Origin: Corallococcus carmarthensis
GTDB lineage: Bacteria > Myxococcota > Myxococcia > Myxococcales > Myxococcaceae
Length of the DNA: 64,000 nucleotides
Direction: 5' to 3'
Assembly: GCF_003611695.1 (NCBI RefSeq)
Contig: NZ_RAWE01000011.1
Coordinates: 1 to 64,000, forward strand
The position numbers were made by a program, and so were the translations under genes. The notes below the pieces were generated by a model, which saw only the letters and a program-made list of their open reading frames with translations, made no database searches and was not told the origin of the DNA. This document shows, piece by piece, positions 1 through 64,000 of this stretch. Position 1 is the first letter of the stretch. Every line of letters starts with the position of its first letter.

Positions 1-440
1 ACCTCGGGGGACTCCGGCACCGCCTTCCCGAAGAGCGCCACGCCTCCAATGAGGGTGAGCAACACCTCCACGACGCTGAGGAAGAGGGCGAGTCCCAGCG
101 ACGTCACCCCCTGGCCCTCGGGGAAGCTGCGGCGCGGGTCGCTCTGGCCGTAGAGCACCTGGATGCGGTCCCCGGGACGCAGCCGCTTCCACAGGTTCGC
201 GGAGACGTTGCGCTGGTGCTCGCGCCGGATGCCGTCTTGCGGCGTGAAGGCGTAGTGCAGCACGTAGTCGGTGTCGTCATCGGCGGCGAGGAGCTCCTTC
301 TTCACCACCGTGCCTTCCGCGTGCAGCCCCTCCCGCAGGATGACCTTGTCGCGCTGGTACGACCCCCAGGTCATCACCAGCATGAACACGCCCACCCCCA
401 CGAACGCCGCTCCCAGGACTCGCGCCGCGATGAGGGCCAC
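1..440 (-). CDS. DUF3592-like membrane protein (3' end cut by window edge)
   Basis: A reading frame on the minus strand runs off the left edge with about 146 residues visible. It starts at GTG (438-440) with AGGAGG six bases upstream, and an in-frame TAA eight codons further up fixes this start. A hydrophobic segment at residues 5-24 is followed by a soluble beta-rich stretch (TYR/HIS-rich, LHYAFTPQDG, then RPGDRIQVLYGQSDPRRSF) and a second membrane segment near residues 113-135. This layout is typical of DUF3592 proteins, whose function is unknown. It is divergent from the ankyrin gene, with 154 bp between the starts. Confidence 0.7.
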   Translation of the reverse strand, partial: MALIAARVLGAAFVGVGVFMLVMTWGSYQRDKVILREGLHAEGTVVKKELLAADDDTDYVLHYAFTPQDGIRREHQRNVSANLWKRLRPGDRIQVLYGQSDPRRSFPEGQGVTSLGLALFLSVVEVLLTLIGGVALFGKAVPESPE

Positions 441-594
441 GCCATGCCTCCTGCCTCCCCCTTAAGCGGGCACCCGGCGACGCGAAACGGCAATGCCCTC
501 CACGCCCCGCCGTAGGGCCAGGGCGTGGGGCCCTCCCTGGCATCGCGTCCGCCGAAACGCCATGCTCCCGCGCGTCCTGCCGGAGGTACGCACC

Positions 595-1095
595 GTGTCC
601 CTGTTCGATGCCGTCGCCGCGGGTGACCGCGCAGCCCTGAGCGCCCAGCTCGACGCGGGCGCGGACCCCAACCCCTTCGACGACGAAGGCCGCACGCCGC
701 TGATGGCGGCCGCCCGTACGGGCCAGGCCGAGCTGGTGCGCGTGCTGCTGGAGGCCGGCGCGGACCCCACGCTGCCGGACAACGTCGGGGAGACGCCCTT
801 CGTCGCCGCCGCCGCCTACGGCCACGTCTCCGTCTGCGCGCTCCTGTCCTCCCACGCCACCGCCGACGAGAAGGACATGGCGCGCACGCTGCTCAAGAAC
901 CAGGGCATCGATGAGATTCCCGCGCGCCCCTCGCGCGCGTCCGAGGTCGCGCCCGACGACTTCCGCCGCAAGCTCGCCTCCGCGGGCGCCTACGTCGCGG
1001 GCAAGCTGGGCGACGAAGGCGCCACGAAGCGCCTGGAGCGCGTGCTGCGCTCGGAGGGCAACGCCCCCAAGGGCCCCTTCAAGGGCCGCAAGTAG
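595..1095 (+). CDS. Ankyrin repeat protein
   Basis: A 166-aa soluble protein with about three ankyrin repeats in residues 1-90 (for example GRTPLMAAARTGQAELVRVL, then GETPFVAAAAYGHVSV). A basic, helical tail of about 75 residues ends in Lys/Arg. Ankyrin repeats mediate protein-protein binding; the partner cannot be told from sequence. The GTG start at 595 is chosen because GGAGG lies 8 bases upstream. An upstream ATG at 562 would only add a short non-repeat leader and has no good ribosome site. There is no signal peptide, so it is probably cytoplasmic. Confidence 0.8.
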   Translation: MSLFDAVAAGDRAALSAQLDAGADPNPFDDEGRTPLMAAARTGQAELVRVLLEAGADPTLPDNVGETPFVAAAAYGHVSVCALLSSHATADEKDMARTLLKNQGIDEIPARPSRASEVAPDDFRRKLASAGAYVAGKLGDEGATKRLERVLRSEGNAPKGPFKGRK

Positions 1096-1116
1096 CCCCC
1101 ACCCCCGGAAAGGCGA

Positions 1117-1156
1117 AGGGCCCGGCCGCTCCCACCGTGGGGAGCCACCGGGCCCT
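1117..1156. terminator. Bidirectional hairpin terminator between convergent genes
   Basis: AGGGCCCGG (1117-1125) pairs perfectly with CCGGGCCCT (1148-1156). Inside it, GCTCCC pairs with GGGAGC around the loop ACCGTG. It lies between the ankyrin stop (1095) and the Fe-S oxidoreductase stop (1183) and can serve both strands. There is no long T tract. Confidence 0.75.
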
Positions 1157-1182
1157 CATCACATCCGGAAGCCGGACTCGCG

Positions 1183-3393
1183 TTACTCCGGCTTGGCGCT
1201 CACCACGGGGCTCGGAGACACGGTGCCGCCCTTGTTGGTGGTCTCCATCGAGTCCGCGACCAGCTCGGTGATGTCCTTCACCTGGATCTGCTCACGGCCG
1301 GTGTCGTTCTTCGCGTCATTGAGCATGGTGGAGCAGAACGGGCAGGCCACCGCGACGATGCCCTTGCCACCCTGCTCCTTGTAGTCGCCCACCATGCCCG
1401 GCTTCTTCTTGTCCGCGGCGTCGGGGAACGGCGTGGTCGGGTCCTCCGCGTGCTTCAGCGTGAGGGCCACCTCGTTCATGCGGTTGTGGTTGATGCGCGT
1501 GCCGATGTGCTCTTCCATCCACATCCGGCCGCCACCGGCGCCGCAGCAGAAGCCCTCACGCTGGCTGCGCTGCATCTCCACCACCTCCAGGCCCGGGATG
1601 CTCTTGAGCACTTCACGGGGCGCGTCGTACACGCCGTTGTGCCGGCCCAGGTAGCAGGGGTCGTGGTAGGTCAGCTTCGTTCCGGCGTTCATCACCGAGG
1701 ACAGCCGGATGCGCTTGTCCTTGAGCAACTCGTTGATGAGCTGCGTGTGGTTGATGACGCGGTACTCGCCTCCGAACTCCGGGTACTCGTTCTTGATGGT
1801 GTTGAAGCAGTGCGGGCACTGCGTGATGACCGCCTTCACGCCCATCGCGTTCCAGGACTCGACGTTCGTCTTGGCCAGCGTCTGGTACAGGTACTCGTTG
1901 CCCATGCGGCGCGCGGAGTCGCCGTTGCACATCTCCTGCTTGGACAGCGTCGCGAAGGACACGCCCGCCTCGCGCATGATCTTCACCAGCGCGCGGCTCA
2001 CCTTCTTCTGCTTGTCGTCGTAGCTGCCCGCGCAGCCCACGAAGAACAGATACTCGTACTCGCCGCCGTCACCCCAGGTGGGCAGCGCCAGGTCCTCCGC
2101 CCACTCGTCGCGCCGGTCCTGGCCGATGCCCCAGGGGTTGCCCTGGCGCTCCATGCCTTCGAACACGCGCTGGATTTCCGGCGGGAACTCCGCCTTCACC
2201 TGCACCTGGTAGCGGCGCATGTCGATGAGGCGCGGGACGTTCTCGATGAACACCGGGCAGGCCTGCTCGCACCAGCCGCAGCTCGTGCACGCCCACACCG
2301 TCTCCGCCTTCAGCGCGCTGCCGACAATCTCAGGCAGGGGCTCCTTCGCGCCGTGGGGGCCGTAGCCCTCTTCAATCCAGCGCTCGTTGTCCCACATCCA
2401 GTGCTTCAGGTCCTGGTTCACGGCCTTGTGCGTGAGCGGCTTGCCCGTGATGTACGTGGGACAGTGCGTCTGGCACCGGCCGCACTCCGTACAGGAGTAC
2501 AGGTCCAGGCCGTTCTTCCAGGTGAGGTCCTTCACCGTGGCGGCGCCGAACTCCTCCTTCTCCAGGTTGGGCGTGGGCAGCTTGCCGGTGGAGTGCGTGC
2601 GCTGGAAGAAGACGTTGGGCAGGCCCGTGATGATGTGGAAGTGCTTGCCCAGCGGCAGGAAGTTCAGGAACGCCAGGATGATGGTCAGGTGGATGAAGAA
2701 GCCCGCCACGCCCAGCACGTGCGCCGCCGTGGCGCCCAGGGGCATCATCGCCAGGCCGGTCAGGCTGGTGACGGGCTCCCACCACACCATCGCGGACGGC
2801 GCCGCCGGCACCTGCGTGGCGCCCATGGGCACCTGCTGCGCGGCGGCGTGCGCGGCCACCATGTGGCTGCCACCGAACATGAACTCGGTGATCATCAGGC
2901 CCGCGATGAAGCCCAGGATGAGGTACGCCTCCCAGGACTGGGACATGCGGTCCGGCTTCACCTTCCAGCGCGTCCAGACGAAGTAGGCCACGCCCGCCAG
3001 CGCCAGCGCCGCCACGGTGTCCTTCACCAGCAGGTACACCTTGTAGAGCAGCAGCAGCGGCGGCGCGGCGTCCCAGGCCGGGTGGCTCAGGTCGGTGAGC
3101 ACGTCCAGCGCGGTGGACGAAAAGCCCATCACGAACATCATGATGGTGCGCAGCGCCAGCACCATGAACGCCGCGTAGATGAAGATGTGGAACAGGCCCG
3201 GCGTGAACTCCTCCGGGTCCACCATGCGCTTCTGGCCCAACCCGAAGCGCACCAGCTGCGCCACGCGGTAGGGGATGTGGTCCAGCCGGTTCTCCTTCTT
3301 CATCGCGAGCAGCACGCCCACGCGGCCGGACATCGTGATGACGAAGAGGGAGACAGCGCCTGCGAGCAGCAGGCCGGTGATGATGGGGTTCAT
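1183..3393 (-). CDS. Membrane-bound Fe-S oxidoreductase (HdrD/GlcF-like, CCG domains)
   Basis: A 736-aa protein starting at ATG 3391-3393 (GAGG upstream). The N-terminal ~270 residues hold several membrane helices resembling a NarI/cytochrome-b type anchor. Two 4Fe-4S motifs follow: [12 protein letters not shown] near residue 299 and [12 protein letters not shown] near 367. Next are two cysteine-rich CCG domains: GCAGSYD ~451 and CPHCFNT ~528, then HDPCYLG ~577, GFCCGAGGG ~616 and CPFCSTM ~683. In this family (heterodisulfide reductase D, GlpC/GlcF, membrane ETF:quinone oxidoreductases) electrons from a soluble flavoprotein pass to the quinone pool. The exact donor here is unknown; electron-transfer flavoprotein is the likeliest. 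No ETF genes lie in the window. It is monocistronic. Confidence 0.85.
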
Positions 3394-3847
3394 GGAACCT
3401 CGGGACCTCGAGGGCCGCACGGCGGGGCAACGCCGGTTGCTGCGCTGCGGCAATTCTGGAGTGGTTGTCAACCCTAGCAGGGGTGATTCGCGAATCAAGC
3501 GCCGTGCGGAAGGCGTGTCCGGCAGCGGTCCCTGCACTGCTTCCAGACCGCCGTCCAGGCCGGTGCCCTTCTAGCCTCCATCCCCGGCCTTCCGTGCGGG
3601 AATCAGCCGCGCCTGGTGTGCCGGAAAGCAGGCGGCCGGGCGTGTGCCGCCGGAGCGTTCTGGAACTTTGGTGTCCCGAGGGCTTTACAAAATCCGAGCG
3701 GGTTCCCAGAATATCGGTAAATCGGTCAAGATGAACTTGTAAAGGGACCCGCATGGGGCGGGCCCGGGTGACCGACGCAGGGCGTCCAAGGGGACGCGAG
3801 CCGTCAAAGGCCGTACACCCCGTGAATGGAGCGCCGAGGAGCCGGAC
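3394..3847. other. 454-bp intergenic region with an AT-rich inverted repeat
   Basis: No convincing gene was seen here. The first part should carry the promoter of the minus-strand Fe-S oxidoreductase. An AT-richer patch at about 3680-3745 holds a perfect 8-base inverted repeat, CTTTACAA at 3683-3690 and TTGTAAAG at 3737-3744. It is a reasonable place for the promoter or operator of the small plus-strand gene at 3848. Confidence 0.4.
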
Positions 3848-4009
3848 ATGAGCCACGACGAGAGCACGTACCTGGACGAGGGCCGCGAGGACCTGGAACT
3901 GTCTGCCGAGGGCGAGTCCGGCCGGACGGTGCCGCTGGAGCCCACTGACGACCGGCGCTGGGGCCACCTGGACGAAGAGGCCTGGGGCGGCTGGCACGTG
4001 GCGGAGTGA
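3848..4009 (+). CDS. Small acidic protein, 53 aa
   Basis: ATG at 3848 is preceded by GAGGAG with a 6-base spacer, and the frame closes with TGA at 4007-4009, just before a GC-rich hairpin. The product (starting MSHDESTYLDEGRED, ending WGGWHVAE) is strongly acidic and rich in Glu, Asp and Trp, with no signal peptide or membrane segment. I do not recognise the family. The ribosome site, the terminator-like hairpin and the non-repetitive composition make a real small gene likely. It is separate from the neighbours by about 450-500 bp on each side. Confidence 0.55.
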   Translation: MSHDESTYLDEGREDLELSAEGESGRTVPLEPTDDRRWGHLDEEAWGGWHVAE

Positions 4010-4015
4010 ACCGGA

Positions 4016-4045
4016 GCCCCCGCGGCCGGTGGACTGCGCGGGGGC
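4016..4045 (+). terminator. GC-rich hairpin after the 53-aa gene
   Basis: GCCCCCGCG (4016-4024) pairs perfectly with CGCGGGGGC (4037-4045) around a 12-base loop, seven bases past the stop codon. There is no T tract. Confidence 0.55.
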
Positions 4046-4505
4046 CCACGTTGGAACGCCGAAGACGTCCGGGGGCGCGCTTGCACTCCTGGAAGCTGAT
4101 GCAGTGCGCTGAAGGACGGTGCTCCCAGGCCTCCGGGCCGGGTCGAGCCCACGAAGCGCGGTCCCCGGAAATGACCGGTGCCGGACCGTCAAAAAGTAAA
4201 TCCGTAAAGCGCTGAACGAATCTGCCGAAATCCGCGTGGTTGTGGGTGACGCAAGGCGTCCCGAGGCGCGCCGGGTGGGGTCCGCGCGGGTGATCGCTGG
4301 CGTCGGGAGCCGGCTCGGGAGGGCGGGGCCCGGTCGGGCCGGACACGTTGCTTTCGCGACCGGAAACCCGACATCCTCCGGGAGAACAGCGACAGGACCT
4401 CCGGGCGGACGCGGGCCAGCGCAGGGGCGTCCGGGGCCAGGGGGGCGTCGCGACGAAATCGCGGCAGAGAGCGGGATGGGGCCCACCCACCATGCGGGAG
4501 TGCGG
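4046..4505. other. 460-bp intergenic region, no gene seen
   Basis: Frames through this stretch lack ribosome sites and have no recognisable protein features. An AT-richer patch at about 4190-4245 stands out from the surrounding GC-rich DNA and is the likely promoter region of the vWA gene at 4506, giving a leader of over 200 bases. Confidence 0.35.
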
Positions 4506-5855
4506 ATGAAGCAGACGGCCTGGGCAGTGGAGCGCGACGCGGAAGGCGGCCGCGAAGTGCTGCTGCTGGTGACCCTGGAGGCCGAAGCGGAGACGCCTCG
4601 GGCCCCGGTGGCGGTGAACCTGGTCATCGATCGCAGCGCGTCCATGCGGGGTGCGCCGCTGGCGGCGGCGGTGGAGGCGGCGCGCGCGCTGGTGGAGCGG
4701 GCGGGGCCCAAGGACTACGTCGGCCTGCTCACCTTCGACGCGGACGCGGAGCAGGTGCTGCCCGTGCGCGCCATGGAGGCGAGCGCGAAGGCCTCCTTCC
4801 TGAAGACGCTGTCCCGCCTGGAGTCCGGCGAGGGCACCGCGCTGCACGAGGCCGTGGAGCAGGGCGCGGAGGCCGTGCGGCGCGTGCTGGTGCCGGGCGC
4901 CCGGCCGCAGCTGCTCATGCTCACCGACGGCGAGCCCTCCGTGGGCCCCACCGCGCTGGGTGAGTTCAAGGTGCTGGGCCAGCGGGTGCACGACTCCGGC
5001 GTGGCGCTGCACGCGCTGGGGCTGGGGCGGCACTACCTGCCGGAGATTCTGGAGGCCCTCACCGGTCCGTCCGGCACGGGCTTCACGCACGTGGACGACG
5101 CGGAAGGGCTGCCCCTGGCGGTGGGCGCGCTGGGCGCGGAGCTGTTCGGCGAGGTGGTGGCGGACGCGCGCGTGTACGTGCTGCCCACGGGCTTCGCGGA
5201 CCTGCGCTGCCGGCACCGCTACCCGTCGCGCGTGGAGGGTGACGCGATGAGCGCCGCGCTGGGGGCGGTGTCGCATGCGTTCCCGCGCCGCGTGCTGTTC
5301 GCGGGCGTGCTGGAGAAGGGCGACTGGAACCTCACCGTCACCGCCTCGTACACGGAGAACAACGACACCCGGCGGCTGTCCGTGCCGGTGACGCGCCTGT
5401 TGCCGGACAGCGACGAGGGCCGCTTCGTGCGCGCGGTGTCCGCGGAGCTGGAGCTCGTCTCCCACGAGGCCGCCGCCTGGAAGGCCCTGTCCCGCCGTCA
5501 GCAGGATGCGGCCGAGCGGGCGCTCGAGGGCGCGGACAAGGGGCTCTACAAGCTGGCCCGCCTGGGCTCCGCGGACATCCCCGCGCAGCGGCACGTGGAC
5601 CGCATCGCGGACCTGCGCAGGGCGGTGGAGCGCCGCGCGGCCCAGCCGTCCGCCCTGGGGGTGCGCCGCGCCCAGTCGGAGGTGTCGCGCATCACCATGA
5701 GCCGCATCGGGCCGGCGCTTCCGGCCGCGGCGCAGGGTGGCCCGCCCCCGGCCCGTGCGGCCCTGCCCGCCGTGGCGAACGGTGGCGCGCCCCCGGCGGG
5801 GACGCTGGACGGCGCGGCGCTGCTGCCCTGGAAGACGGGCAACAGCGAGTCGTAA
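4506..5855 (+). CDS. von Willebrand factor type A domain protein
   Basis: A 449-aa protein. The vWA domain spans about residues 36-215 with a full MIDAS signature, D42-R-S44-A-S46, and LTDGEPS near residue 140, so metal-dependent ligand binding is expected. The second half is beta-rich, then helical (about 330-390), and ends in a Pro/Ala/Gly-rich low-complexity tail. ATG 4506 (GGGAG upstream) is chosen because the open frame upstream is Arg/Gly-rich and unlike protein. No signal peptide or membrane helix is seen, so a cytoplasmic scaffold role is likely. The architecture resembles inter-alpha-trypsin/YfbK-type vWA proteins of unknown role. Confidence 0.8.
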   Translation: MKQTAWAVERDAEGGREVLLLVTLEAEAETPRAPVAVNLVIDRSASMRGAPLAAAVEAARALVERAGPKDYVGLLTFDADAEQVLPVRAMEASAKASFLKTLSRLESGEGTALHEAVEQGAEAVRRVLVPGARPQLLMLTDGEPSVGPTALGEFKVLGQRVHDSGVALHALGLGRHYLPEILEALTGPSGTGFTHVDDAEGLPLAVGALGAELFGEVVADARVYVLPTGFADLRCRHRYPSRVEGDAMSAALGAVSHAFPRRVLFAGVLEKGDWNLTVTASYTENNDTRRLSVPVTRLLPDSDEGRFVRAVSAELELVSHEAAAWKALSRRQQDAAERALEGADKGLYKLARLGSADIPAQRHVDRIADLRRAVERRAAQPSALGVRRAQSEVSRITMSRIGPALPAAAQGGPPPARAALPAVANGGAPPAGTLDGAALLPWKTGNSES

Positions 5856-5889
5856 CCGCCTGGACTCATTGAGCGTAAGGGAATGGCGC

Positions 5890-5907
5890 GGGGCCGGGGA
5901 CGGCCCC
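5890..5907 (+). terminator. Short hairpin downstream of the vWA gene
   Basis: GGGGCC (5890-5895) pairs with GGCCCC (5902-5907) around a 6-base loop, about 35 bases past the vWA stop. It is short and has no T tract, so it is only a candidate terminator. Confidence 0.35.
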
Positions 5908-6020
5908 TGACGCCGGGCGTGCGGGCGTGCGGAATGCCCGGCTGTCCGGAAGGTTGAGTGCACCCTGTGGGGACGCATCCCAGGTAGCACGGCGTTTCCA
6001 GGTGGATTAACGGGAGTCGC

Positions 6021-8339
6021 ATGACGCATCCGTGGAGCAAGAGGTCTGGAAGCCGGCTCGGTGGGCTGGTCACGGTGGGCGCGTTGCTCTTGGCGACGTG
6101 GGCCCAGGCCGCGCTGCCGTCCACCGCCGTGGGCAGCACCGCGCCGGACGAGGGTGACCCTCGCCTGGAGGGCGCGCTGCTCCTGGACGCCACGCAGGTG
6201 AAGGCGGGCGGCGACTTCCGCGTGGGCGTGCGCCTCAAGCTGGACCCGGAGTGGCACGTCTACTGGAAGAACCCGGGCGACTCCGGCCTGGCCACGGAGG
6301 TGTCGTGGGATGTGCCGGGCGTCACGGTGGGGGACCTGCGCTGGCCCTTCCCCAGCACGTTCCGCACGCCGGATGGCTTCATCACCACGCACGGCTACCA
6401 CGACGAGGTGCTGCTCTTCGCGCCCGCGCACGTGTCGGAGAAGGCCAACGGCACGCTGACGGTGTCGGCGGCGGTGGACGCGCTCGCGTGCAAGGTGCAC
6501 TGCATCCCCGCGCAGCTGGTGCTGTCGCGCACGCTGCCGGTGGGGCCGGAGACGGTGACGGATCCGGAGTTCGCGCCGCGGTTCGACGCGGCTCAAGCCC
6601 AGGTGCCGGCGCCCGTGGGCGCGGAAGGTGCGCCGCGCGTGGCCCTGGCGCTGGACGGCACGTCGCTGACCGCGGGCAAGCCGTTCACCGGCACGCTCAG
6701 CGTGACGGCGGCGGACGGCAAGCCGTTCGCGGGCAACGTGGAGGATGACTTCTTCGTGCCCGGCCGCATCGCGGGCGTGGACAGCGTGACGCTGAAGCGG
6801 AAGGGACCGGGGACGTTCGCGCTGGAGGGCCATGCGTCGTCGGTGGCGCCCAAGGCGGAGCCCCGGCTCACGGGCGCGCTGCGCCTGGGCACGAAGGCCA
6901 CGGGCTTCACGGCGGTGGACGTGGACACGGCGCTCGCGCCGGTGGTGGCGGCTGCGCCGGTGGCGGGCGCGGCGCCGCTGAAGGTGCCGTCGGTGAAGGA
7001 CGCGATGGGCAAGGTGAAGCCCGTGGTGGCGGCGGCGCCGGTGGCGGCCGAGTCGTCCATGGGGCTGGGGCTCGCGCTCCTGTTCGCGTTCCTGGGCGGC
7101 GCGCTGCTCAACCTGATGCCGTGCGTGTTCCCGGTGCTGGCCATCAAGGCGTACGGCTTCACGCGGATGGTGCAGGAGGAGAAGGGCAGGGTGGCGCCGC
7201 ACGCGGCGGCGTACGCGGGCGGCATCCTGGCGACGATGCTGCTGCTGGCGGGCGCGGTGCTGGTGGTGCGCGCGGGCGGCAACAGCGTGGGCTGGGGCTT
7301 CCAGTTCCAGGAGCCGCTGTTCGTCGCGGGTGTGAGCGCGGTGGTGGTGGCGTTCGCGCTCAACCTCTTCGGCGTCTACACGCTGGGCACGGACGGCACG
7401 GCGCTGGCGGGCAAGGTGGACCAGAGCCACGGCCTGCTGCGCAGCGCGGGCGAAGGTGTGCTCGCGGTGGTGCTGGCGACGCCGTGTTCGGCGCCGCTGT
7501 TGGGCACGGCGGTGGGCTTCGCGTTCGCGGCGGGCGCGGCCACGGTGGTGGCGGTGTTCGTGGCGCTGGGGTTGGGCCTGGCGCTGCCCTTCTGCGTGCT
7601 GGTGCTGGTGCCGGGGCTGGCGAAGCGGCTGCCCAAGCCGGGCATGTGGATGGAGCGCGGCAAGCAGTTCCTGGGCTTCGCGCTCTTGGGCACCACGGTG
7701 TGGCTGGTGTGGGTGATGGGCGGGCTGGCCGGCGTGGACGGCATGGCGCGGCTGCTCGCGTTCCTCATCGCGGTGGGCCTGGGCACGTGGCTGTACGGCC
7801 AGTCGCAGGGGCTGGAGGGCGGGCGCCGGGGCGTGACGGTGGCGCTGGCGGTGCTCGTGCTGGTGGGCTCGGGCGCGGTGGCGCTGCGCTTCGAGGAGGC
7901 GCAGGCGTCCCTGGAGACGCGCGGCGCGGTGGCGTCGTCGCACGGGGGTTCTCAGCCGTGGGACGAGGCGGCGGTGACGGCGGCGCTGGCGGCGGGGCAG
8001 CCGGTGTTCGTGGACTTCACGGCGGACTGGTGCCTCACGTGCAAGTTCAACGAGCGCACCGTGCTGTCGCGCGACGACGTGCGGCAGGCGTTCCTGAAGC
8101 ACAACGTGGCCTTCTTCGTGGCGGACTGGACGCGGCGGGACGCGCGCATCACCACGAAGCTGGCGGAGCATGGCCGCGCGGGCGTGCCCATGTACCTGGT
8201 GTTGAGCCCGGGCGCGCCGGACAAGCCGGAGGTGCTCAACGAGCTGCTCACCGCGGACAGCGTCATCCAGGCGGTGCAGCGCGCGGCGGAATGCGGGTCG
8301 CCGTTGAAGGGTGGCTCGGTGGTGTGTGCCCGGCCTTGA
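6021..8339 (+). CDS. DsbD/ScsB-like thiol:disulfide interchange protein
   Basis: A 772-aa three-part protein. A signal segment (to about residue 31) precedes a periplasmic N-terminal domain (about 35-330, ScsB/DsbD-alpha-like, with a Cys pair in ALACKVHCIPA). An eight-helix DsbD-type membrane core follows (about 350-620) with the paired cysteine motifs LMPCVFPVLAIK (~367) and ATPCSAPLLGT (~489). A C-terminal thioredoxin domain has DWCLTCKFN (~670). The family carries electrons from cytoplasmic thioredoxin across the inner membrane to reduce periplasmic disulfides. GGGAG precedes ATG 6021. The secreted redoxin gene starts 67 bp downstream and is a plausible partner. Confidence 0.88.
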   Translation: MTHPWSKRSGSRLGGLVTVGALLLATWAQAALPSTAVGSTAPDEGDPRLEGALLLDATQVKAGGDFRVGVRLKLDPEWHVYWKNPGDSGLATEVSWDVPGVTVGDLRWPFPSTFRTPDGFITTHGYHDEVLLFAPAHVSEKANGTLTVSAAVDALACKVHCIPAQLVLSRTLPVGPETVTDPEFAPRFDAAQAQVPAPVGAEGAPRVALALDGTSLTAGKPFTGTLSVTAADGKPFAGNVEDDFFVPGRIAGVDSVTLKRKGPGTFALEGHASSVAPKAEPRLTGALRLGTKATGFTAVDVDTALAPVVAAAPVAGAAPLKVPSVKDAMGKVKPVVAAAPVAAESSMGLGLALLFAFLGGALLNLMPCVFPVLAIKAYGFTRMVQEEKGRVAPHAAAYAGGILATMLLLAGAVLVVRAGGNSVGWGFQFQEPLFVAGVSAVVVAFALNLFGVYTLGTDGTALAGKVDQSHGLLRSAGEGVLAVVLATPCSAPLLGTAVGFAFAAGAATVVAVFVALGLGLALPFCVLVLVPGLAKRLPKPGMWMERGKQFLGFALLGTTVWLVWVMGGLAGVDGMARLLAFLIAVGLGTWLYGQSQGLEGGRRGVTVALAVLVLVGSGAVALRFEEAQASLETRGAVASSHGGSQPWDEAAVTAALAAGQPVFVDFTADWCLTCKFNERTVLSRDDVRQAFLKHNVAFFVADWTRRDARITTKLAEHGRAGVPMYLVLSPGAPDKPEVLNELLTADSVIQAVQRAAECGSPLKGGSVVCARP

Positions 8340-8406
8340 GCTGGGATTGAAGTCTGGATTGTGTTGTTCGTTCGTGCGCAGCGTTCAATTCACTGGAGGT
8401 TCCGTC

Positions 8407-8994
8407 ATGAAGCAGGTCTTCAAGGCACTCGCTCTCACCGCGGCGTTCGTGTCCGCGCCCGTCTTCGCCGCTGACACCGCGGAGGTGGGCAAGCCCGCTC
8501 CGGCGTTCACGCTGAAGGACGAGGCGGGCAAGGCCCATTCGCTGTCCGAGTACAAGGGCAAGGTGGTGGTGCTCGAGTGGACGAACCCGGAGTGCCCGTT
8601 CGTGAAGCGGCACTACGAGGCCAAGACGATGCAGACCACGCAGAAGGGCTTCGACGCGAAGAAGGTGGTGTGGCTGACGGTGGACTCGTCCGCCACGCAC
8701 AACGCGAAGAGCGCGGCGGACTGGAAGAAGAAGGAGGGCTTCAGCCAGCCGGTGTTGCTCGACACGGACGGCGCGGTGGGCAAGAGCTACGCGGCGAAGA
8801 CGACGCCGCACATGTACGTCATCGACGGTGAGGGCGTGGTCCGCTACGCGGGCGCCATCGACAACGACCCGCGCGGCAAGGAGGCCACCAAGGTGAACTA
8901 CGTGCAGACGGCGGTGGACGCGCTCCTCAACGGCAAGCAGGTCCCCACGGCGACCTCCGAGCCGTACGGCTGCTCCGTGAAGTACAAGAGCTGA
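8407..8994 (+). CDS. Secreted thioredoxin-like (redoxin/AhpC-TSA) protein
   Basis: A 195-aa protein with a clear Sec signal peptide (MKQVFKALAL...VFAAD, cleavage near residue 21) and a TlpA/redoxin fold: GKPAPAFTLKDEAG, YKGKVVVLEWTNPECPFV, and the cis-Pro TTPHMYVID. The active site has a single cysteine (NPECPFVKRHY) where TlpA proteins have CxxC. It is therefore a 1-Cys type, peroxiredoxin-like or unable to cycle through an internal disulfide. TGGAGG lies upstream of ATG 8407. It follows the DsbD-like reductase and is closed by a strong terminator, suggesting a two-gene periplasmic redox operon. Confidence 0.82.
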   Translation: MKQVFKALALTAAFVSAPVFAADTAEVGKPAPAFTLKDEAGKAHSLSEYKGKVVVLEWTNPECPFVKRHYEAKTMQTTQKGFDAKKVVWLTVDSSATHNAKSAADWKKKEGFSQPVLLDTDGAVGKSYAAKTTPHMYVIDGEGVVRYAGAIDNDPRGKEATKVNYVQTAVDALLNGKQVPTATSEPYGCSVKYKS

Positions 8995-9019
8995 GCCGCG
9001 GCTCGCTCCGTGTGTTGAA

Positions 9020-9053
9020 GGCCCGTGTCCCTGCGAAGGGACGCGGGCCTTTT
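9020..9053 (+). terminator. Rho-independent terminator
   Basis: A 13-bp stem (one G-T pair) runs from GGCCCGTGTCCCT at 9020-9032 to AGGGACGCGGGCC at 9037-9049 around the loop GCGA. TTTT follows. It ends the DsbD/redoxin unit. Confidence 0.92.
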
Positions 9054-9078
9054 CATCTACAGCACCTGACGAAAGCAA

Positions 9079-9465
9079 ATGCCAATCTCTGATCTCCAAG
9101 ACGTTGCGAGGACTGATGCAGAGGCCAGGTTTCTCGAGGCGCTGCTCCAGCTCCAGCCCGAGCTTGATGTGTGGCAGCACGAGACCGCCGAGGGACATCC
9201 GTGGCTCATCGTGTCGATGGACTTCGTCGAGGGCGGATCAGTTCGCGACACACTGCGACTCGACTTCGATGGCCGAGCGATTCGGGGTGGCTGGAGTCCA
9301 GGTCTTCTAAACTGGGACGATGGGGTCCCGGCGCAAGAAGCAGGCGTTGACGTCGGACCCCCTGATGGAATCGAGATTGAACAGGGGGCCCCTGCGGAGC
9401 TGGCAGCAGCTGTAGCTTCCTGGTTCGCACGGCACGCCTCCCAGTGGAAGCGCAGTCCCAGTTGA
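9079..9465 (+). CDS. Hypothetical protein, 128 aa
   Basis: ATG 9079 opens 26 bases after the terminator. The product is acidic and soluble: a helical start (residues 8-30), a beta-rich middle (WLIVSMDF, TLRLDFDG, IRGGWSPGLLNWD) and a helical end (ELAAAVASWFARHASQWK). I do not recognise a named family. The layout resembles small immunity-like or accessory proteins often seen in myxobacteria, but nothing here proves that role. A short frame overlapping its end (9444-9584) may be translated with it. Confidence 0.55.
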   Translation: MPISDLQDVARTDAEARFLEALLQLQPELDVWQHETAEGHPWLIVSMDFVEGGSVRDTLRLDFDGRAIRGGWSPGLLNWDDGVPAQEAGVDVGPPDGIEIEQGAPAELAAAVASWFARHASQWKRSPS

Positions 9466-9584
9466 CGCGTGCGCTGAAGCGAGGCGCGTTCGATGCCCGG
9501 CGGCCAGGAGAGATGCCTGACCGGTTTGGCAGGCAGCGCACGCGTGAGTGGATCCACGACGCGCTCCGCTCTGCCTCTGCATGA
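9444..9584 (+). CDS. Possible small ORF, 46 aa, overlapping the 128-aa gene
   Basis: A GTG-initiated frame overlaps the last 22 bases of the preceding gene and ends at TGA 9582-9584. It encodes a basic, Arg-rich helical peptide (LTRALKRGAFDARRPGEM, then RTREWIHDALRSA). There is no clear ribosome site. It could be translationally coupled to the gene before, be the tail of a decayed gene, or be chance. Confidence 0.25.
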   Translation: MEAQSQLTRALKRGAFDARRPGEMPDRFGRQRTREWIHDALRSASA

Positions 9585-9587
9585 CGT

Positions 9588-10577
9588 TCATTCCGCGTCG
9601 CGGTGGGCGTAGTCCGGGCCCAGGCCTTCGATGCGGTAGGTGTTGCCGGGGTAGGTGCGGTTGAGCGACGTCTCCAGGGTCGACGGGTAGCGCTCCAGCG
9701 AGACGTGGCGTTTGACGTGCTTGCGCAGCTTGAGGGCGCCCCGGACCAGACCGCCCACCCAGGTGGGTGGGGATTCGAACTGGATGGCGGGCAGCAGGCG
9801 CGGCGGCACCAGGCTGAGGCTGATGGGGGACACCAGCGGGCGCAGCGGGCGCGGCACCCAGCCCGCGAGGATGTCCACGGTGGACTGGGCCACACGGTGG
9901 CTGGCGGCGTCGGGGACGAACTCGCGCGCTTCGTAGTCGCGGATGAAGGCGTCGTATGCGGGCTTGTCCTCGGGGATGTCCTTCAGGCCCATGCGGCGGC
10001 CGATTTCACACCAGTAATGGAACCAGGCCTCGCGCTCGTGCGCGGTGAAGGGACGCCAGCCGAAGTCCTCCATCCATTGGATGGGGAAGTCGATGAACGT
10101 CCACAGTACGAAGAGGAAGTCCTCGTTGGGAATGCGGAAGAAGGAGTGGATGTGATTCATCTGCTCCAGCGAGCGGCGCCCGGCTTCTCCGTCCCAGCCG
10201 CACTCCATGAACCGCGCGATGAGCAGCCGTGTGTCGTCGTAGCGCTTCTGGCCGCGCTTGTTGAATTCACCCGTGCGGTCCAGCAGGCGTGAGACGGAAC
10301 GGCTGCCGTAGGTGTGGAAGAGCGCGATCTCCGTGGACCGCACGATGTCGAAGGGGAACTCGTAGTTGGTCAGCAGGTGCACGATGCGCTGGCAGTCACG
10401 CCGTGCATCCAGGGAGGCGATCTCCCGGCGCACCTCGGGCAGACGCGCTCGCCAGAAGGGCTTGCGGTAGGTGGGGCCGGGCACGTGGGTATCGGCGTGC
10501 TTCCCGCCAGCCGGGAAGGGACAGCCCGCGGGGACGGCGTCCTGCGGGAGACGGGCGTGGGAGGCCGGGTCGGTCAT
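9588..10577 (-). CDS. MpaB-like (DUF2236) oxygenase family protein
   Basis: A 329-aa protein starting at ATG 10575-10577. The helical core, with ALFHTYGSRSVSRLLDRTGEF, RYDDTRLLIARF and WTFIDFPIQWMEDFGWRPFT, matches the DUF2236/MpaB family. That family includes the heme-dependent latex-clearing protein Lcp and the mycophenolate-pathway oxygenase MpaB. A membrane-prone stretch near residues 225-250 (PRPLRPLVSPISLSLVPPRL) is usual for the group. The substrate is unknown. It is monocistronic and faces away from the 78-aa gene at 10744. Confidence 0.72.
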   Translation of the reverse strand: MTDPASHARLPQDAVPAGCPFPAGGKHADTHVPGPTYRKPFWRARLPEVRREIASLDARRDCQRIVHLLTNYEFPFDIVRSTEIALFHTYGSRSVSRLLDRTGEFNKRGQKRYDDTRLLIARFMECGWDGEAGRRSLEQMNHIHSFFRIPNEDFLFVLWTFIDFPIQWMEDFGWRPFTAHEREAWFHYWCEIGRRMGLKDIPEDKPAYDAFIRDYEAREFVPDAASHRVAQSTVDILAGWVPRPLRPLVSPISLSLVPPRLLPAIQFESPPTWVGGLVRGALKLRKHVKRHVSLERYPSTLETSLNRTYPGNTYRIEGLGPDYAHRDAE

Positions 10578-10743
10578 GGCTGGGAGGCTCCGTGAGGCGA
10601 GGCGACCGGTGATGCTACCCCGCTCCGTGACGGCACGCCGTGCCCCTGCTGGGCCGTGTGTCGCATGCCGTGGCCTTGTCGGGGGAAGGCACGCGCCGGA
10701 CCTTGTCCTGGAAGGGCAGGACATCCAGACAGGAGACGCGACC

Positions 10744-10980
10744 ATGGCCAGCAACAAGGGGCCGCCGGTGAAAGGGCCCGAGCGCACGGACACCCACAGC
10801 GCTGAGGAACTGGAGCGGGAGGCCAGACACCAGCGTCCGGGCACCGAACGGGGCGACGTGACGGACGAGGACGTGGGCGAGGACCGCATCCTCCAGAAGG
10901 GCATTGGCGGCTACGGCGCGCAGAAGGGCACGGAGCCCGCGAGGGAAGCGCCGCCGCTCAGTGACGACGGCGACCGGTAG
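10744..10980 (+). CDS. Small hydrophilic protein, 78 aa
   Basis: AGGAGA with an 8-base spacer precedes ATG 10744. The product is highly charged, Gly/Pro/Glu-rich and without hydrophobic stretches (SAEELEREARHQRPGTERGDV, then ILQKGIGGYGAQKG), suggesting a disordered or stress-associated protein. No family is recognised. A good hairpin with a T tract follows its stop by 13 bases, which supports a genuine single-gene transcript. Confidence 0.6.
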   Translation: MASNKGPPVKGPERTDTHSAEELEREARHQRPGTERGDVTDEDVGEDRILQKGIGGYGAQKGTEPAREAPPLSDDGDR

Positions 10981-10993
10981 CGCCGCGCCGCGG

Positions 10994-11021
10994 AAACCTG
11001 TCCGACTGTATGACAGGTTTT
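10994..11021 (+). terminator. Rho-independent terminator
   Basis: AAACCTGTC (10994-11002) and GACAGGTTT (11012-11020) form a perfect 9-bp stem with a 9-base loop, followed by T. It lies just after the 78-aa gene. Confidence 0.75.
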
Positions 11022-11076
11022 GACCGCGCCGCGCGGGAGGTGCACCGCGGGGAGGCCTGGGGCCTAGAGTGCCGCC

Positions 11077-11691
11077 ATGGCCTCTGTCCGCCTCGTGCGT
11101 TCCTGCTGTGTCCTGGTGCTGTTGTTCTTCGCGATGCCAGGGGTGGCGCAGGAGGCGCCTGCACCGGATGCGAAGGCGTGGCTCGCGGAGCACAACGCGG
11201 AAGCCGTGCGCGTGAACCAGACCGCGATGGGCATCCTGTTCGGCTGGGCGGTGCTGAACATCGGCACGGGCGTGGCGGGACACTTCGCGAGCGAGGGCGA
11301 GACGCGGGCCTTCTTCCAGGCGAACGCGGCCTGGAACGTGGTGAACCTCGTCATCGCGGGGCTCGGCTATCACGGACAGGCGACCGCGGATCCAGGTGCT
11401 TGGGACCTGGCGCGCAGCCTGTCCGAAGGGCAGCGGATGGAGAAGGTGCTGCTCCTCAACGCAGGCCTGGACGTGGGCTACGTCGCCTTCGGCGGACTCC
11501 TGTGGGAGCGCGGGCTGCGCAAGGACTCGGAGCGCTTGAGAGGGTGGGGCAAGAGCGTGCTCATACAGGGCGCGTTCCTGCTCGTGTTCGACGGCGTGCT
11601 GACGTTCCTCAACGCGCGGCTCAACGGGGAACTCACGGCCCGGCTGGTGCCCGCTCAGGACGGGGTGGGCCTGATGCTGACGTGGCCGTGA
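11077..11691 (+). CDS. Predicted membrane protein (DUF6992-like)
   Basis: A 204-aa protein with an N-terminal signal segment (residues 5-25, cleavage near VAQEAP). About four further hydrophobic helices follow: GILFGWAVLNIGTGVAGHF, AWNVVNLVIAGLG, LLNAGLDVGYVAFGGLLWE and SVLIQGAFLLVFDGVLTFL. The pattern of a conserved Gly/Asn-rich four-helix bundle resembles the DUF6992 family, whose function is unknown. It ends 3 bases before the convergent PhyH gene. Confidence 0.6.
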   Translation: MASVRLVRSCCVLVLLFFAMPGVAQEAPAPDAKAWLAEHNAEAVRVNQTAMGILFGWAVLNIGTGVAGHFASEGETRAFFQANAAWNVVNLVIAGLGYHGQATADPGAWDLARSLSEGQRMEKVLLLNAGLDVGYVAFGGLLWERGLRKDSERLRGWGKSVLIQGAFLLVFDGVLTFLNARLNGELTARLVPAQDGVGLMLTWP

Positions 11692-11694
11692 GCC

Positions 11695-12426
11695 TCAAAC
11701 GCGTGCGTGCCATTCGAGTCCGCCGGGCAGGGCCTGCGCCGCGAACTCCAGATGGATGACCCGGCGGTGCCCGGGGACGCGTGCCGGTGACGAGGCATGC
11801 AGCAGCAGGGGCCGCATCACCAGCAGGCCGCAGCGGGGCACAAGGCAATCCTGTGGCGCGGTTCGTTCGAGCCAGCCCGGGATGCTCGAGGAGGACAGGC
11901 GCCCTTCACGGTGCGAGCCCGAGAGGACGCGCACGGGACCGTTGTCCTCTCCGCAGTCGTCCAGGTGCACGCGCACCGCGACCATGCCCTCCAGGATGGA
12001 CATGGGAGGCTGCACGCAGGGCACGCCGGCCTTCTCCGACCAGGGACCGAAGCCGGGCACGTCGCGGCGCTCGCGCACGGCGATGGTAAGGTCCTGATGC
12101 CAGATGACCTTCCAGTTCGCGTCCGGGGTCTTGTCGAACAGCAGGCCTCGCACCGCGAAACAGTGCGGACCCAGGACGGACTCAGCGGCTTCGCGCACCG
12201 GACCCGAGCGGGCCAGGTCGCGCACGGCGGGCACGTTCTCCAGCAGGTTGCGCACGCCTCCGCGCCGCTGGGGCGTCGCGGCTTCTTCGCTCATGGGGGC
12301 CAGTGCCTGGAGCAGGGCGTCCGCGGTTCCTGGCGTGATTCCCTGCGAGAGGACCGCGAAGCCCTCGCGCTCGATGTGCGCGGTCCTGTCGTGGGTGCTC
12401 GATGCGGACGTCACGGAGCGCATCAT
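11695..12426 (-). CDS. Phytanoyl-CoA dioxygenase (PhyH) family protein
   Basis: A 243-aa Fe(II)/2-oxoglutarate-dependent oxygenase. The metal-binding triad is visible as H110-x-D112 (WHQD) and distal H210 (LLLHASSP), with R221/R222 (GHRRVIHLEF) placed to bind 2-oxoglutarate. The cupin-type strands around GPVRVLSGSHREG are typical. Members hydroxylate small molecules, lipids or natural products; the substrate here is not clear. The first of two adjacent ATGs (12424-12426) is taken as start; 12423 is equally possible. Confidence 0.8.
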   Translation of the reverse strand: MMRSVTSASSTHDRTAHIEREGFAVLSQGITPGTADALLQALAPMSEEAATPQRRGGVRNLLENVPAVRDLARSGPVREAAESVLGPHCFAVRGLLFDKTPDANWKVIWHQDLTIAVRERRDVPGFGPWSEKAGVPCVQPPMSILEGMVAVRVHLDDCGEDNGPVRVLSGSHREGRLSSSSIPGWLERTAPQDCLVPRCGLLVMRPLLLHASSPARVPGHRRVIHLEFAAQALPGGLEWHARV

Positions 12427-12507
12427 GACGCATGCAATGCCAGACCGCTGCGACGGGTGCACGGTTCCACGCGGGCATGCACCCGGTGGAACCGGCACCC
12501 GGAAGGC

Positions 12508-13422
12508 TCACGCCGCCACCGGCTCACGGCGATGGCGGGCCCGGGCGGAGACGTCCTTGCGGCGGCCCTTGCGCAGCACGTCCAGGTGCACCTCCTCCTC
12601 GGTGGCGAGCGCCATCAGCCGCTGCAGGTCGTCCACGCTGTTGACCGGCCGGCTGTTGATGCCGAGCAGCAGGTCGTCCGGTTGGAGACCGGCGTCGTCG
12701 GCGGGCGTGCCCTCCTGCACCTTCAGCACGCGCACGGCGCGGAGCTGGCCGGTGTCCTTCGCGAGCGCGGGCTCCAGGTTCACCGCCGTCGCGGCGATGC
12801 CCAGGAACTTCCGGTCCACCCGGCCGCGCTGGATGAGCAGGCTCGCGACCCAGGCCGCGGTGGTGGCGCTCACCGCGAAGCCGATGCCCTGCGCGAACGG
12901 CAGCACCAGCGTGTTGAGCCCCACCACGCGCCCGCGCGTGTCCAGCAACGGTCCGCCGGAGTTGCCCGGGTTGATGGCCGCGTCCGTCTGGAGCATTCCC
13001 TCCAGGATGACGCCGTCCGGCAGCGTGATGGAGCGGTTGATGGCGCTCACCACGCCCAGCGACACCGACTGCTCCAGGCGGAAGGGATTGCCAATGGCCA
13101 TCACCAGCTGTCCCACGCGCACCGTCTCCGGATCCGCGAGCGGCAGCGTGGGGAAGTCGTCTCCTTCCGCGCGCACCACGGCGAGGTCGGTGGGCGCATC
13201 CCCGCCCACCAGCGTGGCCCGGCGCTCCTCGCCGTTGTGGAGCTGCACGGTGAGGCGCTTCGGCGTGCGCATCACCACGTGCCGGTTGGTGAGCACGTAG
13301 CCATCCGGCGTGAGGAACAGGCCGGTGCCGTGGCCGCGCGCGTGCTCCACGCCGACCACCGCCGGGGCCGCGCCGGCCACGAGTCCTTCCAGGTCATCCG
13401 AGAGCTGCTGCAACAGTTTCAT
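12508..13422 (-). CDS. HtrA/DegP-type serine protease with PDZ domain
   Basis: A 304-aa S1C trypsin-like protease. The catalytic triad is complete: H48 (LTNRHVV), D79 (PTDLAVV) and S155 (NPGNSGGPL). A single PDZ domain occupies about residues 205-290 (FLGIAATAV, then AGLQPDDLLLGINSRPVNS). There is no signal peptide, unlike periplasmic DegP/DegS, so it may act in the cytoplasm. It lies 12 bases downstream of a second protease of the same family and both are probably on one transcript. The C-terminus is Arg-rich. Confidence 0.88.
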   Translation of the reverse strand: MKLLQQLSDDLEGLVAGAAPAVVGVEHARGHGTGLFLTPDGYVLTNRHVVMRTPKRLTVQLHNGEERRATLVGGDAPTDLAVVRAEGDDFPTLPLADPETVRVGQLVMAIGNPFRLEQSVSLGVVSAINRSITLPDGVILEGMLQTDAAINPGNSGGPLLDTRGRVVGLNTLVLPFAQGIGFAVSATTAAWVASLLIQRGRVDRKFLGIAATAVNLEPALAKDTGQLRAVRVLKVQEGTPADDAGLQPDDLLLGINSRPVNSVDDLQRLMALATEEEVHLDVLRKGRRKDVSARARHRREPVAA

Positions 13423-13434
13423 GGCCGGCTCCTT

Positions 13435-14325
13435 TCAAGAACGCTTGCCCACGGTGATGGGCACCTCGCGCAGTTCGCCCGCGCGCAACACCTTCGCCGG
13501 GATGGACGCGCCCACCTTCTCGCCGCCCAGGTAGCCCAGCAGGTCCTCCACGCCGTGCAGCGACTGGCCGCCCAGACTCACCAGCACGTCGCCCAGCAGC
13601 AGCCCTGCCTTCTGCGCGGGCCCGTCCGGATCCACGGAGAGCAGGATGAGCCCCGCCTTCGTGCCGTCGATTTCACGCGGCAGGCGCACCGGATACGCGC
13701 CCACGCCCAGGTAGCCACGGCGGATGCCGCCGTGCTCGCGCAACGAATCCGCCACACGCGTCAGCGTGCCGCCGGGGAGCACGACCGCGGCCGTGCGCGA
13801 GAAGGCCGCCGTGGGGATGCCGAGGAAGCGGCCCTGTGCATCCACCAGCGCGCCGCCGGAGAAGCCCGGGGGCAGGTCCGCGTCGGTTTCCAGGTAGCGG
13901 TCCACCTGGCCGCCCGCGTGCGTGCGCCAGTCGCCGCCGAACGCGCTGACGATGCCCAGCGTGGCCCGCGCGGTGCGCCCCGGCCGGCCGATGGCCAACA
14001 CGATGTTGCCCACCTTCACGTCATCGAGCGGCGCGGGCGCGAGCGCGGTCAGTCCGGTGGCATCGGCCTTGAGGAGCGCGAGGTCGGTGCTCGGGTCGCG
14101 GCCGACGAGCTCGGCGGACACCGAGCGGCCGTCCGCGAGGCCCACCTGGATGGAGCCCTCGTGTTCGACGGCGTGGCTGGTGGTGAGGATGTGGCCGTCA
14201 GCATCCCAGACGATGCCGCTGGCGCCCCGGCGACGGCGGGCCTCGACGCGGACGAGGGAGGGAGCGATGCGCTCGACGACGGTGGAGATGGACTGCGAGA
14301 GGGACTGGAGGGTGTCGGTGGACAT
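13435..14325 (-). CDS. HtrA/DegP-type serine protease with PDZ domain
   Basis: A 296-aa paralog of the downstream protease, with the same S1C-PDZ layout. The triad is complete: H51 (TTSHAV), D81 (STDLALL) and S156, though the usual GNSGG around the serine is GFSGG. The PDZ domain is near residues 205-285 (KAGLLLGDVLVSLGGQSLHG). There is no signal peptide. The two proteases are distant enough to have different substrates. Upstream, a 29-base palindrome and four short direct repeats suggest specific control of the pair. Confidence 0.86.
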   Translation of the reverse strand: MSTDTLQSLSQSISTVVERIAPSLVRVEARRRRGASGIVWDADGHILTTSHAVEHEGSIQVGLADGRSVSAELVGRDPSTDLALLKADATGLTALAPAPLDDVKVGNIVLAIGRPGRTARATLGIVSAFGGDWRTHAGGQVDRYLETDADLPPGFSGGALVDAQGRFLGIPTAAFSRTAAVVLPGGTLTRVADSLREHGGIRRGYLGVGAYPVRLPREIDGTKAGLILLSVDPDGPAQKAGLLLGDVLVSLGGQSLHGVEDLLGYLGGEKVGASIPAKVLRAGELREVPITVGKRS

Positions 14326-14335
14326 GGCGTGTACC

Positions 14336-14364
14336 TTTCGAGCCTGAAACTAAAGGGCTCGAAA
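14336..14364 (-). promoter_or_regulatory. Perfect 9+9 palindrome in the leader of the protease pair
   Basis: TTTCGAGCC (14336-14344) and GGCTCGAAA (14356-14364) are perfect inverted repeats with an 11-base AT-rich spacer, ending 11 bases before the protease start codon. On the minus strand the arm next to the gene runs straight into AAAGG, the likely ribosome site. It could be a repressor operator or an RNA hairpin limiting translation. Confidence 0.6.
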
Positions 14365-14383
14365 TCGCGCCACATCGGCGGAC

Positions 14384-14459
14384 CGGGCAGGACGGCGACC
14401 TACCCGTTCGGGCAGGACGCCTCTCCATCCGGCCAGGACCCTGCTGCTTCGGGCAGGTG
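14384..14459. repeat. Four short direct repeats (CGGGCAGGAC) upstream of the protease pair
   Basis: CGGGCAGGAC occurs at 14384 and 14409, with one-mismatch (CGGCCAGGAC, 14430) and two-mismatch (CGGGCAGGTG, 14450) copies, spaced 25, 21 and 20 bases. Spacing near two helical turns suits binding of an activator on one DNA face. The last copy abuts the stop codon of the HNH gene. Confidence 0.5.
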
Positions 14460-14462
14460 GAT

Positions 14463-15392
14463 TCAGCCCACCTTGCGGAAGCGCTCGTAGCGCTCTTCGA
14501 GATAGTCCACGTTGGGCCGCAGCTCCCGAGCGCGAGGCGTTTGAAGCGTCTTCCCGACGAAGCCCTTCAGCGCGTGCTCCAGTGTCGGGCCATCCCGGGT
14601 CGCGAGCAGGCTCGGCGCCAGTTCGATGATGCCGTCGGGACGGAAGCCCATCAGGTTCGTGTCGAAGGCACCGTGATGGAGACGGCACAGGGCCAGTCCA
14701 TTGGAGACCTCCGCGTGCCCCCGCTCATCCCGGTCGGGAAGGATGTGGGCCCCGTCCAGCAGCTCCGTGCGAGGGAACGCGCATACGGCACAGCGGTGGT
14801 CGTAGGCGCGCAGGACGTGCTGACGGAAGGCGGCCTGATGCAGCCGCTTCTTGGCCTGCACCGTGGTGTAGCGCCGCTCCAGCGGTAGCAGCTTCGCGTC
14901 CGCAACGAAGAGCTGCCTCGCCGTTTCGGGCTCGGACACCATGACGTGGAAGGAATGCGAGGCGAGGTCCACGTCGGAGATGTAGACGGGCCACAGCGGC
15001 CGGTAGAAGCCGGGCTCGATGCCGTAGAAGTAGATGAGCGGTGCGTCCAATTGCTGCGCGCGCACGAGCCGGCGGTTGTCGCGGCCCTCAACGTCCGTCC
15101 CCTGGAACTTGTAGAGGAAGGCCCCGTCCGAGGCCACGTTGTCATCGTCGTACCGCGCCTCCCGTGAGCCGCGTGGCACGGTGGTCTTGATGGACAGCGC
15201 GGTCTCCTGCATCTGCCGGGGCCAGAAGATGCCGCGTGTCCGGTTGGCGAAGAGGTGTTGCTCGCCGTGGAGTTGGAAGCCCTCCGCGATGCGGTCCCAG
15301 GAAAGGACTTCGCCATGCCGGTCCACCAACGCCTGCAAGGCATTGAAGGCCGCCAGCCGGATGGCCTGGTCGTTGTCGGAGGGCGCGGGCAC
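14463..15392 (-). CDS. HNH endonuclease with N-terminal accessory domains
   Basis: A 309-aa protein. The HNH nuclease core is at about residues 197-245: C201/C204 (RCAVC), H216 (LLDGAHILP), N231 (SNGLALC), C236 and H239-H240. Zinc ligands and catalytic histidine are therefore all present. Residues 1-60 are helical, and 60-170 form a beta-rich domain (IYFYGIEPGFYRPLWPVYIS) of a kind that in McrA-like type IV restriction enzymes reads modified DNA. That role is inference. There is no methylase next to it, so it is either a lone restriction-type nuclease or a repair nuclease. Confidence 0.78.
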   Translation of the reverse strand: MPAPSDNDQAIRLAAFNALQALVDRHGEVLSWDRIAEGFQLHGEQHLFANRTRGIFWPRQMQETALSIKTTVPRGSREARYDDDNVASDGAFLYKFQGTDVEGRDNRRLVRAQQLDAPLIYFYGIEPGFYRPLWPVYISDVDLASHSFHVMVSEPETARQLFVADAKLLPLERRYTTVQAKKRLHQAAFRQHVLRAYDHRCAVCAFPRTELLDGAHILPDRDERGHAEVSNGLALCRLHHGAFDTNLMGFRPDGIIELAPSLLATRDGPTLEHALKGFVGKTLQTPRARELRPNVDYLEERYERFRKVG

Positions 15393-15436
15393 GGGTCCAC
15401 GACCAGGTTACCAGGCTCCCCCGCCCGACTGTCACC

Positions 15437-16294
15437 TCAGGCTCTGTCGAGCAGGGCGCCGCCCGGGCCGAAGCCCAGGGACAGGCACAGCACGCGGCGT
15501 CCCTTCACCTGCGGAGCCCGCCGCGCGGATTCGGCCGCCAGCTCCGCGTCGTTGAGCACGAGCACCGGCCCCCCCGTGTCCGGCAGGCCCGCTTGGGCGA
15601 GGATGTCCGGGACCAGGGACGCCGTGCCCTCGAAGCCGTACGTGCAGCCTCCGGGCATCAGGTCCTCATCCAGCGGACACGGCAATGCCAGACACAGCGC
15701 GTCCGGAGGCACACGGGCGTCCTCCGCGAGGACGGTCCTCAGTGCCCCCTCGATGAACGCCACCGTGTCCCGGATGTGATGGCCGTCCGCGGGACGTGGC
15801 TGTCCGATGAACAGCGGAGGCAGCGTGGAGAGGTTCCGTTCGAAGACGCGCGTGGCACCGGAGCGTGCGATCTTGATGCTCGTCTGGCCCACGTCCACGC
15901 AGAGCGGACTTCGCGCGCCACGGGCTTCCAGCATGCGCAGCCCCGCGCGCACGGGGGCGAAGCGCGGTGACAGCGCGATGTGCACCGGGCAGCGCAGCGA
16001 CGCCGTGGCCTCCCTCAACGCGGCGGGAAAGCCGTCCAGCTCCGCCAGGCCTCCACTCAGATACGCCGCATCCGGCGCGTGACGCTTCACCAGCAGGAAG
16101 AGCGCCTCCGCCAGCGGAAGCATCACGCGCGCGGAGAGCGTGGCTCCGGGCACTCCCGCGCGCCGGTCATCCTCCACCCACGGCGAGCCCAACACCTCCC
16201 ACAACTCACGCCCGAACACGGGCAGGTTCCAGACCTCCAGCGGGGTGACCCCTTCGGGGTGATGCCGGCGGGGGACCCACCTGGGCGGGCTCAC
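15437..16294 (-). CDS. ROK/ASKHA-like protein with circularly permuted motif order
   Basis: A 285-aa protein. The start is GTG 16292-16294, overlapping the glycosyltransferase stop by GTGA. Normal ROK kinases run phosphate-1 (DxGxT), ND motif, phosphate-2 (GTGxGGG), then the C-terminal GG adenosine motif. Here the order is AAYLSGGLAELDG (80-85), then CVDVGQTSIKIA (134-143), VLNDAELAAE (248-255) and last SLGFGPGGALLD (272-283). The C-terminal half of a ROK fold thus precedes the N-terminal half. It may be a sugar kinase or a regulatory sugar-binding protein. It is the last gene of an operon with a glycosyltransferase and an asparagine-synthetase-like enzyme. Confidence 0.7.
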   Translation of the reverse strand: MSPPRWVPRRHHPEGVTPLEVWNLPVFGRELWEVLGSPWVEDDRRAGVPGATLSARVMLPLAEALFLLVKRHAPDAAYLSGGLAELDGFPAALREATASLRCPVHIALSPRFAPVRAGLRMLEARGARSPLCVDVGQTSIKIARSGATRVFERNLSTLPPLFIGQPRPADGHHIRDTVAFIEGALRTVLAEDARVPPDALCLALPCPLDEDLMPGGCTYGFEGTASLVPDILAQAGLPDTGGPVLVLNDAELAAESARRAPQVKGRRVLCLSLGFGPGGALLDRA

Positions 16295-17484
16295 GTCACG
16301 AGCCCGGCGATGCGTTCGGCGGCGGTCTTCGCGCCGTCGTGCGCGCGGTAGGAGCGGGAGATCTCCGCCACGCGGTCACGCATCTTCGACTCCGGCGCGA
16401 GCAGCTGAGCGATGGCCTCGCGGCATGACTCCACTGTGAGCGTCCTCGGATCCCTCGCGAGCCCCGCTCCGGCCTTCTCCAGGAAGTGTGCCTGCACGGG
16501 CTGGTCGTTGCACACCGGCAGCAGCAGCATCGGCACGCCCGCCGTCATCGCCTCCATCACGGAGTTGGCGCCGCCGTGGGAGATGAACGCCGCCGAGCGC
16601 TCCAACAGCTGCCGCTGCGGCGTGTAGCGCACCGCCACCACGTCACCGGGCAGCGTGCTCGGGAAGTCCGTGTCCGCCAGCTCTCCCGCGCACAACACCA
16701 GCGTCACGCCGAACGGCTTCGCGGCCTCCGCGATGAGGCGGAACAGCTCCGGCTGATACGAAATCTGACTGCCGAAGGACACGTACAGCACCGGCTTGCC
16801 GCCCAGGCGCTCCCAGGGGAAGGGCACTTCATCGCCCCGGGGCTCGGGCGGAATGGACGGGCCCACGAGCAACGTGTTCGGAGGCACTCCCGCGTCCGGG
16901 CCCAGGAACGCCTCCGTGGCGAAGATGACGTTGAGCCGGGGCGACAGGCACTCGCAGGTGCGGAAGCTCGCGTCGAAGCCGTGACGGCGGAACAGGGCCT
17001 GCCGGTCGTCCTTCAACGCTCGCACGTTGCGCAGCAGGGGGATGTCCGGCCGTGGCTCCAGCAGCGTGAGCGCGGAGGACACGCCCGCCCAGGGGATGCC
17101 CTCTGTGTGCGCCGCGAGCACCGCCGCGTACTGCATCCCGTCCAGGGCCATCACGTCAGGACGGAAGGCGCGCACCCCTTCGCGCACGGGCTCCAGGAGC
17201 GCGGGGGCCGCGTCCAGCAGCAGGCCCCGGATCCACTTCCCCAACGCCACGTCATCGAGCACCAGCTTCGCCAGCGCTTCGCCTCCCGTCTCGATGCCCG
17301 GCGGCGCGGCTTCGACGTGCGGCAGGCGCAGCAACTCCACGCCCAGGGCTTCGAGCTGCGGCGCGGGTTCGGGGATGCACAGCCAGCCGACGGTGTGCCC
17401 CAGGCGGCGCAGCCACTGGGCCACGCCGGCCATCGGGTTGAGGTGGCCCTTTTCGGGCGAGGTGGCGATGAGGACACGGGACAT
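16291..17484 (-). CDS. GT1/MGT-type glycosyltransferase
   Basis: A 397-aa GT-B enzyme of the UDP-glycosyltransferase/macrolide glycosyltransferase type. The N-terminal acceptor domain opens MSRVLIATSPEKGHLNPM. The C-terminal nucleotide-sugar domain has PVLYVSFGSQISYQPE, and AAFISHGGANSVMEAM with VPMLLLPVCNDQ near residues 295-325. Such enzymes move a sugar onto small molecules, lipids or antibiotics. It starts one base after the stop of the asparagine-synthetase-like gene (TGA then ATG) and overlaps the ROK-like gene by 4 bases, so the three are translationally linked. Acceptor and sugar are unknown. Confidence 0.87.
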   Translation of the reverse strand: MSRVLIATSPEKGHLNPMAGVAQWLRRLGHTVGWLCIPEPAPQLEALGVELLRLPHVEAAPPGIETGGEALAKLVLDDVALGKWIRGLLLDAAPALLEPVREGVRAFRPDVMALDGMQYAAVLAAHTEGIPWAGVSSALTLLEPRPDIPLLRNVRALKDDRQALFRRHGFDASFRTCECLSPRLNVIFATEAFLGPDAGVPPNTLLVGPSIPPEPRGDEVPFPWERLGGKPVLYVSFGSQISYQPELFRLIAEAAKPFGVTLVLCAGELADTDFPSTLPGDVVAVRYTPQRQLLERSAAFISHGGANSVMEAMTAGVPMLLLPVCNDQPVQAHFLEKAGAGLARDPRTLTVESCREAIAQLLAPESKMRDRVAEISRSYRAHDGAKTAAERIAGLVT

Positions 17485-18999
17485 TCAGGGGGGCGCCTTG
17501 CTGTGAGCCTGGAGCATGGCCAGGGACATGAGGCGCATCAACAACCGATCCATCGGTCCGGCCTGTTCGTCGTCGGGCGACAGGCGGAAGTAGCGCGTCA
17601 GCAGTCCCAGCATCGCCTGCGTGTCGATGACCTGGAGGGAGTCCAGGCGCGCGGGAGAGAGCCAGGCGCGATACAGCTCCAGCCAGCGTTCCCGCACCGG
17701 GCTGGACAGGGCGGTGTGCCCGTACCGGGGCGTCTTGCGTGCGAGGCGGACCTCATCCGGCACCAGGGACCGCACCGCGTGCCGGAACAGCCACTTGCCG
17801 AACCCCTCTCGCATCAGCACGGACTCCGGCAGGGCCAGCGCCACCCGCGCGAAGCCTTCATCCAGATACGGCGTGCGGACCGTGAGCCCATGGGCCCGGG
17901 CGCCCCGCAGCTCGGGCGGGAGGATGAGCTCGGTCAGCACCCACTTCGCGTACCGCAGCTCCTCGGAGGGGAGCGCCTCCTCCGAGGGCAGATCCCAAGG
18001 CGCGGGCAGCGAGGCCAGCACGGTCCCCAGGTTGTCCACAGGGGGGGCGCGCGAGGCGTGATCGCTGTTCAAGCCCCCGGAAACAGTCCTCAAGTTGTCC
18101 ACAGGGGTGGAGTCCTCGCGGCGCCCCACGGCTTGATCGCGCCCGCCATCTCCAGAGGGGAAATGCCCCGTGGATGGCTTTGGTTCCTGATCGCCACGCG
18201 GCGCCCCATGCAGGGGCCTCCCCGAGTTGTCCACAGCCCCCCGTGCCACTCCAGGGGGCGTTTCATGATCGCGCGAGCCGGCTGGGAACGGCGCCCGCAA
18301 GTTGTCCACAAGCCGCATGCCTTCGAATCCCAGGGCCCGCATGGCCAGCGTCCGGTCTTCATCCACGCGAGCCTTCGCGGAGGCGATCGCGCCTGGGGTG
18401 CCCTGGAGCACTTCGTCCGCCCCCGCGCCGCTAAGGAGGACAGGGCCCGCGCCCTGCCGCCGGGCCTCCAGATAGAACGCGTAGCTGGCCACGGCCCGGG
18501 CGTTGAGGATGACCGTCTGGTTGGCGAGGACCGCGCGCTCGAACAGGTCCGGGAGCACGGCGTCCGGGATGAGCACGTCCACCAGCTCCGCGCCCGTCAC
18601 CTTCGCCATCCGCCGCGCGTTGCTCCGCTCCACCGCGTCCGCGAAGTGCACGTCCATCGTCCAGGCGCGCACCCTCCCCGGAGCATGCCGGGCGGCCATC
18701 GCGCACATGGCCGCGCTGTCCACCCCACCGCTCAGGCTCACCTCATGCGTGCCTGCTTCGACATGCGCCCGCACGGTGTCGGACCAGGCGGACAACAGCC
18801 GCGCTGAGAGCCCTTCCTCATCCCGAGCCGCTGGCTCACGGATGACTCTGGGCAGCGGCACGTCGAAGGGAACCGCCTCTGGCCGCAGGCCCGCGTTGGA
18901 TGCGCGGGCATGGAACAGCAGGTCGCTCACCGCCCGAGGAGACAGGCCGCGCGTGGGAGTCCTTCCCTGGGGTGACGCTTTGGGAGGCCGGGTCGGCAT
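17485..18999 (-). CDS. Asparagine-synthetase-like ATP pyrophosphatase lacking the glutaminase domain
   Basis: A 504-aa protein with the AsnB C-terminal domain: the PP-loop S90-GGVDS95, then LLSGAGADEVLQG near 195 and TVRTPYLDEGF near 377. The N-terminal Cys-dependent glutaminase domain is missing; only the linker before the synthetase domain remains (AVPFDVPLPRVI). It would need free ammonia or a different amine, as in beta-lactam synthetase or lasso-cyclase relatives. Residues about 230-323 are a Pro/Gly/Arg-rich insertion with four VDN units encoded by DNA repeats. It is the first gene of a three-gene operon, so amide bond formation followed by glycosylation is plausible. Confidence 0.8.
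   Translation of the reverse strand: MPTRPPKASPQGRTPTRGLSPRAVSDLLFHARASNAGLRPEAVPFDVPLPRVIREPAARDEEGLSARLLSAWSDTVRAHVEAGTHEVSLSGGVDSAAMCAMAARHAPGRVRAWTMDVHFADAVERSNARRMAKVTGAELVDVLIPDAVLPDLFERAVLANQTVILNARAVASYAFYLEARRQGAGPVLLSGAGADEVLQGTPGAIASAKARVDEDRTLAMRALGFEGMRLVDNLRAPFPAGSRDHETPPGVARGAVDNSGRPLHGAPRGDQEPKPSTGHFPSGDGGRDQAVGRREDSTPVDNLRTVSGGLNSDHASRAPPVDNLGTVLASLPAPWDLPSEEALPSEELRYAKWVLTELILPPELRGARAHGLTVRTPYLDEGFARVALALPESVLMREGFGKWLFRHAVRSLVPDEVRLARKTPRYGHTALSSPVRERWLELYRAWLSPARLDSLQVIDTQAMLGLLTRYFRLSPDDEQAGPMDRLLMRLMSLAMLQAHSKAPP
18031..18310. repeat. In-frame degenerate tandem repeat with four TTGTCCACA words
   Basis: TTGTCCACA occurs perfectly at 18032-18040, 18095-18103, 18227-18235 and 18302-18310, all in one orientation. 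A decayed copy (CTCCAGAGGGG, about 18147-18160) fills the gap. Units of 53-79 bases each also carry a TGATCGC word. TTGTCCACA matches the DnaA box form usual in GC-rich bacteria. The array sits inside the synthetase gene, keeps the frame and codes VDN on the minus strand. Confidence 0.75.
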
Positions 19000-19093
19000 G
19001 CGGGCCTCATCATAGGGACTGTGTCCCGCCGTATCAGCGAGAGATATCCTCCAGGCAGACGCTTCGTTTCACGCGAGCAGGGAAGGGCGGGAC

Positions 19094-21031
19094 ATGCGGG
19101 AGGATGCGGTGGACGTCGTGTTGCGGGAGCGCTTCGGGCTGGAGTCCTTCCGTCCCGGACAGCGCGAGGTGCTCACGACGCTGTTGAAGCCTCACGGGTC
19201 CGCGCTCGCGGTGTTCCCCACGGGCGGTGGCAAGTCGCTGTGCTACCAGCTCCCCGCGCTGCTCCTCGACGGGCTCACGGTGGTGGTGTCACCGCTCATC
19301 GCGTTGATGAAGGATCAGATCGACGCGCTGGAGCGGCGGGGCATCCGCGCCGCGCGGCTGGATTCGTCGCTGTCGCTGGAGGAGTCCCGCGAGGTGACGG
19401 AGTCCCTGCGCGACGGAACGCTGAAGCTCCTCTACGTGGCCCCCGAGCGCTTCAACAACGAGCGCTTCATGGGGCTCTTGAGCGAGCTTCAAATCTCCCT
19501 CTTCGCGGTGGATGAAGCGCACTGCGTCTCCGAATGGGGACACAACTTCCGGCCGGACTACCTCAAGCTCGCGCAGGCGGCCCGCACGCTTCAGGCCGAG
19601 CGCATCCTGGCGCTCACCGCCACGGCCACACCGCAGGTGGTGCACGACATCTGCGAGGGCTTCAGCATCCCGGAGCAGAACGCGGTCGTCACCGGCTTCT
19701 ACCGGAACAACCTCACGCTGGAGACCACGCCCACGGGGCCGGAGGTGCGCGATGCCCTGCTGGTGGAGCGGCTCAAGTCGCGCCCGCCCGGCTCCACCAT
19801 TGTCTACGTCACGCTGCAGAAGACCGCGGAGCGCGTGGCGGCGCTGCTGAGCGCGGAAGGCCTGCCCGCGAGCGCCTACCACGCGGGCCTGGAGTCGGAG
19901 GACCGCGAGCGGGTGCAGGAGGCGTGGACCCACTCCGCGAAGGGCATCGTCGTGGCGACCATCGCGTTCGGAATGGGCATCGACAAGGCGGACGTGCGCG
20001 CGGTGTATCACTACAACCTGCCCAAGGGCCTGGAGAGCTACAGCCAGGAGATCGGCCGCGCGGGCCGTGACGGCAAGCCGTCCGTGGTGGAGCTGCTCGC
20101 GTGCCCGGACGACGTGCCCACGCTGGAGAACTTCGCGCTCGGGGACACGCCGCTGCCGGAGGCGCTGGAGGGGCTGGTGAAGGGGCTGCTGTCCTCGGGC
20201 CCGGAGCTGCACCTGGACCTGTACGCGCTGGGCAACCGCCACGACCTGCGGCCCCTGGTGCTGCGCACGGCGCTGACGTACCTGGAGCTGGAGGGCGTGC
20301 TGCGCCAGGGCACGCCGTTCTACGCGGGCTACAAGGTGCAGCCGGCGGGCTCGGTCGAAGCGCTCATTGGCAGGTTCCAGGGGGAGCGCGCGCGCTTCGT
20401 GAAGGACCTGTTCGCGCACGCGAAGAAGGGACGCACCTGGTACACGTTCGACCCTTCCGAGGTCGCGAAGGCGCTGGACCAGCCGCGAGACCGGGTGGTG
20501 AAGGCCATCGACTACTTCCAGGAGCAGGGCTACGCGGAGGTGCAGGTGGCGGAACCGCGCCAGCGCTTCACGCGGCTGCGCGAGCACGAGGACGCGAAGG
20601 CGCTCGTGGCCCTGTTGCAGGAGCGCTTCCAGAAGCGCGAGGTCCAGGAGGTGTCACGGGTGCGCGACGTGCTCCGGCTCGTCACGCATGGTGGGTGCCA
20701 GAGCAACGCGCTGGTGGCCCACTTCGGTGAGCAGCGCGAAGCCCCGTGCGGCCATTGCACATACTGCCGCACGGGCGTGGCGCGCGTGCTGCCGCCACCG
20801 CACCCACGGCCGGACCTGCGCGAACAGCTGGACGTGGCGACGTTCAAGTCGCTCGTGACGAAGCACCCTGAGGCGCTGGGACACCCGAGGCAGGCCACCC
20901 GCTTCCTCTGTGGCCTGAGCAGCCCCGCGCTCTCCAAGGCGAAGCTCACCGGGCACAAGCTCTTCGGCACCCTGACCGAGTGGCCGTTCGCCCAGGTGCT
21001 GGCGTTCTGTGAAGCGCGCCCGAGCCGCTAG
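19094..21031 (+). CDS. recQ: RecQ-family ATP-dependent DNA helicase
   Basis: A 645-aa superfamily 2 helicase. Walker A is at about residues 42-49 (PTGGGKSLCYQLPA). The DEAH box with the RecQ-specific aromatic loop is AVDEAHCVSEWGHNFRPDY near 140-158. Motif VI is QEIGRAGRDG near 317-326. A reduced RQC zinc site, CGHCTYC, lies near residue 551, followed by a shorter C-terminal region without a clear HRDC domain. It unwinds 3'-5' DNA at stalled forks and in recombination. A radical SAM gene starts 11 bases downstream and may be co-transcribed. Confidence 0.9.
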   Translation: MREDAVDVVLRERFGLESFRPGQREVLTTLLKPHGSALAVFPTGGGKSLCYQLPALLLDGLTVVVSPLIALMKDQIDALERRGIRAARLDSSLSLEESREVTESLRDGTLKLLYVAPERFNNERFMGLLSELQISLFAVDEAHCVSEWGHNFRPDYLKLAQAARTLQAERILALTATATPQVVHDICEGFSIPEQNAVVTGFYRNNLTLETTPTGPEVRDALLVERLKSRPPGSTIVYVTLQKTAERVAALLSAEGLPASAYHAGLESEDRERVQEAWTHSAKGIVVATIAFGMGIDKADVRAVYHYNLPKGLESYSQEIGRAGRDGKPSVVELLACPDDVPTLENFALGDTPLPEALEGLVKGLLSSGPELHLDLYALGNRHDLRPLVLRTALTYLELEGVLRQGTPFYAGYKVQPAGSVEALIGRFQGERARFVKDLFAHAKKGRTWYTFDPSEVAKALDQPRDRVVKAIDYFQEQGYAEVQVAEPRQRFTRLREHEDAKALVALLQERFQKREVQEVSRVRDVLRLVTHGGCQSNALVAHFGEQREAPCGHCTYCRTGVARVLPPPHPRPDLREQLDVATFKSLVTKHPEALGHPRQATRFLCGLSSPALSKAKLTGHKLFGTLTEWPFAQVLAFCEARPSR

Positions 21032-21042
21032 ACTCCCACCCC

Positions 21043-21837
21043 GTGCGCTACGAGCTTCACGACAGCCGCGTCCTCACCTGGTCCCTGGAGACGCACGTCA
21101 CCACGCACTGCAACCTGCGCTGCGCGCAGTGCTGCCCGCTGTCGCCGCACCTGCCCGCGTGGGCCGTGTCTCCCCAGGCGCTGGGCGAGGACCTGCGCCG
21201 GCTGGCGCGCGTGCTCAAGCCCAACGTCTTCAAGCTCACCGGCGGTGAGCCCTTCCTCCATCCGGACCTGCCCGCCGTGCTGGACGTGGTGCGCGCCTCC
21301 GGCATCACCGAACAGCTGTCCGTCACCACCAACGGCTTCCTCGCCCAGAGCGCCCCCGACGCCGTGTACGAACGGCTCGACCGGATGACCCTGTCGTTCT
21401 ACGCGTCCGCGCCGCTGCCCGAGCGGTCCATCACGCGCATCACCGAACGCTGCGACCAGCACGGCGTGCACCTCACGGTGAAGGCCATCGACCGCTTCCA
21501 GCGCATCACCCCGGACGCCCCGCTCGCGTCCGACGCGCAGGTGCAGGACGTCTTCGAGAAGTGCTGGCTCAAGCAGCGCTGCCACCTGGTCCACCGGGGC
21601 CGCTTCTACACCTGCACCCGGCCGCCCCACGTCGCCACCGTCCTCGCGGCGGAACATCCGCACCTGCCCGCGCTCGCCGAACATGACGGTGTTCCGCTCG
21701 ATGATCCGGAGCTGCTCACGCGCCTGCTGGCCTACCTGGAACGCGACGCGCCGCTGGCCACCTGCCGCCACTGCCTGGGTTCCAGCGGCCCGTGGGAACC
21801 CCACGCGCAGCTGCCTCGCGCCCGCGCCGCTTCCTGA
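21043..21837 (+). CDS. Radical SAM protein with C-terminal cysteine cluster
   Basis: A 264-aa enzyme starting at GTG 21043. The Fe-S/SAM motif is C23-NLR-C27-AQ-C30. KLTGGEPFLHPDL follows as the GGE motif. Later cysteines (CWLKQRC, CTRPP and CRHCLG) form a SPASM/twitch-like auxiliary cluster near residues 175-250. The overall plan resembles small peptide- or nucleotide-modifying radical SAM proteins such as HpnH/MoaA relatives. No precursor peptide is evident nearby. It follows recQ closely, and its TGA and the stop of the convergent kinase gene meet exactly at the TGATCA palindrome 21835-21840. Confidence 0.78.
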   Translation: MRYELHDSRVLTWSLETHVTTHCNLRCAQCCPLSPHLPAWAVSPQALGEDLRRLARVLKPNVFKLTGGEPFLHPDLPAVLDVVRASGITEQLSVTTNGFLAQSAPDAVYERLDRMTLSFYASAPLPERSITRITERCDQHGVHLTVKAIDRFQRITPDAPLASDAQVQDVFEKCWLKQRCHLVHRGRFYTCTRPPHVATVLAAEHPHLPALAEHDGVPLDDPELLTRLLAYLERDAPLATCRHCLGSSGPWEPHAQLPRARAAS

Positions 21838-23976
21838 TCAGGCGGCCGTCGGTGCTTGCAGCGGCAGCTCCACGGTGAAGACGGAGCCCTCGCCCAGGCG
21901 GCTCTCCACTCGCACCGTGCCGCCCATGGCCTCCACCAGCGTGCGGGTGATGTAGAGGCCCAGCCCCAGGCCACCGTAGTGCCGGTCGCTCACCGCGCGC
22001 TCGAAGCGGCCGAAGAGGCGCGGCAGGGATTCCTCCGCGATGCCGATGCCCTGGTCCCTCACCGTCAGCGCCGCCTTGCCGTCGCGCGTCTCCAGGCGGA
22101 TGTGGATGGGGCGCCCCTGGCCGTACTTGATGGCGTTGTCCACCAGGTTCACCACCACCTGCTCCAGGCGCGGCCGGTCCCACACGCCCATCGTCACCGC
22201 GTCCTCGCACTCCAACTGGAGCGCGGAGCCGGAGCGCGCGGCGGGACCCTCGTAGCCGGCCACCACGTCGCGCACCAGCTCCACCAGGTCGACGGGCGCG
22301 CACTCCAATGACAGCCTTCCGGCCGCGATGCGCGACACGTCCAGCAGGTCGTTCACCAGCTCCGCCAGCTTCTTCAATTGCCGCGAGCCCACGTCCAGGT
22401 AGCTCTCCACCAGCTCGCGCCGCACCGGGCCCGGGGTGCGATCCATCTCGCGCCGCAGCGCCTGGAGCTTGAGGTTGAGCGGCGTGAGCGGCGTCTTCAG
22501 CTCGTGGCTCGCGATGGACAGGAACTCGTCGCGCAGGCTCACCGCTTCGCGCGCCTCGCGGTACAGCCGGGCGTTCTCCATGGAGAGCGCGGCGCGGTTG
22601 GCCAGCTCCTGGAGGTAGGGCAGGTCCGCGGACGTGTAGCCCCGCCCGGAGCGCCACGTGGTGGCGAAGCTGAGGATGCCCAGCGGACGCTCCCCGGCCA
22701 CCATGGGCACCAGCGCGATGGAGCGCAGGTTCAGCTGGCGGAAGACCTCCAGCCGCCCGGGGTCACTCGTCAGCTTGCGCAGGCCCTCCTCGGTGACGTT
22801 CTCGATGAAGAAGGGCTGGCCCTGGAGCAGCAGCGACATGGCTCCCCCCAGCTCGGGGGCGATGGCCTCGTATGGGGCCGGGGCCCACAGCTGCTCCCGG
22901 AACTCCGAGGGCTCGCCGGGCGCGTGCGCCACCTCCAGCCGCTGGAAGCCGCCGTCCCCCACTGTCATGTCGACGATGCACCAGTCCGCCAGCGCGGGGA
23001 CCGCCAGCCGCACCACGTTGCGCAGCGTGGCCTGGTAGTCCAGCGACGTGGCCAGGAAGGAGCTGGCCCCCGCCAGCAGGCGCAGGTGCTCTTCGTTGTG
23101 CGACAGCTCGCGCGCCAGCCGCTCCGCCCGGGCGCGGGCGCGCACCACGTCCGTCACGTCGAAGCCGAAGCCCGCGATGCCGTCCACCTGCCCGCGCGTG
23201 TCGTGCGTGGGCGTGTACGTGACATCGAAGATGTACTCCCGGAGGGAGCCATCCGGCTGCGGCAGCTTGAGGGACACCTCCCGGCCCTCGAAGGGTTCGC
23301 CCGTCGCGTAGACGTGGTCGAGCATCCGCCCCACGCGCTCGGCCTCCTCCTTCGGCCCCACCTCGCGCGCGGGCAGGCCCAGGAGCCGCTCCGGGTTGCC
23401 CAGCATCGCGGAGTTGAGGGGGTTGGACAGCTCGAAGACGTGCTGCGGCCCGCGGAAGATGACCAGGTGCGCGGGCGCGTGCATGAACAGCTCGTGCAGG
23501 CGCGCGCGTTCGTACTCGGCGGCGGCGCGGGCGGCGCGCTCGCGCTCCAGCAGGTCCGCGCGCTCCGCGTTGGCCCGGCGCAGGCGCACGTTCAGCGTCG
23601 TCGCGAACAGCGACAGCGACAGGAAGAAGATCAGCGCGACGACGTTGTCGGGCTCCAGCCGCCACTCGCCCAGCGGCTGGAGGAAGAAGTACTGCACCGC
23701 GAGCAGCGACAGCCCGGTGGACACCAGCCCCGGTCCCCAGCCTCCGCGCCAGCTGGAGAACACGACGGCGGCGAAGAAGGCCAGGTACGGGGTGCTGGCC
23801 ATGATGGGCCACAGCGCCCGTTGAACGAGGAAGGCCACCCCGACGCTCACCACCGCCAGCCCGTAGCGCAGCAACGCGGAGCCCTCCTCCTTCTGGAACG
23901 CCTCCGGCGGGTGCGGAGGCAGAGAGGAGGGCGGCACTGGCGGATGGGGCGGAACGGACGGCGCGGGAGCGGTCAT
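21838..23976 (-). CDS. Sensor histidine kinase (DUF4118-like membrane region, PAS, GAF, HisKA, HATPase)
   Basis: A 712-aa kinase. A Pro-rich start is followed by about four membrane helices in residues 35-125, as in KdpD-type DUF4118 sensors. A PAS domain (~155-280) and a GAF domain (~305-465) follow. HisKA has the phospho-acceptor His in LSIASHELKTPLTPL (~491). The ATPase domain has the N box NLVDNAIKYG and G boxes DQGIGIAEE and GGLGLGLYI. No response regulator is adjacent, which is common in myxobacteria. The signal is unknown; the short periplasmic loops suggest sensing in or at the membrane or by the PAS/GAF domains. Confidence 0.9.
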   Translation of the reverse strand: MTAPAPSVPPHPPVPPSSLPPHPPEAFQKEEGSALLRYGLAVVSVGVAFLVQRALWPIMASTPYLAFFAAVVFSSWRGGWGPGLVSTGLSLLAVQYFFLQPLGEWRLEPDNVVALIFFLSLSLFATTLNVRLRRANAERADLLERERAARAAAEYERARLHELFMHAPAHLVIFRGPQHVFELSNPLNSAMLGNPERLLGLPAREVGPKEEAERVGRMLDHVYATGEPFEGREVSLKLPQPDGSLREYIFDVTYTPTHDTRGQVDGIAGFGFDVTDVVRARARAERLARELSHNEEHLRLLAGASSFLATSLDYQATLRNVVRLAVPALADWCIVDMTVGDGGFQRLEVAHAPGEPSEFREQLWAPAPYEAIAPELGGAMSLLLQGQPFFIENVTEEGLRKLTSDPGRLEVFRQLNLRSIALVPMVAGERPLGILSFATTWRSGRGYTSADLPYLQELANRAALSMENARLYREAREAVSLRDEFLSIASHELKTPLTPLNLKLQALRREMDRTPGPVRRELVESYLDVGSRQLKKLAELVNDLLDVSRIAAGRLSLECAPVDLVELVRDVVAGYEGPAARSGSALQLECEDAVTMGVWDRPRLEQVVVNLVDNAIKYGQGRPIHIRLETRDGKAALTVRDQGIGIAEESLPRLFGRFERAVSDRHYGGLGLGLYITRTLVEAMGGTVRVESRLGEGSVFTVELPLQAPTAA

Positions 23977-24010
23977 GGATGCGCGGGGCGGACGGGCCTG
24001 CGAACGTCCG

Positions 24011-25021
24011 TCAGCGTGTCTCCTTCCGCGTGTGGGTCTGGAGGAGCCCCTGCATGGCGGTGGGGTAGCGCTCGCCCGCGGCCACGCCCGGCGGCGCGAT
24101 GGCCTCGATGTCCGCCAGGTCCTCCTTCGTGAGCCTCACGTCCAGTGCGCCCAGGTTGTCGTCCAGGTACTTGCGGCGTTTGGTGCCGGGGATGGGGACC
24201 AGGTCCTCGCCGCGCGACAGCACCCAGGCGAGCGCGAGCTGCGCGGGCGTGCACTGCTTCTTCTTCGCGAGCCGGTCGATGTGCTCCACCAGCTTGAGGT
24301 TCTTCTGGAAGTTCTCCCCCTGGAAGCGGGGCGAGTGGCGGCGGTAGTCGTCCTCGGGCAGGTCCTCGAAGCGCTTGAACTGGCCGGTGAGGAAGCCGCG
24401 GCCCAGCGGGCTGTAGGGGACGAAGCCCACGCCCAGTTCACGGCAGGTCTGGAGGACGCCGTCCTCCGGGTCGCGGCTCCACAGCGAGTACTCCGACTGG
24501 AGCGCGGTGATGGGATGCACGGCGCACGCGCGGCGCAACGTCTCCGGGTTCACCTCCGACAGCCCCAGGAAGCGCACCTTGCCGGCCTTCACCAGCTCCG
24601 CCATCGCGCCCACGGTGTCCTCGATGGGCGTGTTCGGATCCACGCGGTGCAGGTAGTACAGGTCGATGACGTCCATTCCCAGGCGCTTCAGGCTCGCGTC
24701 GCACGCCTGCTTCACGTAGTCCGGCCGGCCGTTGACGCCGCGCGCCTGGGGATTCGCGGGGTCGCGCACGAGGCCGAACTTCGTGGCCAGGACCATCTTC
24801 TGGCGGTGGGGCCCCAGCACGCGGCCCACCAGCTCCTCGTTGCGGCCGGGGCCATAGGCGTCCGCCGTGTCGAAGAACGTGATGCCCCGCTCCAGCGCGT
24901 GGAGCAGCGTGGCCTCCGACTCCGCGTCGTCGCGGCCCGCGTAGAACTCCGACATGCCCATGCAGCCCAGGCCCAGGGCCGAAACGGTGAGGCCTTGCCT
25001 GCCCAGCTTCCGAGTCTCCAT
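24011..25021 (-). CDS. Aldo/keto reductase
   Basis: A 336-aa NADPH-dependent oxidoreductase of the YajO/AKR13 type. The catalytic tetrad is intact: D51, Y56, K81 and H125 ([25 protein letters not shown]). The cofactor-binding end [19 protein letters not shown] is present. The start at 25019-25021 has GGAGG four bases upstream, which excludes a longer upstream frame. It reduces aldehydes or ketones; the natural substrate is unknown. It sits between the kinase gene and the ligase gene of the five-gene cassette but has its own ribosome site and an 87-bp gap. Confidence 0.9.
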
Positions 25022-25108
25022 GTGTCCTCCCAGCGGGTGCGCGTCCCCTTGGAGAATCTTCATGCGGGGCGCGGGAATCCAGGGCAAACAACCGGGCGAA
25101 GGCCCGGC

Positions 25109-26407
25109 TCACGATGGAAGCGCTAGCTCGCAACGGAAGGGGAGCGGCTTGGCGGCCGATGCCAGGGCCTCCACCCCGCGCGCATCCACCACCGGGGCGG
25201 CCCAACCCAGGTTGCATAGCGCCGCGGTGAGCCGTTCGCACAGCGCCGCCACGCTTTCCGGCGGCGCGCCCGAAAGCTCCAAAGTGAAGCGCTCGCGAGT
25301 CACCTGTGTCAGCCGGAACGCGCGCAGCGGGTGGTGCTTGAACACCCACGCCAGGGACCAGGCGTCCACCGTGCGTCCTTGGGGCGTGTGGAACGCGCAG
25401 GCACCGCGTCCTCCGAAGCCCGTCAGCGTCCAGCCATGGAAGCCACAGGCACACGCGTCGCGCCGCACGGTGCCCGTGTCCCCGGGCCGGTAGCGCAACA
25501 GGGGCAGCACGCTGGGGCGCAGCCGCGTCACCACCACCTCGTCCCCCTCCGGCTCCAGCCAGACATCCGGCGTGAGCACGTGGAAGCGGCCCCGGTTCGC
25601 GTCCTCCAGGCACTCCCACGCGAGCGGCCCCGTCTCCGTGGCGGCGTAGTAGTTGAGGACCGGCACGCCGCGCTCCTGCCGCCACGCATCGCGCAGCGTC
25701 CCCGGCAGGTGCTGCGCGGAGGTGAGCACCAGTTGGGGAGAGGGCACCTCCGGGTGGGCCAGCAGCCAGCGCAGCCCTTCCGGATCAGAGAAGACGACCG
25801 AGGCCTTCACCCGCCGCAGGCGCGCCACCGTGTCGTCACGCAGCACGGAGACGCGGTGCAGGGCGCCATCGTGGAACAGCGGCAGCCGCACCGAGTACTC
25901 CAACCCGCCCGGCAGCGCGTCCAGCAACACCACGCGCGGACGCGGCGGGGGCACCGTGTTGGTGCGTTCGGTGAAGAAGCGCAGCACGGCCCACATGAGC
26001 AGGCAGTCGCGCCGGTCGCGCAGCACGTTCACCGGGTCGCCGGTGGTGCCGGAGCTCTTCACCACCACGCACTCGTCGGACGCGGCGGGCAGCGTGGGCA
26101 CGTCCTCCCAGTGGCGCGCGAGCGTGGCTCGGTCCAGCGCGGGGAAGTGCCGCAGGTCCTCCAGCCGCCGCAGGTCGCCCGGGTGCAGGCCGGACTCGCG
26201 CAGCACGCGCACGTAGTAGGGCGAACCCAGGAGCGCGTCGCGGAAGGCCGGCAGGCGCGCTTCCAGCTCCGCGCGTGCGGAGACTTCGTCCACCGTGGCC
26301 GCGCCGCGTGCGAGCCCCGCCGCCACGTCCAGCGCCCACGGCAGGTGTGGACGTTGCGTGTGGCTGTCGCGGCGGATGCGCGCCTTGGGGGCGACCCCGA
26401 GCGTCAC
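25109..26407 (-). CDS. Phenylacetate-CoA ligase/F390-synthetase-like adenylating enzyme
   Basis: A 432-aa protein in the AMP-forming ligase group. Motifs are the P-loop SSGTTGDP (118-125), NYYAATETGPLAWE, the cysteine pair DACACGFHG and LLRYRPGDTGTV. These are the usual landmarks of PaaK/CapK-type enzymes, which adenylate a carboxylate and pass it to CoA or another acceptor. The start is GTG 26405-26407, whose GTGA overlaps the stop of the gene before. It is the last member of a five-gene cassette led by a MoxR-like ATPase, an unusual place for such an enzyme. It may modify a protein or small metabolite there; that is inference. Confidence 0.75.
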   Translation of the reverse strand: MTLGVAPKARIRRDSHTQRPHLPWALDVAAGLARGAATVDEVSARAELEARLPAFRDALLGSPYYVRVLRESGLHPGDLRRLEDLRHFPALDRATLARHWEDVPTLPAASDECVVVKSSGTTGDPVNVLRDRRDCLLMWAVLRFFTERTNTVPPPRPRVVLLDALPGGLEYSVRLPLFHDGALHRVSVLRDDTVARLRRVKASVVFSDPEGLRWLLAHPEVPSPQLVLTSAQHLPGTLRDAWRQERGVPVLNYYAATETGPLAWECLEDANRGRFHVLTPDVWLEPEGDEVVVTRLRPSVLPLLRYRPGDTGTVRRDACACGFHGWTLTGFGGRGACAFHTPQGRTVDAWSLAWVFKHHPLRAFRLTQVTRERFTLELSGAPPESVAALCERLTAALCNLGWAAPVVDARGVEALASAAKPLPFRCELALPS

Positions 26408-26970
26408 TCGCGCCAGCCCCGGGCCTCGGCGTCCTTGCGCGCTGCTTCCTGGAGCATCTCCTGGCGCCGGTCCGCCTCCTTCTTGCGCGCCTCCTCCACC
26501 TTGCGCAGGTCCGTCACGGCCTGGCGGTAGTCCAGTTCCTTGAGGTGGCGCTTCGACTCGGCTTCCGTCTCGCCCTCGATGTCCGCGCCCAGGGCCGACA
26601 ACCACTTGCGCAGGAACTCCTCCTGACGGAAGGCGTTGGAGCGCACCATCTCCGCCGTGAGGGGGTGCACCTCCTCGAAGAACTGCTGGAGGCGCGCCTG
26701 CGGAGTGCGGTCCGCGGTGAGGTAGAGCACCGTCTTCTTGCGCAGGTCCGAGGACACCAGCACGTGCGCGAGCATGCCCACCTGCTCCTGGAACAGGGGG
26801 TTCTTCATGCGCTGCTCCAGCTTCGCCCACTCGGCCTGCGAGGGGGGACGCTGGCTGGCCAGACGGAAGGTGTCGCAGACGATGGCCACCGCCAGGTCGT
26901 GCGGATACGGCGACACGATGGGCGTGGCCGCCAGCTGCTCACGGAGGTGGGGAATCGAAACCGCCATCAT
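26404..26970 (-). CDS. Helical protein of unknown function, 188 aa
   Basis: Mostly alpha-helical and charged, with no membrane segment. The N-terminal part (VSPYPHDLAVAIVCDTFRLA) is mildly hydrophobic. Residues 135-185 form a strong coiled coil rich in Glu, Arg and Lys (RKVEEARKKEADRRQEML). No family is recognised. The start ATGA overlaps the previous gene's stop and its own TGA overlaps the ligase GTG, so it is made in fixed linkage with both. A second ATG at 26967 is a possible start. It may be an adaptor between the metallopeptidase/vWA protein and the ligase. Confidence 0.7.
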   Translation of the reverse strand: MMAVSIPHLREQLAATPIVSPYPHDLAVAIVCDTFRLASQRPPSQAEWAKLEQRMKNPLFQEQVGMLAHVLVSSDLRKKTVLYLTADRTPQARLQQFFEEVHPLTAEMVRSNAFRQEEFLRKWLSALGADIEGETEAESKRHLKELDYRQAVTDLRKVEEARKKEADRRQEMLQEAARKDAEARGWRE

Positions 26971-28685
26971 TTCTCCAACAGGGCATCGGCCAGTGCCGCG
27001 GCGGCACGGCCAAAGTCAGACATCCATTGCACGGTCGCCAGCCGGAAGCGCGGGCTGCCCAGCACCGGCGCCAGCACCTTCCGGGCGGACGCGTCGTCCG
27101 GCAGCGCCAGGAAGGCCACCACCCGGCGCGACCGCTTCATCGCGCGCATCAGCCGCGGCAGCGCGCCCTCCTGCTGCATGTTCGCCAGGAAGTCGCTGTC
27201 GGAGATGATGATCCGCAGCGCGTCCGGCCGCTCCTCGGCCAGCGCCTCCATCTGCTCCACGGGGAACCACGTCCCGCCGCCGATGTAGTGGAACAGGAAG
27301 TCGCGCGCCGTCTCCTCGTCGTACATCCACGGGGACACGATGGGGTTGTCCGCCGAGTAGACGATGCCGCGCACCGTGGCGCCCTTGCGCAGTGCGGAGG
27401 CGGACAGCACCTGCGCGGCCAGCGTCATCGCGTTGAGCTGCTGCTCCGGGTTGGGCATGGAGCCGCTGGTGTCCAGATAGATTTCCAGCGCGGGCACGCC
27501 CAGGTCCGACGGGGGCGGCAGGTCCGCCTCCAGCTCGCGGCGCAGCGGGGCCACGGCGGCCAGGGGGCCCTGCGAAATCACCGTGAGCGTCCAGTCGATG
27601 GTGGACGGGTCGTCGCCGTACTCCCACGCCTCCGGAATCGTGCGCAGGTAGGGCTCCGGCTTCGCGGGAGAGGCAGGCAGCTTCAGGATGTGCTGATCCA
27701 CGAGCCGCCGGTAGTACCGCGCCACCAGCGCGCGCCGCAGCCTGCCGCCGTCATTGCCGGGCAGGTGCGCCGTCGCCCGGCGGATGGTGTCCAGCGGATC
27801 CGATTCCTTCGTGTCGTGCGAGTCGTCCAGCCAGCCGTTCGCGCGGGCCTCGTTCAGCGCGTCCTCCCACCGGCCGCCGGACTGCACCGCCGCGTCCAGG
27901 TCGCCCTCATCCGGGGTGGAGAGGTCTCCGCCCAACGGGATGCAGAAGCGGACCTCGGAGGGCAGGTCGATGAAGCGGATGAACGCGGCGCAGAAGTAGA
28001 TGAACTGGAGGCGTGCGTCGGGCAGCGCATAGAACGTCTGCACGAACATGCGCGCCTGCGCGCGGAAGCCCGGGTAGGCCTCTTCCAGCTTCTCCAGCTG
28101 GTCGGCGGGCACCAGGTCGCCGGGCTTCCGGCGCCACAGCTCCTCGTAGATGGCCAGGTAGAAGCAGAACAGCGGAGACGTCCCGCCCGGGTCCGGGGCC
28201 TTCTCCTTCTGCTTCTTCTTCCTGCTCTTGTTCTTGTCGCGCCCGTCGGGCGTGCGCAGGAAGCCCCGGTACACCTCGCACAGCGCTTCCGCGTGGGTGC
28301 GCCCCACGAACTCGTTCACCTGGAGGTCGAAGAACAGGTTGGTGAGCGACTGGCCCAGGCCTGGAATCAGCCGCTGCTCCAGCACGCGCAGCTCCGCGTC
28401 CCAGCCCAGCGTGTGCGGGAAGCGCACGTGGTGGCCAATCTCATGCGCCAGCACGGCGGTGAGGCTGTCGCGCGCGCCCATGCGGATGAGCATGTCGAAG
28501 TGGACGAACACCTGCCGGCGCACCAGGTCGATGTACGCGAGCGGTTCGTTCGCCGCGGCCTCGCCGGGCCGGAAGGGCTGGTGCGGTTCGGGCGGGCTCA
28601 GGTGCACGTGCACGTCCCACAGCGCCAGCGCTTCGCGCCAGCACCGCTCCACCTCCTCCGGGGTGAAGGCCGCGCCCGCGCTCAT
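26967..28685 (-). CDS. HEXXH metallopeptidase-like and vWA protein (DUF2201 type)
   Basis: A 572-aa protein. The N-terminal domain carries H81-E-I-G-H85-H (VLAHEIGHHVRFP), a zincin-type HEXXH helix. Residues about 155-175 are a Lys-rich linker. The C-terminal domain (from ~395) is a vWA fold with a full MIDAS, DTSGSM (~403), and SDSDFL later. This pairing of a putative metallopeptidase and vWA is known from DUF2201 proteins that work with MoxR AAA+ ATPases. ATG 28683-28685 is chosen because its ATGA overlaps the upstream stop. It is third in the five-gene cassette; the ATPase would be its remodeller. Confidence 0.82.
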   Translation of the reverse strand: MSAGAAFTPEEVERCWREALALWDVHVHLSPPEPHQPFRPGEAAANEPLAYIDLVRRQVFVHFDMLIRMGARDSLTAVLAHEIGHHVRFPHTLGWDAELRVLEQRLIPGLGQSLTNLFFDLQVNEFVGRTHAEALCEVYRGFLRTPDGRDKNKSRKKKQKEKAPDPGGTSPLFCFYLAIYEELWRRKPGDLVPADQLEKLEEAYPGFRAQARMFVQTFYALPDARLQFIYFCAAFIRFIDLPSEVRFCIPLGGDLSTPDEGDLDAAVQSGGRWEDALNEARANGWLDDSHDTKESDPLDTIRRATAHLPGNDGGRLRRALVARYYRRLVDQHILKLPASPAKPEPYLRTIPEAWEYGDDPSTIDWTLTVISQGPLAAVAPLRRELEADLPPPSDLGVPALEIYLDTSGSMPNPEQQLNAMTLAAQVLSASALRKGATVRGIVYSADNPIVSPWMYDEETARDFLFHYIGGGTWFPVEQMEALAEERPDALRIIISDSDFLANMQQEGALPRLMRAMKRSRRVVAFLALPDDASARKVLAPVLGSPRFRLATVQWMSDFGRAAAALADALLEK

Positions 28686-29509
28686 ACCGGCAGGATGACC
28701 GCCAGCCACTGGGACGTGTGCATCGTGGCCACCGCGCGCCATTCGTTGTGCTGGGTGCTGTACCAGTCACCCGCGCGAGGGTCGCGCTGCGCCAGCGAGG
28801 TGAGCGCCTTGGCGGGCTTGCCCGTCGCGGGCTCCAGCCGTTCGTTGCAGCCCATGGACCCCAGGAGCACGGGCTTCTTCACCAGCCATACGCCCTGCGT
28901 GGCCGCGTCGCGTCCGCCCGCGGCGGTGGCGCGGTGCCGGTCGTGCACGCAGACGACGGCGGGCGCCAGGAAGTGCATCTCCCCGGGCATGAAGCGCGCG
29001 TCCTCCTGCGACAGGTCCACCCACTGCGCGGTGGACGTGTCGCCCAGCGTCTGGGACGGCGGCTCCATCGCCTCGTTGGCGATGGTGTGCAGGTGGCCCT
29101 CCAGGTCCTCCAGCGAGGACAGGTTCGAGCCCAGGCGGCAGAACAGCCGCTGCACCCAGGGCGGCGCGGACTCCAGGTTCTCGCTGAGGTTCCACATGCG
29201 CGCGAGCGCCGGGGCCTGCTCCTCCTGGCGCAGGTCCGGCAACAGGCGAGGCAGCAGTTCCCGCCACGCGAGCGTGAAGAAGTTCTCCCGCCCGGCGGAC
29301 CCTGGATACAGGTAGCCCAGCCCGATGCCCTCCGCGCCCAGGCGCAGGTAGGCGCGCAGGAGCTCCTCTCCCGCCGCGGCGTCACCGCCTTCGAGCCCCC
29401 GGCCCAGGCGGACCACGGGGCCGTTGAGGAACGCGCTCCACAGCGCGCGGTCCCAGCGCACGAACCGGCCGCGCGCTTGCTTCTCCAGGTCGTCGACGAA
29501 TTCGCTCAT
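28682..29509 (-). CDS. Unknown protein of the MoxR/vWA cassette, 275 aa
   Basis: A soluble protein with no signal peptide. Residues 1-110 look helical and the rest mixed, ending in beta strands (TAQWVDLSQED, VVCVHDRHRA, WLVKKPVLLGSMGCNERL, HTSQWLAVIL). I do not recognise a family. It is linked on both sides by ATGA overlaps, to the AAA+ ATPase upstream and the metallopeptidase/vWA gene downstream. In ternary MoxR-vWA systems a third partner (VMAP-type) often carries specificity or an effector, and this gene sits where such a partner would be. That role is unproven. Confidence 0.7.
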   Translation of the reverse strand: MSEFVDDLEKQARGRFVRWDRALWSAFLNGPVVRLGRGLEGGDAAAGEELLRAYLRLGAEGIGLGYLYPGSAGRENFFTLAWRELLPRLLPDLRQEEQAPALARMWNLSENLESAPPWVQRLFCRLGSNLSSLEDLEGHLHTIANEAMEPPSQTLGDTSTAQWVDLSQEDARFMPGEMHFLAPAVVCVHDRHRATAAGGRDAATQGVWLVKKPVLLGSMGCNERLEPATGKPAKALTSLAQRDPRAGDWYSTQHNEWRAVATMHTSQWLAVILPV

Positions 29510-31047
29510 GGCTGCCCCTGACCGCCCGGGTTCTCCTTCAGCCACGTCGCGTAGTTGCGGTAGCGGCTGTAGAGGGACTTCAAGTGGATGAGGTCCTCGT
29601 ACACCGGGCCGGACAGCTCCTGGCGGGTCATCAATTCATTCATCAGCACGGTGACGGCGGACAGGCGCTTCTCCGTGGTGCGCAGGTCCACGCCGGACAG
29701 GCCCAGGTCCAGCTCGGCGCGCAGCGCGACGACCTTCTGGCGCACGGGCGCGTGCGTGCCGTAGCGGGCCATGGCCATGTCGAACATGTTGCGGATCCAC
29801 GCCACGCGGTCCTGGAGCAGCATCTTGTTGCCCTTCGCCTCGAAGAAGGGGCTGCGCGCGTTGGGCGTGAGCTTCTCGTGCAGCACCCAGGGGATGATCT
29901 GCCGGAAGTCCTCCAGCTCCACCACGCGGTGGCCCCGGAAGAACGCGAGCGCCTTCGCGAAGTGGAGGATGGTCTGGTACGCGCGCACGCTGGTGCCGTT
30001 CTCCGTCTGCGTGCAGAGGTGCACCTTCTTGTCCAACGGGCACTGTTCGTTGCACACGGCGGACACCGTCTGTCCGGCGAGCTTCAGCGTGTCCTTGTGC
30101 TTGAACTCGAAGCGCGGGGACGCCATGCGGCAGAAGTCCAGCTGGCCCAGGAAGAAGGCCACGCGCTCCAGGGCGCCCTTGGGCACCTCCACGGCGAGGA
30201 TGGCGTTGTAGGCCTTCTCCAGCTCGCCGGGGGTGAAGACGATGTCCTTGGGGAGCAGCTCCTCCGGGGACTTGTCGGACTCGATGCGCTGGAGGAGCGT
30301 GTCCACGAAGCCGGAGTTGAAGGGCACGGCGCGCACGACGACGTCGAGCCGGTCCTTGAGGGCTTCGATGACCTGGAAGGTGCCGCCGCCCTGGTCGTCG
30401 TTGGCGGTGAGGAACCAGGACGAGCGGCCGGTGTAGACGTACTGGTCCATCATCTCCGCGTAGCCCTCGCCCAGGAGTGACAGCAGGGCGGACTGGGTCT
30501 TCGTGGGGATGCGGTTGTACTCGTCGATGATCTTCACGCGCTGGCCAATCCACTTGCGCCAGCTGACCTTCACGGCGGACAGGTCCTCCGCCTTGAGCAT
30601 GTCGGAGGGCAGCGGGGCGCCGAGCAGGTCCGCGATGGACAGCTGCGGGTGGCCGCGCTGGATGCCCCGGTGGACGTCCTCGCGGCCCATGCCGGAGAGC
30701 AGGGCCATGAGGATGGCGGAGGTGGTTTTTCCGCGGCCCGGGCCGCCCACGAGCAGGGCGCGGCGGCAGGTGAACAGGGTGAGCAGCGGGATGAGGACGA
30801 AGGAGCTGTAGCTCATGTCCTCCGGGAGGTGGACCTCGTCACCGGCGGCGTTCTTGAGCGCGGCGGTGCCGCCGAACTCGATGTCGTAGTACGGGCAGAT
30901 GACGGCGTTGTTGGTGATCCACCAATACGCCTGCCGCATCTTGTCGTGGAGGCTGCCGCCGTCGCGTTCGGAGAGATGGACGCTGAGGCCCTTGTCCGCC
31001 GACGCACGCCCGGTGAGCAGGCGCGAGACCCAATCCTGGTTGGCCAT
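29506..31047 (-). CDS. MoxR-like AAA+ ATPase
   Basis: A 513-aa protein. Walker A is GGPGRGKTT (101-109), Walker B KIIDEYNRIPTKTQSALLS near 173-190, sensor 1 SSWFLTANDDQGGG and an arginine-finger region at ALKDRLDVVVRA. The DEYNR form and the long lid match the MoxR/RavA class, which uses vWA proteins as partners. An N-terminal extension of ~85 residues and a C-terminal helical part (~380-513) are extra. It is the first gene of the five-gene cassette, transcribed away from a Septu-like pair with 122 bp between the two starts. Confidence 0.88.
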   Translation of the reverse strand: MANQDWVSRLLTGRASADKGLSVHLSERDGGSLHDKMRQAYWWITNNAVICPYYDIEFGGTAALKNAAGDEVHLPEDMSYSSFVLIPLLTLFTCRRALLVGGPGRGKTTSAILMALLSGMGREDVHRGIQRGHPQLSIADLLGAPLPSDMLKAEDLSAVKVSWRKWIGQRVKIIDEYNRIPTKTQSALLSLLGEGYAEMMDQYVYTGRSSWFLTANDDQGGGTFQVIEALKDRLDVVVRAVPFNSGFVDTLLQRIESDKSPEELLPKDIVFTPGELEKAYNAILAVEVPKGALERVAFFLGQLDFCRMASPRFEFKHKDTLKLAGQTVSAVCNEQCPLDKKVHLCTQTENGTSVRAYQTILHFAKALAFFRGHRVVELEDFRQIIPWVLHEKLTPNARSPFFEAKGNKMLLQDRVAWIRNMFDMAMARYGTHAPVRQKVVALRAELDLGLSGVDLRTTEKRLSAVTVLMNELMTRQELSGPVYEDLIHLKSLYSRYRNYATWLKENPGGQGQP

Positions 31048-31169
31048 GGAGGGGCGGGAGTGTAGCAGCGCCGGGGGGCAGGGGGCGGGTGTGAACCGGA
31101 TGGGTGTCTCCCCTCCATCCAGGCTTCCGAAAGTGGGCGGTGCGGACGGGATGCGCTAAGTGTCGGCGC

Positions 31170-32462
31170 ATGCTCCGAGCGCTTCACCTTCAGGGGGTCG
31201 GCCCCGCGCCTCGCCTGGACGTCGAGTTCGCGCCCCGGCTGAACGTCCTGACGGGCGACAATGGGTTGGGCAAGAGCTTCCTGCTCGACGTGGCGTGGTG
31301 GAGCCTGACGGGGACGTGGCCCGGATTTCCTGCCTGGCCGCACCGGGGCGTCCGGCGGCGCCGGATCGAGTGGACGCTGACGGGCAAGTCGCGGCGGGCT
31401 TCGAACAAGCGCAGCGACTTCGATGCGGGGCGGCAGCTGTGGCCCTGGCCCGAAGGGCGCCCCAGCATGCCTGGCTTGACCGTCTACGCCCGTGTCGATG
31501 GAAGCTTCTCTGTCTGGGACCCGGCACGGAACTACTGGCACAAGACGTCGCGTGCGAATCTGGATGGGCCTCACAGGCCAGACGCCTTCCACTTCTCGCC
31601 CCAGGATCTCTGGGATGGCCTGAAGTACGAGGGGACGACGGTCTGCAACGGGCTCGTCAGGGACTGGTTGACCTGGCAGCTGCAGGACGATGGTTCCGAG
31701 CAGTCACCGTTCCAGATGCTGAAGCGGGCGCTGGAGCAGCTGTCTCCTCGCGACGAACCCCTCCGGCCTGGGAAGCCCATGCGGTTGGCCATCGAAGACG
31801 TCCAGAACTATCCGACCCTCGACATGCCGTACGGCACCATTCCGGTGGTACATGCCTCCGCGGGGATGCGCCGCATCCTGGGCCTGGCCTACCTCGTCGT
31901 CTGGGCGTGGCATGAACACCTCCAGGCTTCGGAGTTCCTCGGGCAGGCTCCGGATCCCCGGTTCATCTTGTTGGTGGATGAGGTGGAGACCCACCTTCAT
32001 CCGCTGTGGCAGCGACGCATCGTCGGTTCGCTCATCCAGGTCATCGATGGACTCGCGAGCGAAACGTCCGTCCAGACGTTCCTGACGACCCATTCCCCGT
32101 TGGTGCTCGCCTCCCTGGAGCCGTTCTTCGACGAGGAGCAGGACGCGCTCTTCCTCTTCCAGTTGGAGCAGCAGCGGGTGCACTTGAAGCACTTGCCATG
32201 GGCGAAGCAGGGAGACGCGAACGACTGGTTGACGTCCCCGGTGATGGGATTGGCCCAGGCGCGCGCCTGGGAGTCGGAGCGGGCCGTGGAGGCGGCCGAG
32301 GCATACATGCGCGGTGAGCGCGAGGGGGTAGGGTCGCTGACGGAGATCGACGCGGAGCTGCGGCGCCTGCTTCCCGAACAGGATCCCTTCTGGCCCCGTT
32401 GGATTGTCGCTCGGGATGGGGGAGGGGTGCGTGATCCGGTGCGTTCCAAGAAGCGAACCTGA
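31170..32462 (+). CDS. PtuA-like AAA/ABC-type ATPase (Septu-like defence)
   Basis: A 430-aa ATPase. Walker A is GDNGLGKS (29-36), the signature-like stretch HASAGMRRILGLAY near 230, Walker B ILLVDEVETHLHP near 266 and the H-loop TTHSPLVLASL near 305. These are the AAA_15/AAA_21 landmarks of OLD- and PtuA-type ATPases. The next gene encodes an HNH nuclease starting within its last 32 bases, the arrangement of Septu anti-phage systems, in which the ATPase holds the nuclease until infection. The ATG at 31170 is chosen over a longer upstream frame that runs into the divergent promoter region. Confidence 0.8.
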   Translation: MLRALHLQGVGPAPRLDVEFAPRLNVLTGDNGLGKSFLLDVAWWSLTGTWPGFPAWPHRGVRRRRIEWTLTGKSRRASNKRSDFDAGRQLWPWPEGRPSMPGLTVYARVDGSFSVWDPARNYWHKTSRANLDGPHRPDAFHFSPQDLWDGLKYEGTTVCNGLVRDWLTWQLQDDGSEQSPFQMLKRALEQLSPRDEPLRPGKPMRLAIEDVQNYPTLDMPYGTIPVVHASAGMRRILGLAYLVVWAWHEHLQASEFLGQAPDPRFILLVDEVETHLHPLWQRRIVGSLIQVIDGLASETSVQTFLTTHSPLVLASLEPFFDEEQDALFLFQLEQQRVHLKHLPWAKQGDANDWLTSPVMGLAQARAWESERAVEAAEAYMRGEREGVGSLTEIDAELRRLLPEQDPFWPRWIVARDGGGVRDPVRSKKRT

Positions 32463-33159
32463 GGACTTCGACCGCCAGGTGCGGATGCCTGGACGCAGGT
32501 GGCTGAACCGCAATCGGACCGCGCGCGGCCGTCCCCCCGCGTACTGGTGCCGGTGCAACGCCCAGCTCGAAGCTGCCTTCATGGGGCGCTGCGCCTATAC
32601 CGCGATGTGGCTGGGCTCGCCGGGGACCGCGGACCACTTCGTCTCCATCGACGAGGACCGGAGCCTTGCGTATGAGTGGACCAACCTCCGCTATTCGGTG
32701 GGTTGGCTCAACAGTCGCAAGAAGGCGCTGGTCTCCAAGCGACTGCTGGATCCCTTCGAAGTCCAGGACGGCTGGTTCGCGATCCTCCTGCCTTCACTTC
32801 AGCTCCAGGTCACGGACCGCTGTCCGCCGGCACTGCGGGACCGGGCGGGTGAAACGCTGCGACTGCTGGGGTTGGACCACGACGAACGCGTGGTCCGGTA
32901 CCGGAGGCAATGGCTTCACGAGTACGAGCAACGGCGTGTGTCCTTGGACTTCCTGGAGGACAAGGCGCCGCTCGTGGCCCGTGCGGTACGTGATTGGGAG
33001 GCGCGTGAGGGACGCCAGTGGTCGGCGGGCAGCAACCAGGTGACGACCTCCTTCGCGGCAGCGCCCTCCACGGCGCGAACAGGCAAGACTCCAGCGAGGA
33101 GCGGTAGGAAGCGGGCACCGGGGGCCAAGGGGCGTGGTTCCCGCCCTGGCTCACGGTAG
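32431..33159 (+). CDS. PtuB-like HNH nuclease (Septu-like), zinc cysteines lost
   Basis: A 242-aa protein starting at GTG 32431, with GGAGG just upstream inside the ATPase gene. The HNH core has the order of the PtuB/TIGR02646 family: GRCAYTAMW (C54), catalytic D68-H69 (GTADHFVSID), N85 (YEWTNL) and N94 (GWLNSRKKA). Three of the four usual zinc-binding cysteines are replaced (CAYT for CxxC, VGWL for CxxC), so the fold lacks its structural zinc. The C-terminus is a basic Gly/Arg/Lys tail likely to bind nucleic acid. It cuts DNA or RNA in known Septu systems; activity here is inferred. Confidence 0.72.
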   Translation: MIRCVPRSEPEDFDRQVRMPGRRWLNRNRTARGRPPAYWCRCNAQLEAAFMGRCAYTAMWLGSPGTADHFVSIDEDRSLAYEWTNLRYSVGWLNSRKKALVSKRLLDPFEVQDGWFAILLPSLQLQVTDRCPPALRDRAGETLRLLGLDHDERVVRYRRQWLHEYEQRRVSLDFLEDKAPLVARAVRDWEAREGRQWSAGSNQVTTSFAAAPSTARTGKTPARSGRKRAPGAKGRGSRPGSR

Positions 33160-33210
33160 GCAGGCTGCATCCCGGCACGCGGACGTGCGCGGCGGCGTAG
33201 GCTTGCGCAA

Positions 33211-34464
33211 ATGATGCATCTCCGTCTGGTCTGGACCGTGCTGTTCTTCATGGGCGCGGCTTGCAAGCACGCCTCGCCTTCGTTGGAGAGGGAGGGGCGT
33301 GCCATCGACGCGCGGCTCCAGGTGGCCGCGGATCAGCTCTGGGCGGGACGGCGCGAGGACGCCCGGGGCGTGCTCGCGAGCGTCCTGAAGGATGCCCCCA
33401 TGGACCCCGGCGCGCTGCTGCTCCAGACCTGCCTGGCCCTGGAAGACGGCGCCCTGGACGAGGCCTCCCGGAGCGCGGCGCGGCATCCCGAGCTGCCAGA
33501 GTTCCGCGTGCTCGCGGAGCTCGTGGAGCAGCGCCGCCAGACGCCCACGCCTGGCTGGACCGAGGCGTTGGTCCAAGCGTGGAAGAGCGCAGGACGCCCG
33601 TCCCTGGAAGACGCCATCTCGTTTCCAGAGACTTCCGCCGACGCGAAGGGATTGGCCCAGGACGTCTGGGAGCGGACGGAGTCCGTGGAGCCTCGCTTCG
33701 TCGCTGTCCTGGCGGACCACGCTTCGGAGGCGCAGCAGCAGTGGCTCCTGGCGCACCTGCCCGAGCTTCAGGACCCGAGCCTGTTGAGCCCTGCCTACGA
33801 CTTCTTCAACGTCATTGGCGGCCCCCTGCGGGAGCCCGCACTGGCGGCGCTGAAGCCCCGGCTCGTCACACTCGCGAATGGAGCGGACGAGGCGCGACTT
33901 TCATTGCTCCTGATGATGGACGAGACCTCGCCGGATGCCCCGCTCACTCTGGAGGAACTCGCCGGGCTGGAGCGACTCGCCAGCCTTCCGCGCTACCGGG
34001 GCGCTGCGCTGTCCAGGCTGTACGCGGACGCGGAGCAGCACCTGAAGGGCGTGGGGGCCACGCCTCGGCCCATTCAATCCTTCATGGCGGCGGTGTGGGG
34101 CCTGTCCATGGACGAGACCCTCGTGCTCCGCAAGCGCGCCAAGGCGTCGAAGGACCACCTCTCCTCCGAGGACAGGGTCCGCCTGGGCCGGGCTTTGTTC
34201 ACGTTGGGAGCGCGCATCGCGGAGGGGACCACGACGTTGGAGCGCGCCGTGGGCTTCCAACAGATGGAGGACGGCGCGGAGTTGATGGAAGAGGAGGGGA
34301 AGCGCGCCCGGGCCCGCCGGGACCTGGAACACACGCGGTCCGCCGGGCGGGCCTCACGGCAACTCCAGGTCGAGCACTGGCCCCTGCCCTCGCTCCAGCG
34401 GGAATGGATGGCGGCACAGGTGGCCGACGAGTGGACGCTCCTGAGTGGCCTGATCGAGCCGTGA
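33211..34464 (+). CDS. Predicted lipoprotein, 417 aa
   Basis: A signal peptide with a lipobox (FFMGAAC, Cys18) marks it for lipid attachment. The rest is all-helical with a TPR-like start (VAADQLWAGRREDARGVLAS, DPGALLLQTCLALEDG) and Leu/Ala-rich repeats, then a basic coiled stretch near 340-385. I do not recognise a family. It begins 51 bases after the Septu-like pair and may or may not belong with it; an envelope lipoprotein has no known part in Septu. Two ATGs lie at the start and the choice does not alter the lipobox. Confidence 0.6.
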   Translation: MMHLRLVWTVLFFMGAACKHASPSLEREGRAIDARLQVAADQLWAGRREDARGVLASVLKDAPMDPGALLLQTCLALEDGALDEASRSAARHPELPEFRVLAELVEQRRQTPTPGWTEALVQAWKSAGRPSLEDAISFPETSADAKGLAQDVWERTESVEPRFVAVLADHASEAQQQWLLAHLPELQDPSLLSPAYDFFNVIGGPLREPALAALKPRLVTLANGADEARLSLLLMMDETSPDAPLTLEELAGLERLASLPRYRGAALSRLYADAEQHLKGVGATPRPIQSFMAAVWGLSMDETLVLRKRAKASKDHLSSEDRVRLGRALFTLGARIAEGTTTLERAVGFQQMEDGAELMEEEGKRARARRDLEHTRSAGRASRQLQVEHWPLPSLQREWMAAQVADEWTLLSGLIEP

Positions 34465-34584
34465 TACCAGCGGCGGACGTCATCCCAATGTCCAGGTCCG
34501 GGCCCGAGCAAGCAGGGAGCTGGCCAGGTCCGGGCCGCATGCTACGCGTTCGGGTTCGAGCCGATGACGCGCGAGGAGGTACCC

Positions 34585-34887
34585 GTGGAGTTGCCTCACC
34601 TGGAAGTGGTTCACGGCATCATCGGGGGACTCGGTTCCGGTGAACTCCGCATCAAACCCCTGGAGGGCGGAGTCATCACGGTGACCGCCACGGCGGAACA
34701 GGTGGAGCGGGCCTCGCGATTGAGGGAAGGCGACAAGGCCGTCTCCGCGATGGTCACCCTGGGACCCAGGCCCCGGCTCATCTGGATCCGGGAGCAAGGC
34801 ATCGACGCGCCGATTCCGCCCGCCGAGGCGCGTGACGCGCACGCCCTGCGCAAGTGGAGTGAGCTGCTGCGGAGGCTGGCGCAATGA
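34585..34887 (+). CDS. Putative antitoxin partner of the Fic/Doc-like gene
   Basis: A 100-aa protein. GTG 34585 is preferred because GAGGAGG lies five bases upstream, inside the codons that follow an ATG at 34564. The product is beta-rich at first (VELPHLEVVHGIIGGLGSGE, VITVTATAEQVERAS) and helical at the end ([19 protein letters not shown]). It does not look like Phd, AbrB or another usual Doc antitoxin. Its stop overlaps the Fic-like gene by ATGA, the standard arrangement of an antitoxin before its toxin. The antitoxin role rests only on this position. Confidence 0.55.
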   Translation: MELPHLEVVHGIIGGLGSGELRIKPLEGGVITVTATAEQVERASRLREGDKAVSAMVTLGPRPRLIWIREQGIDAPIPPAEARDAHALRKWSELLRRLAQ

Positions 34888-35309
34888 GCGACGCACAGCC
34901 GTATGACCGGCTCTGTAGCCTGACCCGGCTCCAGGAACTGCAAGCCAAGGGCATCGCCGCGCATGGCGGACGGATGGGCGTCCGTGATGCCCTGGGCCCC
35001 GGAGCCACGTTGGGAGCGGCCTGGACCGCGGAGGAATACAACGCCCGGCCGGGAGCGGTTCCGGGGCTGATGTTCGCCGTCTACCTGCTCTTCTACATCG
35101 CGACGAAGCAGTGCTTCGTGGATGGGAACAAGCGGATCGCCTGGCTCGCCATGTGCGAGGCCCTGGCCTGCATGGGCCTGGAGGTGGAGGCCACGGTGGA
35201 TGAGGCGGAGGCGCTGGTGATGGCCATCTCCGACAACCGCATCAAGGACGCCGAACCGGTGTTCCTCTGGGTCGTCGAACATCTGCGCGAGCTTCGCGTC
35301 GGCGGCTAG
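34884..35309 (+). CDS. Fic/Doc-family protein with altered catalytic motif
   Basis: A 141-aa single-domain Fic-fold protein. The motif region is [18 protein letters not shown] (73-90). Doc toxins read HxFxDGNKR here, so DGNKR is intact but the base histidine is Gln76. Fic proteins move AMP or, in Doc, a phosphate onto a target such as EF-Tu. Loss of the histidine usually removes that activity. The N-terminal [18 protein letters not shown] is typical of Doc. It overlaps the upstream small gene by 4 bases and its stop overlaps that of the convergent LuxR gene (CTAG, 35306-35309). Confidence 0.75.
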
Positions 35310-35935
35310 AGCGTCACCAATCCCATCCGCGCCGCGCGCACCACCGCCTCCGTGCGGCGCTGCACGCCCAGCTTGGCCAGCACCGCGTTGACGTGGAACT
35401 TGGCGGTGTGCTCGCTGATGTCCAGCCGGTCCGCGATGGCCTTGTTCGACAGGCCCTCCGCCAACAGCCCCAGCACCTCGCGCTCACGCGGCGTCAGCGT
35501 GTCCGGCCCCGGTGCTCCCGACGGCGCCGTGTTCCTTGGCGCGGTGCGCACCTGCGAGAGGCCCGGCTCGAACACCGTGAGGCCTCGCGCGACCGCGTGC
35601 AGCGCGGCTCCGAGCATTCCTGGCGCCACGTCGCGGAACAGCAGACCCCGTGCGCCCGCGCCCAGCGCCAGCTCCCCCGCCGCCTCGTCCGCCACCAGCG
35701 CCAGCACCGGCGCGCCCAGGTCCGGCGCCGCGCCTTCCTCCAACCGCAGGCCCGTGTCCCAGAGCACCACGTCGGGCGGCTCGCCCCGCGTCGCCTCCAG
35801 CTCCACCTGCGTGCCCGCGGCCACCACCGTCCAGGCTTCCGCCTGGTCGCTCAGCACCCGTGCGAGCGCACCCCGGGCCAGGGGGTCCTCGGAGACGAGC
35901 GCGAGCCTGGGCGATGACGAGGGCGCATCCAACAT
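35306..35935 (-). CDS. NarL/LuxR-type response regulator
   Basis: A 209-aa protein. A divergent receiver domain (10-125) keeps the acidic pair E16-D17 and a possible phospho-acceptor D60 (DVVLWDTG), but the conserved Lys near strand 5 is not evident. A linker and a GerE/LuxR helix-turn-helix follow ([20 protein letters not shown], then [20 protein letters not shown], 148-205). The partner kinase is not adjacent. The ATG at 35933-35935 begins the receiver; longer frames lack protein character. It is divergent from the S41 peptidase gene, a possible target. Confidence 0.82.
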
Positions 35936-36057
35936 GGGCCCCTCATCCCTAACCGCGCCCGCCCCGTTCGCCACACCGCAGGGCGCCAGGACGCCTTTCC
36001 TTCCCTCTGGGACGCCCCCCTGTGAAGAATCGTGAAGTCCTCCCGGGAGGGGCGCGC

Positions 36058-37242
36058 ATGGCGGTCCGGACAACGCGGTGGTGGGTGGTCGGGCTGCTCC
36101 TCGCGGGCAGCGTCCAGGCAGCGACGGCCCCCTACGCGAAGCGCGGCGACGAAATCGTCACCCTCGTGCGCACCCGCTTCCTCGACCCGGCCAGGGGCGC
36201 CGCCTGGGCCGACGCGCACCAGGGCTACGCCGCCGACGCGAAGGACGTGGAGGACTTCACCCGGCGCACGAACACGGCGCTCGCGGAGCTGAAGACCTCC
36301 CACACGGCCTACTACCCGAAGGAGAGCCCCGGCCACGCGGAGGTGTCCGCCATCTTCCAGGCCTTCCTCCAGCAGAAGAAGGTGGAGGCCACCGGCATCG
36401 GCGTGGACGTCGTGGAGACCCCGGACGGCTTCTTCGTCCGCCACGTCTTCGCGGACGGTCCCGGCGCGAAGGCGGGCCTCCTGCGAGGCGACCGGCTCGT
36501 CACCGCGGAGGGCAAGCCCTTCCACCCCTGGCACGCCTTCACGAACCGCGCGGGCAAGGCCACGCGCCTCACCGTGGAGCGTGTGAAGGGCGCTGAACCC
36601 CTGTCGCTCACCGTCACGCCCCACCGCGTGAACCCGCGCCAGGAATGGCTCGCGTTCCAGAAGGCCAGCTCGCAGGTCGTGGAGCGTCAGGGCCGCCGCG
36701 TCGCCTACCAGCACGTCTATGCGTGCACCGGCGAGGAGTACCAGCAGGCCTTGGAGGAATCCCTCCAGGACGCCTTCGCGGAAGCGGACGCGCTCGTCGT
36801 CGACTTCCGCGATGGCTGGGGCGGATGCAATCCGGCCTTCGTCAACCTCTTCAACCCCCAGGTCCCCGTCCTCATCAACACCGGCCGCGATGGCAAGACA
36901 CGGCCCTACGCACCGTCGTGGCGCAAGCCGGTGGTGCTGCTCGTCAATGGCAACTCACGCAGCGGCAAGGAGCTGGTGGCCTTCGCGATGAAGCGCCACC
37001 AGCTTGCGACGCTCGTGGGACAGCGCACGGCGGGCGCGGTGCTGGGCGGTGGACCGCAGAAGCTGTCCAACGGGGACCTGCTCTACCTCGCCGTCATGGA
37101 CGTGACGGTGGACGGCGAGCGCATCGAAGGCGTGGGCGTCCCGGTGGACGTGGAGGTCCCGGACGCGCTGCCGTACGCGGCCGGCGCGGATCCGCAGAGG
37201 GAGAAGGCGCTCGACGTGGCCGCCTCCCAGGTGAAGGGCTGA
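36058..37242 (+). CDS. S41-family C-terminal-processing-type peptidase, secreted
   Basis: A 394-aa protein with a signal peptide (cleavage near VQAATA, residue 21). A PDZ-like domain (~110-185; [30 protein letters not shown]) precedes the S41 catalytic core. The nucleophile Ser is in [16 protein letters not shown] near residue 298. The downstream [12 protein letters not shown] stands where CtpA proteins have the catalytic lysine (GxxTxGK); that lysine is not obvious, so it may be a tricorn-core-like variant. GGGAGGGG is five bases before ATG 36058. It acts in the periplasm or outside; the substrate is unknown. Confidence 0.8.
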
Positions 37243-37246
37243 AGCG

Positions 37247-38323
37247 TCAGCGCAGCGTGACGCCGTGCCCCGGCGCGTCCGCGTCCAGCGTCAGCCGCGA
37301 GCCCGCGTACTGTGCGCCGCCCTGGAACGGATGGCTCGCGATGAACAGCGGCGTGTCCAGGTCCGCGTAGGTGAAGCCGCCCAGCCCCGCCGCCAGGTGC
37401 GCGGACGCGCTCATCGCGAGCACGCTCTCCACCATGCCGCCCACCATCAGCTCCAGCCCCGCCGCACGGGCAAGGCTCCACATGCTCACCGCCTCCACCA
37501 TCCCGCACTTCATCGTCTTGATGTTGATGCCGTGGCACGCGTTCTCACGGATGAGCCGCAGCACGTCCTTCACCGAGCGCGCCGACTCGTCCGCGCACAC
37601 CGGCACCTTCGAGCGGCGCGTCACCTCCGCGAGCCCCGCGAAGTCGGACGGCGGCACCGGCTGTTCGAACAGCGAGAGCGGCACCTCCGCGCGCTCCAGC
37701 TCCTTGAGGAACGCCAGCGCCTCCGCGACGTCGTAGCCCCCGTTCGCGTCCGCGAAGAGCCGCGCCTTCGGGGCCTCCTGGTGGATGGCGACGAGCCGCG
37801 CCGCGTCCGCGTCCGGATCCAACGCGCCGACCTTCACCTTCAACGTGTCGATGCCCCGCCCCAGGATGGCCCGCGTCGACGCCACCGCGTGCGCCACGTC
37901 CCCGGCGGTGACCGTCATGTCGATGTCCAGCGCCGTCCCCGCTCCGCCGAAGAAGGCATGCAGCGGGATGCGGTGGTGCCGCGTGAGCGCATCCAGCAGC
38001 GCCATCTCCACGCCACATCGCGCGGACGGCGCCAGCGCGAGCGCATCCCCCAGCGCCTCCGACGCCGGCCGCCACGCCCGGACGTCGCGGCCCACGAGCA
38101 GCTCCCGCACCGGCTCCAGCGCGGCGAGCGTGCTGGTCTGCGTCTCCCCGCTCACGGCGGTGAAGGGGGCCGCCTCGCCCAACCCCACCGTGCCGTCCGC
38201 GAGCGTGACACGCACGAGCACGTTCTCCGCCGCGTGCTGCGCGCCGGTCGCGATGGCGAACGGCTCCGTCAGGGGCAGGTGCAGGGCTTCGAACGCGAGG
38301 TGCGTGATGAGGGTAGGGCGCAT
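37247..38323 (-). CDS. Dipeptide epimerase (enolase superfamily, L-Ala-D/L-Glu epimerase type)
   Basis: A 358-aa enolase-superfamily enzyme. The acid/base lysines are K162 and K164 (LKVKVG) on one face and K269/K272 (NIKTMKCG) on the other. Metal ligands are D192 (ADANGG), E220 (LFEQP) and D245 (CADES). The KxK motif and capping domain (residues 1-120) fit the dipeptide epimerase branch, which recycles murein L-Ala-D-Glu. Other muconate-lactonising-like activities remain possible. The start at 38321-38323 avoids an Arg/Pro-rich upstream frame. It converges on the S41 peptidase gene with four bases between. Confidence 0.85.
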   Translation of the reverse strand: MRPTLITHLAFEALHLPLTEPFAIATGAQHAAENVLVRVTLADGTVGLGEAAPFTAVSGETQTSTLAALEPVRELLVGRDVRAWRPASEALGDALALAPSARCGVEMALLDALTRHHRIPLHAFFGGAGTALDIDMTVTAGDVAHAVASTRAILGRGIDTLKVKVGALDPDADAARLVAIHQEAPKARLFADANGGYDVAEALAFLKELERAEVPLSLFEQPVPPSDFAGLAEVTRRSKVPVCADESARSVKDVLRLIRENACHGINIKTMKCGMVEAVSMWSLARAAGLELMVGGMVESVLAMSASAHLAAGLGGFTYADLDTPLFIASHPFQGGAQYAGSRLTLDADAPGHGVTLR

Positions 38324-38372
38324 GGGCGGGGGCGAGTGTGGCCGACGTCCCCGCCCGAGCGGGAGCACTTCC

Positions 38373-38885
38373 TTACAGCAAGCGGGTGAAGGTCAACGTC
38401 GTGGAGCCCGCCAGGCTCGTCAGCCCCTGGGGCGTCGCGCAGGCCGCGAACGCCGTCGAAAGGAAGCTGTTGATGAGCACCACCTGGTCCCCCGCGAACC
38501 GGCCGCTCTGGACCTGCCCCAGCGAGACGAAGACCTGCGCGTTGCCCACCACGTTCACGCCCACGCCCTGGAAGGTGAAGGTCGAGGCCGAACCATCATT
38601 CCACTGAAGGGTGGCCTGGGACGGGCCCACGTTGGCGAGGCAGCTGTTGTTGAAGCTGGCGCTCACGTGGATGGATCCGGAGGTCAGGGTGGGAACGCTT
38701 GTGTTGCATTGGTCGTAGTGGGACGTGTTGGTGTAGGCGACCATGCGCGGAAGCAATTGGAGGCCGGGCTTCCACGTCTGGTTGACGGTGCCGCTGCATT
38801 GCACGTCGGCCTGGGCCTGCGAGGGCGTGGCGTACAGCGACAGCAGGACGGCACCGAAGACGGCGAGTTTCGCGAAGCAGTGCAT
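38373..38885 (-). CDS. Secreted protein of unknown function, 170 aa
   Basis: The signal peptide (MHCFAKLAVFGAVLLSLYAT, cleavage after SQAQA near 25) is followed by a mature, Ser/Thr/Asn-rich, beta-strand-rich domain of about 145 residues with four cysteines (VQCSGTV, YDQCNTS, NSCLANV, AACATPQ). They probably form two disulfides. No charged catalytic pattern is evident. It looks like an extracellular or outer-surface beta-sandwich protein of a kind common in myxobacteria. It has its own promoter region (38886-39146), shared divergently with the hybrid kinase. Confidence 0.65.
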   Translation of the reverse strand: MHCFAKLAVFGAVLLSLYATPSQAQADVQCSGTVNQTWKPGLQLLPRMVAYTNTSHYDQCNTSVPTLTSGSIHVSASFNNSCLANVGPSQATLQWNDGSASTFTFQGVGVNVVGNAQVFVSLGQVQSGRFAGDQVVLINSFLSTAFAACATPQGLTSLAGSTTLTFTRLL

Positions 38886-39146
38886 GGGAGGACCTCGTGC
38901 GTGACGCGCGGGAAGCGCCCCCATCACGGTAGGAACACGCCCCCTCGCGCCCCATCCGCTCGGGAGGCAGCCCTCCCGGGACTCCGAGGCACTGGCGGCG
39001 CTTGCGCCGCGTTGGGTCCTGATTCCTTGCAATTCTAGAAGGTTAAGAAAGATACGAAGGTTGGGGCTGGCTTGAGCGGCCGTGCGATTCGTGGCGACAT
39101 GCGGGCTCCCCGGGGGGTGGGCAGTGCCGGGGCCGCGAGGAGGCGG

Positions 39147-41165
39147 ATGTCCGCGACCGATACGACCGTGGCCCTTCCGCTCCCGGATGCGCTCCTGGCC
39201 GCGCTGGAAGAGGCCGAGCGGGAACATCCCGAGGCGTGCATGGTGCTGCGCGCCGTGCGCTCGCCTGGCGGCGCCATCCTGGACTTCGAGTGGCTGTGGG
39301 CGAACCCCGCCGCGGCGCGCGCGCTGGGCCGGGGGGCGGAGTACCTCCGTGGCCGGCGCCTGGGCGAGGTGTCCTCGAAGGGCGGCATCGCCGGCCGCAT
39401 GGACGTGCTGCGCCAGGTGGTGGAGTCCGGCCGGCCGCACGCGGACAACTTCACGGAAGGGGACGTCCTGATGCAGGGCACCGCGGTGCCCCTGCGTGAC
39501 GGGGTGCTGTTGCGCCTGCGTGACATCACCAGCGCCCAACGGGTGGAGGAGGGGCTGCGCGAGACGCTGGACTGGGTGCGCGACGTGCTGGAGAGCATGC
39601 CGGACGCCTTCTTCACCGTGGATACGGACTGGCGCATCACCTACGTGAACCGCAACGCCGCCGCGCTCACCGGCCGCTCGCAGGAGACCCTCTTCCGCCG
39701 CGTGCTGTGGGACGCGTGCCCGGAGCTGTGCGGCACCCCGTTCGAGCGCTCGCTGCGCGAGGTGGCCGCCGAGGAGAGCTACCGCCTCTTCGAGGTGCGC
39801 ACCGGGCGGGACCGCTGGCACGAGGTGCATGCCTGGTCCAGCGGCCGGAACATCTCCACCTACGCGCGAGACATCACCGACAAGAAGCGCGTGCAGGCGG
39901 AGCGCGACGCGCTGCTCGCCCGCGAGCACTCCGGCCGCCTGGAGGCGGAGGCGCTCGCCCAGCGCCGCACGCACGAGCTGATGGCCGCGCGCGAGCGGCT
40001 GGTGCAGTCGGAGAAGCTGGCCATGGCGGGCCAGCTGGCCGCGGGCGTGGGCCACGAAATCAACAACCCCCTGTCCTACGTCACCGGCAACCTCCAGTTC
40101 GCGGTGGAGCAGCTCACGCCGCTCGCCCGCCGCCCTGGCGCGAGCGCCAGCCTCCAGGAAGGCCTGAACGAGGCGCTGGATGCGCTGCGCGAGGCGCGCG
40201 AAGGGGCGGAGCGGATCCGCGTCATCGTGCGCGACCTGCAGACCTTCGCCCGCGCGGACGAGCTGCGCCTGGGGCCCGTGGACGTGCACGCGGCGCTGGA
40301 GTTCGGCGTCTCCATGGCGATGACCCACCTGCGCAGCCGCGCCCAGGTGGAGCGCAACTTCGGCCAGGTGCCGCCCGCGCTGGCGCACGAGGCGCGCCTG
40401 GGCCAGGTGTTCCTCCACCTGCTCATCAACGCCGCGCACGCCATCCCCTCTGGCGCCTTTGAGCGCCACCGGGTGACGCTCACCACCCGCCGCGAGGGCG
40501 CGTGGGTGCTGGCGGAGGTGTCCGACACCGGCCTGGGTATGACCCCGGAGGTGCTTCAGCGCGCCTTCGAGCCGTTCTTCACCACGCGTCCCATGGGGGA
40601 GGGCAGCGGCCTGGGGCTGTCCATCTGCCTGGGGCTCGTGCGCAGCATGCACGGCGAGCTGACGGCCACCAGCATCCCCGGCCTGGGCAGCACCTTCCAG
40701 TTGCGGCTGCCCGTCGCGGAGCGGGCCGTGCACCCGGGCGTCCCCGCGGTGCGCGCGGAGGAAGGGTCTTCACGCAAGCGCGTGCTGGTGGTGGACGACG
40801 AGCCGCAGCTCACCTCGGTGCTCCGGCGCATCCTCGGCCGGCAGCATGACGTGGTGGTGGCGCACAGCGGCCGGGAGGCGCTGACGCTGCTGGAGCAGGA
40901 TGACGCCTTCGACCGCGTCTTCTGCGACCTGATGATGGCGGACCTCACCGGCATGGACGTGCACGCGGAGCTGTCGCGGCGCCGGCCGGAGCTGCTGTCG
41001 CGCTTCGTGTTCATGACGGGCGGCAGCTTCACGGAGCGCGCCCGCGCCTTCCTCCAGGCCGTGCCCCTGCCGCGCATCGAAAAGCCCTTCGAGCCGGGCC
41101 TGCTGCACGCGCTGGTGGAGTCCTCGCCGCCGCGCACCGGAGCGCGCGGCGGCCAGGCGGTGTGA
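39147..41165 (+). CDS. Cytoplasmic hybrid histidine kinase (PAS-PAS-HisKA-HATPase-REC)
   Basis: A 672-aa soluble protein with no membrane helices. Two PAS-like domains are at ~15-135 and ~155-265 (MPDAFFTVDTDWRITYVNRN). The phospho-acceptor His is in AAGVGHEINNPLSYV (~302) and the ATPase boxes are LINAAHAIPSG, DTGLGMTPE and GSGLGLSICLG. A C-terminal receiver (KRVLVVDDEP, acceptor Asp in FCDLMMADLTGMD ~593) makes it a hybrid kinase. It is of the NtrB-like class that phosphorylates its own receiver or passes phosphate on. GAGGAGG lies five bases upstream of the chosen ATG. Its TGA abuts the stop of the convergent SUFU gene. Confidence 0.88.
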   Translation: MSATDTTVALPLPDALLAALEEAEREHPEACMVLRAVRSPGGAILDFEWLWANPAAARALGRGAEYLRGRRLGEVSSKGGIAGRMDVLRQVVESGRPHADNFTEGDVLMQGTAVPLRDGVLLRLRDITSAQRVEEGLRETLDWVRDVLESMPDAFFTVDTDWRITYVNRNAAALTGRSQETLFRRVLWDACPELCGTPFERSLREVAAEESYRLFEVRTGRDRWHEVHAWSSGRNISTYARDITDKKRVQAERDALLAREHSGRLEAEALAQRRTHELMAARERLVQSEKLAMAGQLAAGVGHEINNPLSYVTGNLQFAVEQLTPLARRPGASASLQEGLNEALDALREAREGAERIRVIVRDLQTFARADELRLGPVDVHAALEFGVSMAMTHLRSRAQVERNFGQVPPALAHEARLGQVFLHLLINAAHAIPSGAFERHRVTLTTRREGAWVLAEVSDTGLGMTPEVLQRAFEPFFTTRPMGEGSGLGLSICLGLVRSMHGELTATSIPGLGSTFQLRLPVAERAVHPGVPAVRAEEGSSRKRVLVVDDEPQLTSVLRRILGRQHDVVVAHSGREALTLLEQDDAFDRVFCDLMMADLTGMDVHAELSRRRPELLSRFVFMTGGSFTERARAFLQAVPLPRIEKPFEPGLLHALVESSPPRTGARGGQAV

Positions 41166-41861
41166 CTACAGCTTCACCTCGTCGCGCTCCGGCCGCGTGA
41201 TGTACGCGGTGCTCGGGTTCGCGGGGTCGGCCAGCCGCTTCATCAGGCTGTCCATGCCGTTGGAGCGCGCGAAGGCCATCTCGTTCTTCGTCACGCCCAC
41301 CAGCGTGAGCAGCTCCACCTGGCCGCTGGGCAGGGTGAAGTGGCTGGGGCGGTTGGCGTCCTTCACGAACACGAAGCCCGCGAGCTTCGTCTCACCGCCG
41401 GTGAGGGTGCCGTCCACCGGGTAGCGGTGGCCCATGGCGAACAGCCGCGCGCACACGAGGTTGTAGGCCATCATGTCCATGAGGCGCAGTACGGGCCAGC
41501 GCTCCTCCTCGGGCGTGTGGATGACCATCTCGTAGCCCAGGCCGCTGCGGGCGTCGTCCGCCAGGTCCTCGCCGGGGGCCACCGTGAAGGGGTTGGACAG
41601 GCCGCTCGTCACGTAGGTCCAGTACGGGTACTGCTCACTGGGGGGCGCCACGCGGACACCCATGGGGAGCCAGTTCGGATCCATCTCCGTGCCCTGGGCC
41701 AGCTCGCTCTCCAGCCACCCCTCCAGCACGCCCGTGCCCTCCAGGAGGTCCACGTCCTCGCGGATGGTGCCGAACAGCTTCGGGTACTCCACCTCGTCGC
41801 GGTCCGCCCAGCAGTCTTCGTACCACTGGATGAAGTCTTCCTCTGTCTCCGGGACTTTCAT
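41166..41861 (-). CDS. Suppressor-of-fused (SUFU) domain protein
   Basis: A 231-aa soluble acidic protein. The central region, YWTYVTSGLSNPFTV, DARSGLGYEMVIHTPEEERW and the later HRYPVDGTLTGG, FVFVKDAN and LLTLVGVTKNEM, matches bacterial SUFU-domain proteins. In animals SUFU binds Gli factors. In bacteria the domain is often found with toxin systems as an immunity protein, but no toxin lies beside it here. It begins with an acidic helix (ETEEDFIQWYEDCW). It is monocistronic. Confidence 0.75.
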   Translation of the reverse strand: MKVPETEEDFIQWYEDCWADRDEVEYPKLFGTIREDVDLLEGTGVLEGWLESELAQGTEMDPNWLPMGVRVAPPSEQYPYWTYVTSGLSNPFTVAPGEDLADDARSGLGYEMVIHTPEEERWPVLRLMDMMAYNLVCARLFAMGHRYPVDGTLTGGETKLAGFVFVKDANRPSHFTLPSGQVELLTLVGVTKNEMAFARSNGMDSLMKRLADPANPSTAYITRPERDEVKL

Positions 41862-41956
41862 GGGGGCGGACTCTAGAGGTTCACCCCGATTTCACAACTT
41901 GAACCGAGCGCGGACGTCTTCCGGCCGGTGGGCTGGCGGACAGACGTTCAGGTTTT

Positions 41957-43159
41957 TCAGGTGCCGGTGGCCCCACCGGCTCCGGTTGACCCAGGGGCAG
42001 GGGCCCACGGCTTGAGGCCGCAGATGCGCTCCGCCTCCTCCACGGCGGGTGCCAGCCGCGAGTGCTCCATGCGCAGGAAGCTCCGCACCGCCTTGTCCAG
42101 GCGCTTGTCGAAAATCAGGTGGGCGCTGTGGACGGCGGTGGGCTCGAAGCCGCGCGACACCTTGTGTTCACCCCCCGCGCCGGGTTCGAACACCTTGCGG
42201 CCCGCGCGGATGCAGTCGTCCACGGAGTGATACAGGCAGACGTTGAAGTGCAGGAAGGGGTGCTCTTCCGTGCACCCCCAGTAGCGGCCGTAGAGCCGCT
42301 CCGGCGTGGCCAGGTTGAAGGCCCCCGCGATGACCTGCCCGTCCTTCACCGCCTCCACCATCTCCACCGCGTGGGGCAGGTCGCGGAAGACGCGCTCGAA
42401 GAAGCCCGGGGTGAGCTGCACCTGGCCCCAGGCGTGGCGCTCGCAGGTGGACGTGTAGAAGGTGTACGCGCGCCGGGCGTGCTCCTGCGTCAGGTCCGCG
42501 CCGCGCACGGTGCGCAGCTGGATGCCCTGCGTGGCCGCGGCGCCGCGCTCGCGCTTGAGCTGGTTGCGGCGCTTGGAGTCGAAGCGGGCCAGGTAGTCGT
42601 CGTAGCTCCCGTAGCCCGGGTTCTTCCAATGGAACTGGAGCGTGATGCGGCGCGCGAGCCCGGCCTCCTCCAGGAGGTCCGCCTCTTCGTCGGTGGGGTA
42701 GAGCACGTGCACGCCGGAGCAGCCCTGCTCCTGGGCGCTCTCCACGGCGGCCTGGAGGAGCGCGCGGCGCAGGGGAGCGGCGTCCTCGCCCGGGGCGGTG
42801 AGGAAGCGCGGCACGGTGGCGGGGGACAGGGGGCCGCCCACGAGCAGCTTCGGGTAGTACTCCACGCCCAGCTGGGCGGCGGCGTTGGCCCAGCCGAAGT
42901 CGTAGATGTACTCGCCCATGCTGTGGAACTTGAGGTAGGCGGGCGCGGCGGCGACCAGCTTCTTGCCCCGCCACAGCGTCAGGTGGTGCGGGGCCCAGCC
43001 GGTGTCCTCGGTGGCGCTGCCGCTCTCCTCCATGGCGGACAGCCACGCGTGGCGCACGAAGGGGGGCGCGCCGGGCGCGACCAGGGCATCCCATTGGGCG
43101 GCCGGGACATCGCGGATGGCATCGAGAATGCGGACCTGGAGCGGGGTGTCGGCGGGCAC
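41957..43159 (-). CDS. GNAT-fold acyltransferase of the DUF482 family
   Basis: A 400-aa protein. FVRHAWLSAMEESGSATED, a middle domain with KKLVAAAPAYLKFHSMGEYI, and SYDDYLARFDSKRRNQLKRE are landmarks of the DUF482/COG3146 family. That family is FemAB-like with two GNAT folds. HPFLHFNVCLYHSVDDCI and KVFEPGAGGEHKVSRGFEP are the conserved C-terminal blocks. Relatives are thought to transfer an amino-acyl or acyl group in cell-envelope or peptide modification; the exact reaction is unknown. It is monocistronic. Confidence 0.85.
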   Translation of the reverse strand: MPADTPLQVRILDAIRDVPAAQWDALVAPGAPPFVRHAWLSAMEESGSATEDTGWAPHHLTLWRGKKLVAAAPAYLKFHSMGEYIYDFGWANAAAQLGVEYYPKLLVGGPLSPATVPRFLTAPGEDAAPLRRALLQAAVESAQEQGCSGVHVLYPTDEEADLLEEAGLARRITLQFHWKNPGYGSYDDYLARFDSKRRNQLKRERGAAATQGIQLRTVRGADLTQEHARRAYTFYTSTCERHAWGQVQLTPGFFERVFRDLPHAVEMVEAVKDGQVIAGAFNLATPERLYGRYWGCTEEHPFLHFNVCLYHSVDDCIRAGRKVFEPGAGGEHKVSRGFEPTAVHSAHLIFDKRLDKAVRSFLRMEHSRLAPAVEEAERICGLKPWAPAPGSTGAGGATGT

Positions 43160-43254
43160 GGGGGCAGTCTTAACGCGGGCCTGTCTCCTGCGCTCCCGTT
43201 CGTCCCGCCGGAGGGCACCCGGGCGAGCGGGCCCAGGGTCCGAGGTTCGGCACC

Positions 43255-43665
43255 CTACGAGGCCTTCTTGCGGGCCGGAGCCTTGGTCCGGGCGGTCATC
43301 ACCCGGGGCAGGTTGTCTTCAATCCAGGTGGTCAGTGCCTCCACGTGGACGGCCACCTCTTCCCCCAGGGGCGTGAGGGTGTAGTCCACGTGGGGGGGAA
43401 TCACCGGGTGGGCTTCCCGGTGCACGAAGCCGTCCTGTTCCAGCGCCTGGAGCGTCTGGGCGAGCATCTTCTCGCTCACCCCGCCCACCTTGCGGCGCAG
43501 TTCGCTGAAGCGGTGGGTGCCCTCTTCCTTGAGCGCGACCAGCACCAGCACGCCCCACTGGCTGGTGACGTGCTCCAGGACGCCGCGCGAGGGACACATC
43601 GCCGCGTACAGGTCCCCGCGCTGCTTCACCTTCTCCAGCAGCGGACTGCCCTTGCTTGCCTTCAT
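43255..43665 (-). CDS. HxlR-family transcriptional regulator
   Basis: A 136-aa winged-helix protein. The HxlR pattern is clear: a lone Cys near the start (YAAMCPSRGVLEHVTSQWGV), then VLVALKEEGTHRFSELRRK, VSEKMLAQTLQALEQDGFV and VDYTLTPLGEEVAVHVEAL. In YodB/HypR-type members that Cys senses quinones, diamide or other electrophiles. It is divergent from an NmrA-like quinone oxidoreductase with 107 bp between the starts. This is the classic layout of a thiol-sensing repressor and its detoxification target. The C-terminus is Lys/Ala-rich. Confidence 0.88.
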   Translation of the reverse strand: MKASKGSPLLEKVKQRGDLYAAMCPSRGVLEHVTSQWGVLVLVALKEEGTHRFSELRRKVGGVSEKMLAQTLQALEQDGFVHREAHPVIPPHVDYTLTPLGEEVAVHVEALTTWIEDNLPRVMTARTKAPARKKAS

Positions 43666-43674
43666 GACGTGACA

Positions 43675-43725
43675 CTTACCATGAGGTGCGTACTTACGAA
43701 AAGAGAGTACCCCCGTTACGGTAAG
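43675..43725. promoter_or_regulatory. Probable HxlR operator in the divergent promoter
   Basis: CTTACC (43675-43680) and GGTAAG (43720-43725) are inverted. ACTTACCA and ACTTACGA are direct repeats 18 bases apart (43674, 43692). GTACT (43690-43694) and AGTAC (43706-43710) are inverted. This cluster lies in the AT-richest part of the gap between the HxlR and oxidoreductase genes and is the natural site for autoregulation and repression of both. Confidence 0.55.
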
Positions 43726-43772
43726 CCCAGTTCGATTTCGCGCCTGGAGCGCGGGAAGGAAAGGGCGAAGCC

Positions 43773-44630
43773 ATGTTTGTCGTCACGGGAGCCACGGGGA
43801 AGCTGGGTCGGTTCGTCATCGAGGGCCTGCTGAAGAAGGTGCCGGCGAACCAGGTGGCGGTGGCGGTGCGCGATCCGGACAAGGCGAAGGACTGGGCGGC
43901 GCGCGGGGTGCAGGTGCGCAAGGTGGACTACGACCGGCCGGAGACCCTGAACGGGGCGTTCGGGAAGGGGGACACGGTGCTGCTCATCTCCGGGAACGAG
44001 GTGGGCAAGCGCTTCCCGCAGCACTCGGTGGTGATTGAGGCGGCGAAGAAGGCGGGCGTGAAGCTGCTGGCCTACACGAGCATCCTGTTCGCGGACAAAA
44101 GCGGCCTGTCGCTGGCGGGGGAGCACAAGGCGACGGAGGAGGCCATCCGCGCGTCGGGCATCCCGTACGTGTTCCTGCGCAACGGCTGGTACGTGGAGAA
44201 CTACACGGAGCACGCGGGGCCGGCGCTCCAGTACGGCGTGGTGCAGGGCAGCGCGAAGGAGGGCAGGGTGGCCACGGCCACGCGCCAGGAGTACGCGGAC
44301 GCGGCGGTCGCGGTGCTGACGGGCACGGGCCACGAGAACCAGGTGTACGAGCTGGCGGGGGATGCGAGCTTCACGCTGCCGGAGTACGTGGCGGAGCTGT
44401 CGCGCCAGTCCGGCAAGCCGGTGAAGTACGTGGACCTGCCGGTGCCGGAGTTCTCCGCGGCGCTCCAGCAGGTGGGGGTGCCCAAGCCCTTTGCGGAGGT
44501 GCTGGCGGACGCGGACGCGGGGCTTGCGCGCGGGGAGCTGAATGATGCGAGCCGCACGCTGAGCCGCCTCATCGGCCGGCCCACGGCGCCGTTCGCGAAT
44601 GCGATTGGCGCGGCGTTGAAGCAGGGCTGA
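43773..44630 (+). CDS. NmrA-like NAD(P)H:quinone oxidoreductase (QOR2/YtfG type), copy 1
   Basis: A 285-aa atypical short-chain dehydrogenase. The Rossmann motif is VVTGATGKLGRFVIEGLLKK (3-22), and KLLAYTSILFADK and YVFLRNGWYVENYTE are conserved QOR2 blocks. Enzymes of this type reduce quinones with NADPH. It is divergent from an HxlR regulator that probably controls it. A second full copy lies at 51713-52570 and a frameshifted tail of a third at 51536-51664. The last ~75 bp of this gene share a 49-base identical run with that relic. Confidence 0.88.
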   Translation: MFVVTGATGKLGRFVIEGLLKKVPANQVAVAVRDPDKAKDWAARGVQVRKVDYDRPETLNGAFGKGDTVLLISGNEVGKRFPQHSVVIEAAKKAGVKLLAYTSILFADKSGLSLAGEHKATEEAIRASGIPYVFLRNGWYVENYTEHAGPALQYGVVQGSAKEGRVATATRQEYADAAVAVLTGTGHENQVYELAGDASFTLPEYVAELSRQSGKPVKYVDLPVPEFSAALQQVGVPKPFAEVLADADAGLARGELNDASRTLSRLIGRPTAPFANAIGAALKQG

Positions 44631-44635
44631 GTTCC

Positions 44636-44651
44636 GGGGGGCGTCCCCCTT
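44636..44651 (+). terminator. Short GC hairpin after quinone oxidoreductase copy 1
   Basis: GGGGG (44636-44640) and CCCCC (44645-44649) flank GCGT, followed by TT. It lies just past the stop and before the convergent immunity-like gene. A related but longer hairpin follows the relic copy at 51673. Confidence 0.5.
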
Positions 44652-44678
44652 CAACGGCCCGCGGGGGAGCCTCGCGGG

Positions 44679-45149
44679 TCAGGCTTCCTCGTCGGGGAGG
44701 AGCGTCCGGAGAAGCTCGTCATCGGGACCGAGCGGTTGCCAGCCGGGCGGTGGCGGATGGGCAAGGAGCGCATCGCTGGCCCGGTCAACGCGCTCTTTGT
44801 GAATCTCTGGGGTGTGGGCAAACCAATGACCGAGCGCGATGGCAACCTCTAGCCGAGCGTCGTCATCCAGTACGGACGGCCAGCCGGTGGGGAGACACGC
44901 GTACAGTTCGCGCACGAACTGTCCGCGCACCAGTCGTGTGAGCTGCTTGCTGCGCTCCGCCTCCGCCACCAACCCGCCGAATACCTGCACCCCGGCGATA
45001 TCGTCCCGTCCAAGCTCCTCGGCCAGTGCCACCAGCGATGCGGTAGGGCGTGCTTCGGCGAAGGCGGTCAGCGAGTCGTAGCCGCGCTCACGGACGCGCT
45101 CGTATAGGCGGGCCTTCCAGTTTCCCTTCCAGGATCGTCCGTCGGTCAT
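44679..45149 (-). CDS. Probable immunity protein of a Sit-type toxin cassette
   Basis: A 156-aa soluble helical protein (RLYERVRERGYDSLTAFAEA, ELGRDDIAGVQVFGGLVAEA) that starts by an ATGA overlap with the toxin-like lipoprotein gene. Its C-terminus (PPPPGWQPLGPDDELLRTLL) is Pro-rich. The N-terminal pattern recurs in the small genes that follow DUF2380/TIGR02269 lipoproteins in myxobacteria, which act as cytoplasmic immunity proteins (SitI). The assignment rests mostly on position and overlap. It would neutralise the nuclease domain of the preceding gene. Confidence 0.65.
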   Translation of the reverse strand: MTDGRSWKGNWKARLYERVRERGYDSLTAFAEARPTASLVALAEELGRDDIAGVQVFGGLVAEAERSKQLTRLVRGQFVRELYACLPTGWPSVLDDDARLEVAIALGHWFAHTPEIHKERVDRASDALLAHPPPPGWQPLGPDDELLRTLLPDEEA

Positions 45150-46678
45150 CGTCCTCTCCCTGGAATGAAGTTCATCGGGATGTCGTACTCCTTCAAATAC
45201 GCCGCGACGATCCGCAGGATTGTGTTCCGCGTCAACATCCGGCCGGCCCTCGCCTCAGCTTTGAACAGCGCATCCATGATCATCCGGTTCCACTCACCGG
45301 GCCACATGCGCCCCAGCTGCCAGTTCCCCCCACCGTGAATCGCTTCGTGGTGGGCCTGCTCCAACCGGACGCAGAACTGGTCGATGTCCATTGCTCCCTT
45401 GAAGCCGCGCTGCTCGAACCACTCGCGGTGCTCTTGCGGCAGCACATGGTGCTTCGGAGCGTCCGACATACCCGCCCCCGCTCTGCCGGTTTCGTGCATG
45501 CCGCGCACCTCGGGACCGTCTCCCAGCGCGTCGCGCACGCCCTTGGGTAGGTCCTGATACGCCTGGGCCATCATGACCTGTCCGCCCTGAATGAGGACGG
45601 CCGCGCTGACGGCAGGAACGGAGATGACGCCCGCCTGCACGAGCCTTCGCATCATCTCCACCCACTCAGCGGAGACCGCAATCCGCGAGCCCACCATCAC
45701 TCCACCCGAACTCATCACGAGCCCCACGCCAAGCGTCGCGGGGGCCGAGGGCGGCACGCGGGGCAGCGACATCTTCAGCGTGGAAATCATCGTGACCATC
45801 TCCACCGCCTGCATCGCCGCGATGATCTGCCCGCCGAGCTTCATGGTCGCGCGGGTTTCCCGCTGGAGCGTGTCGAACTCACGCGTCAGCTTTCCCATCA
45901 GCTCGGGCATCGCGGTCGTCGCGGCCTCGACCCGCTCCGGGTCCAGTGAGGCGAGGTCCGTCAGCGTGGGCTCCATCATTCCCTGCACGCGATGAAGGTC
46001 GGTGAAGAGCTTCTCGACGCTGCACATCGGGCAGTTGCGAAGCACGGCGTCCGCGAGGTGCAGGAAGTCCACCCAGGTGGCCAGCAGGTGGGTCCCGAAC
46101 CAGGCCGCCTGGAGCTTCGGCCCCGTCATGCGCAAGAGACCCAGCTCCATGTCCGTGTCGCCGACTTCCGAGGCCGCATCCGTCAACGCGGTGGCGCTCC
46201 CAAGCGCGCCATGAAGCCACGTCACCTGCTTGGAGCCCTGGTCGAGGTAGCGCGTGAAGACGCCAGTGAGGCCCCACTCCCCGAGAGCAGGAGGACGGGC
46301 CGCCAATTTGGAGAACGCGGCTTCGACGCGGGTCAGGGAACCCTTCACCTCGTCCGTGGCTTCGACGACTGCCTGACGCGTCGATGCAGCGCTTCGGGCC
46401 CCGCCCCCAACAGCTCCCTCCACGCTGCCGTCTCCCACTGCCGTCACGTCGTCACGCGGCTGCTGGCGGCGCAGGAGCCGTTGCTCGGACCCGGAGAAGG
46501 CGCGTGGGAGGAGGTCCCCGGCGCGCGAGGGCTCATCGCTCGGAGTTTCCACCCACGCGGGCGAAGAGGCCTCACGCGGCGCGTAGCTCAAGCTTCGGCC
46601 ACGCCCGGGCGCTTGCGACACGGAGGCGCATCCCGTGGCCAGCAACACCACGGCCAACAGCAGGGCGTCAGCGCGCAT
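45146..46678 (-). CDS. Sit-type lipoprotein toxin with DUF2380/TIGR02269 C-terminal domain
   Basis: A 510-aa lipoprotein. The signal peptide ends in the lipobox LLATGC (Cys17). A long helical middle region (to ~390) has a hydrophobic Gly/Met-rich stretch near 295-375 (SSGGVMVGSRIAVSAEWVEM) that may insert into membrane. The C-terminal domain, HHVLPQEHREWFEQRGF, HHEAIHGGGNW and WNRMIMDALFKAEARA (400-510), is the DUF2380 His-rich module. It resembles HNH/Endo VII-type nucleases. In Myxococcus, SitA toxins pass between kin cells by outer membrane exchange and kill recipients lacking SitI. ATG 46678 gives the lipobox and overlaps the upstream gene by 11 bases. Confidence 0.8.
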   Translation of the reverse strand: MRADALLLAVVLLATGCASVSQAPGRGRSLSYAPREASSPAWVETPSDEPSRAGDLLPRAFSGSEQRLLRRQQPRDDVTAVGDGSVEGAVGGGARSAASTRQAVVEATDEVKGSLTRVEAAFSKLAARPPALGEWGLTGVFTRYLDQGSKQVTWLHGALGSATALTDAASEVGDTDMELGLLRMTGPKLQAAWFGTHLLATWVDFLHLADAVLRNCPMCSVEKLFTDLHRVQGMMEPTLTDLASLDPERVEAATTAMPELMGKLTREFDTLQRETRATMKLGGQIIAAMQAVEMVTMISTLKMSLPRVPPSAPATLGVGLVMSSGGVMVGSRIAVSAEWVEMMRRLVQAGVISVPAVSAAVLIQGGQVMMAQAYQDLPKGVRDALGDGPEVRGMHETGRAGAGMSDAPKHHVLPQEHREWFEQRGFKGAMDIDQFCVRLEQAHHEAIHGGGNWQLGRMWPGEWNRMIMDALFKAEARAGRMLTRNTILRIVAAYLKEYDIPMNFIPGRGR

Positions 46679-47246
46679 TGTCCACCCCCAGGCCCACTGA
46701 CGCGAAAGCACCCGGACGCAGCATCCCTTCCATCGTAGGGAACAGCAGCGTGCCGGTGAGAAAGCCTCCCGCTGGGTGGTAGTCGGGATTGAGGCGGTTG
46801 GAGTAGCGACGCACCAGATGCGCGGCCAGCAGGCTGTAGGACTCCAGCGCGCCGAACCAGACGCCCACGGGCGCGTTGTTCGAGCCGAGCTTGAAGCCGC
46901 GCACCACCTGCCCCCAGTCCGAGAGGCTGTCCCAGTCCTCCCTCCTCACGAGGCCCGTGCCTTCCCCTGCCCCCCACAGATGTAGCCGCACCGGAGCGCC
47001 CAGGTTGAGGCCGAACTCCGCGCCTCCGTCGAGAATGAGGGTCGGCTCCACCTGCACGAACCCTTCATCCGTGCCTGCGCCCGCGCGCGGCTGAAACGTC
47101 AGCGTCGCCACCTCCAGCCGTGCCAGCGAAGACCCGGCGCGGGGCGGCTCCTCGGGGACAGAAGCCTCGGAGTCGGGCGAAGCCGTGGCCGCTCCTCGCA
47201 TGGCAAGGAGCCCCAACCACAGCACCGCCCACCAGCGGTTGCCCAT
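46668..47246 (-). CDS. Secreted protein upstream of the Sit-type toxin (possible SitB-like accessory)
   Basis: A 192-aa protein with a Sec signal peptide (MGNRWWAVLWLGLLAMRGAA, cleavage near TASP). A low-complexity acidic linker is followed by beta strands (LARLEVATLTFQPRAG, FVQVEPTLILDGGAEFGLNL, VRLHLWGAGEG, GGFLTGTLLFPTME) with the alternating pattern of a small outer-membrane barrel. GGAGA precedes ATG 47244-47246. Its end overlaps the toxin start, so the two are co-translated. SitBAI loci have a helper gene at this position; the fold match to known SitB cannot be judged by eye. Confidence 0.6.
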   Translation of the reverse strand: MGNRWWAVLWLGLLAMRGAATASPDSEASVPEEPPRAGSSLARLEVATLTFQPRAGAGTDEGFVQVEPTLILDGGAEFGLNLGAPVRLHLWGAGEGTGLVRREDWDSLSDWGQVVRGFKLGSNNAPVGVWFGALESYSLLAAHLVRRYSNRLNPDYHPAGGFLTGTLLFPTMEGMLRPGAFASVGLGVDNAR

Positions 47247-47437
47247 CGCTCGTGTCTCCTGACTGCACTTCAGTGCGGCGTGCAGAGCCCGGTCATAAAC
47301 GCCGAGTCCGACACGTCGGCTGAACCAGGCGATGCATGCCCCAGCAGGCATGGAGGGAGGCGAGGGCGCCGCGTCTTCCCCCGAGCAGGTCTGGAGGATT
47401 GGCGCGAGAAGAGCCGGTTGGGTAGGGTCCAGGTTCG

Positions 47438-48361
47438 ATGCGGAACGCCCTACCTGGCTGGTTCGTTGTCTTGTTCACCCTTGTAGCCACGCCTGCCCTG
47501 GCGGGGCCACGAGAGAAGGCGCAGGTCCGGACCCTGGTGCTGTCGGAGCATCCGGACGATGCGGCCCATCGCATCCACGTGGCGGGGCAGATCGTGACGG
47601 TGCTCCGGTTCGAGCAGCCCTGCGACCCGCTGAAGACGAAGCTGCTCGGCTGGGAGGGGCGCTTCGAGCCGCTGGTGGTCGAGGGGAAGCGGGTGGTGGT
47701 CGAGCCCCTCCGAGCCCTGGCGGCGGATGAGAGTATTCCCCTGCTCGTGACGCTCGCGGATGGGACGGAGTTGTCGTTCCTGCTCCGGCCGCCCGTGGAG
47801 GAGTGGGGCAGGGCGGATCAGCAGGTGGATGTCTTCAAGGACCGCGAGAGCTATCAGGCCCTGGTCTCCGTGCTGGCGCGCACGCTGAAGGCGAAGAATG
47901 CGTTGGAGGAGGAGAACGCGCGGCTGCGTGAGGAAGAGACCTCCGCGGACCATGCACTTGCCTCGCTGCTGGTTTCAGGGGCTGAGGCGCAGACGCCGTT
48001 CCGGCTGATCAAGTCCTGGGAAGCAGTGGACGCGGACTCAGAGCTTTCGATGAAGCTCTACTCGGGCAAGGGCAAGGCCGCGGTCACCATCGCCGTGAGG
48101 AATCAAAGCGAGGATCGCCCGTGGCGGACGGTCCGAGCGAAGCTGTCCTCGCTGAAGAGCCAGGATCCGCGAACGGTGGCTGTCCGTTCCGAACACGCTT
48201 TGCTTACAGCGGGGCAGTCGGGCACCTTTGCCTTCGTGGTGGATCGGAGCGCCTTCCTTGATGCCAAAGGGCATCTGGAGACCCTGATGCTGGAGATCTA
48301 CCGGTATGACGGCCTTCGCCATGGCTATGTGGTCCTGGACCCTCGCCTTGTGCGTGAGTAA
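47438..48361 (+). CDS. DUF2381 (TIGR02268) family secreted protein
   Basis: A 307-aa protein with a signal peptide (MRNALPGWFVVLFTLVATPA, cleavage near residue 22). LVLSEHPDDAAHRIHVAGQI, VTVLRFEQPC and VVVEPLRALAADESIPLLVT are typical blocks of this Myxococcales-restricted paralogous family. A short coiled coil (KAKNALEEENARLREEE) lies near residues 147-170. C-terminal beta strands end in RYDGLRHGYVVLDPRLV. Function is unknown; members are periplasmic and are often encoded beside serine/threonine kinase or lipoprotein genes. The downstream lipoprotein gene starts 10 bases after its stop. Confidence 0.82.
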   Translation: MRNALPGWFVVLFTLVATPALAGPREKAQVRTLVLSEHPDDAAHRIHVAGQIVTVLRFEQPCDPLKTKLLGWEGRFEPLVVEGKRVVVEPLRALAADESIPLLVTLADGTELSFLLRPPVEEWGRADQQVDVFKDRESYQALVSVLARTLKAKNALEEENARLREEETSADHALASLLVSGAEAQTPFRLIKSWEAVDADSELSMKLYSGKGKAAVTIAVRNQSEDRPWRTVRAKLSSLKSQDPRTVAVRSEHALLTAGQSGTFAFVVDRSAFLDAKGHLETLMLEIYRYDGLRHGYVVLDPRLVRE

Positions 48362-48371
48362 GAGCTGCGGG

Positions 48372-48872
48372 ATGGTCCCCAGGACGCTTGAGTTCGCGTG
48401 CAGTCTCATCCTCGTCGCCCTGATCGCGGGTTGCGCTGGTTCCGCGACAGGGAGGGTGAGCCTGCGGCCCGATGGAACCCCTGGGCCCGAGAAGTGCCCG
48501 GAAGAAGCGCTCAAGGCGATGCGCTATCTGCGATTGGGCGTGGGGGATGGTGCGACCGCCGAGCTCGACGCGAACCAGATGGATGCCCGCCCCATCACCC
48601 TGTACGCGGGGCGTGTTGAGAGCGTGCTGCTCGACGACCTGGGAACGCTGGAGTCACCGACGCGCCTCTATGGGTACATCTGGACGAGCGGACCTCAGGC
48701 GGTCATCCGTTATTACGAGGCACTTCCGCCGGGTGCAGCACAGCGGGTACCCATCTGCGCGGTGGCGCGGACGGCGATGAACCAGCTCCGGAAGCGCCCT
48801 GAGTCGTTGCCTGGAACCGCCGTCCTTGAGTTCTCCATCGGGGGCGTCTTCATCGTGGACGAGTTCCTCTAA
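48372..48872 (+). CDS. Predicted lipoprotein, 166 aa
   Basis: A lipobox (VALIAGC, Cys near residue 21) follows a short hydrophobic signal, so export and lipid anchoring are expected. The mature part contains EKCPEEALKAMRYLRLG, ITLYAGRVESVLLDDLGTLE, LYGYIWTSGPQAVIRYYEAL and a final strand VLEFSIGGVFIVDEFL. Small lipoproteins of this pattern commonly follow DUF2381 genes in myxobacteria. The two are probably one operon, with gaps of only 10 bases. Function is unknown. Confidence 0.72.
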   Translation: MVPRTLEFACSLILVALIAGCAGSATGRVSLRPDGTPGPEKCPEEALKAMRYLRLGVGDGATAELDANQMDARPITLYAGRVESVLLDDLGTLESPTRLYGYIWTSGPQAVIRYYEALPPGAAQRVPICAVARTAMNQLRKRPESLPGTAVLEFSIGGVFIVDEFL

Positions 48873-48891
48873 GAGCCTATTTCGGTGGGGA

Positions 48892-49071
48892 AAAGATCGG
48901 TCACTCGCGGCCGTGGAGTTGTTGGGCGGGAGCGTCTTGTCCCACGTCGTCGCCGTAACGGCGTACCTGCTCGCCGGGCACCGCGGCATCTACCCCTCGC
49001 GGCGCATCGCACGCCTCAAGCACGGCGGGCCTCTTTGGGAGTGGCTGGTTGCTCTGCCTGAGCATCCTTGA
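48892..49071 (+). pseudogene. Decayed C-terminal fragment resembling a ClC-type chloride channel
   Basis: A short in-frame stretch reads LAAVELLGGSVLSHVVAVTA, then YLLAGHRGIYPSRRIARLKHGG. This is like the last membrane helix and tail of bacterial ClC channels (GHRGIYPxQR). There is no start codon of its own, no upstream channel sequence, and its end overlaps the convergent 486-aa gene. It is therefore a gene remnant left by a deletion or insertion event. Confidence 0.4.
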
Positions 49072-50476
49072 CCAGCTCCTGGAAGCCGTCCTCTCCAAAG
49101 ACGCTTTGGCAGGTCATTGCGGCGACATCCAACAGCATAGGAAAGCCCTGCTCCGGAAGGAGGATGCTGTCCGCCATGGCCACGCGTACCGCGAAATGGA
49201 CGTGCTCCTGGTGCGCGTAGAACAGCTGCGGCGGGGAGTTGTTCGACGCACGGTACAGCCCCATGACGACCTGGGGACAATACCTTTCAACGAACGCTCG
49301 TGCCTTCTGGAGGCCCTCGTTGTCGTAGTGCCAGCCGTCCAGGATCTCCTCGCCGTACGCTTCCAGCGTTTCGAGGATGGCGTACTCGCCCGTGTTCAAC
49401 GAATGCCCCAGCGAGAGGAACCCCCGGTGCTCGAGCTTGTCCGTGACGAAGACGAACTTCTGGTGCCGCTCGATGAGGTTCCCAAGCATCTCCAAGGAGG
49501 CATCCATCAGTCCCCGGTAGCCGAAGCCGGTGATCAGCTCATAGGCGAGCGGATTGCCCAGGCCCATGCGCCATTCCGCCTGGAGCCGCTCCACCAGGAT
49601 GGCCCGCTCCGCGTAGGTGCGGATGCCCCGCTTGGCCTGCCTCGGAAGGCCGTCCTTGCTCCAGAGCACTTGGCATGAGTGGGGCTCCCGTCGGTCGATG
49701 TGCTCATGGGCCTGTTTGAAGGGGACATCCATCTGGAGCGTGACGTCCTTGCGGAACAGCCGCTGGGAAAATGTCCCCGACGAGCCGCCGTAGCCCACCG
49801 CCGCGATGCCCAGCTGAGTGATGCCCAGCGCCTGCGTGCCGTGCGAGACCGCGCTGCCGTACACCGCCTCCACGTTGCCTCGGAAGAGGTGGCCCTCGTG
49901 GACGGCCTTCAGCTGCGCCTCCGTGGCGTGATAGACGCCAGCGCCCTTGGAGGCTTGCGAACGGGTCTTCAGCAGGGGCAGCAATTCCTGGCGGATGGTG
50001 GCGCGGAGCTTGTCCTCCTTGCGCATGGAGCCGCCAATCTGCTCCCGGAAGGCGCGCATGATGGCTTCCAACTCCAACCCGTTCGCCCAGCGCTCCATGT
50101 CGAGCGTCTGGGGCAGGGATTCCTCGAAGGACGCGAGGTAGTCACCGTCGCCCGCGCGGTCGTTGGCGTCCGGTGGTTTTCTTCCCTCCGTGGGTACTTC
50201 GGGTTCTTCCATATCGCGCAAGAGTCGGGAGAGCTTGAAGGCATCGATTTCGAAACGCTCCGCGATCTGATTCACCTGCTCGGAGAACGCCGCGCCCTTG
50301 GGCTTGCGACACAGGGACACCCAGTGGAGCGTTTCCACGGTGCAGCCCAGCTTCCGGGCGAGCCCTTCGACGGAGAGCTTCTCCAGGTCCCGGTACCATG
50401 CCAACGCGGAGCCCAACATTTCCGGTACCCGCAAACTGCGTTCGAACGCGGCTTCCAGCCAGTCAGGATTCGTCAT
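49016..50476 (-). CDS. Large protein with N-terminal HTH-like domain, 486 aa
   Basis: The N-terminal ~70 residues (ALAWYRDLEKLSVEGLARKL, then FSEQVNQIAERFEIDAFKLS) look like an XRE-type helix-turn-helix, followed by a linker rich in Asp/Glu. The main domain (about 165-470) contains GNVEAVYGSAVSHGTQALG, GIAAVGYGGSSGTFSQRLF, and a late FYAHQEHVHFAVRVA. Its pattern vaguely recalls NurA-like nucleases, but their catalytic Asp is not seen, so no function is claimed. It overlaps the end of a sigma-factor-like gene by 14 bases and is certainly co-expressed with it. Confidence 0.65.
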   Translation of the reverse strand: MTNPDWLEAAFERSLRVPEMLGSALAWYRDLEKLSVEGLARKLGCTVETLHWVSLCRKPKGAAFSEQVNQIAERFEIDAFKLSRLLRDMEEPEVPTEGRKPPDANDRAGDGDYLASFEESLPQTLDMERWANGLELEAIMRAFREQIGGSMRKEDKLRATIRQELLPLLKTRSQASKGAGVYHATEAQLKAVHEGHLFRGNVEAVYGSAVSHGTQALGITQLGIAAVGYGGSSGTFSQRLFRKDVTLQMDVPFKQAHEHIDRREPHSCQVLWSKDGLPRQAKRGIRTYAERAILVERLQAEWRMGLGNPLAYELITGFGYRGLMDASLEMLGNLIERHQKFVFVTDKLEHRGFLSLGHSLNTGEYAILETLEAYGEEILDGWHYDNEGLQKARAFVERYCPQVVMGLYRASNNSPPQLFYAHQEHVHFAVRVAMADSILLPEQGFPMLLDVAAMTCQSVFGEDGFQELVKDAQAEQPATPKEARRA

Positions 50477-51071
50477 GGGAGTCCTCCTTTCCGAGTCGTC
50501 TCAGTTGCTTGAGGACACGGTCGCGGTTCTGCTTCACCTCTCGCTTGAGTTCGCGCTCGGGCAATTCCTCCAGGCCCAAGGGTCGGGCCAGCGTGAGGGT
50601 GGAGCTTTCGCCCTGGAGGATGAGCTCGAGCAGCCCCAGGTCGCGAGGCTTCATCTTGCGGCGCTCAAGTTTTTTCAGGGCCAGGGCGGTTTCCACGGCT
50701 GCCTCCATTTCTTCGTTCGGAGGCCTCGCCCGGAGTTCGACCACGTCCGCGAATTTTTGTTCGCGCACGATGCGCGCCTTCTCGGAGCGACGTGAATCCA
50801 ACACGTTTCTCCTGGCTGCGAGCGTCAGGAAACTGCGCAAGAGCGACTGGTGGCGGTCGTAGCGCTCGGGCTGCTCCAGGTAGTCGAAGACCGCCCGGAG
50901 CGCGCAGTCGGTGGCTTCTTCCTCTTTGCAGCCCATCTCCAGGCGGAGCGTCGTCAACACGAAGGGCATGAAGCGTTCGAAGACCTCCGTGTTGGCGACC
51001 GGCATCCCTCGCAGCACCCGGTCGTGAAGCGCGCTCTCCTCTTTTCTTGATGGGAAACTCATCTCCCACAT
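50463..51071 (-). CDS. Sigma-70-family-like protein (region 2-like core)
   Basis: A 202-aa protein. FERFMPFVLTTLRLEMG, EEEATDCALRAVFDYLEQPE, LLRSFLTLAARRNVLDSRRS fits sigma factor region 2, which binds RNA polymerase core and the -10 element. A helical region with basic residues (KREVKQNRDRVLKQLRRLG) ends it and could be a weak region 4. It is shorter and more divergent than housekeeping or normal ECF sigma factors. No anti-sigma gene is adjacent. Instead it is coupled to a 486-aa HTH protein, a pairing met in some bacterial conflict modules. The first of two near ATGs is used. Confidence 0.6.
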   Translation of the reverse strand: MWEMSFPSRKEESALHDRVLRGMPVANTEVFERFMPFVLTTLRLEMGCKEEEATDCALRAVFDYLEQPERYDRHQSLLRSFLTLAARRNVLDSRRSEKARIVREQKFADVVELRARPPNEEMEAAVETALALKKLERRKMKPRDLGLLELILQGESSTLTLARPLGLEELPERELKREVKQNRDRVLKQLRRLGKEDSHDES

Positions 51072-51519
51072 TCCACTGGCATGCGGCCACCCGCTTTCAG
51101 GTTTGGCTCCGGTCCGTCTGGACTTTCGCTACGGCCCCGTAGAGTTCGACGGCGGTGCGTCTGGACCCGAGCCGGGAGGTTGGCGAAGACGAGAGTGTCC
51201 CGGGGGGAGGTCTAGGCCCGCCCTTCCCTCCACCTACCCTTGGGCTCCTTCCTCCCGCACACGTCGGCGACGTGCTGGGCGCCCGGTCAAAGTCCGGCGC
51301 GAGGGCAGTTGGCTCGACTGTCGGCGCGCGCCGCAGCTGAACGAGCGCTGCGGTGCCAGGTGCAGGGCCTCGTCGCCGCTTTCGACTGGAGAGAGACGCT
51401 CACTCACGTAGTGAGGAGACTCCTCAAGTCGTGCCGGCCCAGGCGCCCAGAGGTGTGCTGGCCCCGCCTGCGATTCCAGCTCGGGGTGGAGGCCGCCACG
51501 ACATGGCCAGCTTCCAAGA
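51072..51519. other. 448-bp stretch without a supported gene
   Basis: The frames here are short, Arg/Cys/Trp-rich and unlike protein. The left part should hold the promoter of the sigma-like gene pair. The rest may be degraded upstream sequence of the oxidoreductase relic, but I could not align it with the intact copies. Confidence 0.4.
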
Positions 51520-51535
51520 CTCGGCCGCGCGAGCA

Positions 51536-51664
51536 GTTGGCGGACGCGGACGCGAGGCTGTCGTGCGGGAGCTGAATGACACGGGCCGCACGCTGAGCCG
51601 CCTCATCGGCCGGCCCACGGCGCCGTTCGCGAACGCCATCAGCGCTGCGTTCAATCAGGGATGA
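51536..51664 (+). pseudogene. 3' relic of a third quinone oxidoreductase, one-base frameshift
   Basis: The stretch matches the end of copy 1 (about 44507-44630), including a 49-base identical run (51585-51633 equals 44551-44599; protein RTLSRLIGRPTAPFANAI). A GGGG run in copy 1 is GGG here, so LADADARL is put out of frame with RELNDTGRTLS. Nothing upstream of 51536 matches. It is closer to copy 1 than to copy 2, which follows 49 bp later. Confidence 0.8.
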
Positions 51665-51672
51665 TTGCGGAG

Positions 51673-51709
51673 CGTCCTCCCGCGCTGATTCACTCAGGGC
51701 GGGAGGACG
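51673..51709 (+). promoter_or_regulatory. 11-bp hairpin covering the ribosome site of quinone oxidoreductase copy 2
   Basis: CGTCCTCCCGC (51673-51683) pairs perfectly with GCGGGAGGACG (51699-51709) around a 15-base loop. GGAGG of the ribosome site (51702-51706) lies within the stem and ATG 51713 follows by six bases. It may be a terminator inherited from the relic gene, or a structure that limits translation of copy 2. Confidence 0.6.
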
Positions 51710-51712
51710 CCA

Positions 51713-52570
51713 ATGATCATCGTCACGGGAGCCACAGGCCGGTTGGGCCGTTTCGTCATCGAAGGCCTGTTGAAGAAGGTCGCCGCGAACCAGGTCGCGG
51801 TCGCGGTGCGCAATCCAGACAAGGCCACGGATTGGGCCTCGCGCGGCGTGCAGGTGCGCAAGGCGGACTACAGCCACCCGGAGACGTGGGACGGCGTGTT
51901 CTCGAAGGGAGACACGGTGCTGTTCATCTCCTCCAGCGAAGTGGGCCAGCGCCGCAAGCAGCACCAGGCGGTGGTGGACGCGGCGAGGAAGGCCGAGGTG
52001 AAGCTCGTGGCCTACACGAGCATCCTCCACGCGGACACGTCGCGGGTCGTGCTGGCGCCGGAGCACCTGGACACGGAGAAGGCCCTCCGTGCGTCGGGGC
52101 TCCCGTTCGTGTTCCTGCGCCACGGCTGGTACCTGGAGAACTACACGGAGGCCGCGAAGCGGACGCTGGAGCAGGGCGTGCTCCGGGGCTGCGCGAGGGA
52201 CGGCCGTGTCGCTCCCGCCACCCGCCAGGACTACGCGGACGCCGCCATCGCGGTGGTCACCGGAACCGGCCACGAGAACCAGGTGTACGAACTCGCCGGT
52301 GACACGGCGTTCACGCTGGCGGAGTACGCGGCGGAGTTGTCACGCCAGTCCGCCAGGACGGTGCCGTACCAGGACCTGCTGCCCGCGGAGTTCTCCACCG
52401 CGCTCCAGCAGGCGGGCCTGCCCAAGGGCTACGCTGACGTGCTGGCGAACGCGGACGAGGGCATCGCCCGGGGCGACCTGAACGACACCGGCCGCGCGCT
52501 GAGCCGCCTCATCGGCCGGCCCACCACGACGCTGGTGGAGGCATTGCGCACCATGCTCCCGCAGGACTGA
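51713..52570 (+). CDS. NmrA-like NAD(P)H:quinone oxidoreductase (QOR2/YtfG type), copy 2
   Basis: A 285-aa protein, the same length as copy 1 and similar throughout (IIVTGATGRLGRFVIEGLLK, KLVAYTSILHADT, FVFLRHGWYLENYTE, GHENQVYELAGDT). The Rossmann glycines are intact. Differences are concentrated in the middle and the last 20 residues (TTTLVEALRTMLPQD). It lacks the adjacent HxlR gene that controls copy 1. Its ribosome site sits in a stable hairpin. It is probably an ancient duplicate specialised for another substrate or induced differently. Confidence 0.86.
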   Translation: MIIVTGATGRLGRFVIEGLLKKVAANQVAVAVRNPDKATDWASRGVQVRKADYSHPETWDGVFSKGDTVLFISSSEVGQRRKQHQAVVDAARKAEVKLVAYTSILHADTSRVVLAPEHLDTEKALRASGLPFVFLRHGWYLENYTEAAKRTLEQGVLRGCARDGRVAPATRQDYADAAIAVVTGTGHENQVYELAGDTAFTLAEYAAELSRQSARTVPYQDLLPAEFSTALQQAGLPKGYADVLANADEGIARGDLNDTGRALSRLIGRPTTTLVEALRTMLPQD

Positions 52571-52581
52571 AGCCTACGAAT

Positions 52582-52977
52582 TCACTCGTCCTGATGCCGA
52601 GACGTCACAAGCCACTTCTCATCATCGGAGCGAGGGGGCGGCAGGTCCGCGAGTACTTTCAAGAGCTTGCCTTCAATCTCCGTGAGGGAGCCGGACAGTG
52701 CCTCGGGTGCGAGCCGGGCCACATCCTCGAGCTCCGTCGCAAGATGGATGGCGTGACGGAGTTCAGGGTGTACCTCCATCGCTTCGAGGCGGGACAGCAG
52801 CGCCGGTCCAAGAAGCCGGCTGCATGCATAGGCAGGAGACAGGGTACCCAGGGCCATTGCTCGGCACATGCCCAGGGCCGTGACTGCCACGAAGCGTTGC
52901 ATCTCCTCGAACCCTGCGGTCGCAAGTGTTACGGCCTCTGTCGGAGTCTCTGGAGGCAGTTCGAAGGATGCCGCCAT
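52582..52977 (-). CDS. Helical protein of unknown function, 131 aa
   Basis: A soluble alpha-helical protein (TEAVTLATAGFEEMQRFVAV, YACSRLLGPALLSRLEAMEV, IEGKLLKVLADLPPPRSDDE). No family is recognised. It follows the C39-like protein gene by nine bases and is the last gene of that three-gene set, so it probably works with it, as a chaperone, inhibitor or immunity partner. Convergent with quinone oxidoreductase copy 2, 11 bases apart. Confidence 0.6.
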   Translation of the reverse strand: MAASFELPPETPTEAVTLATAGFEEMQRFVAVTALGMCRAMALGTLSPAYACSRLLGPALLSRLEAMEVHPELRHAIHLATELEDVARLAPEALSGSLTEIEGKLLKVLADLPPPRSDDEKWLVTSRHQDE

Positions 52978-52986
52978 GACGCCCGC

Positions 52987-54558
52987 TCAGATGACAACAG
53001 CGCTGCCGCTCGAATTCGCGAATGTCCGCAAGGCCTCCCGATGGCCTTCGTCTTGCGGCACGAACGCAAGCACTGGGGCCAACTCGGGCTGGGTGCGCGG
53101 AATGTCAGTGGTGTCGCAGAGCACATCAAGAAAATGCGACGAGGCTGTGGAGAATCGAATGACCCCAATGTACCGGGGAAGAAGCAGAGTCGAGACAAGG
53201 GTCGCGGTTCGCGCGGACGAAAGCCCTAGCCCATAGGCTTCGCTCAAGTACCGCCCATTCAGCACAAACCGCAGGTCGACCAAGAGCGATTCGCGACGCT
53301 CTGCGCCCGCGAGGTGACGGACCATCGGGAGCAGCTGGCTCGCCAGAAGCGTCAGGTCCGTCGCACTCATCCGCAGCTTCGGATAGAGCGGAACGTAAGC
53401 CTCGTAGACTTTGACTGGATCGAGGAAATTCTTGAACGCGTCCCTGTTCCCATAGGGATCGAAGCTCAAATGCGGCAGCTCTTTGACCTTGTCATCCGTG
53501 TCGCCGTCGCTATCCGTGTCGCCATTCGTAGGAAGGACCCAGGTCATTCGCGCATAGGGGCCAAACCGGTCGTCGTGGACGAACAGACGGGCTAAACCCC
53601 GAGAGCGAAGCCCAAAGCTCAACCCCTTTTGGTTGTAACGAATCTCGGTGGTCGCGGAGTCGCTCAGGTCTTCGCGATAGCCGACGACCGTGACTGCATG
53701 GTTCTCCTGCCATTGGGTGCTGGCCAGATTCAGGATGACGGGAATCCCTGAACGCACGTAGCACTTCAATGCGAGCTGGAAGAGGGTGGGAGCCCCGAAG
53801 GAGTTGAGGATCTCGGGCGCGTATCCAACGTGCCGGATGGCTTCGAGGATTTGTGAGCGATCCAGTCCTTTGTTCGCCGGAAAAGCCCTGCCCAGTGCCA
53901 GCGTGCGAGTTGCCGCGAGTGTCACCGCAAGCGGGGTGACGGCACGCGCACCATCTGCGCGTGCCACACGCGCCAACGCAGACCATAGGGCTGTCGTAGC
54001 GCAGGCTCCGACGCCTTGATCCTGTTGCTGGAAGGGGAGCCCAGGGACCCGGAGCGTCAGACCGAGCAGATGAACGTCATGCTGCGTATTCGCGGGCTCG
54101 AAACAACGAGGCTTGTCGGGATTGCGATAGGGCCTCAGGACAGTCCGCCCGATGGGAGCACTCGGTAGCGGGCGAACGACGATGAAGCCCAGATAGTCAT
54201 CCCTCAAACTCGAGGAGGTCTGCTCAGGACCTTCTCGGGAGAGTTGATCCAGCAAGGCTTCCGTGGCGGACGTTCCCCATTCCTTTCGGAAAAAATGGAG
54301 ACGGACGGCATGGGATGGAGGGGCGCGCAGGGCGCTCGCGTAATACCCCGTGAACTCCTCCAGATAGTGGCGATCGATATAGGGGGCTTCAATCAGGATG
54401 GTCCTGGCGCCCGCTTCAGGATTCTTGAGATACGACGCGAGATAACGCGCTTGATCCGCAGGAGCTTCTACGGGAGCCCCACTGGCTTTCGCGATCTCCG
54501 AAAGAAAGGCCTCCTCGGAAAAGGCGACCGAACGGAAAGTCAGCGGCGTATACGCCAT
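52987..54558 (-). CDS. C39-like papain-fold cysteine peptidase domain protein
   Basis: A 523-aa protein. Residues about 180-330 show a papain/C39 pattern: the nucleophile in GVGACATTALWSALARVA (Cys ~188), then PVILNLASTQWQENHAVTVV (His ~287) and FVHDDRFGPYARM (Asp). The N-terminal ~170 residues (ILIEAPYIDRHYLEEFTGYY, LGFIVVRPLPSAPIG) and the C-terminal ~180 residues are unrecognised. There is no signal peptide. An Asp-rich loop (GDTDSDGDTDDK, ~345) could bind calcium. It may be a protease or a conflict-system effector; no target is known. The codon use and GC are lower than in neighbours, hinting at transfer. Confidence 0.6.
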   Translation of the reverse strand: MAYTPLTFRSVAFSEEAFLSEIAKASGAPVEAPADQARYLASYLKNPEAGARTILIEAPYIDRHYLEEFTGYYASALRAPPSHAVRLHFFRKEWGTSATEALLDQLSREGPEQTSSSLRDDYLGFIVVRPLPSAPIGRTVLRPYRNPDKPRCFEPANTQHDVHLLGLTLRVPGLPFQQQDQGVGACATTALWSALARVARADGARAVTPLAVTLAATRTLALGRAFPANKGLDRSQILEAIRHVGYAPEILNSFGAPTLFQLALKCYVRSGIPVILNLASTQWQENHAVTVVGYREDLSDSATTEIRYNQKGLSFGLRSRGLARLFVHDDRFGPYARMTWVLPTNGDTDSDGDTDDKVKELPHLSFDPYGNRDAFKNFLDPVKVYEAYVPLYPKLRMSATDLTLLASQLLPMVRHLAGAERRESLLVDLRFVLNGRYLSEAYGLGLSSARTATLVSTLLLPRYIGVIRFSTASSHFLDVLCDTTDIPRTQPELAPVLAFVPQDEGHREALRTFANSSGSAVVI

Positions 54559-54569
54559 CGTTGCTGTTG

Positions 54570-54755
54570 CTAGCGAAAGCGAATCTGGACGTCCGTCGGT
54601 GCTGGCCGTGGAGCGCGTGAAATGCGCTCTTCAAGCTCACGACGTAGCTGAAGCCCCTCGCTCGCCAGTCGCCGGGCATCCTCAGGGGTCATGGATGCCG
54701 GCTTCTCAGCGGAGGTCCGCTGGTCAGCGCTCTTTTGCTCAAGAGTTTCGGACAT
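54570..54755 (-). CDS. Small hydrophilic protein, 61 aa
   Basis: It opens with GGAGG (minus strand, AGGAGGTCACC) close to ATG. The product (SADQRTSAEKPASMTPEDAR, then ASEGLQLRRELEERISR) has a disordered start and a charged amphipathic helix. It precedes the C39-like gene by 11 bases and is the first gene of the three-gene set. Size and composition would suit a small regulator, an inhibitor or a substrate of the peptidase. No family is recognised. Confidence 0.55.
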   Translation of the reverse strand: MSETLEQKSADQRTSAEKPASMTPEDARRLASEGLQLRRELEERISRAPRPAPTDVQIRFR

Positions 54756-54872
54756 GGTGACCTCCTACTACCTCAAGCGGAAAAGGTATCCACTCATTCA
54801 GGGCTGGCAACCGCAGCACCGCGCAGCCTACATGGCCGCCCCGCATGCCGCCAGCCCCACCTGGACCGGCGC

Positions 54873-55670
54873 TCAGGCCGTCTGCGCTCCACCGCTGCTC
54901 TGACGGGCCACTTCGCGCGGCTCCGGGTACACGGCGCGCTGGGGCGTGGTGATGCGGATGACGCCCAGCTTCGACAGCACGCGCATCACCTGCCACGTGG
55001 GGTCGATTTCAAACGCGCGCGCCGCGAAGTTCGGGCTGCTGCCGTACTTGTGGTGGTTGTTCTGGAACAGCTCACCCATGCACAGCACGTCCACCGGCAG
55101 CGTGTTGCGCGACTTGTCGCTGCCCTTGAAGTTCCGGTAGCCGTACTTGTGCCCGCACCAGTTCACGATGGCGCCGTGCACCGGCCCCATCACGAAGTGC
55201 ACCGGCAACAGCAGGAACTGCCAGGGCGACGTCGCGAACGTCACGTAGAACGCCGTGTACAGCGCCACCCACCCCAGCACCGCCCACCAGGACTGGCCCA
55301 GCGTCTCGTCCACGAGCTTCCACTCCGGGTAGCCACCCTCGAAGCGCGGCTCCGGCTGGATCCGGCGCGACACGATGCCCGTGTAGCGCTCCTTCGTGTG
55401 CCACATCATCCGCATCACGTCCTTGAAGTAGTGCGGCGAGTGCGGGTCGTTCTCCGTGTCGGAGTACGCGTGGTGCTCGCGGTGCAGGATGGCGTACGCC
55501 CGCGGCGACAGGTACGACGAGCCCTGCACCAGATAGGTGAGCAGGTGCATCGCCTTCTCCGTGCGCGGACCCATGCTGTACATGCGGTGCGCCGCGTAAC
55601 GGTGCTGGAAGAAGCTCTGGAAGAAGACGCAGAGCAGCCAGTGACTGATGAAGAAGATGACGATGGCCAT
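54873..55670 (-). CDS. Membrane fatty acid (acyl-CoA) desaturase
   Basis: A 265-aa integral membrane enzyme. The three histidine boxes for the di-iron centre are present: HRYAAH (~23-28), HREHH (~63-67) and NNHHKYG (~204-210). Four hydrophobic segments flank them. It introduces a double bond into membrane acyl chains, usually delta-9. Myxobacteria use such enzymes for membrane fluidity and development. Monocistronic; 289 bp of divergent promoter DNA separates it from bioA. Confidence 0.88.
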   Translation of the reverse strand: MAIVIFFISHWLLCVFFQSFFQHRYAAHRMYSMGPRTEKAMHLLTYLVQGSSYLSPRAYAILHREHHAYSDTENDPHSPHYFKDVMRMMWHTKERYTGIVSRRIQPEPRFEGGYPEWKLVDETLGQSWWAVLGWVALYTAFYVTFATSPWQFLLLPVHFVMGPVHGAIVNWCGHKYGYRNFKGSDKSRNTLPVDVLCMGELFQNNHHKYGSSPNFAARAFEIDPTWQVMRVLSKLGVIRITTPQRAVYPEPREVARQSSGGAQTA

Positions 55671-55959
55671 GACTCTCCCGTGCTGACAGACCCAGGGCTA
55701 ACACCCCCGCTGTCATGGCAATGTCAGCGCTCCCCACGTCACCTGCACCGGCCCGGCCCCACCGTCCCGTCCCGGACGCACGCCATTGAGCGTCCCCGTC
55801 CGCCCCCTGTCCGCTGGTGGATAAGGCCCGGTGCGGCCACCCATTCGCGCCCGTCCCACCCGTCGCACCGCGACGTTGCGGGCCGTCCCCGGGGAGGGCA
55901 GAAGGGCACGCGGCGCGTCACCCCGGGCTTCACGCCCCTTGCTCCCAGGAGCCTCCACC

Positions 55960-57291
55960 GTGGATCGGGCAACCCTCGTCGGACTGGACAAGCAGCACGT
56001 CTGGCACCCCTACACCGCCATGGAGCAGTACATCGCGAAGACGGATCCGCTGGTCATCGTCCGCGCGGAGGGCGTCTGGCTGCATGACGCGGACGGCCAG
56101 CGCTACCTGGACGCCAACGGCTCCTGGTGGGTGTCCACCCTGGGACACCGCCACCCGCGCCTCGTGCACGCACTCACCGAGCAGCTGGGCAGCCTGGCGC
56201 ACGTCTCGCTCGCGGGCATCACCCACGGCCCCGCGGCCCGGCTGGGCGCGGAGCTGACCGCGCTGGCCCCGGGCGCGGACCGGGCGGACGTGACCGCCGG
56301 ACAGAAGCTGTCGCGCGTCTTCTATTCGGACAACGGCAGCACCGCGGTGGAGGTGGCCATCAAGATGGCCGCGCAGTACTGGGCGCAGAACGGCCGGCCC
56401 CGCCGCACCCGCTTCATCACCCTGACCGGTGCCTTCCACGGCGAAACCCTTGGCGCCACCAGCGTGGGCGGCGTGCACGAGTTCCGCGACGTGTTCGGCC
56501 CGCTCCTCTTCGACGTGGTGCACGTGCCGTCCCCGGCGGAACCCGACGGCCACGCGCGCGCCCTGGAGCAGGTGAAGGCCGCGCTCGCGGCGGACCCGGA
56601 CGGCATCGCGGGCGTCATCCTGGAGCCTGTCCTCCAGGGGGCCGCGGGCATGTGGATGTCGTCACCGGACTTCGTGCGCGAGGTGCGCGAGGCCACCCGC
56701 GCGGTGGACACCTTCCTCATCGCCGACGAGGTCTTCACCGGCATGGGCCGCACCGGCGCGCGCTTCGCGGTGGACCTGGCGGGCGTGGTGCCGGACCTGC
56801 TGTGCCTGGCCAAGGCGCTCAGCGGGGGCCTGATGCCCTTCGCCGCCACGCTCGCGTCGGAGCGCATCTTCCAGGGCTTCCTGGGGGCGAAGGACCGGGC
56901 GCTGTATTACGGGCACTCGTACTGCGGCAACCCGCTGGGCGCGGCCGTGGCGCGCGAGGTGCTGGCCGTGTACCGCGACGAGGACGTGCTGGGGCAGGTG
57001 CAGCGCAAGGCCCCGCGCGTGAAGGCCGCCTTCGAGCGCATGGCCGCCACCCTCCCCGGGCTCGTGCGCCCGCGCGCGGTGGGCATGGTGGGCGCGGTGG
57101 ACCTGGGCGGCGGAGGCTACTTCGCCGACAGCGGCTGGCGCGTGTACGAGGCCGCCCGCCGCCGCGGCCTGTACCTGCGCCCCATGGGCAACACGGTCTA
57201 CATCGCCCCCGCGCTCACCATCCCTGACGCGGACCTGGACCTGCTGCTCGCCGGCGTGGAGGACAGCCTGCGCGAGGTGGCCGCGGGCTGA
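55960..57291 (+). CDS. bioA: Adenosylmethionine-8-amino-7-oxononanoate aminotransferase
   Basis: A 443-aa class III aminotransferase. KQHVWHPYTAMEQYI at the N-terminus is the BioA hallmark (WHPY). The PLP site is FLIADEVFTGMGRTG (Asp ~256) and LCLAKALSGGLMP (Lys ~285), followed by YYGHSYCGNPLGAA. It converts 7-keto-8-aminopelargonate to 7,8-diaminopelargonate with SAM as amino donor in biotin synthesis. The GTG start at 55960 has AGGAG eight bases upstream; the frame further up is unlike protein. No other bio genes are adjacent. Confidence 0.92.
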   Translation: MDRATLVGLDKQHVWHPYTAMEQYIAKTDPLVIVRAEGVWLHDADGQRYLDANGSWWVSTLGHRHPRLVHALTEQLGSLAHVSLAGITHGPAARLGAELTALAPGADRADVTAGQKLSRVFYSDNGSTAVEVAIKMAAQYWAQNGRPRRTRFITLTGAFHGETLGATSVGGVHEFRDVFGPLLFDVVHVPSPAEPDGHARALEQVKAALAADPDGIAGVILEPVLQGAAGMWMSSPDFVREVREATRAVDTFLIADEVFTGMGRTGARFAVDLAGVVPDLLCLAKALSGGLMPFAATLASERIFQGFLGAKDRALYYGHSYCGNPLGAAVAREVLAVYRDEDVLGQVQRKAPRVKAAFERMAATLPGLVRPRAVGMVGAVDLGGGGYFADSGWRVYEAARRRGLYLRPMGNTVYIAPALTIPDADLDLLLAGVEDSLREVAAG

Positions 57292-57455
57292 CGCTCCCCC
57301 CTGAAGGGGACGGAGTGGCGGAGCGCTGCGTCCGCTCCCGCCGGTCGGCGCGTGCCGGGAAGCCCCCTCCTGACTCCTGGTGCTGCGCGGCCGTCCCCGT
57401 GCGCATCGGTTGAGTCAGGCGCCGCTCCGGCGCCTTCTCTGAGGAGGGAAGCGCC

Positions 57456-58904
57456 GTGACACTCGAAACCCACCGTCCGCAGGCTGGCCCCAGCCTGCCC
57501 GCCGGTTTGACGCCGGACAGCGTGGAGCTGTTCCGGGCGCAGCTTCGCGGCGCGCTCATCCAGCCCGGTGACGTTGACTACGCGGAGGCATGCCAGCTGT
57601 ACAACGCGATGATCCACAAGCGCCCGGCCATGGTGGCCCGGTGCGCGGACGTGGCGGACGTCATCGCCGCGGTGGCGCTGGCCCGCGAACGCAAGCTCCC
57701 CCTGGCCGTGCGCGGCGGCGGCCACAACGGCGGCGGCCTGGGGCTGGTGGACAACGGGCTGGTCATCGACCTGTCGCGCATGCGCGGCGTGCGCGTGGAC
57801 CCCGAGGCCCGCACGGTGCGCGTCGCGGGCGGCGCCGTCTGGGGGGACGTGGACCACGCCACCCACGCCTTCGGGCTCGCGGTGCCCTCCGGCATCATCT
57901 CCACCACGGGCGTGGCCGGGCTCACGCTGGGCGGCGGCCTGGGATACCTCACGCGCCGCTTCGGTCTCACCATCGACAACCTGCTCGCCGTGGACATGGT
58001 GCTCGCGGACGGCCGCTTCGTCACCGCGAACGAGGAGAAGTTCCCGGACCTGTTCTGGGCGGTGCGCGGCGGGGGTGGCAACTTCGGCGTGGTGACGTCG
58101 TTCCTCTTCCGGGCCAACCCCGTGGACACCATCCTCGGAGGCCCCACGCTCTGGCCCCTGGACCGCGCGGCGGAGGTGATGCGCTGGTACCGCGAGTTCC
58201 TGCCGAACGCGCCGGAGGACCTCAGCGGCTTCTTCGCCTTCCTCACCGTGCCGCCCGCGCCGCCCTTCCCGGAGGCGCTCCACCTCCAGAAGATGTGCGG
58301 CGTCGTCTGGTGCTACACGGGCGACCCCGCGAAGGCGGACGAACTGTTCGCGCCCGTGCTGGCGCTCAAGCCCGCGCTGCACGGCGTGATGCCCATGCCC
58401 TTCCCCATGCTGCAGAGCGCCTTCGACGCGCTCTACCCGCCGGGGCACCAGTGGTACTGGCGCGCGGACTTCGTGCGCGAGCTGCCGGACGCGGCCATCG
58501 AGCGCCACGTGTCCTTCGCCGAGCGCCTGCCGTCCATGCAATCCACCATGCACCTGTACCCCATCGACGGGGCGACGCACCGCGTGGGGCCGCATGACAC
58601 GGCCTTCCGCTTCCGCGACGCGCGCTGGTCGGAGGTCATCGTGGGGGTGGACCCTGCGCCGGAGCGGGCGGAGGCCATCTCCACCTGGGCGAAGGACTAC
58701 TGGACCGCGCTGCACCCGTACTCGGCGGGCGGCGCCTACGTGAACTTCATGATGGAGGAGGGCCAGGAGCGCGTGCAGGCCACCTACGGCGACAACTACG
58801 CGCGGCTGGTGGAGGTGAAGCGGACCTACGACCCCGGCAACCTCTTCCATGTGAACCAGAACATCCTGCCCGGCCCGGTCAAGCCCCCGAGCGTCGCGCA
58901 CTGA
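57456..58904 (+). CDS. FAD-dependent oxidoreductase, berberine-bridge type
   Basis: A 482-aa VAO-fold flavoprotein starting at GTG 57456 with GAGGAGG upstream. The FAD-binding domain has AVRGGGHNGGG, where H90 is the covalent FAD histidine, and GVAGLTLGGGLGYLTRRFGL. There the cysteine of bicovalent relatives is absent, so a single 8-alpha-histidyl link is expected. The C-terminal BBE segment is VKRTYDPGNLFHVNQNI. Such enzymes oxidise sugars, alkaloids or secondary metabolites with oxygen. No biosynthetic partners adjoin. Its stop is 9 bases from that of the convergent hybrid kinase. Confidence 0.9.
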   Translation: MTLETHRPQAGPSLPAGLTPDSVELFRAQLRGALIQPGDVDYAEACQLYNAMIHKRPAMVARCADVADVIAAVALARERKLPLAVRGGGHNGGGLGLVDNGLVIDLSRMRGVRVDPEARTVRVAGGAVWGDVDHATHAFGLAVPSGIISTTGVAGLTLGGGLGYLTRRFGLTIDNLLAVDMVLADGRFVTANEEKFPDLFWAVRGGGGNFGVVTSFLFRANPVDTILGGPTLWPLDRAAEVMRWYREFLPNAPEDLSGFFAFLTVPPAPPFPEALHLQKMCGVVWCYTGDPAKADELFAPVLALKPALHGVMPMPFPMLQSAFDALYPPGHQWYWRADFVRELPDAAIERHVSFAERLPSMQSTMHLYPIDGATHRVGPHDTAFRFRDARWSEVIVGVDPAPERAEAISTWAKDYWTALHPYSAGGAYVNFMMEEGQERVQATYGDNYARLVEVKRTYDPGNLFHVNQNILPGPVKPPSVAH

Positions 58905-58913
58905 GGCGCGCGC

Positions 58914-61900
58914 TCAGGCCTGGGCCCGGGGAGGGAGCGGCAGGTCGATGAAGAAGGTGGAGCCCTGGCCGGCGGCGCTCTGCAGGACCAGCTTGCCGTC
59001 GTGACCCTGGACGATTTGATGGGCGATGAAGAGGCCCAGCCCCAGTCCGTGCACGGAGCGGGGCGGGCCGCCGCGCTCGAAGCGTTCGAAGACACGGGAC
59101 TGGTGCTCGGGCGGGATGCCCGGGCCGCCGTCCGACACGTAGAGGATGAGCCGGTCACCGCGCCTGGCGAACCCGATGCGCAGCGGCGTGCCCGGCGCGT
59201 ACTTGATGGCGTTGGACACCAGGTTCGTCAGCACCTGCAGCATGCGCGAGCGGTCCCACCTCACGCGCAGGTTCAGCTCCGACCGCAGCTCCAGGGTGCA
59301 GCGGGCCTGCTCCATCTGCTCGCGGAAGATGTCGAGGACCTCGTGCACCAGCTCCATCGGGTCGCTCTCCTCCATGTGGAAGTCCAGCTTTCCCGCGCGA
59401 ATGCGGGAGACGTCCAGCAGCTCGTCCACCAGCCGTGACATCCGCTCCACCTGCCGCTGCGCGGACTCCATCGCCGACGTGAGCTTCTCCAGCGAGGGCG
59501 GCTCGCCGCGCGAGGGCGACAGGCGGCGGCGCGTCATCTCCAGGTGCAGCATCAGCGCGGTGACGGGCGTCTTCAATTCGTGGGACGCCACGCCCAGGAA
59601 GGTGTCGCGCGCGGCGAGCGCGTGCTGGAGGTCGTGCGTGAGGGCCTCCAGTTGCTGGCGCGCGCGGGTCCGCTCGCTCACCTCCTGCACCGCGACGAGC
59701 AGCCCCAGGATGCGGCCCTCGCCGTCGCGCTGGGCGTGGATGTCCACGTCCACCATCAGCTCCTTGAGGCCTCCCTGGCCGTCCGGCTGGCGCGCCGGCA
59801 CCTCGCGGCCCACGAAGGGTTTGCCCGTGCGGTAGACGCCCTCCAGGTGCTGGAGCAGCACGCCGTGGCCGCCTTCCGGCTGCGCGTCGCGCGCGGGCTT
59901 GCCCAGCATGTCCCTGCCCATCAGGTTCGCGAACAGCGGGTTGATGACCGTGAAGATGAGGTCCGGCCCCGTCATCACACACATGGCCGTGGGCGCCTGC
60001 ATGAAGAAGTCGGAGAGCTGCTGGCGGGCCCGTCCCAGCTGGAGCTGGCTGTCCACGCGCGCCTGCAGCTCGCGCGCGGAGAAGGGCTTCACCAGGTAGT
60101 CGTCCGCGCCGGCCTGGAGCCCCTCGATGCGGGCCTCCTCGCCGGCGCGCGCGGACAGCATGATGAAGGGGATGCCGCGCGTGCGCACGTCGGCGCGCAG
60201 CTTCTGGAGCAGCCCGAAGCCGTCCAGCCGGGGCATCATCACGTCGCTGAGGATGAGGTCCGGCTTCAGCGCGAGCGCCGCCTCGAAGGCCGCCTCGCCG
60301 TCCGCCACCGCGCGCACGTTCCAGTGCGTCGCCAGCAGGCCGCTCACGTACCCGCGCATGTCCGCGTTGTCGTCCGCGACGAGGATGCGCCCACGCCCCG
60401 GCGGAAGCACGAGCCCCGCGCCCAGCTCCCCCAGCGCGTTGGCGCGGGGAGCGGGCGTCACCGGCTCCGGCACCGACAGCGGAACGGACTCGGGCGTGTC
60501 TGGCAGCCAGCGCAGCGCCTCCTCACTGAAGGCGGACCCCAGCTTGCCCGCGTGCGCCGATCCTTCGTCCTGCTGGACCTGCTCGGCGGGCAGGTGCGCG
60601 CTGCCCAGCGGCAGCTCCACGGTGAAGGTGCTGCCCTCGCCCTCCACGCTCCGGGCGCCCAGGGTGCCGCCGTGCAGCTTCACCAGCTCCTGGATGAGCG
60701 CCAGCCCGATGCCGGTGCCTTCATGCGTGCGTCCGTGCGAGGTCTCCACGCGGTGGAAGCGCTCGAACACGCGCGGCAGCTCCGCCTCCGGGATGCCGGT
60801 GCCGGTGTCCTGCACGGTGAGCCGCGCCCGCGTCCCTTCGCGCGTGAGCCGCACCGCGACGCTGCCATGGAGCGTGAACTTGAACGCGTTGGAGAGCAGG
60901 TTGAGGACAACCTTCTCCCACATGTCCCGGTCCACGTAGATGGGCTCGCCCAGGTCCTGCGTCTCCACGGTGTACTGGAGCCCCGCCTTCTCCATCGCGG
61001 AGCGGAAGACGCTGGCCAGGTCCTCGGTGAGCCGCGCCAGGTCCGTGGGGTGGAAGCTCGCCTTCACGCGGCCCGCTTCGATGCGTGAGAAGTCCAGGAG
61101 CGAGTTGACCAGCTTCAAGAGGCGCAGCGCGTTCCGGTGGGTGAGCTCCTGGCGCGCGCGCTGGGCCGGCGGCAGGGGCGCGGACGTGTCCGCGAGCGAC
61201 TCCTCCAGCGGGCCCAGGATGAGCGTGAGCGGCGTGCGGAACTCGTGCGACACGTTGGAGAAGAACGCCGTCTTCGCCCGGTCGATGGCGGCCAGCGCCT
61301 CCGCGCGCTGGGCCTCCGCCTCGTAGGCGCGCACACTGACCACGGCGTTGGTGACCGTGGCCTGGAGCTGCTCGTAGAAGTTGCGGTAGGCGTCATCCAG
61401 CGCGCGGTGGGGACTCACGCCGGCCACCAGGTAGCCGAAGGGCTCCGCCATGCCGGCCGGGTGGATGGGCAGCACGCGCGCGTGCACGGGGGGCACCTCG
61501 TACGGCCCCAGCGCCGTGCCCGCGTCCAGCGGCGCGCGCGGCACGTCCACGGTGTCCGCGCCCGCGGTGGTGAAGGGCCACGGCCCGTCCAGCCCCGCTG
61601 CCTCCGGGCTCCATGCGGTGCCCGGGGGCAGGCCCATGCCGGCCACCCAGCGGACGCGCGGGGCGGATTCGTCGCGGCGGTAGAAGAGGAGGAAGGGCAC
61701 GTCGAGCGCGGCGTCCGGCTGCAGCTGCGTCAGCGCGGTGCCAATGTCCTCCACCGTCTTCACCTTGCCCAGCAGGGCGGACAGCTCGCGCAGGGTCTGC
61801 GTGCGCCGCGCGCTGAGCATCTTCTCCGTCACCTCCGTGATGGGGTGGAAGAGGCCGCCCACGCGCCCGGATTCGTCGCGGATGGGGCTGAAGGAGAAGG

Positions 61901-62333
61901 TCATGAAGGCCTCCTCCAGGTAGCCGTACCGGTCCAGGAACATGCGCTGGTTCTCGATGTAGGAACCCATGCCCGTGCCCGCCTTCTCGAACACGCCGCC
62001 CACCACCGGCAGCGCCGTGGCCCAGCAGTCGCGGAAGCGCTGGCCCATGGACTCCGGGTGCTTCGCGCCGCAGATGGGCCGGTAGCTGTCGTTGTAGATC
62101 TGCACGCGCTCCGGCCCCCACGCGATGAGGATGGGGAAGGTGGAGGACAGGCACAGGCTGACGGTCGTGCGCAGGCTCTGCGGCCACGTCTCCACCGGAC
62201 CGAGCGGCGTCTTCGACCAGTCCATCGAGCGGATCAACCGCCCCATCTCCCCGCCGCCGGACAGCCAGTCCATTCCTGTTTCCGCGGAGGGCACCACCGT
62301 GGAAGTGGCATGGGAAGGACTGGGGTGTTTCAT
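58914..62333 (-). CDS. Hybrid histidine kinase with two kinase cores
   Basis: An 1139-aa soluble protein. Order: a PAS-like domain (~35-170; WSKTPLGPVETWPQSLRTTV), a GAF-like region (~175-345), HisKA 1 with His in FFSNVSHEFRTPLTLIL (~363) and HATPase 1 (~460-570), a receiver (~640-760; acceptor Asp in LILSDVMMPRLDG ~698), PAS (~770-880), HisKA 2 with His in GVASHELKTPVTALM (~917) and HATPase 2 (~1020-1130; DGGPGIPPE, GLGLGLFIA). It has no membrane helix. Two complete kinases flanking one receiver allow internal relay or competition. No regulator gene is adjacent. Confidence 0.9.
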   Translation of the reverse strand: MKHPSPSHATSTVVPSAETGMDWLSGGGEMGRLIRSMDWSKTPLGPVETWPQSLRTTVSLCLSSTFPILIAWGPERVQIYNDSYRPICGAKHPESMGQRFRDCWATALPVVGGVFEKAGTGMGSYIENQRMFLDRYGYLEEAFMTFSFSPIRDESGRVGGLFHPITEVTEKMLSARRTQTLRELSALLGKVKTVEDIGTALTQLQPDAALDVPFLLFYRRDESAPRVRWVAGMGLPPGTAWSPEAAGLDGPWPFTTAGADTVDVPRAPLDAGTALGPYEVPPVHARVLPIHPAGMAEPFGYLVAGVSPHRALDDAYRNFYEQLQATVTNAVVSVRAYEAEAQRAEALAAIDRAKTAFFSNVSHEFRTPLTLILGPLEESLADTSAPLPPAQRARQELTHRNALRLLKLVNSLLDFSRIEAGRVKASFHPTDLARLTEDLASVFRSAMEKAGLQYTVETQDLGEPIYVDRDMWEKVVLNLLSNAFKFTLHGSVAVRLTREGTRARLTVQDTGTGIPEAELPRVFERFHRVETSHGRTHEGTGIGLALIQELVKLHGGTLGARSVEGEGSTFTVELPLGSAHLPAEQVQQDEGSAHAGKLGSAFSEEALRWLPDTPESVPLSVPEPVTPAPRANALGELGAGLVLPPGRGRILVADDNADMRGYVSGLLATHWNVRAVADGEAAFEAALALKPDLILSDVMMPRLDGFGLLQKLRADVRTRGIPFIMLSARAGEEARIEGLQAGADDYLVKPFSARELQARVDSQLQLGRARQQLSDFFMQAPTAMCVMTGPDLIFTVINPLFANLMGRDMLGKPARDAQPEGGHGVLLQHLEGVYRTGKPFVGREVPARQPDGQGGLKELMVDVDIHAQRDGEGRILGLLVAVQEVSERTRARQQLEALTHDLQHALAARDTFLGVASHELKTPVTALMLHLEMTRRRLSPSRGEPPSLEKLTSAMESAQRQVERMSRLVDELLDVSRIRAGKLDFHMEESDPMELVHEVLDIFREQMEQARCTLELRSELNLRVRWDRSRMLQVLTNLVSNAIKYAPGTPLRIGFARRGDRLILYVSDGGPGIPPEHQSRVFERFERGGPPRSVHGLGLGLFIAHQIVQGHDGKLVLQSAAGQGSTFFIDLPLPPRAQA

Positions 62334-62521
62334 GAGGCCTCGGGAGGGGCGCCGGACTTCACCGCGAGGGGTGCGTGCTGTCCGGCGGACTCGGATGTTC
62401 GTTCAAGAGAACCGTCCGGTTGATAGCGGATTCGCACGGCGCGTGCCGTGAAGCCTCGCGGAAGTGTGAGGTTGCTTGCTTCTCCCCCGGGGGGGGTGAC
62501 GGGGACCGCCGCCCAGGGACT

Positions 62522-63136
62522 TCAGGCGGACGGGCGGGGCTGGCGCCGCTCCCGGGCATGCCGCACCGCGAGCGCGACGAGCAGCGCGGCCACCCCGGCC
62601 AGCGCGGCGAAGTGCTCCACGCGGCCCACGCCCTTCGCCACGCGGTCCACGCTCGCGGACCCCAGGTAGCCCAGCGTCACCACCAGCGGCGAGCTCAGGC
62701 ACAGCGCCAGCCCGTCCCACAGGAGGAAGCGGCGCAGCGGCATGCCCTCTGTCGCGGCCATGGCGAACACCGGCACGCGCAGCACGGACATGAACCGGCC
62801 GAGGAAGACGACCCGGGAGCCGTGCTTCGCGTACAGGCCCTGGATGCGCTCGCGGCGCTCGGGCGGGAACAGGCGGCGGGTGCGCCGGTGCGTGTACACG
62901 GCCTGCCCCAGCCGCCGCGCCGTGAGGAAGAGGACGGTGTCCCCGCACAGCACGCCCGCGAAGCACAGCGCGATGGCGGCGGGCAACGGCATCGCTCCCC
63001 GGTGCGAGAGCACGCCCGCCGCCAGCTGCACGATGTCCTCCGGGAACGGCAGCCCCAACCCACCCGCCACGAGCACGAGGAAGACGAGCGGGCCGGAGCC
63101 GTGCGTCAGCAGGAGCTGGAGGGGGGAGTCGGCCAT
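62522..63136 (-). CDS. DedA-family membrane protein
   Basis: A 204-aa integral membrane protein of the DedA/SNARE-associated family. Landmarks are GGLGLPFPEDIVQLAAG, FAGVLCGDTVLFLTARRLG, KHGSRVVFLGRFMSVLRVPV and a final helix near 175-195. The glutamate after PFP and the arginine in GRF are conserved transport residues. DedA proteins flip undecaprenyl phosphate or phosphatidyl lipids across the inner membrane and affect envelope stress tolerance. Its ATG shares one base with the stop of the upstream AI-2E family gene, so the two are co-translated. Confidence 0.86.
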   Translation of the reverse strand: MADSPLQLLLTHGSGPLVFLVLVAGGLGLPFPEDIVQLAAGVLSHRGAMPLPAAIALCFAGVLCGDTVLFLTARRLGQAVYTHRRTRRLFPPERRERIQGLYAKHGSRVVFLGRFMSVLRVPVFAMAATEGMPLRRFLLWDGLALCLSSPLVVTLGYLGSASVDRVAKGVGRVEHFAALAGVAALLVALAVRHARERRQPRPSA

Positions 63137-64000
63137 CAGGACTCAGGCAGGACCGCCGCGGCGCGGCGCTCCTGGCGGAAGAGGAGGACCTCGCGGACGA
63201 TGATCTGCACGGTAGCGGCCACGGGCACGGCCACCACCGCGCCCACGATGCCCGCCAGCTCCACGCAGAAGAGGACGGCGAGCAGGGTGACGAGCGGGTT
63301 GACGTGCACGGTGCGCTTGAACACGAGCGGCGCCATCACGTTGCCCTCCATCTGACCGTAGAGGAGGAAGTAGATGAACACCGCCAATGCCTTCCACAGG
63401 CCGCCGGTGGCCAGCGTGAGCAGCGTGATGATGCCGCCCGCGATGATGGGGCCCGCGTAGGGCACCAGGCTGGAGAAGCCGCTGGCCACGCCCAGGGGCA
63501 GGTAGAAGGGCATGCCCACCACGGCCAGCATGGTGGTGGTGAGCGTGGCGTTGATGGCGCAGATGAGGGTGATGCCGGACAGGTAGCCGCCCGTCGCGCT
63601 GTACACGTTGCGCAGCACGCGCACGTAGCGCAGGCGGTGGTCCGGCTCGGACAGTTCCAGCAGGCGCTTGAGCACGCCGCCGCCGAACACCAGCATGAAC
63701 ACCACCAGGAAGAAGACGGTGAGGATGCCGCCCAAGAGGCCCACCACGCCGCCAATGGCGCTCATGAGCAGCGCGGGCAGGGGGCCGGCGAGCGCGGGCG
63801 TGGCCTCCTCCAGCCGCTCGCTCCAGCCCAGGCTGTGCAGCCGCTGATTGAGCGCGCGCAGGATGCCGGTGGCGCGGATCTGCTTCCACAGCTGCGGCCA
63901 CTGCGTCACCAGCGCGTCCACCTGCGCCACCAGGTCCGGAATCACCAGCAGGCCCAGCGCCGCGACGGCGATGAACAGCGCGAACAGCACCAGCGTGATG
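63136..64000 (-). CDS. AI-2E family transporter (5' end cut by window edge)
   Basis: About 288 residues of the C-terminal part are visible, open to the right edge. Several helices and signature blocks, MPFYLPLGVASGFSSLVPYA, YFLLYGQMEGNVMAPLVFKR and LLAVLFCVELAGIVGAVVAV, identify the AI-2E/TqsA/YdiK permease family. Members export autoinducer-2 or act as cation/H+ exchangers; the true substrate is not clear. It is translationally coupled to the DedA gene. A charged helical loop (ALNQRLHSLGWSERLEEATP) precedes the membrane helices in the seen part. Confidence 0.86.
   Translation of the reverse strand, partial: ITLVLFALFIAVAALGLLVIPDLVAQVDALVTQWPQLWKQIRATGILRALNQRLHSLGWSERLEEATPALAGPLPALLMSAIGGVVGLLGGILTVFFLVVFMLVFGGGVLKRLLELSEPDHRLRYVRVLRNVYSATGGYLSGITLICAINATLTTTMLAVVGMPFYLPLGVASGFSSLVPYAGPIIAGGIITLLTLATGGLWKALAVFIYFLLYGQMEGNVMAPLVFKRTVHVNPLVTLLAVLFCVELAGIVGAVVAVPVAATVQIIVREVLLFRQERRAAAVLPES

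What the first reader, a model, noticed from the sequence alone, without database searches (positions are those of the whole stretch)
15437..16294. ROK-like sugar-kinase fold in circularly permuted order
Motifs appear as GG adenosine motif, DVGQT phosphate-1, ND, then GFGPGG phosphate-2. The normal order starts with DxGxT and ends with the GG motif. The start is fixed by a GTGA overlap, so this is not a misplaced gene boundary. A natural circular permutation of an ASKHA kinase would be rare, and would put the chain ends in the interior of the normal fold.
Basis: partly seen in the sequence, partly recalled or inferred. Interest (0 to 1): 0.74.

Follow-up and report, generated by a model that had tools for sequence, protein, structure and literature searches.

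The report
Naturally rearranged sugar-kinase-like protein in myxobacteria
A myxobacterial gene encodes a sugar-kinase-like enzyme whose chain starts and ends in the middle of the usual fold, and the same rearranged order is kept in distant relatives, so nature appears to have cut and rejoined an ancient enzyme fold while keeping its active-site parts.

Summary
Window 15437-16294 (minus strand, 285 aa, GTG start inside a GTGA overlap) carries GG (81-82), DVGQT (134-138), ND (248-249) and GFGPGG (274-279) in that order. All 21 family members put through the motif check share the order, two of them on viral contigs, and end 4-11 residues after phosphate-2. An AlphaFold2 model is confident (pLDDT 90, pTM 0.89). 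Residues 124-285 match the first half of a ROK glucokinase (2qm1 -1..151); residues 1-127 modelled alone match the later part of ROK-type chains in each of the first 25 rows (2qm1 151..302). Sequence profiles agree: C-block to ROK 3-142, N-block to the C-terminal end of MreB. This is best read as a natural circular permutation of a ROK-like ASKHA kinase, cut in the C-lobe after its first two strands. It matches no family in Pfam, NCBIfam or PHROGs. Neighbouring genes (glycosyltransferase, asparagine-synthase-like ligase; in distant relatives a PIG-L deacetylase; on the viral contigs a nucleotidyltransferase) suggest a sugar kinase. Activity and substrate are inferred, not shown, and no permutation-aware superposition could be run.

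The parts
15437..16294 (-). Circularly permuted ROK-like (ASKHA) kinase, 285 aa, GTG start, TGA stop
15917..16294 (-). N-block, residues 1-126: equivalent of the linear kinase's C-terminal lobe from about its third strand to its end
   Evidence: fragment model of residues 1-127 matches the later part of ROK-type chains; profile match to MreB C-terminus
16046..16057 (-). Adenosine-type motif SGGL, residues 80-83 (G81 G82 invariant)
15881..15895 (-). Phosphate-1 motif DVGQT, residues 134-138; a linear kinase starts just before this point
   Evidence: aligned with the start of ROK
15548..15553 (-). ND, residues 248-249: candidate catalytic Asp in the invariant NDAELAA
15458..15475 (-). Phosphate-2 motif GFGPGG, residues 274-279; the chain ends 6 residues later
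16291..16294 (-). GTGA: kinase start codon overlapping the stop of the upstream glycosyltransferase gene
16291..17484 (-). MGT-like (UDPGT/EryCIII-type) glycosyltransferase, conserved upstream partner
   Evidence: PF00201 E 6.9e-19; TIGR01426 151 bits, below its cut-off of 260; conserved
17485..18999 (-). Asparagine-synthase-like ATP-dependent ligase; no glutaminase domain was matched
   Evidence: PF00733 E 6.9e-41; conserved
21043..21837 (+). Radical SAM protein on the other strand; beside the cassette in Myxococcus-type loci, upstream of the kinase in L019
   Evidence: PF04055

Best explanation
The gene encodes a natural circular permutant of a ROK-like sugar kinase (ASKHA superfamily). The chain starts near the third strand of what is normally the C-lobe, runs through the adenosine GG block to the end of that lobe, continues through a linker of variable length (where the old C- and N-termini would be joined) into the whole N-lobe (phosphate-1 DVGQT, ND), and ends with the first two strands of the C-lobe, which carry phosphate-2 (GFGPGG). 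Shown by computation: the order, its conservation, and the fold relation of each half. Inferred: the folded enzyme rebuilds the usual two-lobed ATP site; D134 acts with Mg, GFGPGG and GG hold ATP, D249 activates a hydroxyl; it phosphorylates a sugar or amino sugar for a glycosyltransferase-containing pathway. The substrate is unknown.
For: 21 of 21 members share the order and end 4-11 residues after phosphate-2. Model pLDDT 90.1, pTM 0.89. The two halves match complementary halves of one ROK glucokinase chain: 124-285 to 2qm1_B -1..151 (Z 9.8, rmsd 3.4, 142 aligned) and 14-108 of the fragment model to 2qm1_B 151..302 (Z 6.1, rmsd 3.9, 94 aligned). In 36 of the 50 rows the sequential alignment covers about 11-15 to 261-266 of the model, leaving out its last two strands, and in 34 of those 36 it enters the target at residue 19 or later (MreB 4czk 28..334), as a permutant should give against pseudo-symmetric lobes; the two exceptions are 3h1q and 7t1i. 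Profiles (E for one comparison each): C-block to ROK 3-142 (E 3.1e-5; 5.1e-6); N-block to MreB 297-342 of 355 (E 5.6e-6); PilM and BadF give the same pattern weakly; reversed templates score lower in 10 of 10 comparisons. In a blind genome search the N-block matched MreB C-termini. In the fragment model residues 1-20 lose their strands and confidence, consistent with pairing to the other half. Two long insertions lie at the junction of the old termini (L015; L058).
Against: No Pfam match for the native sequence or for two rotated members and no PDB sequence match. N-block against ROK by profile equals its reversed control (14.9 and 14.9), and there C-block against MreB scores below its reversed control (11.8, 12.7). 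Rotation does not raise local scores. Rotated global alignment to ROK covers 251 columns but scores worse (31.4, E 6.5e-6) than unrotated over 138 (40.2, E 1.6e-7); rotated global scores are also worse for MreB, PilM and BadF. Foldseek TM-scores are low, and 3 of its 8 hits at E <= 0.001 are ketoacyl synthases of another fold. Ten rows, eukaryotic hexokinases and glucokinases ranked from 2nd on, spread model 10-13..259-285 over 150-190 target residues and are not explained simply. Fragment Z is at most 7.5 with rmsd 6-7 A in most rows, a level the tool warns may be a common arrangement. No coordinates were available for a permutation-aware superposition.
Confidence: 0.92

Rival explanations
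1. It is a conventional, unpermuted two-lobed ASKHA protein; the apparent inversion arises because the two RNase H-like lobes resemble each other.
For: 36 of 50 sequential alignments place about residues 11-266 on linear ASKHA chains with Z 8-9.
Against: Those alignments omit the last two strands of the model, and 34 of the 36 enter the target at residue 19 or later. The N-block alone prefers the later part of ROK-type chains (25 of the first 25 rows) and the MreB C-terminus; the C-block matches ROK 3-142 straight through phosphate-2. Even with the lobes named the other way round, the last two strands sit at the opposite chain end.
Confidence: 0.03
2. It is a broken gene, a frameshift or a chance fusion of two half-kinases.
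For: Two genomes have insertions inside the gene (L057, L058).
Against: Same order and end in 21 of 21 members; dN/dS 0.17-0.34 against 4 orthologs; no stop inside any listed match; both insertions keep the frame.
Confidence: 0.01
3. It is a real permutant but not a sugar kinase: a nucleotide-dependent regulator, or a kinase for a non-sugar substrate such as a pathway intermediate.
For: ROK and ASKHA proteins include regulators and cytoskeletal ATPases (recalled); the CxCG motif is absent in 21 of 21; the N-block's best sequence match is MreB; no substrate-binding residue was identified.
Against: Motifs for ATP binding and the ND aspartate are invariant in 10 of 10 diverse members. Neighbours include glycosyltransferases, a PIG-L deacetylase in L051 and L052, and a MobA-like nucleotidyltransferase on both viral contigs. 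No DNA-binding or other extra domain is apparent in the model (inference).
Confidence: 0.25

Closest known systems
ROK family sugar kinases (Pfam PF00480)
   Same: Two lobes, phosphate-1 DxGxT, ND aspartate, phosphate-2 GxGxGG, adenosine GG; each half matches the corresponding half of ROK structures.
   Different: Order circularly permuted; no PF00480 match; no CxCG motif; chain ends lie where ROK has an internal loop.
MreB / PilM / BadF ASKHA ATPases
   Same: The C-terminal end of their C-lobe resembles the N-block in sequence (MreB E 5.6e-6; PilM and BadF weaker).
   Different: Linear order; filament, pilus or activator roles (recalled); the C-block matches ROK far better than any of them.
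ADP-dependent glucokinase versus a ribokinase-type sugar kinase (1gc5 / 1v1b)
   Same: A kinase pair with reordered segments around the nucleotide site, described as a segment swap in PMC2213659 (passages seen).
   Different: A different fold (recalled), not ASKHA; a swap of neighbouring segments.
Ribonuclease H-like domain pair related by circular permutation in CIRPIN (PMC12667903)
   Same: RNase H-like domain and circular permutation (passages seen).
   Different: The text has no occurrence of the whole words kinase, actin or ROK.
Kinase fold classification of PMC1079889
   Same: States in general that families within one kinase fold group may be related by circular permutation; its group 4 is ribonuclease H-like and holds ASKHA (passages seen).
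   Different: The passages seen name no permuted member of the ribonuclease H-like group.

Membership tests
ASKHA superfamily | Two RNase H-like lobes around a nucleotide site | tested here: met
   Predicted model and structural matches
[quoted passage not shown]
   Read in sequence; key residues invariant in 10 of 10 diverse members
ASKHA superfamily | Linear order phosphate-1, phosphate-2, adenosine | tested here: not met
   Order adenosine, phosphate-1, phosphate-2 in 21 of 21
ROK family (PF00480) | Match to the family model | tested here: not met
   No Pfam family at E up to 1 native; no ROK match at E up to 10 for two rotated members
ROK family (PF00480) | ROK-like fold of both halves | tested here: met
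   Complementary halves of 2qm1; moderate Z, predicted models only
ROK family (PF00480) | Zinc-binding CxCG-type motif (recalled as a ROK feature) | tested here: not met
   Absent in 21 of 21
ROK family (PF00480) | ND aspartate at the end of the N-lobe | tested here: met
   NDAELAA invariant and aligned with ROK ND
ROK family (PF00480) | ATP-dependent sugar kinase activity | not testable with these tools
   Needs an enzyme assay

The most novel reading that the evidence does not exclude
This is the founding family of naturally circularly permuted ASKHA kinases, shared by myxobacteria, other lineages of their phylum and two viral contigs, working as a sugar kinase that feeds a nucleotidyltransferase and glycosyltransferases; one ancestral cut after the second strand of the C-lobe was fixed and kept.
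Probability: 0.45. Interest if true: 0.82.

Novelty: new variant of a known kind. Interest (0 to 1): 0.74.

Why it matters
ASKHA proteins (sugar kinases, actin, Hsp70) bind ATP between two lobes. A family that survives with its chain ends moved into one lobe would show that the usual chain order is not needed for that site, and gives a natural test of how lobe motion and folding depend on connectivity. The Pfam, NCBIfam and PHROGs models all miss it, so other permuted kinases may be hidden among unnamed proteins.

Tried and rejected
Family and sequence searches that found nothing: Pfam native and rotated (the rotated L019 had one weak unrelated hit, DUF7126 E 0.073), Pfam on L051, L052, L174 and L175 kinases (one weak unrelated hit, CMD E 0.048), PHROGs, PDB by sequence, plasmids. 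NCBIfam gave one insignificant hit to beta-glucoside kinase BglK (E 0.26, residues 53-98 to profile 214-259 of 291, the expected C-terminal place). Rotating the profile does not raise any local score, and rotated global alignments score worse than unrotated partial ones; that test did not help the permutation reading except that the ROK alignment then spans both blocks. Ppx/GppA profiles were uninformative; the matched stretches I used appear to begin after phosphate-1. The own genome holds only partial 35% matches to the PIG-L and GT2 genes seen beside distant relatives, so those partners are not placed in this organism. No close linear relative appeared among listed matches in 195 genomes of the phylum at E up to 1e-3, but at most 12 candidates per genome were scored. 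Outside the phylum only one genome-contig scan with close-relative patterns, viral contigs and plasmids were searched. Literature: eight searches, seven of them on permutation, showed no listing about a circularly permuted ASKHA or ROK kinase; I saw listings and starts of abstracts, and passages of PMC1079889, PMC7824862, PMC2213659 and PMC12667903 only. The library lacks most subscription journals.

Left out before counts: the 21-member set omits 4 of the 19 loci (L002, L006, L007, L008; they are in alignment A1 with the same order), L057 and L058 (with insertions; same order, read), and the other members, most of which I did not read one by one. L115 was skipped in the MreB panel, and the panels used selected loci, not all matches. 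An early ROK extraction read the wrong strand for minus-strand loci and was redone. L051 was started 30 bases downstream from then on.

Full report
Observation. The ORF is window 15437-16294 on the minus strand, 285 aa, GTG start. The start overlaps the stop of an MGT-like glycosyltransferase gene (GTGA, 16291-16294). Reading the protein gives SGGL (80-83), DVGQT (134-138), ND (248-249) and GFGPGG (274-279). A linear ROK kinase has phosphate-1 first and the adenosine GG last (recalled; the 19 ROK proteins extracted begin with a DxGxT-type motif). The window is probably Corallococcus: its nearest hits by this protein are Corallococcus at 92-94% (inference).

Conservation of the order. A genome scan found 19 loci, 57-94% identical in the best segment for 18 and 32% for the MAG L019. 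Alignment A1 shows one order in all 20 rows. A search of 195 genomes of the phylum listed 53 with a match at E up to 1e-3. Four of these (G143, G144, G145, G187) are MreB proteins matched only by the N-block (read), leaving 49 with a family member; in 47 one match spans both blocks, and in G122 and G138 an insertion splits it into two pieces in the same order. Distant members L051 and L052 have the same order. A scan of viral contigs added L174 and L175 (29% best segment); two further scans found only the same two contigs. In the 21-member set the order holds in 21 of 21, no CxCG motif occurs, and every protein stops 4-11 residues after phosphate-2. Invariant columns across 10 diverse members include both Gly of GG, D, G, Q and T of phosphate-1, NDAELAA and three Gly of phosphate-2. 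dN/dS against four orthologs is 0.17-0.34, consistent with purifying selection.

Fold. AlphaFold2 with 20 sequences gave pLDDT 90.1 and pTM 0.89. [quoted passage not shown] The strand order of the model fits one lobe split in two: residues 6-124 supply the third strand onward and 267-283 the first two (my reading). Foldseek's 8 hits at E <= 0.001 are three kinase chains of two entries (3lm2 twice, 3htv), an exopolyphosphatase, a pilus-machine chain and three ketoacyl synthases, all at low TM-scores. Of the 50 VIA-align rows, 3 place about 124-285 on the first half of sugar kinases (2qm1, 4db3, 7p7i); 36 run from 11-15 to 261-266 of the model, omit its last two strands and, in 34 cases, enter the target at residue 19 or later; 10 are eukaryotic hexokinases or glucokinases whose ranges I cannot explain simply; 1 is 3zyy (best Z, 10.6). 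The 36 are what pseudo-symmetric lobes plus a displaced pair of strands would give.

The N-block alone. Residues 1-127, modelled alone (pLDDT 77.8, pTM 0.68) and realigned, match ROK-type chains in each of the first 25 rows, entered at residue 117 or later, that is, in about the last 60% of the chain or less (ROK assignment partly from titles, partly recalled). Later rows are mixed and include unrelated proteins. 2qm1_B is covered from 151 to 302, complementary to the other half. Z is 7.5 at most and rmsd 6-7 A in most rows, so single rows are weak; the agreement of the rows is the evidence. In the fragment the first 20 residues lose strands and confidence (55 and 50 against 80 and 95), as expected if they need the missing strands.

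Sequence profiles. Against panels of ROK, MreB, PilM, BadF and Ppx built here, the C-block matches ROK 3-142 (E 3.1e-5), PilM 2-16 (0.0078) and BadF 2-15 (0.026); the N-block matches MreB 297-342 of 355 (E 5.6e-6), PilM 278-308 of 344 (0.0048), BadF 350-421 of 429 (0.022) and, insignificantly, ROK 242-270 of 314 (0.17) (each E is for one comparison). MreB did not recognise the C-block, and Ppx recognised neither. Reversed templates scored lower in 10 of 10 comparisons there. With the viral members added the placements are the same, but N-block/ROK equals its reversed control and C-block/MreB falls below its own. Rotated, the profile aligns globally to ROK over 251 columns (score 31.4) against 138 unrotated (40.2); rotated global scores are lower for MreB, PilM and BadF too, and local scores hardly change. 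So the profiles support the placement of each block, not a better end-to-end alignment. In the second phylum search 89 of 195 genomes matched; the 40 beyond the 49 match only model positions 37-147. I compared eight of these (G140, G056, G106, G045, G055, G162, G139, G159): all eight lie at the C-terminal end of an MreB gene. The others were not all identified.

The junction. Two long insertions lie where the old termini would be joined: 11 alignment columns in L015 and a repetitive stretch of more than 60 residues in L058. L057 has its insertion elsewhere. A tolerant linker there fits a permutation.

Surroundings. In all 18 Myxococcaceae-type loci (L001-L018) the gene follows an asparagine-synthase-like gene and the glycosyltransferase. 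A radical SAM gene lies beside the cassette in L010-L018; in the window a RecQ-type helicase gene lies between. L051 and L052 carry a full asparagine synthase with glutaminase domain, the glycosyltransferase, the kinase and a PIG-L deacetylase; L051 also a GT2; L019 has radical SAM, GT2, kinase. On the two viral contigs the kinase is followed by a MobA-like nucleotidyltransferase (directly in L174, after an FkbM methyltransferase in L175), with a weak glycosyltransferase-like match further on in L174, below its cut-off. The gene upstream of the kinase there has no Pfam match; calling it a glycosyltransferase would be a guess. Kinase plus nucleotidyltransferase suggests activated-sugar synthesis; which hydroxyl is phosphorylated is unknown.

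Verdict. A natural circular permutation of a ROK-like ASKHA kinase is the best reading (0.92; unchanged after checking). Catalysis on a sugar is likely but unproven (about 0.7 given the permutation). Membership in ROK as defined by PF00480 is not met. No listing about a circularly permuted ASKHA kinase appeared in the searches made, which cover only an open-access library; PMC1079889 says in general that families within a kinase fold group may be related by circular permutation, without naming one in the ribonuclease H-like group in the passages seen.

Noticed in passing
window 17485-18999 (-), mainly 18020-18310: The asparagine-synthase-like gene carries four GTTGTCCACA units (coding VDN peptides) between its two conserved halves; the matching stretch is missing in most Myxococcus-type orthologs. 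The 12-mer GTGGACAACCTG occurs 16 times in the genome against 4 for its backwards control.
   Followed up: partly
L174 4974-5777 and L175 1353-2195: Relatives of the permuted kinase lie on two viral contigs of 96 and 98 kb near a nucleotidyltransferase gene. Whether the contigs are truly viral was not tested.
   Followed up: partly
window 14463-15392 (-): HNH_2 protein resembling phosphorothioated-DNA-binding restriction endonucleases (NF045808 67 bits, below its cut-off of 180), beside the kinase in many but not all related loci.
   Followed up: no
window 12508-13422 and 13435-14325 (-): Two adjacent genes for related proteases (the first with trypsin-like and PDZ domains), about 33% identical to each other and side by side in many related loci.
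   Followed up: no
L017: A public contig titled Comamonas sp. KCTC 72670 carries this myxobacterial cassette; a contig of the same length (427423) sits in genome G125, placed in the window's family, so the record title looks wrong.
   Followed up: partly
L057 and L058: Two genomes have in-frame low-complexity insertions in the kinase gene, the one in L058 at the junction of the old termini.
   Followed up: partly
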